Shown piece after piece: positions 1 through 64,000 of a stretch of DNA of 64,000 nt. Source of the DNA: Rheinheimera sp. 4Y26 (lineage in GTDB: Bacteria; Pseudomonadota; Gammaproteobacteria; Enterobacterales; Alteromonadaceae). The stretch lies in contig NZ_JAOBWS010000001.1 in assembly GCF_025245835.1 (NCBI RefSeq), positions 620,001-684,000 of the forward strand, in the 5' to 3' direction. The notes beneath the pieces were generated by a model, which had not been told where the DNA came from, searched no databases, and saw only the letters and a program-made list of their open reading frames with translations. A program made the translations under genes and the position numbers. The first letter of the stretch is position 1. Each line of letters opens with the position of its first letter.

Positions 1-711
1 AACCAGATGACCCATACCATTGCTGAAGTGGCGCAAAACGTTCAGCTCACCTCCAATCAGGCGGCCAATGCCAATGAGCTGACTTGTCAGGGCCGGATGG
101 TGGCACAACAAACCAAAGAGGCGATTAATGCCCTGGCGCGTACAGTGCAGGCGATTTCAAATGCAGTAACAGACTTAGCGACTCAAACCTCCAGCATTAC
201 TCAGGCTGCTGAAATTATTCAGCAAATTGCCGAACAAACTAATTTATTGGCGCTCAATGCGGCGATAGAAGCAGCCCGGGCCGGCGATCAGGGCCGTGGT
301 TTTGCCGTGGTGGCCGATGAAGTGCGGCATCTGGCACAACGCACTCAGGAATCAACCAAACAAATTCAGGTGATTATTAATAATTTGCAAACTGGCGCTT
401 CGGCGGCAGTTTCGGCCGCCAATGATGGTATTCATGCCACAGAGTTAGGGGTGGCTAAGGTGCAGGAAACCGAGCAGATGTTAAGCGGCATTATGGATGC
501 GGTAAATATTATTGCCAAAATGGGGCATCAGATTGCCGTGGCGGTGGAAGAACAGGCCCATGTGTCTGAAGATATTAACCGTCAGGTCAGTCGTATTGCC
601 GACTTAGCCGGTGACAGCTACCACAACAGTGAGCAGGCAGCAGCGGTCAGCAGCGATCTGGAGCGCAATGCCGAATCTTTGTATCAATTGGTGGAGCGTT
701 TTAAAAAATAA
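1..711 (+). CDS. Methyl-accepting chemotaxis protein, C-terminal part (5' truncated by window)
   Basis: The reading frame is open from the first base, so the gene starts upstream of the window. The visible 236 residues are the cytoplasmic signalling domain of a chemoreceptor. The conserved hairpin tip is present around residues 75-105 ([20 protein letters not shown], then [12 protein letters not shown]), where CheA and CheW bind. Long heptad-rich helices flank it on both sides. The sensor domain, membrane segments and HAMP domain are off the window, so the ligand cannot be inferred. No CheB/CheR-binding pentapeptide is seen at the C-terminus, which ends in VERFKK. Family assignment is very safe. 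Confidence 0.95.
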
Positions 712-717
712 TCAATG

Positions 718-748
718 CCAGCACAGGGGCTACCGGCTCCTGTGCTGG
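718..748 (+). terminator. Terminator-like hairpin after the chemoreceptor gene
   Basis: A 13-bp stem with one G-T pair (arms 718-730 and 736-748, 5-nt loop) starts 7 bases after the chemoreceptor stop codon. It lacks a clear T-tract, so it may act as a transcript-end stabiliser or a weak terminator. It also lies downstream of the convergent gene that ends at 777. Confidence 0.55.
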
Positions 749-776
749 TCGCCTGCCTAACCAATTCTCTGAATAA

Positions 777-1556
777 CTAATAACCTAAATAGCTAAGCCA
801 GCCGTTAATTTCATTAAACACCCACTGCTGATTGAGCGCATCGTCCATGGAGCCTGGCAACAGCCGCTGCCGGTACAGCTCTTTAATATGTTTACGCACC
901 AGTTGCTGGCGCAGTTTGCTGCTGGCTAGTACAAAAGCATTGTCCTGTTGCTGCTGAATATCGAGAGTCGGGATTTTATGTTTGGCCAGTGCCAGCGACA
1001 CAGCATCATTCAGTGCCGGCTCGGCGAGATAAGCGCTCAGCAGCACCAGTGCATCAGGTTTTGGCAGCTCACTGCTCTGATACAGCTGATTCAGTACTGC
1101 ACCGCTGCTGCCCTGAGCCACAACCACCACACTGCCGGTTTTGTTCTGCACTTTGCTCATCACTGCCTGTAAGCGTAATAACAGTTCATTCTGATAAGTT
1201 AATAAATTCTCGGCATCAGTGACTGGCAGCGGGTCGGGCACCATCACACTTAACGTATTCCAGCCGTAATCAACCAGTTGTTGCCGGAGCAGATTGATCA
1301 TGCGCGGACTGGCGGCATGTTGCGACCAGTCCGGCAGCAACACCACAGTGCCTTTGTTAAAAGCGGTCATGGCCGGTTTATACAAAGTCATAAATTGTTG
1401 TTCACCCGCCTGCAGTGGTGAAAATTCAGCGCTGGCCAGTTGACGTTGTAAATCCTGGGTGTGCAGGCTTTCGCTGCTGGCGGCAAGTTCAGCGGCGATA
1501 ACAGGGGGGCTGCAATAGAAAAGCAAACTCAGCATTGCTGTGATTGGTTTTAGCAT
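777..1556 (-). CDS. DUF3530 family exported protein (alpha/beta-hydrolase-like)
   Basis: A 259-residue protein with an N-terminal signal peptide (about residues 1-21, ending VIAA). The body resembles the DUF3530 family: an early strand GTVVLLPDWSQHAASP, a helix LLRQQLVDYGWNTLSVMVPDP, and a core segment VVVVAQGSSGAVLNQLY that looks like a hydrolase nucleophile elbow with GSSG in place of the usual GxSxG. The C-terminus is FNEINGWLSYLGY. The family has an alpha/beta-hydrolase-like fold but no established substrate. The gene stands alone and converges on the chemoreceptor gene. The family call is fairly safe, but whether it is an active enzyme is open. Confidence 0.75.
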   Translation of the reverse strand: MLKPITAMLSLLFYCSPPVIAAELAASSESLHTQDLQRQLASAEFSPLQAGEQQFMTLYKPAMTAFNKGTVVLLPDWSQHAASPRMINLLRQQLVDYGWNTLSVMVPDPLPVTDAENLLTYQNELLLRLQAVMSKVQNKTGSVVVVAQGSSGAVLNQLYQSSELPKPDALVLLSAYLAEPALNDAVSLALAKHKIPTLDIQQQQDNAFVLASSKLRQQLVRKHIKELYRQRLLPGSMDDALNQQWVFNEINGWLSYLGY

Positions 1557-1728
1557 CAGGCAAGTCCGGCTTTAGGTGATTGCAGTTAGTATCGGCCAAA
1601 GCAGAATAAACTTAAATCAGATTAGGCTTTTGCGGTGATTTGTTGTGGCGGGCTTCAGTGGCAAAATGCTGATATGACAGTGTTCGGCTGTACCAAAGGA
1701 CAACAGATAACAAAATTTTATCGCAGAC

Positions 1729-1758
1729 AAAAAAAAGCCGCCCAGAGGCGGCTTTTTA
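1729..1758 (-). terminator. Rho-independent terminator of the OmpA-family gene
   Basis: A GC-only 6-bp stem (1737-1742 with 1747-1752, loop CAGA) is flanked by A and T runs, so it reads as stem plus T-tract on the minus strand. It begins 16 bases past the porin stop codon. The mirror-image A/T runs could also serve the plus strand. Confidence 0.85.
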
Positions 1759-1773
1759 AGATTCAAAGAACTA

Positions 1774-2835
1774 TTAACGCTGAACAGCTTCTTTGACTGA
1801 AGCAGTTACAGTGGCTTCGATACGACGGTTCACCGCGTGAGCAGCAGCAGTGTTACCGGCAGCACGTGGTTTAGTTACACCGTAACCTACAGCTTTTACG
1901 CGTGAAGATTCGATGCCAAACTGGTTAACCAGTACCGCAGCGATAGCGTCAGCACGACGCTGTGACAGCGCCATGTTGTAAGCTGGTTTACCTACGTTAG
2001 AAGCGTGACCACCAATTTCAACATCAGTATTTGGGAAACGTTTTAAGAAGTTTGCCAGTTTTTCGATGTCAGCATGGTATTCAGGTTTAACAACAGCAGA
2101 GTCGTTATCAAACTGAGCGTTCAGTGCGATGCTGACTGACTGTTCAGTGAAAATTGAACAGCCTACAGTGTCAACTTTGTCAGTGATTGGCGTGTTAGCA
2201 CACTGATCTTTATCATCAGTTACACCGTCCTGATCCGCATCACCAATGACCGGAGCCGGTGCCGGAGCTGGTTCAGGTGCAGGCGTTGGTTCAGCAGCAG
2301 GTGCCGCGCCGAAGTGGTAAGTCGCACCCAGTTTTACACCAGCGTCAGCAAATGACTTGCTGATGCCCTGGTAACGGTTGGCTTCAACAAACAGAGCCAG
2401 ATCGTCAGTAGCAAACAGGTTAGCACCGATACCGATGTTGGCTGCAGAAGCACTGCGGCCTGTGGTGAAGTTCTTCACACCACCCACAACATAGACTGGC
2501 AGGCTGTCAACGTGATACATCAGGTCCACACCAACGCGGTTACCTTCGACATCGTTGTTGCTGAACGCAGAGTCCAGATCCTGACGCACGTATTCAGCAC
2601 GGATTGCCCATGCTTTGTTGATACGGTAACCCAGGTTCAGGCCGATACCGTTACCATTGTCTACACCTTGCCATTCAGCAGAACGGGTTTTGTCGCTGTC
2701 TGGTGCATAATATTCATAAAATAAAGAACCAAAAGCCCGATCTTGTAACTGTTCTGCAGTTGGAGCCGCAGATGCTACAAACGACATCAGGGGAAGAGCT
2801 GCCAAAACGGCAATTGCGCTAGTTTTAAGTTTCAT
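1774..2835 (-). CDS. OmpA/OprF-family outer membrane porin
   Basis: A 353-residue outer-membrane protein. The start at 2835 is chosen because AAGGAGA precedes it and a signal peptide follows directly (MKLKTSAIAVLAALPLMSFVASAA). An in-frame upstream start would add 22 polar residues before the signal peptide. The order is signal peptide, N-terminal beta-barrel (about 25-190), a Pro/Ala hinge (PTPAPEPAPAPAP), a thrombospondin-type calcium repeat (DADQDGVTDDKDQC), and the C-terminal OmpA peptidoglycan-binding domain (about 235-345). In that domain the motif NVGKPAYNMALSQRRADAI and a conserved Asn-Arg-Arg near the end are visible. It should tie the outer membrane to peptidoglycan and may form a small pore. 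It is monocistronic with its own terminator. Confidence 0.92.
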   Translation of the reverse strand: MKLKTSAIAVLAALPLMSFVASAAPTAEQLQDRAFGSLFYEYYAPDSDKTRSAEWQGVDNGNGIGLNLGYRINKAWAIRAEYVRQDLDSAFSNNDVEGNRVGVDLMYHVDSLPVYVVGGVKNFTTGRSASAANIGIGANLFATDDLALFVEANRYQGISKSFADAGVKLGATYHFGAAPAAEPTPAPEPAPAPAPVIGDADQDGVTDDKDQCANTPITDKVDTVGCSIFTEQSVSIALNAQFDNDSAVVKPEYHADIEKLANFLKRFPNTDVEIGGHASNVGKPAYNMALSQRRADAIAAVLVNQFGIESSRVKAVGYGVTKPRAAGNTAAAHAVNRRIEATVTASVKEAVQR

Positions 2836-2872
2836 CCGTATCTCCTTAAGGGGTGTTTTTTCCAACCGGCTA

Positions 2873-2901
2873 ATTTTATTTGATTTGTCCTGATTAAACA
2901 A
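2873..2901 (-). promoter_or_regulatory. Candidate sigma-70 promoter of the OmpA-family gene
   Basis: On the minus strand TTGTTT (2896-2901) and TAAAAT (2873-2878) are separated by 17 bases, placing transcription start about 30 bases upstream of the ATG at 2835. Fit to consensus is moderate and nothing experimental is known. Confidence 0.4.
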
Positions 2902-3009
2902 ATTTCGCTCTAGTTTATTTCAGTTGTATGGCAATAGGTTGCGAAAGCGGCGGCAGCATAACAGCTGAAAATGAATCTGAGGTTAATTCTCTGTATGACC
3001 TCTGCTGAC

Positions 3010-3663
3010 TTAAAAAGGGCAAGGGCAGTGAAATTCCAGCCAGCGGCCATCCAGCGGATGAAACAACGCCAGATAAGCTGCGTGCAGCTGCAGTCTCGGC
3101 GCTGCGGCCAAACCTTGGGGCGACGCATAAAACTTATCGCCAAGAATGGGATGCCCCAGCCACTGCATATGCACTCTGAGCTGATGTGAACGTCCGGTCA
3201 CCGGGATCAGTTTGACGGTGCTGCTGTGTTCGTCCTGCGCCAGTACGGAAAAATGGGTCAGGGCTTTTTTGCCCCGCGCAAAACACACCATTTGTTTGGG
3301 TCTGTTCGGCCAGTCGCAAATCAGCGGTAGTTCTACCGAGCCGCAAGCCACCGGCACTTTGCCTTCCAGACGGGCAATATAGTGTTTTTCGGTTTGCCGC
3401 TTCTCAAACTGCAGGTTTAAATGGCGCTGACTGTCGGCGCCAAGCGCCATCACCACAATGCCGGACGTGGCCATATCAAGGCGGTGCACTATGCGCGCTT
3501 CTGGAAATACCCTTTGTACCCTAAGCTCCAGACTGTCCTGATGTTCCGGCAAACGCCCCGGTACCGTCAGTAATCCACTGGGTTTATTCAGGATAAGCAG
3601 CTGCTCATCCTGATACAAAATATCCAGATAGGGCGACATGGGCGGTTCATAGACCAACAGCAT
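3010..3663 (-). CDS. rluA: Dual-specificity 23S rRNA / tRNA pseudouridine synthase RluA
   Basis: A 217-residue protein closely matching E. coli RluA, which isomerises U746 of 23S rRNA and U32 of several tRNAs. Visible are the N-terminal LNKPSGLLTVPGR strand, the catalytic motif VHRLDMATSG with the nucleophilic Asp (about residue 63), the RluA-specific LPLICDWPNRPKQ, and the C-terminal GRSHQLRVHMQWLGHPILGD. There is no S4 domain, as expected for RluA. It lies 31 bases downstream of rapA on the same strand, an order also seen in enterobacteria, and is probably co-transcribed with it. The start may be the second Met (3639), since the first few residues are not conserved. Confidence 0.93.
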   Translation of the reverse strand: MLLVYEPPMSPYLDILYQDEQLLILNKPSGLLTVPGRLPEHQDSLELRVQRVFPEARIVHRLDMATSGIVVMALGADSQRHLNLQFEKRQTEKHYIARLEGKVPVACGSVELPLICDWPNRPKQMVCFARGKKALTHFSVLAQDEHSSTVKLIPVTGRSHQLRVHMQWLGHPILGDKFYASPQGLAAAPRLQLHAAYLALFHPLDGRWLEFHCPCPF

Positions 3664-3694
3664 TAACAGGGTTCCCGAAGCAGCGTGAATTGGC

Positions 3695-6607
3695 TCACTC
3701 GTGACTGGCCACTATCACCCGGATAGCGTCAAACTTCAGCCGCGCTTTGCCGATGTAGTCAGCAAGCTCAGTTTGCATCTGCTGCAGATGGGCAATTTCT
3801 TCCGGCCGTACCGCCGGATTAATGGCCCGAAGCGCGGTTAAACGGCTGATTTGCGCCTGCAAAGCTTCGGTCATTTTATGCTGGGCATCCTGCTGAATTT
3901 GCGCCAGCTGCGCCGTGGCATAAGCTTCGGCTTTGGCAATAAGCGGATGAATAGTGCTTTGTAACGCGCCTACAAGCTTAGCGGCTGTTTGACGGCCAAC
4001 CGGTTTGAGCTGACGGTTAAAGTTATCAAAAGGCACATTCGGCGCTAAGTTTTTGCCGGTTTTTTCCAGTAACAACCGAATAGGGGTGGGCGGTAAATAA
4101 CGGCCTAACTGCAGTTCTGCCGGCGCACTGGCTTCAGCCACATAAATAAATTCGACAAAAAAGCTGCCGACCGGCAGTTGTTTGTTAAATAAAATGGCGG
4201 CTGAGCTATTGCCCATAGAGTCGTTGGTGACTATGTCCAGCGTGCCTTGCACCATCGGATGATCCCAGCTTAAAAACTGGATATCTTCCTGAGCCAAGGC
4301 TGTTTTGCGATCGAAGGTGACAGAAACTCCGTCATCTTCCAGGCCAGGATAATGACCCTGGGTTTGTTCTGATGGCGTTAATACGATGCTGGTGTCACTG
4401 CGATCGTCCTGATTAATGCCCAGAATATCCCAGGCTTTAATCATATAAAGTGGCAAGGTGGTTTCATCATCCTGAGCTGCGATAGCGGCGGCAATTTGTT
4501 CAGCACGGCCGGCACCTGCCGAGTTAATTTCCAGCAGCTTGTCACGGCCTTGCTCTAATTTTTGTTTCAGTGCCTGGTTTAATTGATGGGTTTTACTGAT
4601 TAAGGCTGCAACAGCTGTCTGATCTGCTTCTTTTGCCGCCAGTTGGGCTAACAACTCATCTTTCACTTCTTCATACACAGCACGGCCGGTTTGGCTGGTT
4701 TGCTCCAGCGCCTGTAAACCCTGATGGTACCAGTCGAGCAAAATCTGCTGCGGGTGATTGGTAAAATACGGCAGATGAATCTGAATGTCATGTTGCTGGC
4801 CAATCCGATCCAGACGGCCAATCCGTTGTTCCAGTAAATCCGGGTTCAAAGGTAAATCAAACAACACCAGATGATGGGCAAACTGGAAGTTACGGCCTTC
4901 ACTGCCAATTTCCGAACAAATTAACGCCTGGGCGCTGTTGTCGTCCTGGGCAAAATAAGCGGCGGCTTTATCGCGTTCAACAATACTCATCCCTTCGTGG
5001 AATACCGCAGCGCGAATGCCTTCTTTCACCCGTACCGCCTCTTCCAGCGCAATGGCGGTGTCGGCGTGGGCACAAATCACTAAAAACTTTTTGTATTTAT
5101 TGGTTTTAATGCGTTCGATTAACAGCTCAACCCTCGGGTCAAACTGCCACCAGCTGGATTTACTGCCTTCAAATTCCTGGAAAATCCGCTCCGGAAACAG
5201 CTGAGCGCTGGCTTTTTGCAAATCGCTTTGACTGCCGTTAAATGCCTGCTGCACCTTAATGGCGTTCTGATATTGCTCTGGCAAAGTTAAAGGCAACAAA
5301 TGCGCCTGACGTTTTGGGAAGCCTTTGATAGCGCTGCGGCTATTACGGAATAAAATACGGCCTGTGCCATGACGGTCCAGCAACTGGCGGATCACCGACT
5401 GCTGTGCTGCGGTTTTTTCTTCACTGTTGCCTGCTTGTTGTAATAGCGCCAGCTCTTTGGATATATCAGTTTCGGCAATACGCTGTTGCAGCGCTTTAGC
5501 CACGTCAGCTGTTAAGGCGTCATCGGCCAGCACCTGTTTGGCTAAATCAGCAATTTCTTTATATTGCAGCTCTTCTTGGAGGAAGGCCTGATAATCGTAA
5601 AAACGATTCGGGTCGAGTAACCGCAAGCGGGCAAAATGGCTTTCATGGCCCAGCTGATCCGGCGTTGCTGTTAATAAAATCACACCTGGCGTGTCTTGCG
5701 CCAAAGCTTCAATGCGCTGGTATTCAGTACTTGGATTCTCTTCGCTCCACTGCAAATGGTGCGCTTCGTCCACCACCAATAAATCCCAGTGCGCCTCTGT
5801 GGCTGCTTCGTGCCAGCTTTTTTTCCGGCTGAAAAATTCCAGTGAAGTCAGCACCAGCTGCTCAGATTCAAACGGATTGCCGCCGTCGGCTTTGGCTTCG
5901 GTGCAGCGTTCTTCATCAAAAATGGCAAATTTCAGGTTAAAACGGCGCAGCATTTCTACCAGCCACTGGTGCATTAAGGACTCAGGCACCACCACCAGCA
6001 CACGCTGGGCTAAACCGGCAATCAGCTGCTGATGAATAATCAGGCCGGCTTCAATGGTTTTACCCAAACCCACCTCGTCCGATAACAACACGCGTGGCGC
6101 GTGGCGTTTGGCTACTTCGTCGGCAATATATAACTGGTGTGGAATAAGGCTGACCCGGCCGCCGCTTAAGCCCCGGAACGGGTTTTGTTGCTGACGGTGA
6201 ATATGCTGCCAGCTGTGATAACGCAGGGTAAACCATTCAAAGCGGTCAATCTGGCCGGCAAAAAGGCGGTCCTGCGGCTGGTTAAAGCTAATAAAATGAT
6301 CAAGGAAAGTTTCGCGCAGACTGACGGCTTCACCATTGTCGGTTCTGTGGCCGTGATAAATCAGGGTGTCGTTTTTTTCTTCAATAGTATCAACAACAAG
6401 GCTAAAACCTTCGGCACTTTTAATGGTATCACCCGGGTTAAACTGCACTCGGGTCAGGGGCGCTTCAGCTGTTGCATACAACCTGGTTTCGCCGCTGGCC
6501 GGGAACAACAAGGTCAGCATCCGGCCTTCAATACCAACTATGGTGCCTAAGCCTAAATCTGATTCTGAATCGCTGATCCAACGTTGCCCAAGTGCAAATT
6601 TCATCAT
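3695..6607 (-). CDS. rapA: RNA polymerase-associated ATPase RapA (HepA)
   Basis: A Swi2/Snf2-family ATPase of about 970 residues that binds core RNA polymerase and helps recycle it after transcription. The start at 6607 (or the next codon, 6604) aligns with E. coli RapA, which begins just before LGQRWISD. An upstream TTG would add 17 unconserved residues. Visible elements are the N-terminal Tudor-like region, Walker A (DEVGLGKTIEAG), the DEAH box (LLVVDEAHHLQW), motif III (LLTATP), the helicase C half with FHEGMSIVERD, and motifs V/VI (SEIGSEGRNFQ and EQRIGRLDRIGQ). The length matches the family (968 in E. coli). It is divergent from the PhoH gene and upstream of rluA. Confidence 0.97.
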   Translation of the reverse strand: MMKFALGQRWISDSESDLGLGTIVGIEGRMLTLLFPASGETRLYATAEAPLTRVQFNPGDTIKSAEGFSLVVDTIEEKNDTLIYHGHRTDNGEAVSLRETFLDHFISFNQPQDRLFAGQIDRFEWFTLRYHSWQHIHRQQQNPFRGLSGGRVSLIPHQLYIADEVAKRHAPRVLLSDEVGLGKTIEAGLIIHQQLIAGLAQRVLVVVPESLMHQWLVEMLRRFNLKFAIFDEERCTEAKADGGNPFESEQLVLTSLEFFSRKKSWHEAATEAHWDLLVVDEAHHLQWSEENPSTEYQRIEALAQDTPGVILLTATPDQLGHESHFARLRLLDPNRFYDYQAFLQEELQYKEIADLAKQVLADDALTADVAKALQQRIAETDISKELALLQQAGNSEEKTAAQQSVIRQLLDRHGTGRILFRNSRSAIKGFPKRQAHLLPLTLPEQYQNAIKVQQAFNGSQSDLQKASAQLFPERIFQEFEGSKSSWWQFDPRVELLIERIKTNKYKKFLVICAHADTAIALEEAVRVKEGIRAAVFHEGMSIVERDKAAAYFAQDDNSAQALICSEIGSEGRNFQFAHHLVLFDLPLNPDLLEQRIGRLDRIGQQHDIQIHLPYFTNHPQQILLDWYHQGLQALEQTSQTGRAVYEEVKDELLAQLAAKEADQTAVAALISKTHQLNQALKQKLEQGRDKLLEINSAGAGRAEQIAAAIAAQDDETTLPLYMIKAWDILGINQDDRSDTSIVLTPSEQTQGHYPGLEDDGVSVTFDRKTALAQEDIQFLSWDHPMVQGTLDIVTNDSMGNSSAAILFNKQLPVGSFFVEFIYVAEASAPAELQLGRYLPPTPIRLLLEKTGKNLAPNVPFDNFNRQLKPVGRQTAAKLVGALQSTIHPLIAKAEAYATAQLAQIQQDAQHKMTEALQAQISRLTALRAINPAVRPEEIAHLQQMQTELADYIGKARLKFDAIRVIVASHE

Positions 6608-6795
6608 GTTTGATACCACTCTAAAAAAGGGGCTGCATGGTACTAAGAAAAGACCCAAACTTCATCTGTCACAACGGATTTTTTTCGTATAGCTGAAAAT
6701 CTGTCATGCAATTGTCATCCTTGCTCCGGATTCTTGCTCTAAAGTTAAAACAACAGCGAAGTTTTTGTACGCTGGTCCACGCTAAGGAGCTGCAT

Positions 6796-8187
6796 ATGGC
6801 GCGAAGAAAAAGCAAAGAAAAAAAAATCTACGTTCTTGATACCAATATCCTGCTGCACGAACCCTTTGCCTTCCTGAACTTTGAAGAACACGACGTTGTG
6901 ATCCCCATGACAGTGTTAGAAGAATTAGACCATATCAAAGACAAACACAAAGACGTCAGCCGTGAAGCGAGGGTGGCCATTCGTGCCTTAGAGGATGTGC
7001 TTAAAGATGCCAGCCCCGAACAAATGATGCAGGGCGTGGCTTTGCCGGCACCGCTGGAAAACAAAGAGCACGGCCATTTGTTTATCGTGAACGACCATCA
7101 TTTGTCTGATCAAATCCCGGGTTTACCAGGTGGAGAAAACGATCATCTGATTATTAATACTGCGTTGTTTTTACAGCGGGAAAAAGCACCGGTTAAAGTG
7201 ATACTGGTGACCAAAGACATTAATATGCGCCTGAAAGCCAAAGGTGCTGGCCTGAAACTGGTGGAAGATTACCGCACCGACCAGCTGATTGATGACGTGC
7301 GGTTTTTATATAAAGGTTATTTTAAGGTACCGGGCGATTTCTGGAGCCAAATCAAAGACTGCCGCAGCGCTAATGAAGGCCGGGAAACCTATCATTATTT
7401 ACCCAAAGCTGTGTTACCCAGCCCCTACATCAATGAATATCTGGTGGATGAACACGAAACTTTTGCCGGCAGGGTGGTCGGTATTTCCGACACCGAGATT
7501 AAAGTGCTGGATTTAGGTTTTGAGCGGCTGATGCATAAAAAAGCCTGGGGTGTACATCCCAAAAATGTCTATCAGGCGATGGCGCTCAATGCCTTACTCG
7601 ACCCGGAAATGGATTTAGTGATTCTGACCGGACCTGCCGGTTGTGGCAAAACCTTGCTGGCTTTGGCTGCCGCGCTGGAAATGGTGATAGAGCGGGGGTT
7701 GTACGACAAAGTTATCGTGACGCGAAATACACCGGAAATTGCTGAATCTATTGGTTTTTTACCTGGGACAGAAGAAGAGAAAATGGCGCCCTGGCTGGCG
7801 GCTATTACTGATTCGCTGGAAGTGTTACATAAAACCGATGAACATCCCCATGCCAGCGTGCAATACATTATGGATAAAGCCAATATCCAGTTTAAGTCGG
7901 TGAACTTTATGCGTGGACGCAGTATTCAGAACGCCATAGTGCTTTTGGATGAATGTCAGAATCTCACTGCAGCTCAGCTGAAAACCATTATTACCCGTTG
8001 TGGTGAGGGCACCAAGCTGATTTGCTCGGGTAATTTGTCGCAAATTGACAGCAACTATCTGACTGCCGTGACCTCAGGCTTAACTTATATTGTGGAGCGC
8101 TTTAAAAACTTTGAAGGCAGTACCACCATCAACTTAAACGGTGTGGTGCGCAGCAGGCTGGCTTCTTTTGCTGAGGCCAATTTGTAA
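6796..8187 (+). CDS. PIN-PhoH ATPase (YlaK/PhoH2-like)
   Basis: A 463-residue protein joining an N-terminal PIN nuclease domain (about residues 8-145; acidic residues in YVLDTNILLHEP and at VTKDINMRLKAK) to a C-terminal PhoH-type ATPase (Walker A GPAGCGKTLLALA, Walker B IVLLDECQN). PIN-PhoH proteins are described as ATP-dependent RNA helicase/ribonucleases in some bacteria. Start 6796 is chosen because AAGGAG lies 7 bases upstream and MARRKSKEKK leads straight into the PIN fold. An upstream in-frame ATG at 6706 has no such site. It stands alone, divergent from rapA. The domain call is firm, while the cellular role is inferred from the family. Confidence 0.9.
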   Translation: MARRKSKEKKIYVLDTNILLHEPFAFLNFEEHDVVIPMTVLEELDHIKDKHKDVSREARVAIRALEDVLKDASPEQMMQGVALPAPLENKEHGHLFIVNDHHLSDQIPGLPGGENDHLIINTALFLQREKAPVKVILVTKDINMRLKAKGAGLKLVEDYRTDQLIDDVRFLYKGYFKVPGDFWSQIKDCRSANEGRETYHYLPKAVLPSPYINEYLVDEHETFAGRVVGISDTEIKVLDLGFERLMHKKAWGVHPKNVYQAMALNALLDPEMDLVILTGPAGCGKTLLALAAALEMVIERGLYDKVIVTRNTPEIAESIGFLPGTEEEKMAPWLAAITDSLEVLHKTDEHPHASVQYIMDKANIQFKSVNFMRGRSIQNAIVLLDECQNLTAAQLKTIITRCGEGTKLICSGNLSQIDSNYLTAVTSGLTYIVERFKNFEGSTTINLNGVVRSRLASFAEANL

Positions 8188-8255
8188 ACAGGTTGACTTG
8201 AGTGACTGATCCGCTAGGCTAGTCACTCTGTTCACATAAAGGAAGTGGAAGCCTG

Positions 8256-10799
8256 GTGAAATTGTTTTCGTGGTCTGGTTTAGTCCTTGTATTGTCGCTG
8301 GTTTTTATCTGGAGCTGCGGTTACTGGTTGTGGCTGCAAAACGGTAACTGGCATCTGCAACAAAAAAAAACTGAGCTGATTGCCCAACTCGATAAAGCCG
8401 ATGCCCTGCTGCAAGACTGGCAGCAGGGTTATCAGTTGCACCTGTCTTATCTGCAAACAACCTTACTTCCTCCAGCCGAAAACACCCCGATACTGGACCC
8501 GCTGCAAGAGCTGGACGACAGGATTCGGCGGATTTTATGGCCCGACCCTTTGTTGGCTTATGTGGTGCTGGACAACGACGGCAAAGTGTTAAGATTCAGC
8601 TCCAGTCAGGCCAGGCAGTTATTCAGCCAGACCCGTTTTAGCAGTAAAGAGCAAAGCAGTTTTTTACCACCGCTGGTCTTGCCGAAACTCTGGGTGTTAC
8701 CGCTTGAGGTACAGCAAAATAATCAGCAGCTGGTATTGTGGTTTGATGCCAGTATTTTACAAGGCCAGTTTCAGCAGCTGATGGCATCAGGTGGTTCGGC
8801 CGGTGAGTTACTGCTGCTGGATAATGAGGCACAGCTATATAGCCGCAGCCGTTATCAGAAGTCGTTGTTGCCAAGGCTTGGATTGGACGCACAGGCAGAG
8901 CATCAGCAGTTACAGCTGTTTGCCCGCAGGCCGCCGGAGAACCTGTTATTTAGCCGGCAACTTTATCTGGACGCGGGGGCCTGGCCACAAAGTGCTGTGG
9001 TGACAGCGCTGAAACAGCGACGCGAAGGTGTGTTACTCAAACCCTATCAGAATTATCTGGGCCGCAAAACGCTGGCGGCCTGGCGCTGGCTCCCCGGCTG
9101 GCAGCTCTATCTGGTGTCAGAGCAGGATGCCAATCTGATGCTGCAACCGCTGAAACTGCTAAAACAACAGCTGTTGGCAGCACTGAGTGCGCTGACGGTG
9201 TTGTTGTTGCTGATGTTCTGGTATTTAAACCGTTCTCTGAATCAGCGCCAGCAGGCACTGATGGCAAGTCAGGCGGCACAGGATCAATGGCTGTTACATG
9301 ATTTTGATCCACCAGTGACAGGTGATTTAACCACAGTACAGCTTGACGACGAGCCGACCCCGGACAGAGTCACCACGGCAGAAGCGCAGCTTTGTGAGCA
9401 AGTTGCAGCTGATGTTAGCGCAGACGCAGCTGTGCCTTCGCAGCACCAGAGTGCTTCCACGCCAGATCCTCGATTACCGGCCGCCAATGCCCTGTTAAAA
9501 GCCTGGTTGCAGCAGCCGGATAATAAAAGACTGGCTGAGCTGAGCCGCAGTTATCTGCAAAACCAGCCGCAGGATGACGCCGGGCTTGATGCTGTGTATG
9601 CCTGCGAACTCAGCACTGAACTGCCGCAGTTGCTCAGGCAACTGATGCAACAGGACGAACAACTGGATTGTCTGCTGGAAGTGAACAGTGAAGTGCCTGC
9701 TGTAGTGCTGCTGGCCAAACAGGCGCTATTTCGTGCCATTGAACTCTGGTTATTACTGACCCGGCAGCGGCTTGGGTCGCAGCCGTGCCAGCTCAGATTG
9801 CTGGTAGCAGCCAATCATCAGCTCAGGCTGGAATTATTGGATCAGGGCGATGCACTGACCGACAGCCAGTGGCTGCAATTACTGGAGCCTGCGGCAACAG
9901 GGCAGGGCGTTGCCACCGATTACCAACAGTTGCAACAGCTGCTGCTCTGGTGTCAGGCCCATATTTCAGGGCACTCAGATCCTGCGCATGGCAATAAACA
10001 GGTATTGGAATTTCACTACGAATTGCCGGAACCGGTTGCTGCCCCTCAAATCATGCCACAATTATCCGGGCGGGTGATGTTGTTGTGTCCGCCTGGACCG
10101 TCACGACAGTTATATAACCGGATGCTGCGTCAGCTCGGTTATGACTTATTGCCGATGGATGACGCCAGTCAATTGGTGGCCTGGTGCCATGACGGGACAC
10201 AGCAGCTGGATCAGCTGGTGATTGATGAAAGTTTTGCCGGTGCCGATCACAGCTTGTTGCCGAAGATAGCGACAGTGGTGCGCCGTTATTTTCCGCAGGT
10301 GCGGGTGTTGTTTTGTGTGCGCAAGCCATCAGAGTGGCAACCGTCATTGCCTGCTGTGCAGTTGCTGGCAAAACCTGTGGTGTTGCCGCAACTGGCGGTG
10401 GCGCTTGGTACAAAAGACGAAGGAGAGATCAGTCAGCCTCTGCCCACCCTCTGGTTGTATCAGCCAGATCCGTTATTGTTGTGGTATCTGGAGCAGCAGC
10501 TGCTCAACCTGCCTTATCAGTCCAGAGTGATCAGGCATTGGCCAGAGCCGGAGGGGGATTTGCATCAGGATCTTTATTTGCTGCCTGCCACTTTGTACCA
10601 GCAGCTGAAAAGTAGCCCTAAACCTGCTTTGCTGCTGTGGTACGGTGAACAGGGCAGAGATGAAATTGCACTGCCAAATGCTTGTTGTTACTGGCAAATT
10701 TCAACAGGTGCTGCAACACTAAGCCGGCAACTATACCAACTCAGAGCGCAGCAACCTCAGGCTGCAACAGGAAAAATAACGGATGAATCCACTTTATAA
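8256..10799 (+). CDS. Membrane sensor protein resembling a hybrid histidine kinase with degenerate output domains
   Basis: An 847-residue protein starting at GTG with AAAGGAAG upstream. It has a membrane segment at about 7-27, a periplasmic region ending in a dCache-like signature (LKPYQNYLGRKTLAAWRWLPGW), and a second membrane segment at about 305-324. A linker follows, then a stretch at about 490-591 shaped like an HATPase domain but without recognisable N, G1 or G2 box residues. No H-box histidine motif is seen. About 604-716 looks like a receiver domain: an Asp is kept in LVIDESFAG and the Lys in LAKPVV, but the usual acidic pair after strand one is replaced by CPPGP. About 730-847 may be a second, more eroded receiver. 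It overlaps the next gene by 17 bases. Probably a signalling scaffold or sensor rather than a working kinase. Confidence 0.6.
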   Translation: MKLFSWSGLVLVLSLVFIWSCGYWLWLQNGNWHLQQKKTELIAQLDKADALLQDWQQGYQLHLSYLQTTLLPPAENTPILDPLQELDDRIRRILWPDPLLAYVVLDNDGKVLRFSSSQARQLFSQTRFSSKEQSSFLPPLVLPKLWVLPLEVQQNNQQLVLWFDASILQGQFQQLMASGGSAGELLLLDNEAQLYSRSRYQKSLLPRLGLDAQAEHQQLQLFARRPPENLLFSRQLYLDAGAWPQSAVVTALKQRREGVLLKPYQNYLGRKTLAAWRWLPGWQLYLVSEQDANLMLQPLKLLKQQLLAALSALTVLLLLMFWYLNRSLNQRQQALMASQAAQDQWLLHDFDPPVTGDLTTVQLDDEPTPDRVTTAEAQLCEQVAADVSADAAVPSQHQSASTPDPRLPAANALLKAWLQQPDNKRLAELSRSYLQNQPQDDAGLDAVYACELSTELPQLLRQLMQQDEQLDCLLEVNSEVPAVVLLAKQALFRAIELWLLLTRQRLGSQPCQLRLLVAANHQLRLELLDQGDALTDSQWLQLLEPAATGQGVATDYQQLQQLLLWCQAHISGHSDPAHGNKQVLEFHYELPEPVAAPQIMPQLSGRVMLLCPPGPSRQLYNRMLRQLGYDLLPMDDASQLVAWCHDGTQQLDQLVIDESFAGADHSLLPKIATVVRRYFPQVRVLFCVRKPSEWQPSLPAVQLLAKPVVLPQLAVALGTKDEGEISQPLPTLWLYQPDPLLLWYLEQQLLNLPYQSRVIRHWPEPEGDLHQDLYLLPATLYQQLKSSPKPALLLWYGEQGRDEIALPNACCYWQISTGAATLSRQLYQLRAQQPQAATGKITDESTL

Positions 10800-11853
10800 C
10801 GAATATAAAAAAGCGCGGTTATATACGCTGTTGCTGGTGGTTGGTCTGGCTATTGCTGCGGCGACCATCGATTATTTTATGGCACTCAACCAGCGCATTG
10901 TTCAGCGCCAGCATTTGCTGTTGTCGGCTGCTGAAGATCTGGAGCATCAGCTGGCGCCTGTTGTGCATCTGCTTAAGGTACTCAAGCAGGATGCAGAGGC
11001 CAGCTTATTGCTGCAAAACGAAGCACCAGCTGTATTGCCAGGCCAACAATGGTCGCTGCGCCCTTCGGACAGCAGTCTGCAGCTGTCTGATGCAGAAAAA
11101 TCGATGTTAAACAGCCTGTTACCTCAGTTAAAGCTGACACAGCGCACCTCTGCCAGTATCAAACAGTTTAGTTATTTGTCTCAGTCCGGCGTCTGGTATG
11201 TGCCGGTTGAGCAACGTTCGGCCGCCCTTGAACTGGAAGCGCAGCTGTTCTGGCAACAAAAAGAGCAAGTGTCAAAGTTAACTGAGCAGCAGCTAAGACT
11301 GCACCGGCTCAAAGCCGCCGAAACAGTGTTTATGTTGTCAGTACCGCTGAGTCAGAATGGGCAGCCGCTGGGCGAGCTGGTCGTTAATTTTGATCTGGCC
11401 GCCATGTTACAGCGGGTGGCCAAAGGCCAGCAGGACAGCACCATTCAGTTGCTCAATGACATTGGTGAGCCTTTGTTGGCTGTGGCGCAAGGCCAGGTGA
11501 TGACAGAGGCCGACACTGAACTGTTGCATCACAGCGACAGGCTCAGAACCCTGAATATTTTGCCTTTGACTTTGCATCTGGAACCGGCAGATGCACGTTC
11601 TGCGCTGGCGGAGCTGGGTGACTTATTTGGCCATTTTATGTTGTATCTGGTCAGCTTATTGTTGCTTTGGTGGTATTGCCGGCGCCGTTTCCGCACCAAG
11701 GTACTGGCTCCTTTCCAGCGTTTTCTGGTGCATGTGGAAAGGCTCGGCCGTGGCGACCCGCAGGGGGTACGGCATATTCCGGCGGATTGGCTGGAGGTGT
11801 TTCATCAGGTAGAACAGCTGCGTGATAAAGCGCCGGATCAAAACAGCCGGTAA
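10783..11853 (+). CDS. Membrane sensor with HAMP-like C-terminus and no output domain
   Basis: A 356-residue protein with an N-terminal membrane helix (about 13-33), a roughly 240-residue periplasmic region, a second helix (about 280-300, FMLYLVSLLLLWWYC), and a short HAMP-like tail (KVLAPFQRFLVHVERLGRGD). The chain then stops, with no kinase, cyclase or receptor signalling domain. It starts inside the last codons of the preceding sensor gene (17-base overlap), which strongly suggests translational coupling and a joint complex. The 3' end overlaps the convergent transglutaminase-like gene by 16 bases. I do not recognise a named family. Confidence 0.6.
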   Translation: MNPLYNEYKKARLYTLLLVVGLAIAAATIDYFMALNQRIVQRQHLLLSAAEDLEHQLAPVVHLLKVLKQDAEASLLLQNEAPAVLPGQQWSLRPSDSSLQLSDAEKSMLNSLLPQLKLTQRTSASIKQFSYLSQSGVWYVPVEQRSAALELEAQLFWQQKEQVSKLTEQQLRLHRLKAAETVFMLSVPLSQNGQPLGELVVNFDLAAMLQRVAKGQQDSTIQLLNDIGEPLLAVAQGQVMTEADTELLHHSDRLRTLNILPLTLHLEPADARSALAELGDLFGHFMLYLVSLLLLWWYCRRRFRTKVLAPFQRFLVHVERLGRGDPQGVRHIPADWLEVFHQVEQLRDKAPDQNSR

Positions 11854-12761
11854 CTGAACTGACGACTTTTCAGCTGGACATCATAAGGTGGATTCAGCTT
11901 GCCTGGTGGCAGTTGCGCCGGCCCTGTCGGGTCCAGCACCAGATAACTGGCGCCCTTTAAATCCACCGTTAATTCATTATCAATAGCCGGAATTTGAGCG
12001 GCAATCACGGCATGGTCGTTAAAATAAATAATGGCGATGCCAAGTTTCGGGAAAATATTGCGCAGCACTGTGGCAAACACCACCGCCTTACTATCACAGT
12101 CTCCCTGATTGGCCTGCAGCATCTGCACCGGTGTTAAAAAACCGGCACCTGCAGACTCGCGCCTGTCTGACAAATTCTGATAAGGGATTTGTTGCAGCCA
12201 ATAGGCCAGCTGCATGGCAATTTTGCGGATATTGTTGCGGCCATACAGGCTGACAAAACTGGCCGCCACCGGCTGCAGTACCGGCAAATTTTCGCGCATG
12301 ATACGCACATGGTCCGGGATCACATAACTTTCACCCAAGGGAGTTGTTAACAAATACAGGTAATCCCGCTGCAGATAGCCCTGATACGCCTGCTGCTGCG
12401 TGGCCGCCAGCTGGTTGCGGATGTTGGCGACCTGCGTCAGATCGGCACCTGACACTGTGACACTGAGCGGCAGATTGCTTGGGGATAAGCGGATTTTTAC
12501 CCCACGTTGTTGCAGCTTCACTGACTGCAGCAACAACTGATGCCGGACATGCAGCTCGGCCAGCTCAGCAGAATATTTTTTCCTGATACTGTGCTGGCTC
12601 TGCATTTTTGCGTTTTCTAACGAAAAACTAAGGGGAGGCTGGGGCGGACGCAGATAACTAAATTCTGTGCTGGTTTCCCCTTGTTTCAGCTGAAATTCCG
12701 TTGCTGCCAGAAGCGGTATGCTGAGCAGCAAGGTACTGAGTAACATTACTATTCTGAACAA
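11838..12761 (-). CDS. Transglutaminase-like cysteine peptidase family protein, exported
   Basis: About 307 residues, with a signal peptide and a C-terminal transglutaminase-like core. The Cys in QANQGDCDSKAVVFATVL, the His in YFNDHAVIAA and the Asp in YLVLDPTG form the expected Cys-His-Asp triad in order. I favour a TTG start at 12761, because AAGGAA sits 8 bases upstream and the signal peptide FRIVMLLSTLLLSIPLLA follows at once. A GTG at 12791 and an ATG at 12746 are alternatives. Exported members of this superfamily can be proteases or cross-linkers, and the substrate is unknown. It overlaps the tail of the upstream surface-protein gene by about 100 bases and is likely coupled to it. Confidence 0.7.
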   Translation of the reverse strand: MFRIVMLLSTLLLSIPLLAATEFQLKQGETSTEFSYLRPPQPPLSFSLENAKMQSQHSIRKKYSAELAELHVRHQLLLQSVKLQQRGVKIRLSPSNLPLSVTVSGADLTQVANIRNQLAATQQQAYQGYLQRDYLYLLTTPLGESYVIPDHVRIMRENLPVLQPVAASFVSLYGRNNIRKIAMQLAYWLQQIPYQNLSDRRESAGAGFLTPVQMLQANQGDCDSKAVVFATVLRNIFPKLGIAIIYFNDHAVIAAQIPAIDNELTVDLKGASYLVLDPTGPAQLPPGKLNPPYDVQLKSRQFSYRLF

Positions 12762-13446
12762 CTTGTTGTTTCCTTCGCCACAGATAAACACAGCTTAAGC
12801 CGAGCAGCGCCAAAATACCAAAACTACCGCCGCTTTCTTCATGCACCACCACCACTGGTCTGTAGTTGTCGCTGCTTTGATCTTCCAGTGCCAGTCTGTC
12901 CAGCGTCGCATTGTCATAACCGGACATTTCGGCCAGCACATAACCACTTTGAGCATCAACCAGCTGAATTTTCAGTTTGTAATAGTCACGCGGCAAGCTG
13001 ACCAGATTGGTTTCTACTGCAAACCAGTCCTGTGAACTCTGGCCATAAAGCGTAAAGATGGAGCTGGTATGAATACGTCGTACCGCACCATTGCTGCTGA
13101 TCAGGTCGTAAATGGCATAAACCGGCTGACTGCTGTAAGTGGTGTGAGCATCAAAACGCGCATAAAGCAGGGAGTAAAAACCGTTGTTATTCAAATCTCT
13201 TTTTAAGGTGAGATCAATCGTCTGAAACCAGGCACTGCTTTGATAAGCCTGAGTGGTCGCCATACTGCGGCTGTCGGTAGCAGGCGCCGGAGCATTTTTG
13301 GCAGCAGCAGCAACTTCACTGGCGGCCAGATGTTGCTCTGTGGTTTGCTGCGGGCTTTGCAACTCTTCAGCCGCATAAAGCTGCTGAATACTCAGGCTGG
13401 CCACAAATAAAGGTACCAATAACAAGGTTGAACTCAGGGTTTTCAT
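12658..13446 (-). CDS. Choice-of-anchor H family surface protein with GlyGly-CTERM-like signal
   Basis: About 262 residues. Start 13446 is preferred over the ATG two codons earlier because GGAG lies 8 bases upstream of it but only 2 from the first. After a signal peptide (to about residue 26, YAAEEL) comes a secreted domain with the run RDLNNNGFYSLLYARFDAHT, which I recognise as a choice-of-anchor H type sequence. Then comes a GlyGly-CTERM-like signal: ESGGSFG, a hydrophobic helix ILALLGLSCVYLW, and RRK. Such tails are processed by rhombosortases. Unusually, about 34 residues follow the basic cluster, where most family members end, and this tail overlaps the next gene. A frameshift or strain variation could explain it. 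Confidence 0.7.
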   Translation of the reverse strand: MKTLSSTLLLVPLFVASLSIQQLYAAEELQSPQQTTEQHLAASEVAAAAKNAPAPATDSRSMATTQAYQSSAWFQTIDLTLKRDLNNNGFYSLLYARFDAHTTYSSQPVYAIYDLISSNGAVRRIHTSSIFTLYGQSSQDWFAVETNLVSLPRDYYKLKIQLVDAQSGYVLAEMSGYDNATLDRLALEDQSSDNYRPVVVVHEESGGSFGILALLGLSCVYLWRRKQQVVQNSNVTQYLAAQHTASGSNGISAETRGNQHRI

Positions 13447-13562
13447 AGGCATATCTCCGGCGGCTTTGATATGATCCTGAGCTGAGATGGCTGAATAGCC
13501 CCTGAATTATTCTGGTGCAGGCTGAGCTTTGAGGTCAGCAGGCGCTGCTGTGTGGAAATCGG

Positions 13563-14396
13563 ATGAAAATTAGCAAAGAAATTAAGGTGGAAACCGCCGG
13601 CCTAGCCGCAGATCTGCTGGCGGCTGCAGTGCCGGAATTGTCCAAGGGGCGGCTTAAAGACGCGATGAATAAAGGCGCTGTGATCTGGCGGCGTGGTAAA
13701 CAGCAAAAACGCCTGCGCCGGGCGCAGAGTCCGGTCGCAGCCGGCGATTTATTACAGCTCAATTATGATGATGATTTGTTGTCGCGCCAGTGTGAGCCGG
13801 CGGTGTTATTGGCCGACGAACGTCATTTCAGCCTGTGGTACAAACCACCTGGTATGTTGTCTCAGGGCAACGAATGGGGTGATCATCTGAGTTTGCTACG
13901 TTTTGCCGAACAACAACTTGGCAACAGAGCGGTATTTTTAATTCACCGGCTGGACAGAGAAGCCAGTGGCTTAATGTTGCTGGCACATAGTGCCAAAATG
14001 GCCACAACGCTCAGTCAGCTGATGCAACAGCAGCTGATGGATAAACGTTATCAGGTACTGGTGCGTGGCAAACTAAGCCAGGCGCTTCTGGAAGAAGGGG
14101 TGATCCGGCAAAAGCTGGATGGCAAAGCCTGTGAAACCCGCTTTAAGCTTTGTGCACAGCAAAACGATGCCAACCACAGTCTGCTGGATATTCAGCTAAT
14201 TAGTGGCCGTAAACATCAGATTCGCCGTCATTTTGCCGCTATTGGTCATGCCGTGATGGGAGACCCCAGATATGGTGAGCAAAATCAGGACCCGGCAGGT
14301 CTTGGTTTACAAGCAGTAGCGCTGAGTTTTCAGCTGCCGGGCCAGCAAAAAGTCTATCAGTATCAGTTGCCGGCCACGCTTCGTCGTTTTGGCTGA
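13563..14396 (+). CDS. RluA-family pseudouridine synthase
   Basis: A 277-residue pseudouridine synthase. The catalytic motif is LIHRLDREASGLMLLAH, with the nucleophilic Asp at about residue 125. The substrate-side motif GRKHQIRRHFAAIGHAVMGDPRYG is clear. The N-terminal 60 residues look like a small S4-type RNA-binding domain (LSKGRLKDAMNKGAVIWRRGKQQ with a basic patch). It is distinct from the RluA at 3010-3663 and the target uridine cannot be predicted; RluC/RluD-like and TruC-like members share this layout. Weak GGAAATCGG precedes the ATG. It is divergent from the surface-protein gene. Confidence 0.85.
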   Translation: MKISKEIKVETAGLAADLLAAAVPELSKGRLKDAMNKGAVIWRRGKQQKRLRRAQSPVAAGDLLQLNYDDDLLSRQCEPAVLLADERHFSLWYKPPGMLSQGNEWGDHLSLLRFAEQQLGNRAVFLIHRLDREASGLMLLAHSAKMATTLSQLMQQQLMDKRYQVLVRGKLSQALLEEGVIRQKLDGKACETRFKLCAQQNDANHSLLDIQLISGRKHQIRRHFAAIGHAVMGDPRYGEQNQDPAGLGLQAVALSFQLPGQQKVYQYQLPATLRRFG

Positions 14397-14424
14397 GCCA
14401 ATGGGATGCGCCCGCTGCGTTGGC

Positions 14425-16431
14425 TCAGAGCTGGGGTTTTTCCAGCAGGATTCCATTACAGTAGAGCTGCAGCAAATCCAGCCGCAGCGCATTAATTAAA
14501 TCGGCCCGCACATCTTCAGTTTGCCAGCTGCAGGGATTGGCCTGCAGGCATTCAACAGTCACCTTGTACTGTGCCTGTTGTTGTTGGCTGGCGGCTAGAT
14601 CCCAGCTCAACCACACCAGTTCACGCACCCCGGCCAGCTCCTGCGCCGGCCATTGTTTGCCCAATAACGGGGTCAGCGGCGTTAAAAAACTATAGATAGT
14701 GGGTTGGTTCGGTAACTGCCGGCGGATCAAGGTAACAGCTGCCTGCAGCTGTTGCTGCAAAGCGGCCAGCTGCGCGGGCGGACAGCGCCAGGCCAGCCAT
14801 AACGCATCGGTATGCACTGTATAAGCAGCCATGGCCGACAGCGGCAGTTCGTCCACCAGCTGCAACATCGCATGGCGTAAAATCTGCTCGCCAAACTGAA
14901 ATTTAAACTGCTGTGGATTGGCCAGTTGCAGCGCCTGTAACTGCAGCTGGTCGGTTTTTTGTGCTTCTTTTTGTACCTTGCGTGCAAACTCAGTCCAGCT
15001 GCTAGCCTGTGGTAAACCGGGTGGCTCGGTGTTTAAGTCCTGGCTGCGGCGAAAATAATGACGCCAGGCCAAAGCAAAAGCTAACAACAGCACCAGACTG
15101 CCAAGGCCAAAGATCAGCAGATCCTTCTGTTGCAGCTGAGCCAGACTTTGCTGTACCTGCTGTTTCAGTTGTTGCTGGTTTAAATCATCGGTCAGTAAAT
15201 CCAGCGTATATTTTTGCTGCATGGCGGCCTGATCAAAGCGCAGTGCCAGCAGTTGCTGGCTGGCGTCAAAAGCGGATTGCCATTGTTGCTGGCCGGCGTA
15301 AAGCCTGGCTTTGAGTTCCCAATAACGTATTTTCAGAAAATCAGCAGACTTTTCCAGTTCAGCAGCAGCGGGCAGTGCCGACACTGCCGCTTCCCATTCC
15401 TGCTGGGCTATGGCAATTTCAGCCAGCGCCAGCAGCAACTCCTGATACAAAGTGTCGTGGCCCAGTTGTGAAAACAGCTGCATAGCTTTGGTCAGCCGTT
15501 GTTTGGCCAGTGCATAGTCGTTTTGTTTCATCGCCAGCTGCGCCTGGCCATAATGCACCAGTGCAATCAAATGACTGTCATCCAGTTGTTCTGCATCCTG
15601 CATGGCAAGGCGCAGAGTTTGGGCACTTTTATCAATTTCGCCCAGTTGCAGATAAGTTTCCGCCAGATTAATGCGGGCATTGACCAGCAAATTCTGGTGC
15701 ACGGACTGCTGATATAAGGTTTCGGCAGACTGCAGATGTTGCAAAGACAAAGGCAGCTGCGCCAGCTTACGGTATGCCATGCCAAGGCGCAGATGAATAG
15801 AAGCCAGTGAAGTTTGTTCGTCCAGTTGTTGCGCCAGGATCAAAGCGCGGCTGAGCTGGCGTTGGGTCAGGGCGAAATTATTCTGTTGCAGCGCCAGCCG
15901 GCCTGCAATCAGCCGTGCTTTTAGTTCGGCATAAGGCAGCTGATGGCGCACGGCAATCTCAACACTGAGTTCAGCATAACGGTTGGCCTGTTCGAGCTTG
16001 CCAAACTGGTTATAAGCCTGGGCGAAATTTTCATACAGGCTGGCCTGCAGCGCCGGTTTTTCAGCGGCAGGAATGGCCGGCAATAATAATTCCGCCTGTT
16101 GCAGCGACTGCAGCGCATTGCTGTTGTCGCGGAACAACATGCCATAGACCAGGGCTTTTTGTTGCCAGGCCTGTAATTTCAGTGCCGGGCTTAAGTCGCC
16201 TTTCAGTGCCTGGTCCAAAGCGTTTAATGCGGCGTCTTTCTTTTTCAGTTGCAGGTGGGCCACGCCAAGTTTCAGCCATTGGCTGGCGTCGCGCTCTGTT
16301 TCGTTGGTTTGGCTTAGTTCAGTGGCGTAGCGGGTCGGGTCTTGCTGGATTTTTTTCAGTTCAGCGGAAAAATCTGTGGCGAGCGCCGGCAGGGCAACAA
16401 AGCACAACATTAAAAACCAGCTTTTTTTCAC
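14425..16431 (-). CDS. Membrane-anchored TPR protein with GGDEF-like but motif-less C-terminal domain
   Basis: A 668-residue protein with a signal peptide (about 1-18), a long periplasmic array of tetratricopeptide-type helices (about 50-430, for example LASIHLRLGMAYRKLAQLPLS), one membrane helix (about 435-457, LLIFGLGSLVLLLAFALAW) and a cytoplasmic domain of about 200 residues. That domain has the spacing of a GGDEF fold (LQALQLANPQQFKF ... FGEQILRHAMLQLVDELP ... DALWLAWR), but no GGDEF or DxD metal motif can be seen, so it is unlikely to make c-di-GMP. TPR-TM-GGDEF proteins are common in this group, and this looks like a diverged member used for sensing or binding. Monocistronic. Confidence 0.6.
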   Translation of the reverse strand: MKKSWFLMLCFVALPALATDFSAELKKIQQDPTRYATELSQTNETERDASQWLKLGVAHLQLKKKDAALNALDQALKGDLSPALKLQAWQQKALVYGMLFRDNSNALQSLQQAELLLPAIPAAEKPALQASLYENFAQAYNQFGKLEQANRYAELSVEIAVRHQLPYAELKARLIAGRLALQQNNFALTQRQLSRALILAQQLDEQTSLASIHLRLGMAYRKLAQLPLSLQHLQSAETLYQQSVHQNLLVNARINLAETYLQLGEIDKSAQTLRLAMQDAEQLDDSHLIALVHYGQAQLAMKQNDYALAKQRLTKAMQLFSQLGHDTLYQELLLALAEIAIAQQEWEAAVSALPAAAELEKSADFLKIRYWELKARLYAGQQQWQSAFDASQQLLALRFDQAAMQQKYTLDLLTDDLNQQQLKQQVQQSLAQLQQKDLLIFGLGSLVLLLAFALAWRHYFRRSQDLNTEPPGLPQASSWTEFARKVQKEAQKTDQLQLQALQLANPQQFKFQFGEQILRHAMLQLVDELPLSAMAAYTVHTDALWLAWRCPPAQLAALQQQLQAAVTLIRRQLPNQPTIYSFLTPLTPLLGKQWPAQELAGVRELVWLSWDLAASQQQQAQYKVTVECLQANPCSWQTEDVRADLINALRLDLLQLYCNGILLEKPQL

Positions 16432-16556
16432 AATAGCCTCCCTGCAGCAGCGAACTGTTGCCCGGCAGTGTACCTGTTAGCACGAACAGCGCCAACCGCT
16501 TTCCTTTGTCGTTGTGGCAAATTCATACAGCAAATTCTTACTGAAAATTCATATTG

Positions 16557-16588
16557 TTACTCAGTTACTCAGTTACTCAGTTACTCAG
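16557..16588. repeat. Four tandem copies of an 8-bp repeat across a stop codon
   Basis: TTACTCAG is repeated four times without interruption. The minus-strand gene ending at 16585 stops inside the first copy it enters. Read on that strand each unit carries TGA and TAA. Because 8 is not a multiple of 3, stops fall in all three frames. Confidence 0.9.
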
Positions 16589-17559
16589 GCCGGAGTTGTC
16601 GCCGGCATATTGCAACAGCGCAGCAGTTGCCCTTGTTGCCAGGCACGGATATTTTCTGCAGTCTGGTTAATCAGCGCCTGCATCGCCTGACCGCTGGCCC
16701 AGGCCACATGGGGCGACAACAACAAATTGGGCACTGTGGGGTCGAGCAGCGGATGATCGGCTGGGGGCGGTTCCTGCTCCAGTACATCCAGCGCAGCGCC
16801 ACCCAGCTGCTGATTTTTAAGTGCTTTGGCCAGTGCCGCTGAATCAATCAGGCTACCACGGGCGGTGTTCAGCAGCAGAGCCTTGGGTTTCAACCAGCCG
16901 AGGGTGGTGGTGTTGAGCAAATGATGGTTGTCGGCCGTGGCAGGGCAATGCAGCGACAATACATCGGCTTGCTCCAGCGCCTGACGAAAAGACACCCGGC
17001 CTGGCCTGATGTTGCTGGCATCAGGGCGCTCTGCAATCAGCACCTGCATGCCAAAAGCGCGGGCCAGTTCCGCTGTGGCCTGACCCAAACCGCCATAACC
17101 AATCACCGCAAAATTTAACCCCCGCAGCTGCCGGATAGGGTAGTCAAGCAGGCAAAACTGCGGGCTTTTGCTCCAGTCGCCGCGTTCAATCGCCTGATGA
17201 TAAGGCAGTAATTGATTGGTCAGCGCCAGTAATAACGCCATGCAATGTTGTGGCACTGCATCCAGGGCATAATCCCGCGCGTTACAGACGCTGATGCCGG
17301 CCCGGCAGGCGGCGGCAAGGTCAATATTGTTAATACCTGTGGCTGTGACACAAATCAGTTTTAAATCCGGCAAGGCAGCCAGCATTGGCGCATCCAGCAC
17401 CACCTTGTTGACAATAGCCACTGTGGCGCCGGCCAGTCGCCCGGCGAGCTCAGAGCTGTTGCTGTGCGGATAAGATTGCAACTCAAAGCCAGGCTGTTGC
17501 AGTGGCGTCAAATCCACGCCCGGCAGGCTGGCCGCATCGAGGAATACCATTTTGTGCAT
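16585..17559 (-). CDS. D-2-hydroxyacid dehydrogenase (glycerate dehydrogenase-like)
   Basis: About 324 residues, a NAD-dependent D-2-hydroxyacid dehydrogenase of the HprA/glycerate-hydroxypyruvate reductase type. The N-terminal substrate-binding half carries VTATGINNIDL. The dinucleotide motif is VIGYGGLGQATAELARAFG. The catalytic Arg, Glu and His are in LLNTARGSLID, AALDVLEQEPP and LLSPHVAWAS. The acid after strand beta-B is replaced by ERPD, so NADH versus NADPH preference is not obvious. Start 17559 is chosen for family alignment; an upstream start at 17613 would add 18 residues of no homology. It is monocistronic, and its 3' end runs into an 8-bp tandem repeat. Confidence 0.85.
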   Translation of the reverse strand: MHKMVFLDAASLPGVDLTPLQQPGFELQSYPHSNSSELAGRLAGATVAIVNKVVLDAPMLAALPDLKLICVTATGINNIDLAAACRAGISVCNARDYALDAVPQHCMALLLALTNQLLPYHQAIERGDWSKSPQFCLLDYPIRQLRGLNFAVIGYGGLGQATAELARAFGMQVLIAERPDASNIRPGRVSFRQALEQADVLSLHCPATADNHHLLNTTTLGWLKPKALLLNTARGSLIDSAALAKALKNQQLGGAALDVLEQEPPPADHPLLDPTVPNLLLSPHVAWASGQAMQALINQTAENIRAWQQGQLLRCCNMPATTPA

Positions 17560-17671
17560 TTTTGTGTCCGGTAGCAGGAAAATCTTGCTTTTACCAGATG
17601 AAACGCCTATCAATAAAGGAATTTTTCCATTTTTATCCTTTTGCTGAGTTTCAGCCGGTGTGCTGGTGGTT

Positions 17672-18421
17672 ATGAATTCTCTGCCTGGTGGTATCCTTGT
17701 GCTGCTGCGCGCTGCAGTGTTGTTGAGTCTGCTGCTTAGTGGTGTCAGTCAGGCCAAATCTATTGTGGTGGCAGCCGGTGAATGGCAGGGTTATACCCAT
17801 GCGAATGGCTCTGGTTTGTATTTTGATATTTTGCGTGAAGCGTTAAACCAACCTGATTTAAAAATGCATATCAGAGTCAGCAACTGGAAAAGAGCCAAAC
17901 ACAGTTTTCTGGCCGGGCGCGCCGATATCCTCATTTGTGATTATAAAACAGGGCAAAGTGGCTGGTTTTATCCGCGCTGGCATCTGGACTATGATCCCAG
18001 CGTCAAAGTTTTCAGCATGGTGCAGCTAAAAGAGTTGACCGAACTCACCGAACAGCCGGTCGGTTGGTTGCTGGGTTATGATTTTGATCAATACCTGCCG
18101 GTGCCGGTGAAAGCTTATGAAGTGGCCAGTCATGCCGAAGGTTTTCAATTGTTGTCACATGGCAGGTTAAAGGCATTTATCAGTTATCAGACGCATGTGC
18201 CTGCGGTCTTGCAGTCGCAGTTATCCGCCATCGAGTTGCAGCAGGCCAGAGCCATGTATCCGGTGTTCCGCGATGATTTACAGGGCCGGTTGCTGGCCAA
18301 AGCTTATGATGAGGGCATGCTAAGGTTGTATCAGTCGGGCCGGCTGAAAACCTTGTTTAATAACGCGGCTTTGTATCAGCAGGCCCGCTATAGTGAAGCA
18401 GCAGAACAAGCGCCGGACTAA
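17672..18421 (+). CDS. Orphan periplasmic solute-binding-like protein
   Basis: About 249 residues with a signal peptide (LLRAAVLLSLLLSGVSQA). The fold looks like a family-3 extracellular solute-binding domain: IVVAAGEWQGYTHANGSGLYFDILREAL near the N-terminus and FLAGRADILICDYKTG after the first hinge. No permease or ATPase gene is near, so it may be a free ligand sensor or a relative of the sensor domains of signalling proteins rather than a transport component. The ATG at 17672 is preferred, with a GTG 12 bases earlier as the alternative. Its stop overlaps the convergent globin gene by 4 bases. Confidence 0.65.
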   Translation: MNSLPGGILVLLRAAVLLSLLLSGVSQAKSIVVAAGEWQGYTHANGSGLYFDILREALNQPDLKMHIRVSNWKRAKHSFLAGRADILICDYKTGQSGWFYPRWHLDYDPSVKVFSMVQLKELTELTEQPVGWLLGYDFDQYLPVPVKAYEVASHAEGFQLLSHGRLKAFISYQTHVPAVLQSQLSAIELQQARAMYPVFRDDLQGRLLAKAYDEGMLRLYQSGRLKTLFNNAALYQQARYSEAAEQAPD

Positions 18422-18855
18422 CGGTAAACCACGTCTTTATACATAGGCGCCAGTAACGCCAGCAGCTGATTTTGCGCTTTAATATCAATATTTTGCCGCT
18501 GCATCACTGTCATCAGATGGGTCACCAGATTATCAAAGTCGGCCTGACTTATCTGAAAACCGGTATGACTTTCCTGCATAGTTGCGCCCGTGTAAGTGCA
18601 GGGCCCACCGCTGAGCTCACACAACTGCTCGATCAACAAACGGCGAAACCTCGGGATATCAGTATCCTGAAAATGATGCACTATCTGCTGGTCCTGTTCA
18701 ATTTCCAGTAGCAGGCCGTCCACCAGTTGTTCGAGACCGGCCTGTGCGCCGAGCGCCTGATAAAGTTGATCAGTTTTTTGGGGTTGTTGGCTGCAGGCAC
18801 CCAGGCTCAGACATAAAGCCAGCATAACCAGCAGCGTTGTTCGTTTTATTGTCAT
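18418..18855 (-). CDS. Group 1 truncated hemoglobin, predicted lipoprotein
   Basis: A 145-residue protein. Start 18855 gives a lipoprotein signal (LVMLALCLSLGAC, lipobox Cys at about residue 21). An earlier in-frame start would bury it. The mature part matches group 1 truncated globins: QLYQALGAQAGLEQLVDGLL, the FQDTDIPRFRRLLIEQLCEL helix, CTYTGATMQ, and a His in SHTGFQISQADF that sits at the proximal (F8) heme ligand position. It is the last gene of an operon with a DUF3034 protein and a GGDEF-EAL protein, 25 bases after the former. A membrane-anchored periplasmic globin would suit binding O2 or NO, but the ligand is not shown by sequence. Confidence 0.85.
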   Translation of the reverse strand: MTIKRTTLLVMLALCLSLGACSQQPQKTDQLYQALGAQAGLEQLVDGLLLEIEQDQQIVHHFQDTDIPRFRRLLIEQLCELSGGPCTYTGATMQESHTGFQISQADFDNLVTHLMTVMQRQNIDIKAQNQLLALLAPMYKDVVYR

Positions 18856-18880
18856 GGGGTTGTTCCTGTGTGGCTGCGGT

Positions 18881-19705
18881 TTACCATGTGGCTTCCAGTG
18901 CCAGATAATAACCCTGTTGCGCTGAAAAACCGGCAATGCGGCCAAGGTCAACATAACCGCCTACCAGACTAAAGTTTTTATTGATAAACCAGGCGGCAAA
19001 AATATCACGCCAGTGCTGCTCGTCGGCAAAATCAAGCTGATTGGGTTTTTGCCTGAATTCAACCCCGACCGCCAGTTGAGGGGTCAGTAGCACAGCGGCC
19101 GAGCTTTCAAATAACCACTGATAACTGTTGTCGTTCTGGCTACCAAAACCTAATAAGCCAATCTGATTGGCACGGCTGGCACGCAAGGTTGCGTTCAGCA
19201 GCAGATTACGTCCGGCCACAGCAGCAAAATACACTTTGCTGGCGGCCAGATAATAATCAATGTCACTGTCATCCCGGGCGCCAACAGCAGAGGGCAGGGC
19301 AAAGTTACGGTGTTTTTTATACTGAATGCCGGCGCTGAGCTGTGGCATCTTGCTATAAAGCAGCTCACCGGCAATATGGTATTTCAGGCCTATCACGTCT
19401 TGCTGTAAATCACCGCCTAAAGTGTCGAGATCAAACTGCTGTCTGGTATAAGACAGCTCCCACTCATTGTTGTAGCTGGCGGCTACACCATAAGTGTGCA
19501 GGCTGAAATCATCGACACCAACATTATTGTTAAAAGCCAGCACCGACCACTGCTCAGTGCTGGCATAACCATTGATCACGGCCCAGGGCACAATGCCACC
19601 GCCGGCTGCACCTTCAATACTGGTGGCGCCACCTGTGGCGATAATTTTGCTGCCGGCCTGAACCGGCAACGCCAGTGCCAGCAGCCATAATGCGGCATAT
19701 TTCAT
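18881..19705 (-). CDS. DUF3034 family outer-membrane-like protein
   Basis: A 274-residue protein with a signal peptide (MKYAALWLLALALPVQA) and the DUF3034 hallmark KIIATGGATSIEGAAGGGIVPW just after it. The rest is rich in alternating aromatic/polar strands (YTRQQFDLD, QLSAGIQYKKHRNF, NFSLVGGYVDLG) and ends in a C-terminal aromatic residue (LEATW), as beta-barrel outer membrane proteins do. The family function is unknown. Its start codon overlaps the stop of the upstream GGDEF-EAL gene by 4 bases, and it is followed by the globin gene. Confidence 0.8.
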   Translation of the reverse strand: MKYAALWLLALALPVQAGSKIIATGGATSIEGAAGGGIVPWAVINGYASTEQWSVLAFNNNVGVDDFSLHTYGVAASYNNEWELSYTRQQFDLDTLGGDLQQDVIGLKYHIAGELLYSKMPQLSAGIQYKKHRNFALPSAVGARDDSDIDYYLAASKVYFAAVAGRNLLLNATLRASRANQIGLLGFGSQNDNSYQWLFESSAAVLLTPQLAVGVEFRQKPNQLDFADEQHWRDIFAAWFINKNFSLVGGYVDLGRIAGFSAQQGYYLALEATW

Positions 19706-22023
19706 CCGGCATTCTCCTTAAAATAATCCTGGTGCTGTGCAGGGAATTGCAGTAACCATTGATGGAAAGCCTCTGCCGTTAAAGGTTTGGAAAAATAATA
19801 ACCCTGTACTTTATCGACACCGTGTTGCCGCAATTTGGCAAGGCCCGCCTGGTTTTCCAGACCCTCAGCTGTCACCAGCAGGCCAAGGCCATGCGCCAGC
19901 TGAGTGGTGGCTGCCACTATCAGCTCATCATTCTGGTTAAATTCGATATCTTTGACAAAAGCCCGGTCAATTTTTACTTCGTGTACCGGCAGCTGTTTGA
20001 TATAAGCCAGCGACGACTGGCCGGTGCCAAAGTCATCAATCGCCAGTTGAATGCCCATACTACGTAACTGACTTAAAATATCGATCACCTTTTGCGGTTC
20101 CTGCATCACAGCCCCTTCGGTCACTTCCAGTGCCAGCGACCGGGCATTCAGGCCAAATTGTTGCAGTTTAGCCGCCAGCATAGCCGGCAGTTCAGGATTG
20201 GTTAAATCGTTGGCTGACAGGTTAATGGCCACCTGCACCAGCATCTGCTGTTGTTGCCATTGGGCCAGTTGCGCCATTACCTGATCGATCATCCAGTGCG
20301 TCACCAACGCTATCAGGCCTGAGTGTTCAGCCAGACGGATAAATTCATCCGGTGGAATAAAACCGAGTTGCGGGTGTTGCCAGCGGATCAGCGCTTCGGC
20401 GCTGTGGCAGCGTTGTTGTTGCACTTCCACCTTCGGCTGATAGACAACAAACATCTGGCCACTTTGTAACGACAGGGGCAGATCACGCAAGATGGTGAGT
20501 TCGCGCTGATGGCTTTCATCCTGACCACTCTGATACCAGGCCAGATGGCCGGCCTGACGTTTGGCATGCATCATGGCAATATCCACCCGGCGCAGCGCAT
20601 CGCCGGCAGTCACAGTTTGTGTGCTGTCGGGCTGATACAGCGCCAGTGCCAGGGTCAGATTCAGGCTGGAATCCTGCAGTTTATAGTCCAGCGACAGCTG
20701 CTGTGTCAGCTGTTGCAACAACGGTGGAGTGAGTTGACGCTGATGTAATAATAAAAATTCGTCACCACCGAGCCTGGCAATTAACAAAGGTTTTAATAAT
20801 GACGTTTCCAGCCGTCTGGCCAGCTGCTGTAATAACAAGTCGCCATTGTGATAACCAAAGGTATCGTTGATATGTTTAAAGTCTTTGATATTCACCAGCA
20901 GCAACTGCGCTTGTGGCAGTTTTAACAGTTCAGGCAGCTGCAGCTCGGCCAAACTGCGGTTCGCAAGGCCGGTGAGGCCGTCGTGTTGTGACTGATATAA
21001 AATCTGCTGTTCCCTTTTGCTGATATCCAGCTGCATTTTGCCAAGCGTCTGACTGAGCACACCGACTTCACCTTTATGCAGCGCCGGGGCACGGGCTGGT
21101 AAACCCTGACCTATATTGCGGGCAAATTCGGTCAGCTGTTTCAGCGGATGGGTGATGCTGCGGGCTACCACATAAGCCAGCAGCAGGGCCAGCGACAAAC
21201 CCAGGCCAAAAATAATCAACAGCTGAGCGCGAGCCTGCTGATAGTTTTCACGCCAGCGGCTGGTGGCTAAATGCAGATAAGCAAAAAGTTGCTGGGGTTG
21301 ATCAAGCGCCACCGCCTGATTTAAATACTCCGGAAAACTATCGGCAAAAAAACCGCTTTGCATCTGATGGTTGCTGGCAGCAAGCTCGGCCGCCAGTTGC
21401 AGTGGCACTGTGGCTGCCAGTGGCTGCATGTTATCGCCATCGCGGCGTTGAAAACTGATATCAAGTTCAGTGACGCCTTTGATTTGAGAGGCCAGTTGCT
21501 GGTCGAGGGAAAACCCCATGCCCACCCAGGCAATCAGCTGTGGCGCCAGCACAGGCACCATCACCAGCTGATAAGCATCATCACCGAGCAACACTATGTC
21601 GGTATAACCCTGGCGCCCTGTTTGTTTAATTTGCTGAACCAGCGCCTGGATTTGGGACTGGCTGATTTGATTCTGTGTGCTGGCCAGCAGTTCACCCTGG
21701 GGTGACAGCAGCATGCCGACATTGGCATGAATACGATCACCATGGTTTTCCAGCACCGAGCTGATGGTGTCCTGCTCTGAGGTGGCAACAGCGCGGCGAA
21801 AGCCAAAGTCACTGGCGACAATACGCACTGAGGTATTGAGCTGCTCTGAGCGGTTGCTCAATAGTTGCTGAAACACTTTGGTGGCCACCGACAAACTTTG
21901 TTGTGCTTCGCTGTAGTTATCCCTTTTCATCGCGCTTAAAGTGGCGATGGCAATAGCGACTGTCATCAGACTGAGCAGCCCGGTGAGCAGAATAATCAGG
22001 CGAACACGTAAAGAGTCAAACAT
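19702..22023 (-). CDS. Bifunctional diguanylate cyclase/phosphodiesterase (GGDEF-EAL) with periplasmic sensor
   Basis: A 773-residue inner-membrane protein: membrane helix about 6-28, periplasmic sensor about 30-265, second helix about 268-288, a HAMP-like linker, GGDEF domain about 340-500 and EAL domain about 510-760. The cyclase motif is intact (RLGGDEFLLL), preceded by DLTGLANR-type sequence (HDGLTGLANRSLAE). The phosphodiesterase motifs are also intact: SAEALIRWQHP, LEVTEGAV, AIDDFGTGQSSLAYI and VTAEGLEN. Both activities are therefore possible. GAGG sits 5 bases before the ATG at 22023. First gene of the operon with DUF3034 and the globin lipoprotein, suggesting that c-di-GMP signalling is tied to a gas- or envelope-related cue. 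Confidence 0.93.
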   Translation of the reverse strand: MFDSLRVRLIILLTGLLSLMTVAIAIATLSAMKRDNYSEAQQSLSVATKVFQQLLSNRSEQLNTSVRIVASDFGFRRAVATSEQDTISSVLENHGDRIHANVGMLLSPQGELLASTQNQISQSQIQALVQQIKQTGRQGYTDIVLLGDDAYQLVMVPVLAPQLIAWVGMGFSLDQQLASQIKGVTELDISFQRRDGDNMQPLAATVPLQLAAELAASNHQMQSGFFADSFPEYLNQAVALDQPQQLFAYLHLATSRWRENYQQARAQLLIIFGLGLSLALLLAYVVARSITHPLKQLTEFARNIGQGLPARAPALHKGEVGVLSQTLGKMQLDISKREQQILYQSQHDGLTGLANRSLAELQLPELLKLPQAQLLLVNIKDFKHINDTFGYHNGDLLLQQLARRLETSLLKPLLIARLGGDEFLLLHQRQLTPPLLQQLTQQLSLDYKLQDSSLNLTLALALYQPDSTQTVTAGDALRRVDIAMMHAKRQAGHLAWYQSGQDESHQRELTILRDLPLSLQSGQMFVVYQPKVEVQQQRCHSAEALIRWQHPQLGFIPPDEFIRLAEHSGLIALVTHWMIDQVMAQLAQWQQQQMLVQVAINLSANDLTNPELPAMLAAKLQQFGLNARSLALEVTEGAVMQEPQKVIDILSQLRSMGIQLAIDDFGTGQSSLAYIKQLPVHEVKIDRAFVKDIEFNQNDELIVAATTQLAHGLGLLVTAEGLENQAGLAKLRQHGVDKVQGYYFSKPLTAEAFHQWLLQFPAQHQDYFKENAG

Positions 22024-22353
22024 GAGACCTCGTCAGACCGGCTTTTTTGCTGAGGGCGAAGCATAACATAATGGGTACTACATCGAACATCTGAGCTGTA
22101 TCAGTAGCTTAGTGTTAAGTTGTATAACCATAGGCGGTCAGGGCATGGCTTTCAACGCAGGCAGCGGTAAAGCGGCTAAAAAGAACGGGAAATGAAGGTA
22201 AAAAGCGCTCTGCCGCCCCGGCTTTTCCCGATGCTGGTGAAATTTGTGCTGCAATTGCCGGTGGGCAAAGTCTGTGAAGAAAATTCAGTGGTAACAATGC
22301 AAGGATAAAAAAACCGCCCTGAGGCGGTTTTTTATATTGGGGAGAGCTTGCGC
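22024..22353. other. Intergenic region: leader of the GGDEF-EAL operon plus upstream terminator
   Basis: No credible gene. On the minus strand TTGAAA and TATGGT are separated by 17 bases at about 22126-22154, a candidate promoter for the GGDEF-EAL operon with a leader of about 100 bases. Further upstream an inverted repeat (22186-22192 with 22224-22230, 7-bp arms) encloses a GC-rich stretch. It shows no riboswitch consensus that I can identify. The segment nearest 22354 is the terminator of the cohesin-like gene. Confidence 0.4.
22305..22333 (-). terminator. Rho-independent terminator of the nuclease-cohesin operon
   Basis: Stem ACCGCC/GGCGGT (22313-22318 with 22323-22328, loop CTGA) with long A and T flanks, 20 bases past the stop of the cohesin-like gene on the minus strand. 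Confidence 0.85.
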
Positions 22354-22941
22354 TTAACGGCGGCGTAAACGCAGCATCAGCAGCAGGGCTGGCAGCATCA
22401 GCCAGGCAGTCGCTGGTGCTGAAACAGCAGTAGTCTGATCACCAATCTGCGCCTGAGCCAGCTCAGAGCGTACTTCCATATCAATATATGGCGAGCTGGC
22501 TTCATACACCACAGAAGCAGAACCCAGTTGCAGCTTTGCTAAACCATTTTTCAGCGCAGTAAAGCTGATGCTGGCCAGGCGGAAGTTACTACCAGGCTGC
22601 ACTGCTGCTAAGTCGGTCAGATCTTCAGTAGAAAAACCAAAAAACAGTTCCCACAGCGTCAGTTCGCCGTTATCAGCAAAAAAGTCGCGATCACTGCCAA
22701 CAGCAGGGATGCTGAGGAAGTCGCCAAAGCTGACGTTTTGCAGCTGTAACAGGTTGCTGTTAAACAGCAGGCTGGCGTCAAAACCTGTCACCAGATCCTG
22801 AATGTCGCTCAGCCACAGCTCGGCTTTGACAGTGTCACCCACTTCATATTGGTTTTTATCCAGCTGAATGTTGATCACTGTCGCCTGGCTTTGTGCCGCA
22901 AAAAACAGTGCTGCGGCGGCAAATAAAGTTTTAAACATCAT
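22354..22941 (-). CDS. Cohesin-domain protein with PEP-CTERM-like sorting signal
   Basis: A 195-residue exported protein with signal peptide to about residue 20 (AAQSQA). Residues about 22-165 look like a cohesin domain: INIQLDKNQYEVGDTV, GFDASLLFNSNLLQL, and FRLASISFTALKNG, the pattern of cohesin strands that hold dockerins. The end is a PEP-CTERM-like sorting signal (VSAPATAWL, hydrophobic LPALLLMLRL, then RRR) with SAPAT in place of PEPAT. It lies 31 bases behind the nuclease gene that ends in dockerin repeats, with AGGAA before its ATG. Inferred role: membrane or surface anchor that captures dockerin-bearing partners. The domain call rests on pattern, not on a profile search. Confidence 0.75.
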   Translation of the reverse strand: MMFKTLFAAAALFFAAQSQATVINIQLDKNQYEVGDTVKAELWLSDIQDLVTGFDASLLFNSNLLQLQNVSFGDFLSIPAVGSDRDFFADNGELTLWELFFGFSTEDLTDLAAVQPGSNFRLASISFTALKNGLAKLQLGSASVVYEASSPYIDMEVRSELAQAQIGDQTTAVSAPATAWLMLPALLLMLRLRRR

Positions 22942-22972
22942 TTTTTATGGTTCCTGTGAGTAAATCGCACTG

Positions 22973-25498
22973 TTAATAAATGGCGCAACGGGCGTAGGTG
23001 CACAGCGCAGTCATGGCGCGGGCATCCAGCAAGTTCACTTTGCCATCTTTGTTAAAGTCATAAATCAGCGGTAACACAGCGCCGCTACGCAGCAGGTTGT
23101 TAAACAGGCTGATATCTTTGTTGTCGACATCACCGTCTTTATCTAAGTCGGCCGGATTGTCGGTTTTCAGTGCCAGTTCAATTACCACAGGGTCGTGGTC
23201 AGAAGAACGGAACTGGGTTGGCTGGTACAAATCGTTTTGTTGTTGCAGCGTTTTGTTTTCAACGTTGTAGTCGAACAGGATAGGTTCGTCAGCGTTGATG
23301 TGCCATTCAGTGGCATAAGTCACTTGTGATGACAGGTTGCTGCTGGCCAGCGCATGGTCTAAATAACCGCTTTCGCCGCTAAACACATAACCATAACCAT
23401 GGCTGCCCTGATATTTACCCACTAAGTCGATAAAACCATTGCTGACAAAAGCGTGGATTGGATCTTCTTTGGCGTAAGAGTTTAAGTCACCAATCACCAG
23501 CACATCTTTATCAGCAGAGCCTGTTGGGTTGGTGGCAAGCCAGGCCATCAGCTCGGTTGCAGCCTGCACCCGGGTGGCGTTCCAGCAGCTCTGACCGTCT
23601 TTCAGGTCGCGGTCCGGATTAGTGCTACCACTTGGACAACCGCCTTTGGATTTAAAGTGGTTGACTGCCAGGGTAAAGACTTCGTTGTTGCTCAGTTGTT
23701 TAAAGCTTTGTACCAGCGGTTGACGGTTGCCATGCGCAAAAACACCACTGCTGGTGGTCACAGCTGCACCCAAAGGTGCTACTTTTGCTGGTTTGTAAAT
23801 CAGGCCAACGGCAATTTCGTCTGTGCCTAACTGAGTTAAACCAGGGACCTGCACAAACTGATACACAGTGCCGCCCATCCGCTGATTCAGTTTGCTGACT
23901 AAATCGACAATAGCGCTGCTGCTGCCATAACCGTCGTTTTCAATTTCCATTAAACCAACCACGTCGGCATCCAGAGCGGCCAGAGCGGCAATCACCTTGT
24001 CAGATTGACGTTCAAATTCGGCGAAAGAACTGGCACCACGCGAGGTTGGGAAACCAGCACCTGCGCCGTCACCGTTAAAATAATTCAGCACGTTAAAACT
24101 GGCGACTTTTAAGGTGCCGGTATTCTTCAGTGGTGCTTGTTCGGTGCGTGGGTTGGTGTTTACCAGTTGTGGCGCGCTCACCGGCAATAAACGCCAGGCG
24201 CTGAAGCTGTAATCCAGGGTGCCACGCAGATTGCTAAAGCTGTCGCCGGTACGTACCGGGTTTTGCATGGTCAGGCCAGGCGCCGGGTAAATAATGTTGG
24301 CCGGGTTTTTACCGTTTTGCAGGTCGTCCAGTACAATTTTATTCCGGCGGTTTTGATCTGCCAGTGCTATTGCTTCAGCGCTGCCCGGGCGATACAGATT
24401 GGTTGGGGTAAATAACCGCTCTGATGCAAGCGTCAGCTCGCCGTAAGTGCCCAGGTTATAAGTATCAACCACGGTCAGGGTCTGACTGAACTCCACCTGC
24501 ATACTTTCCAGGCTTTCCCACTGGGTCAGGTTGCTGACTGGTAAAGTGACGTTTAGTGCAACAACGGTTTCACCAACACCACAATCGAGCAGCGCAGTGC
24601 TGCGTTTGAGTTGGGTTTTAGTGAAAAACTCTTCGACTACACCCTGCACTCTTACTTTCTGGCCAGGTTGCGGGTAGTCAGTGACACCGCTGTTGTAGAT
24701 AAAAATAGCTTCTGAGGTGTTGGCGTCAGCGTCCTGATCGGCCGCTTCTTCCTGCACAAAAAAGCCGTTGGCTGTTGGCAGTACCTGAGTGACTACAGCT
24801 TCCACCACATGGGTTTTGCCCACTTCCGGCGAAACAGCGGTTGCGCCCTGGATCAGGCTGATTTTAGTGGCTGCATCACCGCAGTTGCCAAGGCTTGGCG
24901 TTGGAACCGGCTCTTCCGGCTCTGGTTCAGTACCACCGCCGCTGCCACCGGCATGGCTACCCAGGTTGCTGTAGGTATTGGCGGCAAAACCGTCCCACTC
25001 CAGCGCCGGGTCAAAAGCGTCATCAGCAACATTGTCGCCTTTGCCGATGCTGCTTTTACGCACCAGGGTGGTGTCCAGAGTTTTTACTGCGCTGCCCCAG
25101 GTGGTGCCAGGGTCAACACCAATCTGGCCAATCACATCCAGTAAGGTGGTGCCTTTGTATAAAGCAACGGCATCATCACCGTTAAAGTTGCCTGAGCCTA
25201 AAGTCAGGCTGGCTGACGTTTGTTTGTCTTTCAGTGCCTGCTCTGCACTGGTATCTACCAGCACCAGCACAGACTTAGCGCCTACCTGGCCAGACAAATT
25301 AATGGTTTTGCCGGCAGTAACAGCACCATTGGAAAACACTTTGATGGAATAACCGGATAAATCCAGTGGGGTGTCGGCCGGGTTATAAATTTCCAGCGCT
25401 TTATTGTTTGAGGTGCCTTCGACATATTCCGAAAAAAACGGTTCTGCCTGAAGTGCCGGTGCCAATAACGCCGGCAGCAGGAGCATTTTAATGTTCAT
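22973..25498 (-). CDS. ExeM/NucH-family extracellular endonuclease with C-terminal dockerin
   Basis: An 841-residue secreted nuclease. Order: signal peptide (to about 18), lamin-tail-type domain (about 20-180, FFSEYVEGTSNNKALEIYNP), a Gly/Glu/Pro linker, an OB-fold region (about 205-460), the endonuclease/exonuclease/phosphatase domain (about 465-780), then two calcium-loop repeats of a type I dockerin (DLDKDGDVDNKD and DFNKDGKVNLLDAR). Catalytic motifs visible are VASFNVLNYF, GLMEIENDGYG, VNHFKSKGGC, VIGDLNSYAKEDP and RSSDHDPVV. Family members degrade extracellular DNA for nutrition or biofilm remodelling. A paralogue without lamin-tail and dockerin lies at 55385-57160. The next gene encodes a cohesin-like protein. 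Confidence 0.92.
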   Translation of the reverse strand: MNIKMLLLPALLAPALQAEPFFSEYVEGTSNNKALEIYNPADTPLDLSGYSIKVFSNGAVTAGKTINLSGQVGAKSVLVLVDTSAEQALKDKQTSASLTLGSGNFNGDDAVALYKGTTLLDVIGQIGVDPGTTWGSAVKTLDTTLVRKSSIGKGDNVADDAFDPALEWDGFAANTYSNLGSHAGGSGGGTEPEPEEPVPTPSLGNCGDAATKISLIQGATAVSPEVGKTHVVEAVVTQVLPTANGFFVQEEAADQDADANTSEAIFIYNSGVTDYPQPGQKVRVQGVVEEFFTKTQLKRSTALLDCGVGETVVALNVTLPVSNLTQWESLESMQVEFSQTLTVVDTYNLGTYGELTLASERLFTPTNLYRPGSAEAIALADQNRRNKIVLDDLQNGKNPANIIYPAPGLTMQNPVRTGDSFSNLRGTLDYSFSAWRLLPVSAPQLVNTNPRTEQAPLKNTGTLKVASFNVLNYFNGDGAGAGFPTSRGASSFAEFERQSDKVIAALAALDADVVGLMEIENDGYGSSSAIVDLVSKLNQRMGGTVYQFVQVPGLTQLGTDEIAVGLIYKPAKVAPLGAAVTTSSGVFAHGNRQPLVQSFKQLSNNEVFTLAVNHFKSKGGCPSGSTNPDRDLKDGQSCWNATRVQAATELMAWLATNPTGSADKDVLVIGDLNSYAKEDPIHAFVSNGFIDLVGKYQGSHGYGYVFSGESGYLDHALASSNLSSQVTYATEWHINADEPILFDYNVENKTLQQQNDLYQPTQFRSSDHDPVVIELALKTDNPADLDKDGDVDNKDISLFNNLLRSGAVLPLIYDFNKDGKVNLLDARAMTALCTYARCAIY

Positions 25499-25845
25499 AG
25501 GGTTTCCATGACTGAATTGTTGGAGTTGGCTGTTGTTAATATTTTTCGTTTTTTGTCAGCAAAATTGCGCAAAAAAACGTTACTTTTTATTTAGCCGCTG
25601 CACGTTAGAGAATATTTGTGACAATTTCAATAAAGCCTAATGAATCTTTTTAAAACCTTTACATGATTTTGTAAAATAACCTGACAGCGATGAAGGTAAA
25701 TTGTTGATTTACTGGACGGATCAGTTGCTGAAAAAATATTAAATTTTTTTTGTTGCTCCCCCGAGCAGATCAAGCTTTGTGTGTTGTTGCAATTGGCAGA
25801 ACAGCCCGGCTCCGCTAAGCTGGAGCAACCAGACATAAGGGATTG
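25499..25845. other. Divergent intergenic region between nuclease and patatin genes
   Basis: AT-rich and without a credible gene. Minus-strand TTGAAA (25625-25630) and TAACGT (25602-25607), 17 bases apart, form a candidate nuclease promoter. Just upstream of that -35 lies an operator-like palindrome, TTTACA-N6-TGTAAA (25658-25675). Nothing convincing was seen for the plus-strand promoter, though AAGG precedes the patatin start. Confidence 0.4.
25658..25675. promoter_or_regulatory. Operator-like palindrome upstream of the nuclease gene
   Basis: Perfect 6-bp arms TTTACA and TGTAAA with a 6-base centre, directly upstream of the candidate nuclease promoter. The cognate regulator is unknown. Confidence 0.45.
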
Positions 25846-28116
25846 ATGATGAAGCTAATTTGTGCCGTTTTAGCGCTGAGTTTGCTGGCGATGCCGCTGC
25901 GGTCTTATGCCAGTGCTGAGCTCAAAAACGGTCCTTGTGCCCGGGTGAAAGGCCGGCCTTGTATTGCGCTGGTGCTGGGAGGCGGCGGCGCCCGCGGTGG
26001 TGCTCATGTCGGGGTGCTGAAACAGCTGGAAAAACAGCAAGTGCCGGTTGACTTGATTGTCGGCACCAGTATCGGTGCTTATGTCGGTGGATTATATGCA
26101 CTGGGCCACAGCCCAAATACTATTGAACAAATGCTGCTTGATACCGACTGGAGTCAGGGGTTTCGCGATAGGGTAGAGCGGGATGAAATGCCGATGCGGC
26201 GCAAGCAGCAGCGGGATGATTTTCCGATTAATCTGGATTTAGGCCTGGATGGGGCCGGTCTGAAGTTGCCAAAAGGCGTGTTGCATGGTCAGGCGATGGC
26301 GGAACTGATTCGCCATGCTTATGGCGTCCAGCCTGAACTCTCCAGCTTTGATGAGCTTGCCATTCCATTTCGGGCTGTGGCCACCAATCTGGCGAACCGG
26401 GATGAAGTTGTGCTTGGCAGCGGCAGTCTGTTACAGGCGGTGCAGGCGTCTATGTCTATTCCGGGTGTGGTACGGCCGCTGGAACTGGGTGGCATCTCTC
26501 TGGTGGACGGTGGTGTAGCCAACAACCTACCGGTCAGCGTAGCCAAAGCACTTGGCGCCGACAAAATTATTGCAGTGGCGATAGATGCACCTTTGCTGGA
26601 GCAACATCAGCTCAATAGCGCCGTGGCTATTACCGAACAACTTACCAGTTTTTTAGTGCGTGAAGCAGTAGAGCGGCAGCTGGCTTTATTGGCGCCTGGC
26701 GATATTTTGCTCAAACCCAAGGTAGAGCAAATCGGCACCCTGGAGTTTGACCGGATGGATGAAGCCATTCTGGCCGGCGATCGGGTCGCGACAGCTTCTG
26801 AACCTGCTTTTGCTGCACTGAGTCAGCCGCAGCTATATGCCAGCTGGCAACAGCAACACAGAGCACGGCGCCACACCGAGTTGCACTTAGGCAAAGTGCA
26901 GCTGGATAACCAAACCAGCCTGGCCGATGAGGTGTTATTAAAACGGCTGAATTTAATACCAGGCCAGCAGCTCAGCACAGATGAGCTGAAGCAGGCACTG
27001 CGTCGTGTTTATGGTCTGGATACGCTGGAGCGGGTCAGTTCCAGTCTGAGCAGCAGCGAAGAGGCAGGGCAACTGTTAAAAGTGCAGGCGCTGGAAAAAA
27101 GCTGGGGGCCGGCTTATCTGAATTTCCGGCTGCAGTTAGCAGATGATTTTCGCAATACCCACAATTATCAGCTGGCGGCCTCTTACTTGTGGACCGGTTT
27201 ATCGCCCTATGGCGCCGAATGGCAGACCGATATTGCCCTTGGTACCGACAAAAACCTGCAAACTGAATTGTATTGGCCCTGGGGTGCTTCCGGTTTTTAC
27301 AGCACAGCCCGATTATCGCAGCAGCGCACTGTATTGGGGCTGGAAAGTGAGCAGGGTTTGTCTGATGGTGAGCTGACCAACTCAGAACTGTTGCTGGCCA
27401 CTGAGCTCGGTTATGAGCTGTCCGATCACAGCAGGTTGAGCCTGGGATTACAGCAGGAGGATGGCCAGTATCTGTTACCGGCCGGTACTGCGGCAGAGCT
27501 CGGTTTTGGTGCTTTTTCCTATTTACGCCGGGGTGTAGCCGGAAGTTATGCCTGGGATAATCTTGACAGCCTTAGTTTTCCAAACCGGGGCGTACGGTTT
27601 GAGGCCACAGTGCAACGCAGTCAGGACAATGTGTTAGACAGCCGCAGCCACAGTGTCAGCTCTATGCTGCATCTGCAGGGGGCAAAGCGTTTTGGCGCCC
27701 ATGTGCTTCGCAGCAGGCTGCGCTGGGACACTTTTAACGGTGATGCCGGCGTGCTGGCGCTGGAGCAATATTCGCTGGGAGGCTTGTTTAACTTATCCGG
27801 TTATCCCAAAGCCTATTTATTTGGCTCTGAGGTGCGTTTTGGTAGTCTGATGTATCTGTATCAGCTCAGTGACAGCAAATTCAGCTTTTTTAATGCCCCT
27901 TTTTATCTTGGCGCTTCGCTGGAACGTGGCGCTGTGTATCAGCCGCGTTTTAACCGGGCTGCGGCGGCCAATTCCGGTGGCTGGATTTGGGCCGGTAGTG
28001 TGTTTGCCGGTTGGGACAGTCCTTTTGGGCCTTTGTACCTGGGTTATGGCTTGGCCGAAGCCAGCACAGAGCAGCAGCCCTATCGTTTTTATTTATCGCT
28101 TGGCCAGAGTTTTTAA
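25846..28116 (+). CDS. Patatin-like phospholipase fused to an outer-membrane barrel (type Vd autotransporter)
   Basis: About 756 residues. Signal peptide to about 23. Patatin lipase domain about 38-330, with the oxyanion loop GGGGARGGAH, the nucleophile elbow VGTSIGAYVGG and the catalytic Asp in LVDGGVANNLPV, giving a Ser-Asp dyad. A POTRA-like domain follows (about 345-405), then a 16-strand type beta-barrel ending in Phe (FYLSLGQSF). This is the PlpD layout: the barrel inserts in the outer membrane and the lipase faces outward or is released. Start 25846 (ATG ATG AAG) is preferred over the TTG at 25843, and AAGG precedes it. glpK follows 18 bases after the stop, so glycerol released from lipids could in principle feed the next enzyme. 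Confidence 0.9.
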   Translation: MMKLICAVLALSLLAMPLRSYASAELKNGPCARVKGRPCIALVLGGGGARGGAHVGVLKQLEKQQVPVDLIVGTSIGAYVGGLYALGHSPNTIEQMLLDTDWSQGFRDRVERDEMPMRRKQQRDDFPINLDLGLDGAGLKLPKGVLHGQAMAELIRHAYGVQPELSSFDELAIPFRAVATNLANRDEVVLGSGSLLQAVQASMSIPGVVRPLELGGISLVDGGVANNLPVSVAKALGADKIIAVAIDAPLLEQHQLNSAVAITEQLTSFLVREAVERQLALLAPGDILLKPKVEQIGTLEFDRMDEAILAGDRVATASEPAFAALSQPQLYASWQQQHRARRHTELHLGKVQLDNQTSLADEVLLKRLNLIPGQQLSTDELKQALRRVYGLDTLERVSSSLSSSEEAGQLLKVQALEKSWGPAYLNFRLQLADDFRNTHNYQLAASYLWTGLSPYGAEWQTDIALGTDKNLQTELYWPWGASGFYSTARLSQQRTVLGLESEQGLSDGELTNSELLLATELGYELSDHSRLSLGLQQEDGQYLLPAGTAAELGFGAFSYLRRGVAGSYAWDNLDSLSFPNRGVRFEATVQRSQDNVLDSRSHSVSSMLHLQGAKRFGAHVLRSRLRWDTFNGDAGVLALEQYSLGGLFNLSGYPKAYLFGSEVRFGSLMYLYQLSDSKFSFFNAPFYLGASLERGAVYQPRFNRAAAANSGGWIWAGSVFAGWDSPFGPLYLGYGLAEASTEQQPYRFYLSLGQSF

Positions 28117-28134
28117 CAGGCCAAAGGAGCCGTT

Positions 28135-29616
28135 ATGCAACAGGTGATGCTGGCGCTGGATCAGGGCACATCGTCCAGCCGCGCTTTGTTATTTAATCAG
28201 CAAGGCCAGGTGCTGGCCCAAGCGCAGCAGGAGCTGAACTGCCAATATCCGCAACAAGGCTGGGTGGAGCAGGATGCCGAACATATCTGGTTGTCGGTAC
28301 TGAAAGTATGCCGTGATGTGCTCAAACAAGCGCAGCAACAACAATTGCAGGTGGTAGGTATTGGCATCAGCAATCAGCGTGAAACTACAGTGGCCTGGCA
28401 TAAAACTACCGGCGAAGTATTAGCGCCGGCTATTGTCTGGCAAGACAGGCGTACTGGTGCTTATTGTGCTGATCTTAAAGCGCAGGGGCACGCAGCCATG
28501 GTGCGGCAAAAAACCGGTTTAGAGCTGGACCCTTATTTTTCGGCCAGCAAAATCAACTGGTTACTGCAAAACCAGCAGGCGGTGGCAGAGGCTGCTGCAG
28601 CCAGCGAGCTTTGTGTGGGCACTATCGACGCCTTTTTAGTCTGGCGTTTGACCGGTGGTGCTGTGTTTGCCACCGACACAAGCAATGCCAGCCGCACCAT
28701 GTTGTTTAATATCCAAAGTTTGCAGTGGGATCAGGAGTTGCTGAACCTGTTTCAGGTGCCAGCCGATTGTTTGCCGGTGGTTAAACAAAGTGCCGATTTT
28801 TATGGGGATTGTTTAGATACCGTATTTGGTAAAACCTTGCCTGTGTTGGCGCTGGCCGGCGATCAGCAGGCTGCGGCTATCGGCCAGGGTTGTGTCAGCG
28901 CGGGTTCGTTAAAAAGCACTTATGGCACCGGCTGTTTTGCCTTGCTGAACACCGGTGAACAACCGTTGTACTCATCCAATAACCTTTTGACCACAGTGGC
29001 CTGCACAGTGCAGGGCCAAACTTTGTATGCGCTCGAAGGTGCTATTTTTGTCGCCGGCGCAGCGGTGAAATGGCTGCGGGATCAGCTCGGGGTCATCCAG
29101 TGCGCCAGTGAAACTGAAGCGCTGGCCGCAGGACTTTTGGATAACGGTGGTGTGTATTTAGTGCCGGCTTTTACCGGTTTGGCCGCGCCGCACTGGCGCT
29201 CCGATGTACGGGCTGCTGTGCTTGGCATGACCTTTGGCACCGGCAAAGCTCAGCTGGCGCGTGCAGCGCTGGAGGCTGTGGTCTATCAGACGGCCGATTT
29301 ATTGGCGGCGATGCAGGCGGATGGTGCCCGTATTAGTGCGCTGAAAGTAGACGGTGGCATGGTGGTCAACAATTGGTTTTGTCAGTATCTGGCCGATTTA
29401 TTAAATCTGCCGGTGCTGCGCCCGGCCACGACCGAATCTTCGGCTTATGGCGTTGCGCTGCTGGCGGGTATCAGTTTTGGCTGGTACCCGGATTTAGCGG
29501 CAACAGCGCAGCGCTCAGATCCAGAGCAGCGCTTTGAACCCCGGATGGGTGAAGCGCAGCGTGCTGCGCTGCTGAAAGGTTGGCATCAGGCCGTGGCGCA
29601 GGTGCTGGCATGTTAA
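28135..29616 (+). CDS. glpK: Glycerol kinase GlpK
   Basis: A 493-residue FGGY-family kinase that phosphorylates glycerol to glycerol-3-phosphate with ATP. Visible are the N-terminal phosphate loop ALDQGTSSSRAL, GWVEQDAEHIW, GISNQRETTVAWHKTTGEV, the substrate region SNASRTMLFNI, LAGDQQAAAIGQGCV, TYGTGCFALLNTGE, and the C-terminal ALKVDGGMVVNNW. Compared with E. coli GlpK a few regulatory-surface residues differ, so control by FBP or IIA-Glc cannot be assumed. AAAGGAG lies just before the ATG. No glpF, glpD or glpR is adjacent. It follows the patatin gene closely and overlaps the start of the TOPRIM-like gene. Confidence 0.96.
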   Translation: MQQVMLALDQGTSSSRALLFNQQGQVLAQAQQELNCQYPQQGWVEQDAEHIWLSVLKVCRDVLKQAQQQQLQVVGIGISNQRETTVAWHKTTGEVLAPAIVWQDRRTGAYCADLKAQGHAAMVRQKTGLELDPYFSASKINWLLQNQQAVAEAAAASELCVGTIDAFLVWRLTGGAVFATDTSNASRTMLFNIQSLQWDQELLNLFQVPADCLPVVKQSADFYGDCLDTVFGKTLPVLALAGDQQAAAIGQGCVSAGSLKSTYGTGCFALLNTGEQPLYSSNNLLTTVACTVQGQTLYALEGAIFVAGAAVKWLRDQLGVIQCASETEALAAGLLDNGGVYLVPAFTGLAAPHWRSDVRAAVLGMTFGTGKAQLARAALEAVVYQTADLLAAMQADGARISALKVDGGMVVNNWFCQYLADLLNLPVLRPATTESSAYGVALLAGISFGWYPDLAATAQRSDPEQRFEPRMGEAQRAALLKGWHQAVAQVLAC

Positions 29617-30413
29617 AAAAATACCTGCAGCACATTAAAGAAGGCAAAGCTGTGCATTACAGCAAGTTGCTGCAGTTATTGCCGCCCGGCTTTTATCAAA
29701 GGCGCAGCGAGCTGTTTAAAGTCAAAGTGACAGGGGCTGGCAAATGGCAGGTGACAGTGCTGGACCAGGCCTTGTTTGAGCAGTTATGGCAAAGTGCAGT
29801 GGCGCCACAGGACAGGCAAACCGCCAGTTTGCAGGGCAATTCACATCAGGCGGTCACTTCTTATTGTTATCTGCTGCTCTACCACAAGGCACTGCCTGAT
29901 GTCAGGCCGGATCTGGTGCTTGCCAGCACAGAACCGGATGGCTCAGTACGCATTACCCAGGCTTATCAGCCAAAAACAAAACTGTTACTGATTGAAAATG
30001 AAGAAAATTTCTTCTGTTACCCCAAGGTGCTGCAGCTCGCAACCCAGATGCTGGCACAGCCTTTTAATCTGGATAACTGTGATGTGGCGCTGGCGGCGGG
30101 CTCGCGGATTGGCTCGGCGCTGTTAACCAACTGGCTGATGCAATACCACGAGATTTATTGTGCTTTTGATTTTGATGCCGCTGGCCTTGAGGTGTTTGAC
30201 AGTCTGCAGAAAAAATACGGCGACAAAGTGCAGTTTGTAGTGGCGCCGGATTTAACCCCATGGCTTGGTGGTTTTAAATGTCTGCCAAAACAACAAAGCC
30301 ATCTGGACAAAGCGATACAGCTTGCAGCCAAACATCGTTTATTTGGCCTGGAAGCGGCTTTTAGCCAGACGAAACATTTTCTGGAGCAGGAAGTGTTATT
30401 GGCCTGCGTCTGA
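29610..30413 (+). CDS. Unrecognised protein with TOPRIM-like C-terminal half
   Basis: A 267-residue protein I cannot assign to a named function. The ATG at 29610 lies within the last codons of glpK (7-base overlap), which suggests coupling. An in-frame start at 29580 would lie deeper in glpK. The C-terminal half has a TOPRIM-like arrangement: LLLIENEENFF (conserved Glu at about 128) and then IYCAFDFDAAGLEVFDSL (DxD plus Gly at about 185), as in the JetD/DUF2220 and Topo VI A-type families. The N-terminal half is basic with a short helix-turn pattern (MLKKYLQHIKEGKAVHYSKLLQLL) and could bind nucleic acid. No Wadjet JetABC-type partners are nearby. Confidence 0.55.
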   Translation: MLKKYLQHIKEGKAVHYSKLLQLLPPGFYQRRSELFKVKVTGAGKWQVTVLDQALFEQLWQSAVAPQDRQTASLQGNSHQAVTSYCYLLLYHKALPDVRPDLVLASTEPDGSVRITQAYQPKTKLLLIENEENFFCYPKVLQLATQMLAQPFNLDNCDVALAAGSRIGSALLTNWLMQYHEIYCAFDFDAAGLEVFDSLQKKYGDKVQFVVAPDLTPWLGGFKCLPKQQSHLDKAIQLAAKHRLFGLEAAFSQTKHFLEQEVLLACV

Positions 30414-30447
30414 TGCTGCGGTTTGGCAACCGGCAACCATCACCGCA

Positions 30448-30480
30448 ATAACAAGGGCAGCCCGTTGCTGCCCTTGTTAT
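30448..30480. terminator. Bidirectional hairpin terminator between convergent genes
   Basis: Perfect 14-bp inverted repeat (30448-30461 with 30467-30480, loop CCGTT) between the TOPRIM-like gene (plus) and the DUF533 gene (minus). The T-tract is weak in both directions. Confidence 0.7.
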
Positions 30481-30523
30481 TTAGATACTGCGAGCCTGTT
30501 AAAGCCGGAGTTTATTGCAGATT

Positions 30524-31312
30524 TTACGGAACTGTTTGCCGCACTTCGGCCACCTGGGCTCTTAAACTTTGTTGCAGCTCAGGCGGTAATTGCAGTTGGC
30601 GCGCCAGCTCCTGCAGATAAGATTTTTCCATAAAGTTTTCTTCATCCACCACCAGCACACTGGCTAAAAACATTTCACTGGCCATGCTTGTATCTGTGGC
30701 GTGGCGGGCAATATCAGCCGGATCCAGCGGTTTTTTTAATTCGCTGTCAAACCACTGCTGCAGGCTGTTGTCGTGGGTGATTTTGGCAATTTCGCCATCA
30801 ATCAGCTGGCGCTCGCGATCATCGATATGGCCATCGGCTTTGGCGGCAGCAATCAGCGCCACCAGAATGGCTTTGCTATGCGCTTCCTGCGCTGGTGCCG
30901 GCAGTTGCTCCAGCGGCTGCGCCGGGTATGCAGCCTGAGCGGAGTTTAGCGGCTGCGCCGGGTTTGCCGATTGTGCTGTTGTGCCCTGTTGCTGCTGGTA
31001 ATTCTGATACGCCTTAAAGGCCAGTGCGCCTAAAGCAGCCAGTCCGCCATACGTCAGTACCTTGCCACCCATTTTGCGGCCACTTTTACTGCCAAGCAGT
31101 AAACCTAAAGCACCACCGGCCAGCGCTGCGCCCCCTTTGCCGGACAATAAAGACGAGAGCTGTGAGCTGATATCGCTGCCTGAACTTTGTTTTGAGCCGT
31201 AAGATGAACTCTGTTGTGATGAATGGCCATACCCCTGCGGCTGATTGCTTTTGCCCTGTAGTAGGTCGCTGCCGGAACCTAATAATTGATTTAACAGGCT
31301 TTTCATATTCAT
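30524..31312 (-). CDS. DUF533/TerB-like inner membrane protein (YebE-like)
   Basis: About 262 residues. Start 31312 has AAGGAG 5 bases upstream. A Ser/Gln/Gly-rich N-terminal stretch (about 1-50) leads to a Gly/Ala-rich hydrophobic segment (GGAALAGGALGLLLGSKSG and VLTYGGLAALGALAFKAY), then a TerB-like all-helical domain (about 130-255). The acidic metal-site-like signature AAAKADGHIDDRERQLI is clear. E. coli YebE is an envelope-stress-induced member of unknown function. The repeated NPAQPLNSAQ / YPAQPLEQ segment in the linker looks like an internal duplication. Monocistronic. Confidence 0.85.
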   Translation of the reverse strand: MNMKSLLNQLLGSGSDLLQGKSNQPQGYGHSSQQSSSYGSKQSSGSDISSQLSSLLSGKGGAALAGGALGLLLGSKSGRKMGGKVLTYGGLAALGALAFKAYQNYQQQQGTTAQSANPAQPLNSAQAAYPAQPLEQLPAPAQEAHSKAILVALIAAAKADGHIDDRERQLIDGEIAKITHDNSLQQWFDSELKKPLDPADIARHATDTSMASEMFLASVLVVDEENFMEKSYLQELARQLQLPPELQQSLRAQVAEVRQTVP

Positions 31313-31529
31313 AGAAGCTCCTTGCTTATGTGCCACAGCGCGCCAAAAAGGGCAAAAGCTGCGGGTTAATCTGCAGCCAGCTTAACGGTCAATTGTTGAA
31401 CAGGGCAAGCTTTTACCACAATTGGGCTGTATCAGAATGTAACAAGAATTTGTGCTGTTATGGCTAAGGCGAACTCAGGCTGGCTCTGAGGCTGCAATAC
31501 AGCCCAGATCCGGTAGCGCTTTTAGTGTG

Positions 31530-32135
31530 TTAGTCCTTACGAAACCAGCCGGCGATGCTGTAACGCAGTGCTTTGGCCGCTAATACCTGATGCGGGAATC
31601 TTTCGCTTTCAAACATCACCAATAAACCGGCCTGTGGCAACACCCGTTGTAGCTCGGTGTTGTTTTCATCATAAATCACCAGCTCGCCGCCTTCGGCCAC
31701 TGAGTTTAAATAGAGCACAGTGGTTAACACTCTGTTGGAGCGGCCGCGAAAAGCGTCCAGGTGGGTTTGGTAAAAGTCGCCAATCTGATAACGGGCAAAA
31801 TGGCATTCGTGATGGGTAAGGCCCAAAAAACACTGCCGGTTCATTTGGGTTTGCAGCGCCTGCATCAGCGCCAGATATTGTTGTTGTGCTGCTGTGCTGC
31901 CATCAAGCCAGGCGGTTTGGTCACGGCGTATTTCAGTGTTTTGTTGCAAAGCACCGGCTCTGCCAACCCCTGCTGCTGTTAAATCCTGCTTTTGCGACAC
32001 TTCTTCAAGCAGTGCCTGGCATAAGGGGGCCGGAATAGCCTGCGGCAATATCGCCAACCCATGCTGGTAAAAATCCGGCATGATGTCGCTTATCCAATCC
32101 TCGCGGGTTGGCCAGTTAAATTCAGCTTTGCTCAT
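31530..32135 (-). CDS. 2OG-Fe(II) oxygenase, prolyl-4-hydroxylase-like
   Basis: About 201 residues. The ATG at 32135 has GGAG 6 bases upstream. The double-stranded beta-helix iron site is complete: FYQTHLDAF (HxD), FPHQVL (distal His) and the 2-oxoglutarate Arg in RYSIAGWFRKD. The region HHECHFARYQIGDFYQTH resembles the Pseudomonas prolyl hydroxylase that modifies EF-Tu (PPHD) and SM-20/PHD proteins. EF-Tu as substrate is inference only. Monocistronic; a TetR gene lies upstream on the same strand. Confidence 0.85.
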   Translation of the reverse strand: MSKAEFNWPTREDWISDIMPDFYQHGLAILPQAIPAPLCQALLEEVSQKQDLTAAGVGRAGALQQNTEIRRDQTAWLDGSTAAQQQYLALMQALQTQMNRQCFLGLTHHECHFARYQIGDFYQTHLDAFRGRSNRVLTTVLYLNSVAEGGELVIYDENNTELQRVLPQAGLLVMFESERFPHQVLAAKALRYSIAGWFRKD

Positions 32136-32271
32136 TACTGACTCCATAAAACAGGCTCCATACAGACAAACTGCAAACAAGGAACAAATAAAAGCGGCGT
32201 TTTACAAAGTTGCCCTGATGCTGTCAAGCAATGATCGGAGGTAACTACTTTGGCGCCACTGCTGGTCAGCT

Positions 32272-32327
32272 GTTTCAGGCTGTGCATTTCAGGCCGACAA
32301 TTTCAGGCTGACCATTTCAGACCGATA
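32272..32327. repeat. Four imperfect tandem copies of a 14-bp repeat across the tetR stop codon
   Basis: Units begin at 32272, 32286, 32300 and 32314 with consensus ATTTCAGGCYGAC plus one base. The stop codon of the TetR gene (minus strand) lies in the last unit, and the same TGA recurs every 14 bases, hence in each frame. Confidence 0.85.
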
Positions 32328-32928
32328 ATAAGTGCCGCAGCCAGGGTTTGAGCGCCAGCAACAGCTGGTGGCGTGACAACTGAGGGTTGAGCACTGCCCG
32401 CACCAATAAACCGTTAAACACCGAGGATAACAGCTCCAGCCGGGCTTCTACTTCAGTATCGGGCAGGCTGCGTAAAGTGCCGTCCGGTCCGGTCAGCAGC
32501 GTTTTAATTTGCGCCCGTGCGCTTTGGTCGGCATGGCGCAGCAAAGCGGCCACTTTATCGTTGCGTGCAGCTTCCGATAACATTTCCAGCTGCAAGGCGG
32601 CATAAGCAGGGTTGAGGTTTTTTTCCACACCCTGATCGGCGCCGTCCACCAAAGCGTCCAGCAAATCACCGTCCATATTGGCAAAAGCGCTTAACATTGA
32701 AAACATCTCAGCCATGTTCTGCGCCACTATGGCTTCGATAATGGCTTCTTTATTCACAAAATAATTGTAAATATGGCCCGGGCTCATGCCCGCGGTTTTG
32801 GAAATTTCCGCCATACCGGCGCCATGGTAACCACGGCGGCGGAAACAATCGGCGGCTGCAGTTAAAACTTGTTGCCTCCTGGCTTCAGCCTGGGCCGGAT
32901 CCTGATGTTTTTTTGTTTTTGTGTTCAT
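32317..32928 (-). CDS. TetR-family repressor, probable regulator of the adjacent RND pump
   Basis: About 203 residues. Start 32928 has GGAG 5 bases upstream; the ORF could begin at a GTG two codons earlier. The N-terminal helix-turn-helix is clear (RQQVLTAAADCFRRRGYHG ... ISKTAGMSPGHIYNYFVNKEAI) and the rest is the variable ligand-binding helical domain, similar to AcrR-type C-termini. It lies 54 bases downstream of the RND transporter on the same strand. A perfect palindrome upstream of the efflux operon is a likely operator. Its stop codon sits in a 14-bp tandem repeat. Confidence 0.88.
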   Translation of the reverse strand: MNTKTKKHQDPAQAEARRQQVLTAAADCFRRRGYHGAGMAEISKTAGMSPGHIYNYFVNKEAIIEAIVAQNMAEMFSMLSAFANMDGDLLDALVDGADQGVEKNLNPAYAALQLEMLSEAARNDKVAALLRHADQSARAQIKTLLTGPDGTLRSLPDTEVEARLELLSSVFNGLLVRAVLNPQLSRHQLLLALKPWLRHLLSV

Positions 32929-32942
32929 AAGCACTCCAAAAC

Positions 32943-32969
32943 AAACGGCAGCTGGGGCTGCCGTTGGAA
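32943..32969 (-). terminator. Hairpin between RND pump gene and tetR
   Basis: Stem AACGGCAGC/GCTGCCGTT with a 4-base loop (32945-32966), followed on the minus strand by TGTTTT. It ends the efflux operon partly and lies just before the tetR ribosome-binding site, so read-through would still transcribe the repressor. Confidence 0.65.
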
Positions 32970-32982
32970 TTAAACAAGTTTA

Positions 32983-35900
32983 TCAGGCTTTGACGGCAGT
33001 TTCTGCAGCTGTCGTTGCCTGTAGCTGCTGTTGAGCCGGTGCAGCAATTTGCGGGAACACTCTGCCAATTAACACATAAAACAGCGGCACAAACAGCACA
33101 GCCAGAATGGCGGAGGCCAACATACCGCCAATGACGCTGCTGCCGAGCGCATTTTGGGCACCTGAGCCTGCGCTGGACGCTGTTGCCAGCGGCAGTACGC
33201 CAAAAATAAAAGCAAAAGACGTCATCAGAATGGGCCGCAGCCGCAAGCGCACAGCAGCAATAGCGGCGTCACTTAAAGACATGCCTTGCTGCAAAGCACC
33301 TTTGGCGAACTCAACTATTAAAATGGCGTTTTTAGCGGCCAAACCCATAGTGGTTAATAAACCCACCTGGAAATAAATGTCGTTGGACAGCTTCAGCAGC
33401 GTTGAAGCCAGTAGGGCACCAAAAATACCCAGCGGAACCACCGCCATCACTGCGGCCGGAATAGACCAGCTTTCATACAGCGCAGCCAGACACAAAAACA
33501 CCACCAGTAAACTCAGGGCATAAAGCATAGGCGCCTGATCGCCGGTCATCCGCTCCTGATAAGACATGCCGGTCCATTCAAAACCAATACCGGGCGGCAG
33601 TTTGGCCACTAACTCTTCCATCGCCAGCATGGCTTCGCCGGTACTGAAACCCGGGCCAGCCATGCCCTGAATTTCCATCGAAGGCATACCGTTATAACGC
33701 TCAAGGCGTGGCGAGCCATAACTCCAGTAGGCACTGGCAAAAGAGGTAAAAGGCACCATCTCGTTGTTGTGATTACGTACATACCATTTGGCTAAATCTT
33801 CCGGCACCATGCGGGCTTTGGCATCTCCTTGTACAAACACCTTTTTCACCCGGCCTTTGTCAATAAAATCATTGACATAACTGGCGCCCCAGCCGGTTTG
33901 AATGGTTTGGTTAATATCGGCCTGACTCACACCCAAAGCGCCGGCTTTGGCGAGGTTAATATCCAGTTTCAGCTCTGGTGTGTCTTCCTGACCATTAGGC
34001 CGCACGGCCATCAGGCGTTTATCCTGTGCCGCCATGCCAAGCAGTTGATTACGGGCAGCCAATAAACCTTCGTGGCCTAAGTTGGCTCTGTCTTGCAAAT
34101 GCAGGTTAAAACCATTGGCGGTGCCAAGCTCCACTACGGCTGGCGGGGCAAAAGCAAACACCATGGCGTCTTTGATCTGGCTAAAAGCGCCCATGGCTTT
34201 GCCGCTAACGGCTTTCACCGAGAGGTCAGGGCGCTGACGCTCGTCCCAGTGTTTTAAATTGACAAAACCAATGGCGGCGTTTTGGCCACGACCGGCAAAA
34301 CTAAAACCACTGACCGAAAACACTGACTTTACGGCTTCTTTTTGCTCAACCAAAAAGTGTTGTTCTACCTGCTTCACCACTTCCAGTGTGCGCTCACTGG
34401 TGGCACCGGCCGGCAGTACAATCTGGTTAAACAAAATGCCCTGGTCTTCATCCGGTAAAAAGGCCGAAGGTAAGCGCAGCATCAACAGCGCCATGCCGCC
34501 GACAATCAGGCCATACAGCAATAAATAGCGTTTTGGCTGGTTGATCATGCGCCGGGCTATGGATTGGGTGCCGTTATTGGTGGCATCAAAACCGCGGTTA
34601 AAACCAGAGAAGAACTTACCCAGCCAGCCGCCGCCACTGTGGCCGGACGGCTTGAGCATAGTGGCGCAAAGGGCCGGTGTTAACACCAAAGCCACCAATA
34701 CCGACAGCGCCATGGCCGAGACCAGCGTGATGGAGAACTGGCGGTAAATCACGCCGGTCGAACCACCAAAAAAGGCCATAGGCACAAAAACTGCCGACAG
34801 CACCAGCGCAATACCCACCAGGGCGCCGGTAATTTCATCCATTGATTTGCGGGTGGCTTCGCGCGGTGACAAACCTTGTTCTGTCATCACCCGTTCGACG
34901 TTTTCCACCACCACTATGGCGTCATCGACCAGTAAACCTATCGCCAGCACCATGGCAAACATCGTCAGGGTGTTAATGGAATAACCAAAAGCCGACAACA
35001 CGGCAAAGGTGCCGAGCAATACCACAGGTACAGCAATAGTAGGAATTAACGTAGCGCGAAAGTTTTGTAAAAACAGGTACATCACTAAAAACACCAGCAC
35101 GACGGCTTCAATTAAGGTGTGCACTACTTTTTCAATGGAGATTTTGACAAAAGGTGTGGTGTCAAAAGGCACCACCGCCTGTAATCCGGCCGGAAAATAC
35201 GGCTGCATATTGGCAATAGCCGCTTTAACGCCGTCGGCGGTATCCAGTGCGTTAGCGCCGCTGGCCAGTTTAACGCCTAAACCAATGGCCGGTTTACCGT
35301 TATAACGGGCTGACACTTCATAAGTCTCACCACCCAGTTCAATCCGGGCCACATCTGACAGTTTCACCGCTGAGCCGTCGGCATTAATGCGCAGCAAAAT
35401 ATTGCCAAATTGTTCAGTGCTTTGCAGCCGGCTTTGTGCAGTGACCGAAGCATTCAACTGCTGGCCTGCTACCGCAGGTAAACCACCAAGCTGGCCGGCT
35501 GAGACCTGGGCATTTTGTGCCAGAATAGCAGCGTTGATATCCGCCGGATTCAGTTTGTAGTTGGTGAGTTTGGCCGGGTCTAACCAAATGCGCATGGCAT
35601 ATTGGGTGCCGAACATCTGCACTTCGCCCACACCTTCCACCCTGGCGATAATGTCCTGCACATTGGCCGACACATAGTCGCCAATGTCGATATTGTTCAT
35701 GCTGCCATCTTCTGACACAAAACCCATCACCAGCAGGAAGTTACGGGCAGATTTTGCCACCTGCACGCCCTGACGCTGCACTTCCTGTGGCAATAATGGC
35801 GTAGCCAACGCCAGTTTGTTCTGCACCTGCACCTGCGCAATATCCGGGTTGGTATCGGCGCTGAAAGTCAGGGTTAAAGTAGCGGTACCGTTGGATTCAC

Positions 35901-36144
35901 TGGTGGATGACATATACAACAAGCCATCCAGACCTTTCATTTTTTGCTCAATCACCTGAGTCACACTGTCTTCCAGTGTTTTAGCCGAAGCGCCGGGGTA
36001 ACTGGCACTGATGCTGATGGCTGGCGGTGCAATTGAAGGGTATTGCGCTATCGGCAGCGCTTTAATGGCGAGCACACCGGCCAGCATAATGACAATGGCA
36101 ATGACCCAGGCAAAAATGGGCCTGTCGATAAAAAAACGACTCAT
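32983..36144 (-). CDS. RND multidrug efflux transporter, AcrB/MexB (HAE1) family
   Basis: A 1053-residue inner-membrane proton/drug antiporter with the usual twelve membrane helices and two large periplasmic loops. It starts [23 protein letters not shown]. The proton-relay Asp pair is present in helix 4 ([19 protein letters not shown], about 407-408). The late motif [18 protein letters not shown] supplies the helix-10 Lys. It forms the pump of a tripartite system with the membrane-fusion protein, whose gene overlaps its start by 4 bases. No TolC-type channel is encoded here, so one must come from elsewhere. Substrates cannot be told from sequence. Confidence 0.96.
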
Positions 36145-37346
36145 AAGCTGGCTCCGTTGTTGCTGTCCGCTGCTTTTACCGAAGGCTCTGTGGCAGCAGG
36201 CGCGGCATTAAAAGGCACGGCTTTTACCGGTGCACCTGGCCGTACTTTTTGCAGCCCTTCAACGATCAACTGGTCGCCAGCGGCTAAACCCTCTTCAATC
36301 AGCCATTTATCGCCGATGGTGCGGCTGGTTGTTAATACTCTGAGTTCAGCTTTGCTTTCGTTATTCACCACCAGCGCTGTGGCCTCACCTTTGGCATTGC
36401 GGCTGACGGCCCGTTGTGGTGCCAGAATAGCTGCTGTTTTAATGCCGCTATTAAGCGTTGCCCGCACATACATGCCGGGTAATAACAGCTGGTCCGGGTT
36501 GGCAAATTGGGCGCGCAGCACCACTGAGCCTGTGCTTTCATCCACGCTGACTTCGGAGAACTGCAGCTGGCCTTGCTGCGGATACAGGCTGCCGTCTTCC
36601 AGTTTTAAACTCACCTGGGTGCCGGCGGCATTAAGCTGACCGGCGGCCAGCGCTTGTTTGAGTTGCAGCAGCTCTTTACTCGATTGGGTAATTTCAACAT
36701 AAACAGGATCAAGCGCCGTGATAGTCGCCAGTGCATCAGCCTGACCTGCGCTCACCAGCGCACCGGCGGTGACGGCAGATTTGCCAATACGGCCGCTGAT
36801 AGGGGCCAGCACTTTGCTGTAGGTCAGCTGCAAACCGGCTTGTTCAACACTGGCTTTGGCGGCCAGTACATCGGCGGTAGCTTGCTGTTCAAGTGCAATC
36901 ACTTCATCTGTGTCTTGTTGGCTGACCAGATTGTTTTTGCGCAAACTTTTAAAACGGCTGGCTTTGGCACTGGCCTGTAGCAGGTTGGCTTCAGCCTTGG
37001 CCAGCTGCGCTTTGGCACTATTGAGGCTGCTTTGATAAAGCGCCGGGTCAATCTGATACAAAGTGTCACCGGCTTTGACTTCAGCACCTTCGGTAAAGTT
37101 ACGCGACAAGATAATACCGCTGACCTGAGGGCGGATTTGCGCTTGTGAAAATGCATGCACCCGTCCCGGTAATTCGGTATTTAAGCTGACAGCCTCTGGC
37201 TGCAGTGTGAGTACCGCCACTTCAACGGCGGCCTGAGGGTTTGGTGCGGCATGTTGTGGTGCCGGCTGACAGGCGCTCAGCAGCAGGGCGGCAGACAATA
37301 AAACCGGGGCAGGCAGGCCGCTGGCAAAGGCTAACAGGCGTTTCAT
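36141..37346 (-). CDS. RND efflux membrane-fusion lipoprotein (AcrA/MexA family)
   Basis: A 401-residue periplasmic adaptor. The signal peptide ends in a lipobox (LLLSACQ), so it is lipid-anchored to the inner membrane. Order: beta-barrel/lipoyl/alpha-hairpin/lipoyl/beta-barrel, with lipoyl half-motifs [33 protein letters not shown] (shown in part: [13 protein letters not shown]) and [13 protein letters not shown], and a coiled-coil hairpin about 100-170. First gene of the efflux operon, with its start preceded by GGAGATT. A TetR-type palindrome overlaps its promoter. Confidence 0.95.
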
Positions 37347-37362
37347 GCAGAATCTCCAAAAC

Positions 37363-37382
37363 TAGAATGAACGATCATTCTA
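37363..37382. promoter_or_regulatory. Probable TetR operator overlapping the efflux operon promoter
   Basis: TAGAATGA and TCATTCTA form a perfect 8-bp inverted repeat around a 4-base centre, 17 bases upstream of the membrane-fusion gene start. One arm contains a TAGAAT that could be a -10 hexamer on the minus strand. Binding by the TetR protein at 32317-32928 is inferred from arrangement. Confidence 0.75.
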
Positions 37383-37649
37383 CACTTTAAAGCTGTGAAG
37401 CCGCAAGCCGGCAGCTGGCAATTGACCGGTTTCAGCTTGCTGTTGGTCGTGTCAAAAAAGCGCGTTTTTATCAGCACTGCCTGAGAAAGCTTGGTTTTTG
37501 CGTAAACGCAATAACAACATAGCTATATTCCGTCAGTGTGAAATGGGCTGTAACTCAATGCTGCAAAATGGAAATTTTTGGGCGCGGGCAGCGACTTTGT
37601 TATAGTGGTTTATCAGCAGTGGCTTTTGCCTTGGGAACAATCAATACGG

Positions 37650-38639
37650 ATGAATATTCTGGGCATTTTTTCTGGTTTGTTGTTGATGAGCAGTGCCCTG
37701 GCTGGTGCGGCGCAGCAACACAACTCAGTTGTCGAAGCTTCGGCAAAGGACAAAGTCCGAACTGTGATTTATGGCAGCCCTTTACTGAGCGTTGAACAAA
37801 CAGCCCAAATGTATCCTTTTAAATTGCTGCAGGCTGCACTTAAAGCCAGTGGCGGCAATTATCAGCTTAAACCGGCCAACCTCGATATGGTGCAGGGCAG
37901 GGTGCTCAAAGAAATTGAGCTTGGCAATGTTGATGTGTACTGGAGTATGACGTCGTTGGAGCGGGAGCAGCGGCTGTTACCGGTGCGCATTCCGCTGGAT
38001 AAAGGCTTAAATGGCTGGCGTTTATTGTTATTGGCCGCTGATCAGGCTGATATTGCTGCTGGGGTTCACAGCTTAAAAGGGCTGAAGCGGTTGAGCTTTT
38101 TGCAGGGGCATGATTGGCCCGATACCGAAATTTTGCGTTTTAATCAGTTAAAGGTGCTGACAGCACCGCACCCGCAGCAGCTGTTTGATATGCTGGCGCG
38201 CCACAGAGCCAGTGCCTTTCCGCGCTCTGTCATTGAAATTGAACAGGAGCAACGGCACAACAGGCAAGGTTTTGTGGTCGAGCCAGATCTGGTGATCCAT
38301 TACCCTTCCGCTGTGTATTTTTTTCTGAATAAAACCGAACTGCAACTGGCGGCTGATCTGGAGCGAGGTCTGCATATTTTGCGTAAAAACGGCCAGTTTG
38401 ATTTGTTGTTTCAGCAGCGTTATGGCGCTGCTATCAAAAAAGCCAGGCTGGATCGGCGCCGCATTATCGAGCTGAAAAATCCGTTATTACCGCCCGACAC
38501 GCCACTGGCAGATGGCAGTTTATGGTATCAGGTACCGCAGTCGCAGCCTGCTGCAGTACAGGCTCAGAGGGGCGATCCTGAGATGAACAAGCCCGGTGTG
38601 ACGGAACCTGCAGCCATTTTGCCGGCAAAGCGCGAATAG
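37650..38639 (+). CDS. Orphan periplasmic binding-like protein
   Basis: About 329 residues. The ATG at 37650 opens directly into a signal peptide (NILGIFSGLLLMSSALAG). An ATG 72 bases earlier would place a polar tail before it. The mature part looks like a family-3-type solute-binding domain (RTVIYGSPLLSVEQ, IELGNVDVYWSMTSLEREQRLLPV). The C-terminus (PPDTPLADGSLWYQV plus a Pro/Ala/Glu tail) is extended beyond typical length. No transporter genes flank it. It could be a signalling or chemoreceptor ligand protein. Divergent from the efflux operon. Confidence 0.6.
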   Translation: MNILGIFSGLLLMSSALAGAAQQHNSVVEASAKDKVRTVIYGSPLLSVEQTAQMYPFKLLQAALKASGGNYQLKPANLDMVQGRVLKEIELGNVDVYWSMTSLEREQRLLPVRIPLDKGLNGWRLLLLAADQADIAAGVHSLKGLKRLSFLQGHDWPDTEILRFNQLKVLTAPHPQQLFDMLARHRASAFPRSVIEIEQEQRHNRQGFVVEPDLVIHYPSAVYFFLNKTELQLAADLERGLHILRKNGQFDLLFQQRYGAAIKKARLDRRRIIELKNPLLPPDTPLADGSLWYQVPQSQPAAVQAQRGDPEMNKPGVTEPAAILPAKRE

Positions 38640-38923
38640 CGGCTTATGGCTCAGCGCACAGTTCTTAATTTTGTCATCAAAACGCCATAAAAATGTCAGC
38701 ATCAGGGGGCAGAATAAGCGCCAGTGCAGCGCGCTGTGCCGCTTCTGTATGTCCTGGATGATGTGTTCCTTTTTTAAGCTCCTGCAAAGGGGCTTTTTTT
38801 TTGCCTGCGAAATAGGCGTGAATTGCCGGCAGCTGTTTTTGTGGGGGTAGGGGCGCTGGCATGAGAAGATCATGTCAGTTTGCGCAGGAGCTATATCAGC
38901 GATAAAACCAGAAGGGCGTAAAA
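38640..38923. other. Intergenic region with an isolated terminator
   Basis: No credible gene. A strong plus-strand rho-independent terminator lies 140 bases after the binding-protein stop, so the stretch may be a long 3' UTR or hide a small RNA. The last bases precede the tRNA 3' end. Confidence 0.4.
38777..38802 (+). terminator. Rho-independent terminator, plus strand
   Basis: A 7-bp stem (38777-38783 with 38788-38794, one G-T pair), GNRA-type GCAA loop, and nine T's. Confidence 0.85.
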
Positions 38924-39000
38924 TGGTGGCCCCACCTGGACTTGAACCAGGGACCTGCCGATTATGAGTCGGATGCTCTAACCAACTGAGCTATAGGGCC
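38924..39000 (-). tRNA. tRNA-Ile2 (CAU anticodon, lysidine-modified)
   Basis: A complete 77-base cloverleaf with CCA encoded. Acceptor GGCCCTA pairs with TGGGGCC, the D-loop is AGCTCAGTTGGTTAGAGC, the anticodon arm is CCGACTCATAATCGG, and the T arm is CCTGGTTCAAGTCCAGG. The anticodon CAT would be Met, but the overall sequence matches E. coli ileX/ileY, whose C34 is changed to lysidine by TilS so that AUA is read. It lacks initiator-type features (a C1-A72 mismatch, three G-C pairs in the anticodon stem). It has its own promoter upstream (39045-39073). Confidence 0.92.
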
Positions 39001-39044
39001 TTGTCTGAATGCAGCTACGAATGCGCCTGCAATAAAACGCAGGC

Positions 39045-39073
39045 AGTATAAGAAGATTTATGGTTGTTGTCAC
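39045..39073 (-). promoter_or_regulatory. Sigma-70 promoter of tRNA-Ile2
   Basis: On the minus strand GTGACA (39068-39073) and TATACT (39045-39050) are spaced exactly 17 bases apart, with a GC-rich start of the leader after the -10 hexamer. The tRNA 5' end is about 45 bases downstream. Confidence 0.6.
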
Positions 39074-39221
39074 TTGCTGATCTGGGCTTTTGTATTTCAA
39101 TTGCTTGTTTTTTAAACGTCTTCGCTTTCGGGTTATCAAAACAGCTACGGGCTGGCTGTCCTTTGAACGCTGACTTGTGTGGTCTTGGCGCGATGTTGCT
39201 TTAAGGTGCTAAGCCTCAAAT

Positions 39222-39247
39222 AAAAAAGCGCCTTGCGGCGCTTTTTT
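39222..39247 (-). terminator. Rho-independent terminator of the rpsU-dnaG-rpoD operon
   Basis: Stem GCGCC/GGCGC with TTGC loop flanked by six A's and six T's, about 50 bases past the rpoD stop codon. Confidence 0.88.
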
Positions 39248-39296
39248 ATAATGTTTGTTGTGATAACTCACAACTAAAGCCTGTTAAGCCTTAGCT

Positions 39297-41144
39297 CTAT
39301 TCGTCCAGGAAGCTTTTTAATACTTCTGAACGGGAAGGGTGGCGCAGTTTACGCAGCGCTTTGGCTTCGATCTGACGGATACGCTCACGCGTTACATCAA
39401 ATTGCTTGCCCACTTCTTCCAGCGTATGGTCGGTATTCATATCAATACCAAAACGCATGCGCAGTACTTTGGCTTCGCGGGCGGTGAGGCCTGCCAGCAC
39501 TTCGTTGGTGGCGGCTTTTAAGCTTTCCATCGTTGCTGAATCCAGTGGTGATTCTGAACCGCTGTCTTCGATAAAATCGCCCAGATGCGAATCTTCGTCG
39601 TCACCAATTGGAGTTTCCATCGAAATTGGCTCTTTGGCGATTTTCAGCACTTTACGGATCTTATCTTCCGGCATGCCCATACGCTCAGATAATTCTTCCG
39701 GCGACGGTTCACGACCCATCTCCTGCAGCATCTGCCGTGAAATACGGTTCAGCTTGTTGATGGTTTCAATCATATGCACCGGAATACGGATGGTGCGTGC
39801 CTGGTCGGCGATTGAACGGGTGATGGCCTGACGGATCCACCAGGTGGCGTAAGTGGAGAACTTATAACCACGACGGTATTCAAATTTATCTACAGCTTTC
39901 ATCAAGCCGATGTTGCCTTCCTGAATTAAATCAAGGAATTGCAAACCACGGTTGGTGTACTTTTTCGCAATAGAAATAACCAGACGTAAGTTGGCTTCCA
40001 CCATCTCTTTTTTCGCACGGCGGGCTTTGGCTTCGCCAATCGACATGCGACGGTTAATATCTTTGATTTTGAAAATGGACAGGCCAGTTTCTTCTTCAAT
40101 TTTGCGTAACTTATCGGTTGAACGCACCAGCTCTTCGCGCATATCAGCCAGTTTGGCCGAATAAGGTTTGTTGCCGGCAATTTCAGCATCAATCCAGGCG
40201 CTGCTGTTTTCATTGCCGGTAAATGCCTTTAAGAAGTTTTTCTTTGGCATTTTGGCGTATTCAACACAGTGCTTCATCACAATACGTTCCTGGACGCGCA
40301 CGCGGTCCATCATTTCACGCATGTTTTTGACCAGACGGTCAAATTGTTTTGGCACTAAACGGAAACAACGGAAAACTTCTGACAGTTTTTCAATTTCCGC
40401 TTTGGTGGTTGCGTGTTCACGGCCATTTTGTGTGATTGAATTGCGCGTGACTTCGTATTGGGTACGCAGTTCAGCAAACTTAATTTTGGCCAGTTCCGGA
40501 TCCGGACCTGTGTCTGCTTCATCGTCACCGTCTTCTTCTTCGTCGTCACCGGACAAGTCAGCGTCTTCGTCCGCCAGCTCTTCTTCCGGCACGTCAGAAC
40601 CGATATGAGTAGCAGTTGGTGCCATGTCGTCTACTTCGTTTGGATCAACAAAAGCAGAAACGATGTCACTTAAACGAATTTCTTCGGCTTCGAATTTATC
40701 CCACTGTTCCAGCAGGTAGGTGATGGCTTCCGGGTATTCAGCAACAGAAGTCTGAACCTGGTTAATGCCTTCTTCGATACGCTTGGCGATGTCAATTTCG
40801 CCTTCACGGGTCAGCAGTTCTACTGTACCCATTTCGCGCATATACATCCGGACCGGATCTGTAGTGCGGCCCAGTTCTTTGTCGACGCTAACCAACGCTT
40901 GTGCAGCTTCTTCCGCGGCGTCTTCATCCGGCGCAGCATCAGACATAATTAAATCGTCGGCATCTGGTGCTGTTTCAAACACCTGAATGCCCATGTCGTT
41001 AATCATGCGGATGATATCTTCGATCTGATCTGAGTCGATGATATCTTGTGGAAGGTGATCGTTTACTTCGGCAAAAGTTAAATAACCTTGCTCTTTACCT
41101 TTTAAGATAAGGAGTTTTAATTGCGACTGAGGATTATGCTCCAT
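39297..41144 (-). CDS. rpoD: RNA polymerase sigma factor RpoD (sigma-70)
   Basis: A 615-residue primary sigma factor, nearly the length of E. coli RpoD. The start at 41144 matches E. coli [12 protein letters not shown]; a TTG seven codons upstream is less likely. Region 1.1 is at the N-terminus. Region 1.2 holds [21 protein letters not shown] and a long acidic non-conserved region follows (about 190-215). Regions 2.1-2.4 include [19 protein letters not shown] and [17 protein letters not shown]. Region 3 follows, and region 4.2 is [21 protein letters not shown]. It is the last gene of the macromolecular synthesis operon, 103 bases after dnaG. Confidence 0.99.
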
Positions 41145-41247
41145 AGAGGCTGTTCTTCCACCCAAATATAGTTAAATTTCAAAAATGCGAATAAACGATT
41201 ATAACAAAGCGCAGCTTTTCTAGCCAGCGAAGCGCGCTTATCCGCAG

Positions 41248-42975
41248 TTATTTGCTCTTAAATGCTTTTAACAGCATGACGTATTCGTGCTTCTCGGCCA
41301 CCGTTAATTTGCTTAATTGGTCCTTGCGTTGTAAGGATTCAAGGCGCTGTTGCAAATATTGATCTTCGATTGAACGAAACGTATCTAAAAACTCCTGGGT
41401 TAGCTGTTCTTCGGCAACCTGATGGTCCCAAAGTGCCAGTTTGCTCAGAATGTTGTACTCAGGTAACTCACGCCAGTATTCCAGCAGCTGGGCTGTGGTT
41501 AACTGGGGTTTTTCCAATAAATGTTGTTGGATTGCCATTAATAATGGCATTCCCGGCATATTCGCCTGCGCCAGTTCAGGCGCCACCGGCATCACTTGTG
41601 CAAGCGACGGATACTGCAATAACAAAGCAATGGCACGGCGCATCGGCGTGATTTTGGTTTTTTGTACCACCACTGCTGCTTTACGGTTTTTGCCGCCAGT
41701 TATTGGTTGCTCCGTGCGTTTGCGCCCCACCAGATTTGCTAAGCGTTCCAGCAGGCTGTCACGGTAAAACTCGCTGGGGATCAGCGCTATCATGTCATTG
41801 GCTTTGGCCCAGAGTGCCGATTTACCTGCATCACTGTTAACATCCAGTTCCTGTAATAAATGCTCAAACAGGTAGTTACTGAGTGGCATTGCGTCGTTAA
41901 GCCTGGCCAAAAAGGCATCTTTGCCTTCTTTTTGTACCAGACTGTCCGGGTCTTCGCCGTCGGGCAAAAATACAAAATTCAGCTCAACACCGTCTTTTAA
42001 ATTCGGCAGTGCACTTTGTAACGCACGCCAGGCGGCATCACGGCCCGCTCTGTCGCCGTCATAACAACAAATTACTTTGCTGCAGAATCTGAACATGGTT
42101 TGCATATGCTCAGAGGTGGTCGCAGTGCCAAGGCAAGCCACCGCAAAGTGGATGCCTTGTTCAGACAGCGCCACCACATCCATATAACCTTCCACCACCA
42201 GTAACTGCTCAAGCCGGTCCTGGTTTTGTCTGGCTTCATATAAACCGTAAAGTTCACGCCCTTTGTGAAACAGGCGGGTTTCCGGTGAGTTCAGATATTT
42301 TGGGGTGCCGTCACCTAATACCCGACCGCCAAATCCGATGACCCTGCCGCGTTTATCGCGGATCGGGAACATAATACGGTCGCGGAAAAAATCGTACTCG
42401 CGACCATTTTCGTTACGGTTGGTCAGCTTTAATTCAAACAACTGGTCGCGGTAATTTTTGCCTTGCCCCAGCTGTTTTAATAATAAGTCCCAGCTGTCCG
42501 GCGCATAACCAATACCATATTTATGGATAGTGGCTGCCGATAAACCCCGTTTAGCAATATAAGCTGCGGCCTGTGGGTGTAAATTCAGTTGCTGCTGATA
42601 AATATGTGCTGCTTTTTGCATCTGGCTGTAATCGTCGGCGCTGCCCTGAACATAGGTTTTGCCTTTAGAGCCTGCTTCACGCGGCACTTCCAGATGATGT
42701 ATTTTGGCAAGCTCTTCAATAGCTTCAACAAATTCGAGCTGTTCAAAGGCCATCATAAAGCTGATGGCATTGCCGTGGGCACCACAACCAAAACAGTGAT
42801 AAAACTGTTTTTCGGCACTCACAGTAAAAGAAGGTGATTTTTCGTTATGGAAAGGGCAACAAGCGGTATGGTTTTTACCGGCTTTTTTTAACGGCACCCG
42901 TAAATCTATTAATTCAACGATGTCGGTTCTTGCCAGCAAATCGTCGATAAAGGGCCTTGGGATTTGTCCTGCCAC
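41248..42975 (-). CDS. dnaG: DNA primase DnaG
   Basis: A 575-residue primase that makes RNA primers for replication. The GTG start is preceded by AAGGA. The zinc-binding domain is CPFHNEKSPSFTVSAEKQ plus HCFGCGAHGNA (Cys-His-Cys-Cys). The TOPRIM catalytic core contains LLVVEGYMDVVAL and CYDGDRAGRDAAW. A C-terminal helicase-binding helical domain follows. Third gene of the rpsU operon, 98 bases after yqeY. Confidence 0.98.
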   Translation of the reverse strand: MAGQIPRPFIDDLLARTDIVELIDLRVPLKKAGKNHTACCPFHNEKSPSFTVSAEKQFYHCFGCGAHGNAISFMMAFEQLEFVEAIEELAKIHHLEVPREAGSKGKTYVQGSADDYSQMQKAAHIYQQQLNLHPQAAAYIAKRGLSAATIHKYGIGYAPDSWDLLLKQLGQGKNYRDQLFELKLTNRNENGREYDFFRDRIMFPIRDKRGRVIGFGGRVLGDGTPKYLNSPETRLFHKGRELYGLYEARQNQDRLEQLLVVEGYMDVVALSEQGIHFAVACLGTATTSEHMQTMFRFCSKVICCYDGDRAGRDAAWRALQSALPNLKDGVELNFVFLPDGEDPDSLVQKEGKDAFLARLNDAMPLSNYLFEHLLQELDVNSDAGKSALWAKANDMIALIPSEFYRDSLLERLANLVGRKRTEQPITGGKNRKAAVVVQKTKITPMRRAIALLLQYPSLAQVMPVAPELAQANMPGMPLLMAIQQHLLEKPQLTTAQLLEYWRELPEYNILSKLALWDHQVAEEQLTQEFLDTFRSIEDQYLQQRLESLQRKDQLSKLTVAEKHEYVMLLKAFKSK

Positions 42976-43073
42976 CTTTTTCCTTTTGCTAGAAAATGCT
43001 CATTTCAGAAAAAGACAAACCGTGCGCAAGGCACGGTGTGCAGTTTAACAGCGGTTACCGTTGTATCAGGCGG

Positions 43074-43517
43074 TTAGCTTAGCTTGCTTTTTACCAGACC
43101 GCTCAAAGCGCCCATATCGGTGCGACCCTGAACCTGTGGTTTCAGCCATGCCATCACTTTGGCCATGTCTTGCATTGAGCTGGCTCCTGTCGCGGCCACT
43201 GCCTGCGTCAGTAAATCATTCAGCTCAGCCTGAGTTAAGGCTTGCGGTAAAAACTGCTCAATAATCGCAATTTCAGCCAGCTCTGTTTCAGCGAGGTCTG
43301 CTCTGCCACCGGCAGTATATTGACTTGCTGACTCCTTGCGTTGTTTTGACATTTTAGTCAGAACAGCAAGAACGTTGGCATCATCAGGTACCATTTGCAG
43401 GTCAATCTGGCGTTGTTTCACTTCAGCCAGTGCCATACGGATGGTATTCAGACGCAATTTGTCTTTGGCACGCATTGCGTCTTTTTGTGCTTCCTGAAGT
43501 TGCTCTAACAGAGCCAT
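43074..43517 (-). CDS. yqeY: GatB/YqeY domain protein
   Basis: A 147-residue all-helical protein of the YqeY family, related to the C-terminal tail of the GatB amidotransferase subunit. Visible are LQEAQKDAMRAKDKLRLNTIRMALAEVKQ and the C-terminal GASSMQDMAKVMAWLKPQVQGRTDMG. It probably binds tRNA, but no enzymatic activity is known. Gene order rpsU-yqeY-dnaG-rpoD is typical of Pseudomonas and relatives, unlike E. coli, where rpsU is followed directly by dnaG. It follows rpsU by 15 bases. Confidence 0.93.
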   Translation of the reverse strand: MALLEQLQEAQKDAMRAKDKLRLNTIRMALAEVKQRQIDLQMVPDDANVLAVLTKMSKQRKESASQYTAGGRADLAETELAEIAIIEQFLPQALTQAELNDLLTQAVAATGASSMQDMAKVMAWLKPQVQGRTDMGALSGLVKSKLS

Positions 43518-43532
43518 CTGAGGAATCCGATC

Positions 43533-43748
43533 TTAGTAAAGCTTGATGCGACGTGCGTTTTCGCGAGAAAGCTTTTTCATGTGGCGCTTAACAGCAGCAG
43601 CTTTCTTACGCTTACGAACCCACGTTGGCTTCTCGAAAAATTCTTTGGCGCGTACGTCAGCTAATACACCAGCTTTTTCGCAAGAACGTTTGAAACGACG
43701 TAAAGCAACGTCAAATGGTTCGTTTTCTTTTACTTTCACTACAGGCAT
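43533..43748 (-). CDS. rpsU: 30S ribosomal protein S21
   Basis: A 71-residue, very basic protein ([21 protein letters not shown] at the N-terminus, ENARRIKLY at the end) matching E. coli S21 almost throughout. It sits on the small subunit near the anti-Shine-Dalgarno region. GAGGTGA lies just ahead of the ATG. First gene of the macromolecular synthesis operon, divergent from tsaD across about 184 bases. Confidence 0.99.
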
Positions 43749-43932
43749 TAAAATCTCACCTCGGTTAATCTGGATACCGCGTTCTGGTCAGCGGCTAACC
43801 AATACGTTTAAATTTGGTGCGGCATTTTACTCAAAAGCCTGACCCAAAGTAAAGCAAATATATGCTTTGCTGGCTCTGATGACCAGATCCCGTTACAATC
43901 CGCGGCTTCGAGGTCAGTAATGGGGCAAAAAA

Positions 43933-44946
43933 ATGCGGGTTCTTGGGATTGAAACTTCCTGTGACGAGACGGCTATTGCGGTTTATGACGGCAAGCAGGG
44001 CTTATTAAGTCATGTTTTGTACAGTCAGATTGCATTACATGCTCAATATGGTGGTGTGGTGCCTGAGCTGGCTTCCCGTGACCATATCCGCAAAACCTTA
44101 CCGCTGATCCAGCAGGCGCTCAAAGAAGCAAACTGCACAGCCGACAGCATAGATGCCGTTGCTTACACCGCAGGCCCTGGCCTTGCCGGTGCTTTATTGG
44201 TGGGGGCCGCTATTGGACGCAGTCTGGCTTTTGCCTGGGGTAAACCTGCGCTGGCTGTGCATCATATGGAAGGGCATTTGTTAGCCCCTATGCTGGAAGC
44301 CAATGCGCCGGCCTTTCCTTTTATTGCGCTGTTAGTGTCCGGTGGTCATACCCAGTTAGTGAAAGTGGATGGCATTGGATTATACGAGTTACTGGGCGAG
44401 TCAGTGGATGATGCCGCCGGCGAAGCTTTTGATAAAACCGCCAAATTGATGGGGCTGGATTATCCGGGCGGACCTTTACTGGCCAAACTTGCAACACAAG
44501 GCGATGCCAAAAAATACAAGTTCCCACGCCCCATGACTGACAGACCAGGTTTGGATTTTAGCTTCAGTGGTTTAAAAACAGCTGCCGCCAATGTGATTGC
44601 CAGCGAAGGCAATAGTCCGCAGGTGCAGGCAGATATTGCCGCTTCATTTCAGCAGGCTGTGGTGGATACCCTGGTATTTAAATGCCGGCGGGCTTTACAG
44701 GAAACCGGCCTGAAGCGGCTGGTGGTGGCAGGCGGCGTCAGTGCCAATCAGTCGCTGCGTGAACAGCTGGAGCAGTTATTAAAAAGCCTCAAAGGTGAAG
44801 TTTATTATCCGCGCAAAGAATTTTGCACCGACAATGGTGCCATGATTGCCTATGCCGGTTATCAGCGTCTGAAGGCTGGACAGCAGCAGGATTTAACCAT
44901 AGGCGTCACGCCGCGCTGGCCTATGACGCAACTGCCACCGCTTTAA
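43933..44946 (+). CDS. tsaD: tRNA N6-threonylcarbamoyladenosine transferase TsaD
   Basis: A 337-residue protein of the Kae1/TsaD family that transfers the threonylcarbamoyl group to A37 of ANN-reading tRNAs, together with TsaB and TsaE. Visible are [15 protein letters not shown], the metal-binding His pair in [49 protein letters not shown] and [16 protein letters not shown]. Divergent from rpsU, as in E. coli. Next comes pabA, 27 bases later. Confidence 0.98.
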
Positions 44947-44973
44947 TACAGCAGGGCACAGAAGGGTTATCTG

Positions 44974-45561
44974 ATGTTATTGATGATCGACAATTACGAC
45001 TCTTTTACCTACAACCTGGTGCAGTATTTTGCAGAGCTTGGTCAGGACGTTGTAGTGCGGCGTAATGACGAGATTTCGCTGGCAGATATTGCGGCATTGG
45101 CCCCTGATTATCTGGTGATTTCACCTGGTCCCTGCACCCCGAATGAAGCCGGTATTTCGCTGGAAGCCATCCGGCGTTTTGCCGGTGAAATTCCAATCTT
45201 AGGGGTTTGTTTAGGTCATCAGGCGATAGCCCAGGCTTTTGGCGCTCAAGTAGTGCGGGCCCGTCAGGTGATGCATGGGAAAAACTCTTTGATTAAACAC
45301 AATAACTTGTCGGTGTTTCAGGGATTAAACAACCCCTTGAGTGTCACCCGTTATCACTCTTTGGTGGTTGCTGCCGACACTTTATCTGATGAGTTTGTGC
45401 TGACGGCCTGGACTGAACTGGCTGATGGTGGCGTGGATGAAGTGATGGGCATGATGCACCGTACTTTGCCGCTCCATTCGGTGCAGTTTCACCCTGAGGC
45501 GATTTTAACTGAGCAGGGGCATCAGCTTTTGGCGAGTTTTCTGGCGATAACACGTCGTTAA
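44974..45561 (+). CDS. pabA: Aminodeoxychorismate/anthranilate synthase glutamine amidotransferase subunit
   Basis: A 195-residue class I glutamine amidotransferase. The Cys nucleophile is in [15 protein letters not shown], and the His and Glu are in [35 protein letters not shown] opens the chain. Sequence is closer to E. coli PabA than to TrpG. It provides ammonia for aminodeoxychorismate synthase in folate synthesis. The partner PabB and TrpE are not in the window. As in several gammaproteobacteria it precedes an acetylornithine aminotransferase gene. Confidence 0.93.
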
Positions 45562-45635
45562 ACGACTCTTTGTTGACAGTATTTCCGGGGAATTGCACAC
45601 TAATCCGCTATTAAATGAGAGAAAGCTAAAACAGC

Positions 45636-46754
45636 ATGTCGATTGCAGTAGTGTTACAACAGCGTTTTTTTGATTGCATCCTTGAAGTGAGTCCGGATCA
45701 AGCCCGTATCGGTGTAAAACGTTCTTCGCAGCCAGCCGGTGCAGCCTCAGATAAAAGAACCTTATTGGCTGTTGAGCAACAAGCCATGCAAAGCCGTCAG
45801 GCCGGAGTGGTGGCCAAACAACAGTTTCTGGAATTTACCCAGGCGCATTTGCATGATCAGGTGGCGGAAGAGCTGTTTTTAAAACTCAGTAAGTTTGAAA
45901 CAGTGTCCAATACAGTGTTTAACCTGGCCGATGGTTTTCCTGCTGTGCTGGATGCGCTGAGCGCCAAAGCGATAACACTGAGTCAGCTTGAAGCTTTAAT
46001 CAATCCGGTGGATTGGCTGAAAGAAGATTTACTGAAACTGGCCAATCAGCCGCAATACCGCAAAAAAGTCGCCACTTCTTTTGTAAAAGAATTAAAAGTG
46101 GCCCTCGGTATGTTTGGTATTGAAAGCCTGAAACAAATTATTCCGCTGTTTGCTTTTAAACGTTGCCTGCCACACTCCACCGACCCTTTTACCCGTTTTA
46201 AAAGCAATATCTGGGAATACAGCATGGCGGTGGCGATGGCGGCAAAACGCCTGGCCGAAGAAAGTGGCGACAATGCTTTTGTCGCTTTTTGCACCGGTTT
46301 ATTCCAGAGCCTGGGTTATCTGGTGGTCACCCGCACTTATCTGCGCACTTATGCCCAGGTAAAGCAGGATGCATTACTGAAAGCCAGAGATGCCCGCGAC
46401 ACTGAGCTGACCAACGCATTGGACAGCCTCAATGCCGATGCCAGTTTCCTGACCAGTTGTTTTGCTGAGTTTGCTGCTTTTATCAGTGCCGATTTAGTGT
46501 CGAAATGGCAGTTAAAACGGATGCCGCTGGGCCAGACTTTAGATCAGCTGGCAGAAGGTATTGGTTTTCAGGGCGCCGGGCCTTTGGCCAAACTGGTACA
46601 GCAGGCTGATTATTTTGCCCAGGCGCAGTGGCTGAAACGCAACCGCCAGTTGTCAGAAGCTGAGGATTTATTGTGGCGTCAACAAGTGCAACTGAGGCCT
46701 GAATATCTGGAAATTCTGCAAAATACCAGGCTGGATAAAATCAGCCTCGAATAA
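45636..46754 (+). CDS. HDOD domain protein
   Basis: A 372-residue protein with a HDOD-like helical domain (about 120-330): LEALINPVDWLKEDLLKLANQP, FGIESLKQIIPLFAFKRC, WEYSMAVAMAAKRLAEE, VAFCTGLFQSLGYLVV. HDOD proteins lack the HD metal site and often regulate motility or stress through protein contacts. The N-terminal 90 residues are not recognised. It lies 75 bases after pabA and ahead of a 307-base intergenic region. Family name likely, function unknown. Confidence 0.7.
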   Translation: MSIAVVLQQRFFDCILEVSPDQARIGVKRSSQPAGAASDKRTLLAVEQQAMQSRQAGVVAKQQFLEFTQAHLHDQVAEELFLKLSKFETVSNTVFNLADGFPAVLDALSAKAITLSQLEALINPVDWLKEDLLKLANQPQYRKKVATSFVKELKVALGMFGIESLKQIIPLFAFKRCLPHSTDPFTRFKSNIWEYSMAVAMAAKRLAEESGDNAFVAFCTGLFQSLGYLVVTRTYLRTYAQVKQDALLKARDARDTELTNALDSLNADASFLTSCFAEFAAFISADLVSKWQLKRMPLGQTLDQLAEGIGFQGAGPLAKLVQQADYFAQAQWLKRNRQLSEAEDLLWRQQVQLRPEYLEILQNTRLDKISLE

Positions 46755-48282
<1,528 letters not shown>

Positions 48283-48477
48283 CCACAAAGGCGCTGCTGC
48301 GGCAGCGCCGGTCGGATTGTCAGCGCTACATTGCGCCGACGGTCTGAGCGAACCCGGCCAGTTGAACCGGGTCCAATGAGCAGCTGTGACAATAAGCCAA
48401 TACAGGCGGCACAGTATGAATAAAGCAAAAAAAATGGCAGGACTGAAGCACCTGCCACCCAATTGGAGTAAGCGACG
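48283..48477 (+). other. Structured intercistronic region within the ast cluster
   Basis: Three hairpins in 195 bases: 48290-48309 (8-bp perfect stem, TGCG loop), 48352-48372 (6-bp arms), and 48435-48457 (7-bp arms, just ahead of the astA ribosome-binding site). None carries a T-tract. They may stabilise or attenuate the transcript between astC and astA. Confidence 0.55.
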
Positions 48478-49494
48478 ATGATGATTATTCGCCCAATCCG
48501 CGCTGCTGATTATCCTGCACTCTATGAGATGGCAGTCGAGTCCGGCCACGGTTTTACCTCTTTGCCGGTCAACGACGAATTGTTGCAGCGCAAAATTAAC
48601 CGCTCTGAAGCCTCTTTTGCCAAAGAGATCCAAAAACCCGGTGACGAAGGTTATTTGTTTGTACTCGAAGACACCGATACCGGCCATATTTGTGGCACCA
48701 GCGCTATTGAAGCCGCGGTGGGTCTGGATGATGCGTTTTATCATTATCATCTGGGCAAAGTGGTGCATACCTCAAGGGCGCTGGGGGTTTACAACACTGT
48801 TGATATTCTGACTTTGTGTAACGACTACACAGGCGCTACCGAACTTTGCACCTTGTTCCTTAGGGAAAACCGCAGGTTAAAACACAATGGTAAGTTGTTG
48901 TCGCGGTTTCGCTTTTTATTTATGGCGGAATTTCGTGAACGTTTTGCCGACCGCGTTATTGCTGAAATGCGCGGCGTTTCTGATGAAAAAGGCAACTCAC
49001 CGTTCTGGCAATGGCTGGAGGAGCACTTTTTTTCGGTGGATTTTCCAACGGCAGATTATCTGACCGGCATAGGGCAAAAAGTGTTTATTGCTGAACTGAT
49101 GCCCAAGTATCCGATTTACGTCAGTTTGCTCAGTAAAGAAGCGCAGGCGGTGATTGGTCAGGTGCATGAAAAAACCAAACCGGCGTTAGCCTTGCTGCAC
49201 TCTGAAGGGTTTTCCACCACAGGTTATGTCGATATTTTTGATGCCGGCCCTACAGTGGAAGCCAAGCTGGAGCATATCCGCACAGCGCGCAATAGCCGCA
49301 GGTTACAGGTGCGGGTCAAAGACGTCAGCGGTGGTCAGCCTTATCTGATTTGTAATACCGACCGGATGAATTTTCGTGCCGGTTGGGCGCATTTGCATGT
49401 CAGTGAAAGCAGTGACGAAGTGAATCTGCCGCTGGATATTGCCGCGGGTTTACAGGTGCAGGATGGCGACTGGGTGCGGTTAGCACGGTTATAA
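48478..49494 (+). CDS. astA: Arginine N-succinyltransferase AstA
   Basis: A 338-residue enzyme that adds a succinyl group from succinyl-CoA to arginine, first step of the AST pathway. Sequence aligns along its length with E. coli AstA: MMIIRPIRAADYPAL, YLFVLEDTDTGHICG, VGLDDAFYHYHLG, STDYTG-equivalent CNDYTGATELCTLFL, FIAELMPKYPIYVSLL and YVDIFDAGPTVEA. GGAG is 9 bases upstream. A second ATG follows immediately at 48481. Confidence 0.96.
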   Translation: MMIIRPIRAADYPALYEMAVESGHGFTSLPVNDELLQRKINRSEASFAKEIQKPGDEGYLFVLEDTDTGHICGTSAIEAAVGLDDAFYHYHLGKVVHTSRALGVYNTVDILTLCNDYTGATELCTLFLRENRRLKHNGKLLSRFRFLFMAEFRERFADRVIAEMRGVSDEKGNSPFWQWLEEHFFSVDFPTADYLTGIGQKVFIAELMPKYPIYVSLLSKEAQAVIGQVHEKTKPALALLHSEGFSTTGYVDIFDAGPTVEAKLEHIRTARNSRRLQVRVKDVSGGQPYLICNTDRMNFRAGWAHLHVSESSDEVNLPLDIAAGLQVQDGDWVRLARL

Positions 49495-50985
<1,491 letters not shown>

Positions 50986-51009
50986 CCAGGGCACTTTGTA
51001 GGTTCAAAG

Positions 51010-51038
51010 CAGGGGCACTTTAATGCCCCTGTTTTTTT
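51010..51038 (+). terminator. Rho-independent terminator after astD
   Basis: Stem CAGGGGCA/TGCCCCTG with a 6-base loop and seven T's. Confidence 0.9.
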
Positions 51039-51176
51039 ATCTGGCGCTGCAGTGCTTTGCCGGCAAAGTGCAGCGGTGCTTAAGATAAAAATATTTTTGT
51101 TCAGTGCTTTACGCTGCTTCGCGTTCTGTGGCAGATTTGACTACTCTTTCACTACTTCGCTTTTTTGGTTAATAGC

Positions 51177-51527
51177 ATGGTCACAGATAAACCCGGTTAT
51201 GAACATCTGATCCAGTTTTTAACTGAACATTTAGCCTTGTTTGAAAAAGCCGGCACAGCGACCTCTGATGGTAAAACCCTGGGGGTCATTATTGAAGAGC
51301 GCATTGCCGAGCAAATTATTCAGCTTTGTACCCAGCACACTGAACTGGAAACTATCCACCGCAGTCAGATCATCCGTGAAGTCGATGGCATTATGTATGA
51401 CTTCCAGGAAGTGCTGGCGTCGGTGTTAAACCGTCCTGCCACTGAAGAGCAGATTGAATTAATTAACGAAGTTGCGCTGCTGATTAAAAACCTGTTTGAC
51501 AACGCTATTGCCCACCTGATGGATTAA
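51177..51527 (+). CDS. DUF3802 family protein
   Basis: A 116-residue, probably all-helical, acidic protein (MVTDKPGYEHLIQFLTEHLALFE at the N-terminus, EQIELINEVALLIKNLFDNAIAHLMD at the end). It resembles the DUF3802 family found near ast genes in Shewanella and relatives. Function unknown. The ATG at 51177 is preferred over a TTG four codons upstream; no clear ribosome-binding site is seen for either. Confidence 0.65.
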   Translation: MVTDKPGYEHLIQFLTEHLALFEKAGTATSDGKTLGVIIEERIAEQIIQLCTQHTELETIHRSQIIREVDGIMYDFQEVLASVLNRPATEEQIELINEVALLIKNLFDNAIAHLMD

Positions 51528-51609
51528 TCCGGCAAATCAGCCTGCATTGGCTGGCTTGCGCCGCCCACATTTTGTAGAATAACCGCCTGATTTTTGATGG
51601 AGCAACAAA

Positions 51610-52053
51610 ATGGCAGGCGATAATCAATTACATGCAACGGTAAGCTGGGCTGGCGACAGTAATTTTATTGGCCGCTCCGGCACTGGCCATGCAGTGGTGT
51701 TTGATTCCAATAAAGATTCCGGCGTAGCGCCAACCCCAATGGAAATGTTGTTAATGTCGGCCGGCGCCTGTTCATCGGTGGATGTCGTCAGCATTTTGCA
51801 AAAAGCCAAACAGCAGGTGACGAACTGCCGTGTGGTACTGACCGGCGAGCGGGTTGATACTATTCCACGTGTGTTCAGCAAAATTCACCTGCATTTTGAA
51901 GTGACAGGTTTTGATGTCAGTGAAAAACACGTAGAGCGGGCTGTGAACCTGTCGGCAGAAAAATATTGTTCTGTGTCTATTATGCTGCAACAGGCGATGG
52001 AAGTGACCCATTCGTTCAGCGTCCACCCTTCTGAAGTTCAGCCGCAAAGCTGA
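51610..52053 (+). CDS. yhfA: OsmC-family protein, YhfA-like
   Basis: A 147-residue protein similar to E. coli YhfA: ATVSWAGDSNFIGRSGTGHAV, APTPMEMLLMSAGACSSVDVVSILQKAKQ and VERAVNLSAEKYCSVSIML. The two OsmC Cys residues are present (GACSS and KYCSV), so peroxidatic activity is possible, though YhfA itself has no settled function. Located 82 bases after DUF3802 and 59 bases before speD. Confidence 0.9.
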   Translation: MAGDNQLHATVSWAGDSNFIGRSGTGHAVVFDSNKDSGVAPTPMEMLLMSAGACSSVDVVSILQKAKQQVTNCRVVLTGERVDTIPRVFSKIHLHFEVTGFDVSEKHVERAVNLSAEKYCSVSIMLQQAMEVTHSFSVHPSEVQPQS

Positions 52054-52112
52054 GATAAGTTTGAATACACTATACTGCTGGTGCCTGACACCGGCAGTGG
52101 AGATTGAATACC

Positions 52113-52931
52113 GTGGTAAAACCTTTTGAAAAATTGAAGCTGCACGGCTTTAACAATTTAACCAAAAGCTTAAGTTTCAGCATTTATGATATTTGTTATG
52201 CCCCGACCGAACAGGACAGGCAGGAATATATTTCTTATATCGACGAGCAATATAACGCCGACCGTCTGACCGATATTTTGAGTGAAGTGGTGGACATTAT
52301 TGGTGCCAATATTCTGAATGTAGCCCGTCAGGATTATGATCCACAGGGCGCCAGTGTGACCATTCTGGTGTGTGAAGAGCCGATTGATAAACCGGAAAAC
52401 GCCAAAAACGACAACTCAGAGCAGCCGGGTCCATTACCGGAAGCTGTGGTGGCGCATCTGGATAAAAGCCATATTTGTGTGCACACCTATCCGGAGCATC
52501 ACCCGCATGGCGGTATCTGTACTTTCCGCGCTGATATTGAAGTGTCGACCTGTGGGGTTATTTCCCCGCTCAAAGCGCTGAATTACCTGATTCACAGTTT
52601 TGAGTCGGACATTGTCACCATCGACTACCGGGTGCGTGGTTTTACCCGTGATGTGAATGGCGTGAAACACTATATTGACCATCCTATTCATTCGATTCAG
52701 AACTTTATGGATGCCAATACCAAAAATGCCTTCCAGATGGTGGATGTGAATGTGTATCAGGAAAACCTGTTCCACACCAAGATGATGCTCAAAGAGTTTG
52801 ATTTAAATAATTATTTGTTTGGTGCCGGCATTGATTCGCTGAGCAGTGAAGAGCAAAAAGACATCAGTAAAAAAGTAAAACGCGAAATGCGGGAAATTTT
52901 TTATGGCCGTAACCTGCCCGATATGAACTGA
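52113..52931 (+). CDS. speD: S-adenosylmethionine decarboxylase proenzyme SpeD
   Basis: A 272-residue pyruvoyl enzyme that makes decarboxylated SAM for spermidine synthesis. It is nearly identical in layout to E. coli Spe[21 protein letters not shown], then the self-cleavage site in [17 protein letters not shown], whose Ser becomes the pyruvoyl cofactor, and [21 protein letters not shown] choose a GTG start at 52113, 10 bases past GGAG; the TTG at 52104 is only 1 base from it. An insert around residues 108-118 ([13 protein letters not shown]) is absent from E. coli. No speE is adjacent. Confidence 0.95.
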
Positions 52932-52954
52932 TTTGCTGAACATCTGTGACCAAT

Positions 52955-52985
52955 AAAAAAACCGCTTGATGCGGTTTTTTTTTTT
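52955..52985. terminator. Terminator between convergent speD and prkB
   Basis: Stem ACCGC/GCGGT with loop TTGAT, six A's before and about eleven T's after. It works best for speD but can also serve prkB. Confidence 0.85.
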
Positions 52986-53005
52986 ATACTTGTTTGGCTC
53001 AGAAG

Positions 53006-53899
53006 TTACTCCAGCCAGTTCACCTGGCCTCTGGCCTGACGGCGTTTAAGCATCAGTTCTTCAATCAGCGGCGTTAAAATCAGCTCCATCGCCAGACCCA
53101 TTTTGCCACCCGGCACCACCAGTGTGTTGACCCGCGACATAAAAGAGCCGTTGATCATTTGCAGGTAATAAGGGAAATCCACATGTTTTATGCCACGAAA
53201 ACGGATCACGACAAAACTTTCATCTAAAGACGGAATATCTTTGGCGCTGAACGGGTTAGAGGTGTCGACTGTCGGCACCCGCTGAAAGTTAATATGGGTG
53301 CGGGAAAACTGCGGTGTGATGTGGTTAATATAATCGTCCATGCTACGCACTATGCTGGCCATCACGGCCTCGCGTGAGTGACCGCGCTCTGAGGTGTCGC
53401 GGATAATTTTCTGGATCCACTCCAGGTTGACGATAGGCACCATGCCAATTAATAAATCCACATGCTGCGCCACATTGTGCTGTTCAGTGACCACACCACC
53501 ATGTAAACCTTCATAAAACAATAAGTCGGTGTCCGGGCGTAAATCCTGCCAGGGCGTAAAAGTTCCGGGCAGCTGGTTGTAGGGCACGGCTTCATCAAAG
53601 GTGTGCAGATAACGCCGTACTTTGGCCATGCCATGTTCGGCATAACTGGCAAAACAGTTTTCCAGCGCTGCAAAGTCATTGGCTTCTGCGCCAAAATAGC
53701 TGATGTATTTGCCTTGCTCTCTGGCTTTGCGGATGGCAACGTCCATTTCCGGGCGGCTGAATTTATGAAAACAATCGCCTTCCACCATGGCAGCATCAAT
53801 GCCTAAGCTTCTGAATATATGTGAAAAAGAATTAGTAGTGGTGCTGGTGCCTGCGCCACTGGAACCTGTGACGGCAATAATAGGATTGCGTTCTGACAT
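53006..53899 (-). CDS. prkB: Phosphoribulokinase-like kinase PrkB
   Basis: A 297-residue P-loop kinase of the phosphoribulokinase/uridine kinase family. Walker A is GSSGAGTSTTT, the second acidic motif is MVEGDCFHKF, and GEGL-like FYEGLHGGV follows. E. coli PrkB is a homologue without demonstrated Calvin-cycle function, and no RuBisCO gene is in view, so the physiological substrate is unknown. Monocistronic, converging on speD. Confidence 0.92.
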   Translation of the reverse strand: MSERNPIIAVTGSSGAGTSTTTNSFSHIFRSLGIDAAMVEGDCFHKFSRPEMDVAIRKAREQGKYISYFGAEANDFAALENCFASYAEHGMAKVRRYLHTFDEAVPYNQLPGTFTPWQDLRPDTDLLFYEGLHGGVVTEQHNVAQHVDLLIGMVPIVNLEWIQKIIRDTSERGHSREAVMASIVRSMDDYINHITPQFSRTHINFQRVPTVDTSNPFSAKDIPSLDESFVVIRFRGIKHVDFPYYLQMINGSFMSRVNTLVVPGGKMGLAMELILTPLIEELMLKRRQARGQVNWLE

Positions 53900-54014
53900 A
53901 ACTTCTCTGCCTCATTTGCCTTGGCCTTACCATAAAGGATAAAGTGAAAACTTCGCAACCGCTTTTGTCTTGCCAGGGCAAAGCTGCCGTATCACTTATA
54001 AAGGAAGGACCTTG

Positions 54015-54911
54015 ATGGCTGTTCTTAAAAAGCTTTTGTTTATCAGTACGTTTTCTGCTGCCAGTCTGGTTCAGGCACAAACAACCAGCGCAGATTTCAG
54101 GCTTTATCTGGCGGAATTAAAGCCGCAGAGCATCAGCAATATCAAAGCAGTTCCTACAGCGGGTGGCTATCAGAATCAGCCGGCTTTTAGCGCCGATGGC
54201 CGCTTTTTATACTGGACCTCAGAGCAAAAAAACGCCGATACCAGTCAGATGGATATTGCCAGTCTGGAGCTTAGTAGCGGCAAAACCGGCCTGTACCGTG
54301 CCACAGCGCTCAGTGAGTTTTCACCAACAGCGCTGCCGGACGGCGCGTTGTCGGCTGTAGTGGTCGAAGCCGATGGCACACAGCGGTTATGGCGTATTCC
54401 GGCTCAGGGTGAAGCCAAAGCTTTGTTTTTGGAGCCAAGCGGGGTGGGTTACCACGCCTGGGGGCCGGCTGGTGATTTATTGTTATTTATTCTGGGCAAA
54501 GATGAAGCCGACCATCAGATTGCTTATCGCAGTAGCCAGGGTGAATTAACAACGCTGGCCAAAAATATTGGCCGGGCGCTGGCGTGGCGTCCTGGCAGCA
54601 AGGAAGGTTATTTTACTGAAAAACAGGGCGACCAATTAGCACTCAGCTGGTTTGACGCAGGCAGTAAAACCCTCAAATCCAAACAGTTATTGTTGCCTGA
54701 AACAGGGCAGGACCTGCGCTGGTTCAACACAAACACCTTGTTAGTGTCGGCAGGCAGCAACATTTATAGCTGGCAACCGGGCGCAAACAGCTGGCAAGTC
54801 TGGCTGGATTTAAGCAAAAGCTGCAACGGTAGTGTCAGCCGTTTTAGCATCAGCCCTAATCAGCAACAACTGGCCTTTGTCTGCCAGCCAAAAGTGGAGA
54901 GCGCAACATGA
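54015..54911 (+). CDS. Exported beta-propeller protein (PD40-like repeats)
   Basis: About 298 residues. Start 54015 has AAGGAAGGA upstream and a signal peptide (LLFISTFSAASLVQAQ). The mature protein has repeated propeller blades of the TolB/WD40-like PD40 type: NQPAFSADGRFLYWTSEQ, EFSPTALPDGALSAVV, AWRPGSKEGYFTEKQ and RFSISPNQQQLAFVC. No enzymatic motif is visible. It overlaps the MAPEG gene by 4 bases. Confidence 0.75.
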   Translation: MAVLKKLLFISTFSAASLVQAQTTSADFRLYLAELKPQSISNIKAVPTAGGYQNQPAFSADGRFLYWTSEQKNADTSQMDIASLELSSGKTGLYRATALSEFSPTALPDGALSAVVVEADGTQRLWRIPAQGEAKALFLEPSGVGYHAWGPAGDLLLFILGKDEADHQIAYRSSQGELTTLAKNIGRALAWRPGSKEGYFTEKQGDQLALSWFDAGSKTLKSKQLLLPETGQDLRWFNTNTLLVSAGSNIYSWQPGANSWQVWLDLSKSCNGSVSRFSISPNQQQLAFVCQPKVESAT

Positions 54912-55303
54912 GCCTGTTGATTTGGGTGGCTTTTGCCTTGGTGCTGCTGACTTACCTGGCGCGTATTCCGGTTATTCAGGCACAAAAAAAATTAGGTGGT
55001 TATGACTATCATAATCCGCGCGCGCAGCAGGCCAAACTAGAAGGTTTGGGCCAGCGTGCCAATGCGGCGCATCACAATAGTTTTGAGGCGCTGCAGCTGT
55101 ATCTGGCGGCTTTTATTGCTTGTGTCGCCAGTGGCAATAGTGATGTTTTAATGCAGCAGCTGGCGGTGTTTTATCTGATTTGCCGGGTGGCATTTGTGCT
55201 GTTGTATTGGCTGGATAAAGCGTATTTGCGTTCCGCTGTTTGGGTGCTTGGCTGTGTGGCCGTGTTAACCATGCTGGTGCGCGCCGCTTTAGCTGCGGCC
55301 TGA
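54908..55303 (+). CDS. MAPEG family membrane protein
   Basis: A 131-residue protein with four predicted membrane helices (about 3-17, 55-75, 80-100, 107-128). The motif GLGQRANAAHHNSFEALQLYLAAF contains the RxxxxxxNxxE/F arrangement seen in MAPEG eicosanoid/glutathione-related proteins. The bacterial members in this branch have no known substrate. Translationally coupled (ATGA) to the propeller gene. Confidence 0.85.
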   Translation: MSLLIWVAFALVLLTYLARIPVIQAQKKLGGYDYHNPRAQQAKLEGLGQRANAAHHNSFEALQLYLAAFIACVASGNSDVLMQQLAVFYLICRVAFVLLYWLDKAYLRSAVWVLGCVAVLTMLVRAALAAA

Positions 55304-55342
55304 ACGCGGCAACAAGCGCGGCAACACAATAACACTGGGAAA

Positions 55343-55376
55343 AACAAAGGGGCCGCTGGCCCCTTTGTTGTTTTTT
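55343..55376. terminator. Bidirectional terminator between MAPEG gene and nuclease gene
   Basis: Stem of 12 bp (55343-55354 with 55358-55369, 3-base loop GCT) with a T-rich tail on the plus strand. Confidence 0.85.
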
Positions 55377-55384
55377 GTCAGTAA

Positions 55385-57160
55385 TCAGAATTTAAAATCC
55401 ATCAGCAAAGGGTCGTGATCAGAAGAGCGGAATGGCGTGGGCGCGTACAGGCTCTGCTGCTGATTTTTTGATTTAAATTCAGTGTTGTAATCAAGCACGG
55501 CCGGCTCGTCGGCATTGATGTTCCAGTGCTGGAACTGTGTCAGTTGTTTGGCAAGGCTTGGGCTGGCCAGGGCGTGATCGAGACTGCCGGAGCGGCCGCG
55601 ATAAACAAAAGACCAGTGCAGGCCTTCTCCTGCCAGATGCACAAAGCCGGCTTGTTCTAAGGTTTTCACCGGATCTTCCATCCGATAGGCATTTAAATCA
55701 CCAATCACCAGCTGATGGGGTGTTTGAATGCCTGTTGGGTGAGTGGCCAGCCAGCTTGCCAGTGCTTTGGCAGCTTTTACCCGGCTTGGGTTCCAGCAGG
55801 CCTGACCATCATTCTGATCGCTGTCCGGCATCTGTTGTTTTGGGCAGCTGCCTTTGGATTTAAAGTGGTTAATACTAACGGTAAATTCAGTGCCGGATGC
55901 CGGATGGCGGAAACTTTGCGCCAGAGGCGGACGGCTACCGCGATCAAAAGGCGCATCCAGTTTCACTGCGGCTTCACCAATGGGGCTCACCACAGCCTTG
56001 CGGTAAATCATCGCCACTTTAATATCGTCGCCACCGGGTTTTACTTTAGTGCTGACAAAAGCATATTGTTCACTGCCAAGTTGCTGGTTCAGGCTCTGGA
56101 CTATGGTAGCAATGGCGCTGCCTGCGGCTTCGCCATTGTTTTCGACTTCCAGTAAGCCTATCACATCCGCATTTAATGCCGTTAAAGTGGCCAGCATTTT
56201 GGCTTGTTGCCGCTTTAACTCAGCCTCGTTGCTGGCGCCCCTTTTGGTGGGGAACTGTGGATTATTGCCGGTGCCGGTAAAAAAGTTCAGCACGTTAAAA
56301 CTGGCCAGGCGCACAGTGTCCGGCGTTTTTGCTTTGGGCGCTGTTTGTCTTGCATTGGCGCTCTGAAACTTCGGTGCCTGGCTTATCAGTAAACGGTAAC
56401 CGGCTTTGGTCTGCACCAGGTAACCTTCAACACCCTGTACTTTGTCGCCCACCCGCACTGTGTTGGTTGCGGTTAAACCGCCGGTGGGGAAGGCTATAGG
56501 TTCGGCGTTTTGTTTGTTGTTGTGATCATCAATGACAATTTCGTGCAGCTGTTGTTGCTGCTCAAAAGCGGCAGCGGTTTTGCCCGGTTGGGTTACTTCT
56601 GTTGCGACAAACAATCTTTTATCGGCCAATAACAATTCACCGTAACGCGCCAGGCCATAACTGTCGTTCACCACCAGAGGTTGTGCCAGGCTCAGCCAGT
56701 GACCTTCCAGGCTTTCCCAGTCGGATAACTGCTTAACCGGCAAGGTCAGGCTGGTTTTACGCACCGGCTGTTGTTCAGCGCAGACAATGCTGTGGCTGAT
56801 ATTGGTTAAGGCTGTCATTTGCTGCAATTCACGAACTGTGCCGGTCAGCTCGAGGACTTGTCCTTGCTGATAAAGAGCGGCCAGTTCTTTGTCGGCGATT
56901 AAAATCGCTTCAGCTGTCTGTGTTTTGTCATCGGGCTGCACACTTTGCAGCAGCAACATCGGTTGTTTGCTGTCTTGATACAAAGTACCCAGCACCACCC
57001 CCCGGGTGGTCAGGGTTTTGCCAACTAAAGGGCTTTGTGCGCCAGAGCCCTGAATGTCAGCAATGGCGGTAAATTCTTTACTGCACTTGGCAGCAAGTGG
57101 CAGCGACAATAAAGAACAACTCAGGGGCAACAGCACCCAAGCAGCAGTAGAAAAATTCAT
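55385..57160 (-). CDS. ExeM/NucH-family extracellular endonuclease (short form)
   Basis: A 591-residue paralogue of the nuclease at 22973-25498. After a signal peptide (to about 24) come an OB-fold region (about 30-280) and an endonuclease/exonuclease/phosphatase domain (about 285-590). Catalytic motifs: LASFNVLNFFTG, GLLEVENNGEA, INHFKSKGSCP, LVIGDLNAYRMEDP and RSSDHDPLL. It lacks the lamin-tail domain and the dockerin, so it should be freely secreted or periplasmic. Converges on the MAPEG gene and is monocistronic. Confidence 0.9.
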   Translation of the reverse strand: MNFSTAAWVLLPLSCSLLSLPLAAKCSKEFTAIADIQGSGAQSPLVGKTLTTRGVVLGTLYQDSKQPMLLLQSVQPDDKTQTAEAILIADKELAALYQQGQVLELTGTVRELQQMTALTNISHSIVCAEQQPVRKTSLTLPVKQLSDWESLEGHWLSLAQPLVVNDSYGLARYGELLLADKRLFVATEVTQPGKTAAAFEQQQQLHEIVIDDHNNKQNAEPIAFPTGGLTATNTVRVGDKVQGVEGYLVQTKAGYRLLISQAPKFQSANARQTAPKAKTPDTVRLASFNVLNFFTGTGNNPQFPTKRGASNEAELKRQQAKMLATLTALNADVIGLLEVENNGEAAGSAIATIVQSLNQQLGSEQYAFVSTKVKPGGDDIKVAMIYRKAVVSPIGEAAVKLDAPFDRGSRPPLAQSFRHPASGTEFTVSINHFKSKGSCPKQQMPDSDQNDGQACWNPSRVKAAKALASWLATHPTGIQTPHQLVIGDLNAYRMEDPVKTLEQAGFVHLAGEGLHWSFVYRGRSGSLDHALASPSLAKQLTQFQHWNINADEPAVLDYNTEFKSKNQQQSLYAPTPFRSSDHDPLLMDFKF

Positions 57161-57268
57161 TGGAATGTCCTGACAGAAAAACGCGTTGTGCGCCGTTAGC
57201 GGCCTAGCTTAATCAAGTTAGTCTGACAAACAAAGGGGCTTGCTTATAAAGCGCCGGATTTTAGCGAT

Positions 57269-57295
57269 AAAAAAGGCAGCCATCGGCTGCCTTTT
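57269..57295 (-). terminator. Rho-independent terminator of the methyltransferase-purD operon
   Basis: Stem AAAAGGCAGCC/GGCTGCCTTTT (3-base loop ATC) about 24 bases past the purD stop codon. Confidence 0.85.
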
Positions 57296-57318
57296 GCTTA
57301 TCACAAACAATAATGTGA

Positions 57319-58608
57319 TTATTTTTGCTGTTCGCGTGCTATGGCTCTGTAACCAATATCACGGCGGCTAAATACACCGTCCCACTGAATCTGATCAACC
57401 AGCTGGTAGGCAGCTTTTTGCGCCGCAGTCACAGTTTCACCTAAAGCAGTGGCGCATAATACCCGGCCGCCGGCGGTCAGTACCTTGCCATCCTGCAGTT
57501 TGGTACCAGCGTGAAACACTTTGGCTTCACGGCTGTCGGCTTGCGGTAAACCACTGATGACATCACCTTTACGGTAATCATCAGGGTAACCACCGGCTGC
57601 CAGCACCACACCAACTGCAGCGCGGCTGTCAAAGGCAATCTCAGTTTGGTCGAGCTTGCCTTCAACAGCGTTTTGGCACAGCTGCACTAAATCTGATTGC
57701 AGGCGCATCATAATTGGTTGAGTTTCAGGATCACCAAAACGGCAGTTAAATTCGAGCACTTTACAGGTGCCATTGGGAGCCACCATCAGGCCGGCGTATA
57801 AAAAGCCTGTATATACAGTGCCTTCAGCTGCCATGCCGTTTACTGTTGGGTAAATGACGTTTTGCATCACCCAGTCGTGCACGGCCGGCGTCACCACAGG
57901 TGCCGGAGAATAAGCACCCATACCACCGGTATTCGGGCCTTTATCAGCGTCGTCGCGGGCTTTGTGATCCTGGCTGGACGCAAAAGCCAGGGCATTTTTA
58001 CCGTCCACCATCACGATAAAAGACGCTTCTTCACCGACCAGAAACTCTTCAATCACCACGCGGCTGCCAGCATCACCAAATTTGTTGCCGGACAGCATAT
58101 CTTCAATAGCGGCAAAAGCTTCAGCTTCAGTCTGGGCAATAATTACCCCTTTGCCGGCCGCTAAACCATCGGCCTTAATGACAATTGGAGTGCCTTGCTC
58201 AGTCACATAAGCTTTGGCATCGGAGATATCGCTGAAAGTGCCATAACCGGCGGTTGGAATTTGATGGCGGGCTAAAAAGTCTTTGGCAAATGCTTTGGAA
58301 CTTTCCAGCTGTGCCGCAGCTTTGGTCGGGCCAAAAATAGCCAGACCAGCAGCGCGGAAGCTGTCCACCACTCCACGGGCCAGCGGGGCTTCAGGGCCAA
58401 CAATGGTCAGATCAATCTGTTCAGTCTGGGCGAAAGCCAATAAAGCCGGCACATCGTCCGCGGCAATAGCCACATTCTGCAGATTGTTTTCCAGCGCAGT
58501 ACCGGCATTACCTGGCGCCACAAATACCTGGCTGACTTTTGGCGACTGGGCTGCTTTCCACGCCAGAGCGTGTTCGCGGCCACCGCCGCCTATCACTAAA
58601 ACTTTCAT
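57319..58608 (-). CDS. purD: Phosphoribosylamine-glycine ligase PurD
   Basis: A 429-residue ATP-grasp enzyme, second step of purine synthesis. The start at 58608 (MKVLVIGGGGREHALAWK) fits the family. A GTG four codons upstream is less likely. The ATP-binding Lys and loops are seen in PIVIKADGLAAGKGVIIA, the metal-binding Glu residues in LEFNCRFGDPETQ, and PNTGGMGAYSP. purH and other purine genes are not adjacent. It follows the exported methyltransferase-like gene by 35 bases. Confidence 0.97.
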   Translation of the reverse strand: MKVLVIGGGGREHALAWKAAQSPKVSQVFVAPGNAGTALENNLQNVAIAADDVPALLAFAQTEQIDLTIVGPEAPLARGVVDSFRAAGLAIFGPTKAAAQLESSKAFAKDFLARHQIPTAGYGTFSDISDAKAYVTEQGTPIVIKADGLAAGKGVIIAQTEAEAFAAIEDMLSGNKFGDAGSRVVIEEFLVGEEASFIVMVDGKNALAFASSQDHKARDDADKGPNTGGMGAYSPAPVVTPAVHDWVMQNVIYPTVNGMAAEGTVYTGFLYAGLMVAPNGTCKVLEFNCRFGDPETQPIMMRLQSDLVQLCQNAVEGKLDQTEIAFDSRAAVGVVLAAGGYPDDYRKGDVISGLPQADSREAKVFHAGTKLQDGKVLTAGGRVLCATALGETVTAAQKAAYQLVDQIQWDGVFSRRDIGYRAIAREQQK

Positions 58609-58643
58609 CGATACATCCACTTAATTGGCTTAAGGTTGAAAAA

Positions 58644-59474
58644 CTATTCTGCTTTTTTACGGAATTTCAGCGTCATCCGGTCGCTTTCGCCGATGGCGAT
58701 ATATTTGGCTTTATCCTGCTCTTTCAGCGCCAGCACAGGTGGTAAAGTCCAGACACCTTTAGGATGATCCGCAGTGTCTTTTGGATTGGCGTTCACTTCA
58801 CTGGTGCCATCGAGCACAAAACCGGCTTGCTCAGCCACGCGGATCACCATGCTTTGTGGCATATAACCAGACTCAGTCCAGTCAGTGTTTAATTTGCTTT
58901 CAGGTAAACGGTGTTCAACCACACCTAACACACCACCTGGTTTTAATGCAGCATGGAAAGTTTTAAAAGCGGTGAGCAGGCTGGCTTCACCTTTATCTTT
59001 TTCATACCAGTTGTGCAGGTTACGGAAGGTCAGCACCACATCGGCAGAGCCTGCTGGCGCCACCTGATACATTTTATCCGGCGCAAAACCTGTGACTGTT
59101 ACGGCGCTATATACCGGGTCTGATGCCAGTTTTTCCAGATAAGCAGCGCGTGTTCTTTTGGCATAATCGGAGGTGGCATCGGCTGGTTGATGCGCGGCGT
59201 AATATTTGCCTTTTTCTTTTAATAAGGGCGCCAGAATTTCGGTATACCAGCCACCGCCAGGGGAAATTTCCACCACAGTGCTGTCGGCTTTCACATCAAA
59301 AAAGCTCAGGGTTTCGTATGGGTGACGGTGTACGTCGCGCGCTTTGTTCACCGCACTGCGGTTTGGGTGATTAATGGCTTCTCTTAAGGCATTGGTTGCG
59401 GCGTAACTAGGTAAGGTATTGATAGTGCAGGCGAATAATCCTGCAAGTACAACGAACTTGGTCAAAGCTTTCAT
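58644..59474 (-). CDS. Exported class I SAM-dependent methyltransferase-like protein
   Basis: A 276-residue protein with a clear signal peptide (FVVLAGLFACTINTLPSYA) followed by a Rossmann methyltransferase fold: motif I VVEISPGGGWYTEIL (Glu plus Gly-rich loop), DVVLTFRNLHNWY and the post-II motif LKPGGVLGVVEHRLP. It resembles the COG4798-type predicted methyltransferases. An exported methyltransferase is odd, because SAM is not expected in the periplasm; it may have lost catalysis or bind another ligand. The upstream gene of the purD operon. Confidence 0.8.
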   Translation of the reverse strand: MKALTKFVVLAGLFACTINTLPSYAATNALREAINHPNRSAVNKARDVHRHPYETLSFFDVKADSTVVEISPGGGWYTEILAPLLKEKGKYYAAHQPADATSDYAKRTRAAYLEKLASDPVYSAVTVTGFAPDKMYQVAPAGSADVVLTFRNLHNWYEKDKGEASLLTAFKTFHAALKPGGVLGVVEHRLPESKLNTDWTESGYMPQSMVIRVAEQAGFVLDGTSEVNANPKDTADHPKGVWTLPPVLALKEQDKAKYIAIGESDRMTLKFRKKAE

Positions 59475-59690
59475 GCGATCGATCCTTGTTATGTTGAGGA
59501 GGCGCTAGTTTAGCAAAGCTGACTCAGCTTTGCAGTGGCAAATGGACAAATTCACCTTTTGCCCCGACCAGTGAAATTTGTTTAATTTTGGATGTCTACA
59601 CATCCGAATTTTGCGCGCAGTCGTAAAATCCTTATGCTAAAATGCCGCTCTTTTTTCAGACGCTATGCTTTTTCCGGGAATTTTCATTTT

Positions 59691-60428
59691 ATGCTCGATC
59701 AAATCCGCATTGTTCTGGTTGGAACCTCACACACCGGCAATATCGGCTCTGTCGCCCGGGCGATGAAAACCATGGGGTTAAGTCAGTTATGGCTGGTATC
59801 GCCAAAAGAATTGCCCGATGGTCAGGCTTATGCCTTGTCGGCCGGCGCCAGCGAAGTGCTGGCCAACGCCAGGGTGGTGGACACTCTGGAAGAGGCCATC
59901 AGCGATTGTGGCCTGATTGTGGGTGCCAGCGCCCGTTCCCGTACTTTATCCTGGCCTATGCTGGAGCCACGCGAATGTGGCGAAAAAGCAGTGCAGGAAG
60001 CAACACAAAAGCCGGTGGCACTGGTGTTTGGCCGTGAAAACAATGGCCTGACCAACGAAGAGTTACAGCTGTGCAATTTCCATGTTTGTATTCCGGCCAA
60101 CCCTGAATACAGTTCGCTGAATTTGGCGATGGCCGTGCAAATTGTCGCTTATGAAGTGCGGGTTGCTGCACTGGCCGCCAAACCTGTGGCTTTAGAAGCC
60201 GATGAAACCCAGTATCCGACCTCAGAGCAGATGGAAAGGTTTTTTGTCCATCTGGAAGATACGCTGAACGACACCGGTTTTATTATCAAACAACACCCGG
60301 GTGTGGTGATGACCAAACTGAAACGTTTGTTTACCCGGGCCAGGCCGGAAGAAGCAGAGCTGAATATTCTGCGTGGCATTTTAACTTCGGTGCAGCGTAA
60401 GCAAAAACAACAGAGCCAGGACGAATAA
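59691..60428 (+). CDS. trmJ: tRNA (cytidine/uridine-32-2'-O-)-methyltransferase TrmJ
   Basis: A 245-residue SPOUT methyltransferase. The start at 59691 ([20 protein letters not shown]) matches TrmJ of E. coli; an upstream ATG at 59592 would add 33 residues and no homology. The knot motifs are [13 protein letters not shown] and [17 protein letters not shown]. It methylates the 2'-OH of nucleotide 32 in several tRNAs. It precedes cysE and iscR, the usual gammaproteobacterial order. Confidence 0.96.
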
Positions 60429-60451
60429 GCCAGAGCGGCAAAGGATAATCC

Positions 60452-61261
60452 ATGTTTGCAGGTATCAAAGAAGATATTAAAAGTGTGTTTGACCGCGACC
60501 CGGCGGCGCGCAGTTTTTTTGAAGTGCTGACCAATTATCCGGGGCTGCACGCCATCTGGTGGCACCGGATGAACCACAAACTGTGGCAAGCCGGCTGGAA
60601 ATGGCTGGCCCGGTTTTTAAGCACCATAGCCCGTTGGCTCACCGGGGTTGAGATTCACCCGGGCGCGAAAATTGGCCGGCGTTTTTTTATCGACCATGGC
60701 ATGGGCGTGGTGATAGGTGAAACCGCCGAAATTGGTGATGACGTGACTTTGTACCATGGAGTGACTTTGGGCGGCACCAGTTGGAATCCGGGTAAACGTC
60801 ACCCCACTTTAGGTAACAATGTGGTGATAGGCGCCGGCGCAAAGGTGTTAGGTCCCTTGTATGTCGGTGAAAACGCCCGTATTGGTTCCAACGCTGTGGT
60901 GGTGAAAGACGTACCACCGGGCGCCACAGTGGTGGGCATTCCTGGCCGTATTGTAGCCAAACAGGATTCAGCGGTATCTGAGCAGAGGCAGAATCTGGCG
61001 AAAAAGTTTGGTTTTGATGCTTATGCAGTGGCCAGCGATAACCCGGATCCTGTTGCTAATGCCATAGGCCGCATGCTGGACCATATTCATTGCCTCGACA
61101 ACAAAGTGGCCGAACTTTGTAAGAGTGTCAATGACTTAGGTGGCAATGTTTGTGACGCCGTACCCAGCATGGATATTGGCGATGAAGCCTTTTTAGCCGC
61201 CGAACGTGAAGCGGCCGAGCAACGCAAAAAGGCGCATGAAGAGTTTGATCCGACGATTTAG
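60452..61261 (+). CDS. cysE: Serine O-acetyltransferase CysE
   Basis: A 269-residue hexapeptide-repeat acetyltransferase that makes O-acetylserine for cysteine synthesis. The left-handed beta-helix runs through [52 protein letters not shown] and [18 protein letters not shown]. The active-site His is in FIDHGMG. It is placed beside the isc operon, which draws sulfur from cysteine. A long C-terminal tail after about residue 190 is unlike the short E. coli end. Confidence 0.92.
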
Positions 61262-61297
61262 CATCAGCTGAGATTTATATCCGGCGCCATGACCATA

Positions 61298-61347
61298 ATA
61301 GTTGACTGTTTTAGTAGGTTTTATACTTGACTAAATCAGTCAGGAAT
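61298..61347 (+). promoter_or_regulatory. Two adjacent IscR type 1 boxes upstream of iscR
   Basis: Box 1 (61298-61322) and box 2 (61323-61347) are directly abutting 25-base sites. Box 2 matches the published type 1 consensus (ATASYYGACT-WWWW-AGTCRRSTAT) at all but one position by eye; box 1 is weaker in its right half. Apo-to-holo IscR repression of isc would act here. Confidence 0.85.
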
Positions 61348-61354
61348 GTACAAT
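61327..61354 (+). promoter_or_regulatory. Probable sigma-70 promoter of the isc operon
   Basis: TTGACT (61327-61332) and TACAAT (61349-61354) are 16 bases apart and lie within and just past the second IscR box, so IscR binding would block polymerase. Confidence 0.7.
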
Positions 61355-61391
61355 TTGCGCCATTCTCAGGTCAAAGCAAAATGGGGTCAGG

Positions 61392-61874
61392 ATGAGGTTA
61401 ACATCGAAAGGGCGTTATGCCGTGACTGCAATGCTGGATGTGGCTTTACATACCAGTTCAGGTCCGGTGCCGCTGGCAGATATTTCTGCCCGGCAGGAAA
61501 TTTCGTTGTCTTATCTTGAACAATTATTTGCCCGTTTGCGTAAACAAGGTTTAGTCAGCAGTGTGCGTGGCCCTGGTGGCGGTTATCAGCTGGGTAAACC
61601 GGCCGCTGAAATTTCAGTGTCTGAAGTGATCAGCGCCGTAGATGAGTCGGTCGACGCCACCCGTTGTCAGGGCAAATCTGATTGTCAGGGCGGCGCCAAG
61701 TGCCTGACCCATACCTTGTGGAGTGACTTAAGTCACCGGATTGAAGATTTTCTGACCCAAATTACTTTGGGTGAATTGGTCAGCCAGAATGAAATTCAGA
61801 GCGTGGCCAAGCGGCAGGACAGCCGCCTGTTAAAGAACCCTGAAACTGAAATTGAAGTCAGCTGCCAGTTGTAA
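61392..61874 (+). CDS. iscR: Fe-S cluster regulator IscR
   Basis: A 160-residue Rrf2-family regulator. The winged helix is [20 protein letters not shown] through [12 protein letters not shown]. The cluster ligands are present as Cys-x5-Cys-x5-Cys ([13 protein letters not shown]) and the following His. Holo-IscR represses the isc operon when Fe-S supply is adequate. First gene of iscRSUA-hscB. Confidence 0.98.
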
Positions 61875-61892
61875 CAGCAGACGGAGCCCAAG

Positions 61893-63107
61893 ATGAAGTT
61901 ACCTATTTATTTAGATTACGCCGCAACAACCCCGGTTGACCCTCGTGTTGCAGAAAAAATGATGCAGTACCTGACGATGGACGGCGACTTTGGTAATCCG
62001 GCCTCACGTTCACACCGTTTTGGCTGGCAGGCGGAAGAGGCAGTTGAAATTGCCCGCAGCCATATTGCAGAGCTGGTGAACGCCGACCCGCGGGAAATTG
62101 TGTTCACCTCAGGCGCAACTGAATCGAACAACCTGGCCATTAAAGGTGCAGCGCAGTTTTACCATAAAAAAGGTAAACATCTGATCACCTGCAAAACCGA
62201 ACATAAAGCCGTGCTGGACACCATGCGCGCTTTAGAGCGTGAAGGTTATGAAGTAACTTATTTAGATGTGGAAAGTAACGGTCTGGTCGACCTTGCCAAG
62301 TTGGAAGCCGCGATGCGCCCTGACACCACAGTGGTCAGCATTATGATGGTCAATAACGAAACCGGCGTAGTGCAGGATGTGGCTGCCATCGGTGAGTTGT
62401 GCCGTGCCAAAGGCATTATTTTCCATGTGGACGCAGCTCAGGCTGCAGGTAAAGTTGAGATTGACCTGCAAACATTAAAAATTGATTTAATGTCGTTTTC
62501 TGCCCACAAAATTTATGGCCCTAAAGGTATTGGTGCTTTATATGTGCGCCGTAAACCGCGTATTCGTTTAGAAGCCCAAACGCACGGTGGTGGCCATGAA
62601 CGTGGTATGCGTTCAGGCACTTTACCAACCCACCAGATCGTCGGTATGGGTGAAGCTTTCCGTATTGCCAAACTGGAAATGGCTGCGGAAAACGAGCGTT
62701 TTGCCAAGCTGCGTCAGCGGCTGTGGGACGGTATTCAGGACATTGAACAAGTGTTTTTAAATGGTGATGCCACGCACCGTGTACCTGGCATTACCAATAT
62801 CAGCTTTAACTATGTGGAAGGTGAATCGCTGATTATGGCGCTGAAAGACATTGCGGTGTCGTCAGGTTCAGCCTGTACTTCAGCCAGTCTGGAGCCTTCT
62901 TATGTGCTGCGCGCTTTAGGTTTAAGCGACGAGCTGGCACACAGCTCAATCCGTTTTAGCATTGGCCGTTTTACCACTGAAGAACAGATTGATCACACCA
63001 TTAAAATTGTGCACGAAGCCATTGAAAAACTCCGTGCCATGTCGCCGCTGTGGGATATGTACAAAGACGGCATTGATTTAAACACAGTGGCCTGGGTGGC
63101 ACACTGA
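61893..63107 (+). CDS. iscS: Cysteine desulfurase IscS
   Basis: A 404-residue PLP enzyme that takes sulfur from cysteine for Fe-S clusters and tRNA thiolation. Conserved parts: [32 protein letters not shown], the PLP Lys in [12 protein letters not shown], and the active Cys in [14 protein letters not shown]. It follows iscR by 18 bases and uses the expected cofactor and persulfide residues. Confidence 0.98.
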
Positions 63108-63177
63108 TCCGCAGCTATAGCAGCTGCGTTCACCGGCAAGCAATTGCAGGTTATCCGGATTAATGAGGTAAAGTACC

Positions 63178-63561
63178 ATGGCATACAGCGAAAAAGTCAT
63201 AGATCACTACGAAAACCCACGTAACGTTGGCGCCTTTGCCAAAGACGACCCGACAGTGGCCACCGGTATGGTTGGCGCTCCTGCTTGTGGTGACGTGATG
63301 AAACTGCAAATCAAAGTGAACGAGCAGGGCATTATTGAAGATGCCAAGTTCAAAACTTATGGTTGTGGCAGCGCCATCGCATCCAGCTCGCTGGTGACCG
63401 AGTGGGTCAAAGGCAAAAGCCTGGACGAAGCGGCACAAATCAAAAACACCGACATAGCGCAGGAACTGGCGTTACCGCCGGTTAAAATTCACTGCTCTAT
63501 TCTGGCTGAAGATGCCATTAAAGCAGCCATTGCTGATTATAAAACCCGGCACGGGAGCTAA
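63178..63561 (+). CDS. iscU: Fe-S scaffold protein IscU
   Basis: A 127-residue scaffold. Ligand Cys residues in ACGDVMKLQ, YGCGSAIASSSL and IHCSILAED, and the HscA-recognition motif LPPVK, are all intact. GAGGTAAAG precedes the ATG. Confidence 0.98.
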   Translation: MAYSEKVIDHYENPRNVGAFAKDDPTVATGMVGAPACGDVMKLQIKVNEQGIIEDAKFKTYGCGSAIASSSLVTEWVKGKSLDEAAQIKNTDIAQELALPPVKIHCSILAEDAIKAAIADYKTRHGS

Positions 63562-63567
63562 GTTGTT

Positions 63568-63891
63568 ATGGCAATTTCAATGACGGCAGCAGCAGCAGAA
63601 CGTGTTCGCAGTTTTTTAGCGAACCGCGGCAAAGGTCTGGGTTTGCGGGTAGGTGTAAAAACCACCGGCTGCTCTGGTCTGGCTTATGTGCTGGAATTTG
63701 TTGACGAGCTGAATGACGACGATCAGGTGTTTGAACAGGACGATCTGAAACTGATCGTTGATGGCAAAAGCCTGGTCTATATCGATGGCACCCAGCTTGA
63801 TTTTGTCAAAGAAGGCCTGAACGAAGGGTTTCAGTTTAATAACCCAAACGTCAACGGCGAATGTGGTTGTGGCGAAAGTTTCACAGTATAA
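63568..63891 (+). CDS. iscA: A-type Fe-S carrier IscA
   Basis: A 107-residue protein with the three Cys ligands: [12 protein letters not shown] near residue 35 and the C-terminal GECGCGESF. It starts 6 bases after iscU, with GGAG inside the end of iscU. Confidence 0.98.
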
Positions 63892-63903
63892 GCTGGCGGT
63901 CTG

Positions 63904-64000
63904 ATGAATTATTTCCAGCTGTTTCAGGTGCCTGCTCAGTTTGATCTTGATTTAACTGAGCTGGGCACCCGCTATTTAGAACTGCAACGGAATTTTCATC
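63904..64000 (+). CDS. hscB: Co-chaperone HscB, N-terminal fragment (cut by window end)
   Basis: The first 32 codons of a J-domain protein (MNYFQLFQVPAQFDLDLTEL ... LQRNFH) match the start of HscB, which hands IscU to HscA. The HPD motif should follow just past the edge. The window ends inside the gene. It starts 12 bases after iscA. Confidence 0.9.
   Translation, partial: MNYFQLFQVPAQFDLDLTELGTRYLELQRNFH

Follow-up and report, generated by a model that had tools for sequence, protein, structure and literature searches.

In the Gram-positive bacterium Clostridium thermocellum, OlpA and OlpC are surface proteins with SLH anchors, and their cohesins hold dockerin-tagged plant-polymer enzymes. 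Cohesin and dockerin modules outside cellulosomes are said to have been described by Peer et al. in 2009. Non-cellulosomal cohesins are also represented by glycoside hydrolases of Clostridium perfringens (2vo8, 2jh2), in which, according to the record titles, the cohesin is located within the enzyme itself. For Saccharophagus degradans, the available part of the published account gives two dockerin-like ORFs and six ORFs with cohesin-like modules and defers binding to a later study (PMC2386152), and the accessible passages on the bacterial partners of ANME archaea report adjoining cohesin/dockerin domains with high expression (PMC10553843). In the excerpt available of a further paper, the role of cohesin/dockerin proteins outside cellulosomes is given as not known (PMC5244752). 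The modules of S. degradans and of ANME archaea and their partners resemble those described below in occurring outside cellulosomes, but the same parts of these accounts describe no exosortase-sorted single-cohesin receptor paired in an operon with a nuclease or collagenase.

PEP-CTERM segments are known as sorting signals of the exosortase A (XrtA) system and are built of a C-terminal motif, a hydrophobic stretch and a basic end. To our knowledge, the role of PEP-CTERM proteins after sorting is mostly open. In the literature searched, there was no instance of such a segment forming the base of a docking receptor, no paper joining PEP-CTERM with dockerin and no named system of the cohesin-dockerin tether kind; the initial annotation of the present locus likewise knew of no such system. 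On the enzyme side, ExeM of Shewanella oneidensis belongs to the same nuclease family as the enzyme considered here and shares its lamin tail domain (LTD). According to the part of the report available (PMC6085458), ExeM was recovered almost exclusively with the cytoplasmic membrane fraction and, without its C-terminal anchor, was still found in the membrane fraction; therefore, by analogy, ExeM/NucH nucleases may keep near the cell by other means.

The window, that is, the whole stretch of 64,000 nucleotides of Rheinheimera sp. 4Y26 that was analysed (contig NZ_JAOBWS010000001.1, positions 620,001 to 684,000), contains a nuclease gene and, 31 bases downstream of it, a gene for a small cohesin protein. 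The initial annotation had read these two genes as an enzyme and its surface tether, and the open reading frames, their minus-strand orientation and the gap between them are as it gave them. The features are as follows:

22973..25498, minus strand: ExeM/NucH-family extracellular nuclease, 841 aa (NF033681, PF00932, PF03372)
25124..25441, minus strand: LTD, residues 20-125 (PF00932, 47.7 bits)
23168..24805, minus strand: ExeM/NucH catalytic region, residues 232-777 (NF033681)
22976..23155, minus strand: C-terminal type I dockerin, residues 782-841 (PF00404 on the tail alone, predicted fold)
22942..22972, minus strand: 31-base gap between the nuclease and cohesin genes (ORF coordinates)
22354..22941, minus strand: exported single-cohesin protein with a PEP-CTERM-like tail, 195 aa (PF00963, homologue alignment)
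22882..22941, minus strand: signal peptide ending in AQSQA (by eye)
22426..22881, minus strand: cohesin domain (PF00963, predicted fold)
22357..22425, minus strand: PEP-CTERM-like sorting tail, VSAPATAWLMLPALLLMLRLRRR (homologue alignment, NF041927 tail match)
22308..22333, minus strand: predicted intrinsic terminator after the cohesin gene (folding: 11 pairs, -15.4 kcal/mol, z -4.44)
55385..57160, minus strand: paralogous nuclease, 591 aa, used for comparison, without LTD, dockerin or anchor

The consensus terminator scan did not list the hairpin at 22308..22333. The promoter scan gave six promoter-like sites against 3.2 (sd 1.6) in shuffled sequences, but no minus-strand site upstream of the nuclease gene.

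The larger protein is laid out as a signal peptide, an LTD, a nuclease and a dockerin. Its assignment to the ExeM type was borne out by model NF033681 (ExeM_NucH), which scored 661.7 bits (cut-off 300), and Exo_endo_phos (PF03372) added 36.1 bits. At the same time, the model for ExeM with GlyGly-CTERM (NF033680) failed, with 408.9 bits against a cut-off of 1300; where S. oneidensis ExeM has its own GlyGly-CTERM-type end, the window nuclease has a dockerin. The two dockerin-type calcium loops claimed for this end are present (DLDKDGDVDNKD and DFNKDGKVNLLDAR), and the last residues include a Cys pair. Dockerin_1 (PF00404) reached its cut-off of 22.9 bits only when the 60-aa tail was scored alone (25.6 bits), the whole nuclease staying below it with 19.7 bits (E 0.001). 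A PF00404 search across the whole Rheinheimera genome gave no match at E<=0.001, probably because the dockerin match is weak in the full-length context, so that family-specific models are required. The same profile recovered 20 of 22 tails at E<=0.05, and Asp residues D3, D5, D11, D14, D33, D37 and D44 are invariant in all 22. The predicted structure of the tail (pLDDT 94.7) has two F-hand-type calcium loops, each followed by a helix (12-23 and 42-51), and in the fold comparison rows 1-21 were dockerins (best Z 6.5, rmsd 2.8, 53 aligned). The Z values of these fold matches are middling.

The cohesin-like domain assigned to the 195-aa protein was confirmed by profile and by fold. Cohesin PF00963 scored 24.9 bits (cut-off 24.1), and at E<=0.05 it found 12 of 24 cohesin-family members, the window protein among them. 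With the AlphaFold model (pLDDT 90.8, pTM 0.84), the first 42 rows of the VIA fold comparison were cohesins (best Z 16.1, rmsd 3.0, 145 aligned), and the OlpA/OlpC folds gave Z 13.8 (3ul4_A) and 13.9 (4dh2_C). The 50 Foldseek matches listed were cohesin modules or cellulosome chains, the best being the C. perfringens module 2vo8 (E 4.4e-8); in contrast to the latter, the window cohesin constitutes a separate protein, predicted to be anchored. Chance similarity to EF-hand or Ig-like folds was rejected, as the predicted folds match dockerins and cohesins first and cohesin neighbours were seen only beside nucleases with dockerin-like tails.

The PEP-CTERM tail of the initial annotation stands as PEP-CTERM-like: the build is that of the known signal, and homologous tails match the established models at E<=0.05 (13/24 by PF07589, 15/24 by TIGR02595), but neither model listed the window protein at E up to 5. 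Its motif is a variant, VSAPA..RLRRR, in a column that mostly holds VPEP or VPAP in homologues. The tail part of NF041927 (XDP1 model) matches the end of the window protein with E 0.016, below the model cut-off. Moreover, the genome encodes exosortase A (TIGR03109, 290.6 bits, cut-off 208; PF09721, 218 bits), which sits in an exopolysaccharide cluster where nine of the ten proteins scanned pass XrtA/PEP-CTERM system models.

Profile, fold, gene neighbourhood and exosortase co-occurrence agree in supporting the tether that had been proposed, and it is likely that the two genes make one in which the PEP-CTERM-like cohesin receptor holds the dockerin nuclease near the cell. Both proteins would cross the inner membrane via their signal peptides; exosortase A of the exopolysaccharide cluster would recognise the tail of the cohesin protein, and sorting would leave the one cohesin of that protein either on the cell surface or, just as possibly, in the exopolysaccharide matrix. 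The nuclease dockerin would fold on calcium and then bind the cohesin, so that DNA would be cut near the cell and the products would not be lost. The second nuclease of the window, for which the absence of a dockerin had been noted correctly (Pfam listed neither LTD nor dockerin, and inspection by eye showed no membrane tail), would be free. OlpA and OlpC offer the likeness of a surface-protein cohesin holding a dockerin-tagged enzyme; they differ in their Gram-positive host and their cargo, the arrangement proposed here being Gram-negative, with a PEP-CTERM-like tail, no scaffoldin, and nucleases and proteases as cargo.

A second cohesin-dockerin pair, unlinked to the first, was found in the same genome, with an M9 collagenase as cargo. 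When both cohesins and both tails were used as queries against the genome, only these two of each came back, adjoining within each pair, together with a third, weak tail match (E 1.05). The initial annotation had treated the pairing as special to a nuclease; this part had to be given up, and a nuclease-specific system was rejected, since the same pairing occurs with the collagenase and, elsewhere, with many other exported proteins. No scaffoldin with several cohesins was found, the 195-aa protein having one cohesin and both cohesin proteins detected by homology in this genome being about 200 aa long, and neither cargo of this genome (nuclease, collagenase) degrades plant cell walls; polysaccharide enzymes appear as dockerin cargo only in relatives. 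A 1538-aa frame (L005) has a cohesin match below the cut-off. A plasmid-borne trait was also considered and rejected, as the window cohesin gave no match in 72,556 plasmid records.

Recurrence was assessed in 394 genomes of the order, searched separately with one model for dockerins and one for cohesins. Among places above the search thresholds of this first-look search, which can miss members, 29 of 31 cohesin places lie within 4 kb of a dockerin (about 0.004 expected per cohesin), whereas of the 49 dockerin places 20 lack a cohesin within the same distance. Where places were found by cohesin similarity, a dockerin gene adjoins in 10/10. The co-occurrence in relatives that the initial annotation had asked about is thus present, and because the pair recurs, the pairing is more than chance. 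A figure of 45/65 paired loci carries a seed bias, some of these loci having been retrieved through their cohesin matches. Outside the order, a cohesin is beside the dockerin in only 6 of 12 dockerin genomes, with 1.5 kb of neighbourhood visible. The pairing spans unrelated proteins (nuclease, M9, M43, S8, porphyranase), wherever the dockerin sits (C-terminal, internal or N-terminal) and whichever of the two genes comes first; other dockerin-tagged proteins include a subtilase, pappalysins, porphyranases and adhesin-like proteins. The tag and its receptor, with many operons encoding a receptor of their own, would appear to serve other exported enzymes and adhesin-like proteins as well. Probably, then, Gram-negative bacteria have an equivalent of the way cellulosomes are anchored that does without a scaffoldin and takes nucleases, collagenases, other proteases and algal-polysaccharide enzymes as its cargo.

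An exosortase above cut-off was found in 20/20 cohesin genomes and 29/31 dockerin genomes, against 83/394 overall; within the window's family alone, the exosortase-dockerin link is weaker (22/23 vs 7/12, P 0.012). It is in this family that most of both exosortase and dockerin is concentrated. The exosortase count bears on an unlikely alternative, namely binding without tethering: the cohesin protein would hold the dockerin enzyme in the periplasm, assist its secretion or inhibit it in a calcium-dependent manner, and the C-terminal segment of the cohesin protein would be a mere inner-membrane anchor. The tail could indeed serve as a plain membrane helix, the location of S. oneidensis ExeM in the available part of PMC6085458 would suit such a role, and frequent one-to-one operon pairing is also expected of a dedicated chaperone. 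A plain anchor, however, has no need of the exosortase present in every cohesin genome of the order, the cohesins of solved structures are docking modules (record titles), and in some genomes several dockerins are accompanied by one adjoining cohesin or by none.

The latter genomes also touch on whether the receptors build a shared, cellulosome-like multi-enzyme complex in which one cohesin protein serves many dockerins genome-wide. In G272, four dockerin proteins (nuclease, GH42-like, porphyranase, BNR_4) have no adjoining cohesin, and G396 (via L082; the same genome as G272 if the handles agree) has one unlinked near-full-length cohesin match; in G640, a single cohesin gene lies between two dockerin genes. 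Such a complex is nevertheless highly improbable: the cohesin proteins seen are about 170-270 aa, with space for one cohesin, no scaffoldin was among them at the loci examined, and nearly all cohesins of the order have a dockerin neighbour of their own.

The best reading is that single-cohesin, exosortase-sorted receptors retain dockerin-tagged exoproteins on the surface of the cell or within exopolysaccharide, and the recurrence with other secreted proteins suggests a general, apparently undescribed way to retain enzymes near the cell. The pairing supplies a testable answer both for the role of cohesin/dockerin proteins outside cellulosomes and for that of PEP-CTERM proteins after sorting, with PEP-CTERM cohesins as receptors and dockerin-tagged exoproteins as cargo. 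If true, it would explain how some aquatic bacteria retain costly exoenzymes, the 60-residue tail would predict which secreted enzymes are cell-bound, and a Gram-negative surface-display tool would become available.

Additionally, nucleases were sampled by catalytic domain only, as the best 80 of 555 relatives. In this sample, a cohesin gene adjoins 17 of the 20 Cys-ended dockerin nucleases and none of the 54 nucleases without dockerin, a count that leaves out six whose tails are dockerin-like but of another type (L037, L041, L050, L058, L065, L094); the Fisher test of 17/20 vs 2/60 gave P 1.8e-12. The genomes of the three remaining Cys-type nucleases each have a near-full-length cohesin match elsewhere, which adjoins a dockerin of a different subtype in G395 and is without a dockerin neighbour in G396. 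Dockerin-tailed nucleases in genomes devoid of the small protein, which would have spoken against a tether, were thus mostly not encountered; the order survey gave three genomes with a dockerin nuclease in which no cohesin was found (G106, G121, G224), so that the objection applies in these few cases unless the search missed a cohesin, and in G244 a dockerin is present and neither cohesin nor exosortase was found. Ten pairs served to train the neighbour-scoring models, and three of them (L030, L033, L106) recur among the 80. The full-length cohesin model also covered the signal peptide and the PEP-CTERM tail, and these inflate weak scores: the model scored the neighbours of L065 and L094 as cohesin-like (34.2 and 16.7 bits) and gave a second, weak match at L106 (25.3 bits). 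With the tail-less model (A6, trained on all 17 adjoining nuclease cohesins), the L065 neighbour scored 15.7 bits and the L094 neighbour was not listed; Pfam calls neither cohesin.

Distances between dockerins correlate with those between cohesins (r 0.40, 45 pairs); controlling for the nuclease domain leaves a partial r of 0.33 (28 pairs). This coevolution signal is partly co-inheritance, because a correlation also exists between nuclease and cohesin distances (r 0.55), and tree-correlation tests are unable to separate binding from co-inheritance. Across enzyme types, with L072 dropped as a second dockerin gene sharing one cohesin, the correlation is weak in its raw form (r 0.13, P 0.058) and r 0.31 (P 1e-4) after double-centring. 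That the nuclease-cohesin correlation is as strong as the dockerin-cohesin one, and that dockerins without a nearby cohesin are common, would be in keeping with a dockerin that is only a calcium-stabilised end piece, a cohesin protein that acts otherwise, and genes that travel together as a cassette by history. This explanation is very unlikely in view of a pairing that holds across unrelated proteins, the three dockerin positions and both gene orders, and that was seen at none of the 54 dockerin-less nucleases. Among the same best 80 of 555 relatives, dockerin-like tails (26/80, loci entered by hand) and membrane-type tails (13/80, by a simple pattern) never occur together on one nuclease.

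The initial annotation read a minus-strand gene pair of the window as a dockerin-tailed nuclease followed by a cohesin-like protein that would anchor it; its elements are as follows:

22973-25498, minus strand: ExeM/NucH-family nuclease, 841 residues
22354-22941, minus strand: exported protein, 195 residues, with a single cohesin and a PEP-CTERM-type tail
22308-22333: strong terminator hairpin after the cohesin gene (-15.4 kcal/mol, z -4.44, by folding)

The nuclease carries a signal peptide (by eye), a lamin tail domain, a catalytic region and, at its extreme C-terminus, a 60-residue dockerin. The claim of a dockerin at this position was borne out: the tail scored alone gave 25.6 bits against the Pfam cut-off of 22.9 (19.7 bits, below the cut-off, for the full-length nuclease), and its AlphaFold model (pLDDT 94.7) matched dockerins in rows 1-21 of the fold comparison (best Z 6.5, rmsd 2.8, 53 aligned), the first non-dockerin calcium-binding protein appearing at row 22. 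Taken alone, Z values of such size are middling. Seven aspartates and two cysteines were invariant in an alignment of 22 such tails.

The cohesin gene begins 31 bases downstream, and since the strong terminator hairpin comes only after this second gene, the pair appears to form an operon. The downstream product is indeed a cohesin: it passed the Pfam cut-off of 24.1 narrowly, with 24.9 bits, and solved cohesins were the top matches to its AlphaFold model (pLDDT 90.8, pTM 0.84), filling the first 42 VIA-align rows (best Z 16.1, rmsd 3.0, 145 aligned), while the 50 Foldseek matches listed were cohesin modules or cellulosome chains. GGDEF/EAL-like and patatin-like genes (window 19702-22023 and 25843-28116) flank the pair, apparently also in R. 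texasensis (translations, by eye); the location of the pair therefore looks conserved.

The tail of the cohesin protein is hydrophobic with a basic end. Most relatives have VPEP or VPAP at the motif column, where the window protein has VSAP. The curated PEP-CTERM models PF07589 and TIGR02595 matched 13 and 15, respectively, of 24 cohesin family members at E<=0.05, and neither matched the window protein itself. The same genome encodes exosortase A (TIGR03109, 290.6 bits) within an exopolysaccharide cluster, where nine of ten scanned proteins scored over an XrtA/PEP-CTERM system model. Across the order Enterobacterales, an exosortase was present in 20/20 cohesin genomes and 29/31 dockerin genomes (25/26 with a dockerin at E<=2e-9), versus 83/394 overall. 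This association owes part to shared ancestry, since inside the window's family, Alteromonadaceae, the dockerin-exosortase link was 22/23 versus 7/12 (P 0.012).

Cohesin/dockerin modules outside cellulosomes are known, including in the gammaproteobacterium Saccharophagus (PMC2386152), and for ANME archaea such cohesin-dockerin pairs have been suggested to fix proteins to the outer layer (PMC9012536). Because the modules and the notion of surface attachment through them are already known, the novelty is confined, as far as the literature was searched, to the putative exosortase-anchored, operon-paired receptor for exoenzymes. No paper combining PEP-CTERM with dockerin, or with both cohesin and dockerin, was found among 5.39 million open full-text papers; exosortase was co-mentioned with dockerin or cohesin in a single one of them, on methanotrophic archaea, which appears to handle them separately.

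Co-occurrence was examined with the nuclease catalytic domain as sole query, taking the best 80 of 555 relatives. Twenty of these 80 ended in a Cys-type dockerin (the main tail type, with a final cysteine pair), and a cohesin gene lay immediately downstream in 17/20 of them versus 0/54 without dockerin. Six others had other dockerin-like tails, two with a neighbour scored weakly cohesin-like (17/20 versus 2/60, Fisher P 1.8e-12). Within Rheinheimera, this sample shows both modules in R. texasensis; the nucleases recovered from R. pleomorphica, R. pacifica and a Rheinheimera MAG lack the dockerin as well as the cohesin neighbour. The co-occurrence that the initial annotation proposed to check was found; its refuting case, dockerin nucleases in cohesin-free genomes, mostly did not arise, but a few genomes may fit it. 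The three Cys-type nucleases without a cohesin neighbour each have a near-full-length cohesin match elsewhere in the genome. The same genome search found none for the other dockerin-like loci L037, L041 and L058, and model searches of the order found a dockerin nuclease and no cohesin in genomes G106, G121 and G224. Of the 80 nucleases, 13 ended in a membrane-type tail (by eye GlyGly-like in several) and none of these had a dockerin, so that the two look like alternative nuclease ends, although Shewanella ExeM remained in the membrane fraction even when its own tail was missing (PMC6085458).

A second cohesin (35% identity by homology search) lies on a different contig of the same genome, 24 bases downstream of an M9 collagenase gene (Peptidase_M9, 309 bits). 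Over its final 70 residues this collagenase shares 48% identity with the end of the nuclease. Searching the genome with both modules gave these two cohesins and two tails, besides a weak third tail match (E 1.05). Locus L005 (G000:C11:101431-101595) of this genome gave a PF00963 match below the cut-off (22.5 bits) in a 1538-aa frame.

With these two cohesins as queries against 394 genomes of the order, 10 places in six genomes were recovered, all 10 with a dockerin in the adjoining gene, at its C-terminus, internally or at its N-terminus. When the dockerin and cohesin models were searched separately in the 394 genomes, 27/31 cohesin places had a dockerin match within 1.5 kb and 29/31 within 4 kb, with a chance expectation of roughly 0.004 per place; one of the remaining two (G263) has a weak dockerin in the adjoining gene. 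The pairing is therefore general, beyond the nuclease. In the reverse direction, 29/49 dockerin places had a cohesin within 4 kb; dockerins without one are thus common (20/49) and count against the proposed tethering by an exosortase-sorted cohesin protein, as do the dockerin nucleases of G106, G121 and G224. The cohesin search can miss genes: the genome of L082 gave none as G272 and one as G396, if these are the same genome. Four dockerin proteins of genome G272 (L194-L197: nuclease, GH42-like, porphyranase, BNR_4) have no cohesin gene next to them. Also against the proposal, model searches of G244 found a dockerin and neither exosortase nor cohesin; its locus L213 (G244:C31) is an M43 protease with an internal dockerin.

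Distances between paired dockerins and cohesins correlated (r 0.40, P 2e-4, 45 pairs), as they did for nuclease pairs only (r 0.51, or 0.33 allowing for the nuclease domain; 28 pairs), and nuclease and cohesin distances also correlated (0.55). When the comparison was restricted to pairs whose enzymes differ, the uncorrected correlation was weak (0.13, P 0.058), becoming clear solely after per-sequence centring (0.31, P 1e-4). These correlations fit a unit evolving together and are no proof of binding.

A Pfam scan of 22 dockerin proteins added, besides nuclease and M9 collagenases, subtilase, M43 pappalysin-like proteases, porphyranases, GH42-like and BNR_4 proteins, chondroitinase-B-like beta-helix, glucuronyl esterase, CBM6, VWA and PKD/Ig-rich proteins. 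A cohesin does not adjoin every one of them: L194, L196, L197, L211 and L213 lack it. Loci L214, L216, L215 and L024 encode large PKD/Ig-rich or unassigned proteins with the dockerin near the N-terminus and the cohesin gene upstream, not downstream.

Outside the order the dockerin was sparse (15/369 genomes of the class, three of the 15 from the order). In 6/12 non-order genomes (L228, L231, L232, L233, L235/L240, L236) an adjoining gene encodes a cohesin-like protein that ends in a PEP-CTERM-like tail; in the other six no cohesin was seen within 1.5 kb, or the contig ended early. At L235/L240 (G640:C1:1488492-1490110) a single cohesin-PEP-CTERM gene has a dockerin gene on either side, and one receptor may therefore serve two proteins. 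The dockerin-like proteins L152-L155 (G039:C1, G134:C1, G273:C10, G014:C1) adjoin PEP-CTERM proteins of 257-285 aa that the cohesin model did not match; the dockerin end reads LYTNPxGAR in L152, L154 and L155 and CTRxRCA in the main type, and these neighbours are perhaps a different docking receptor.
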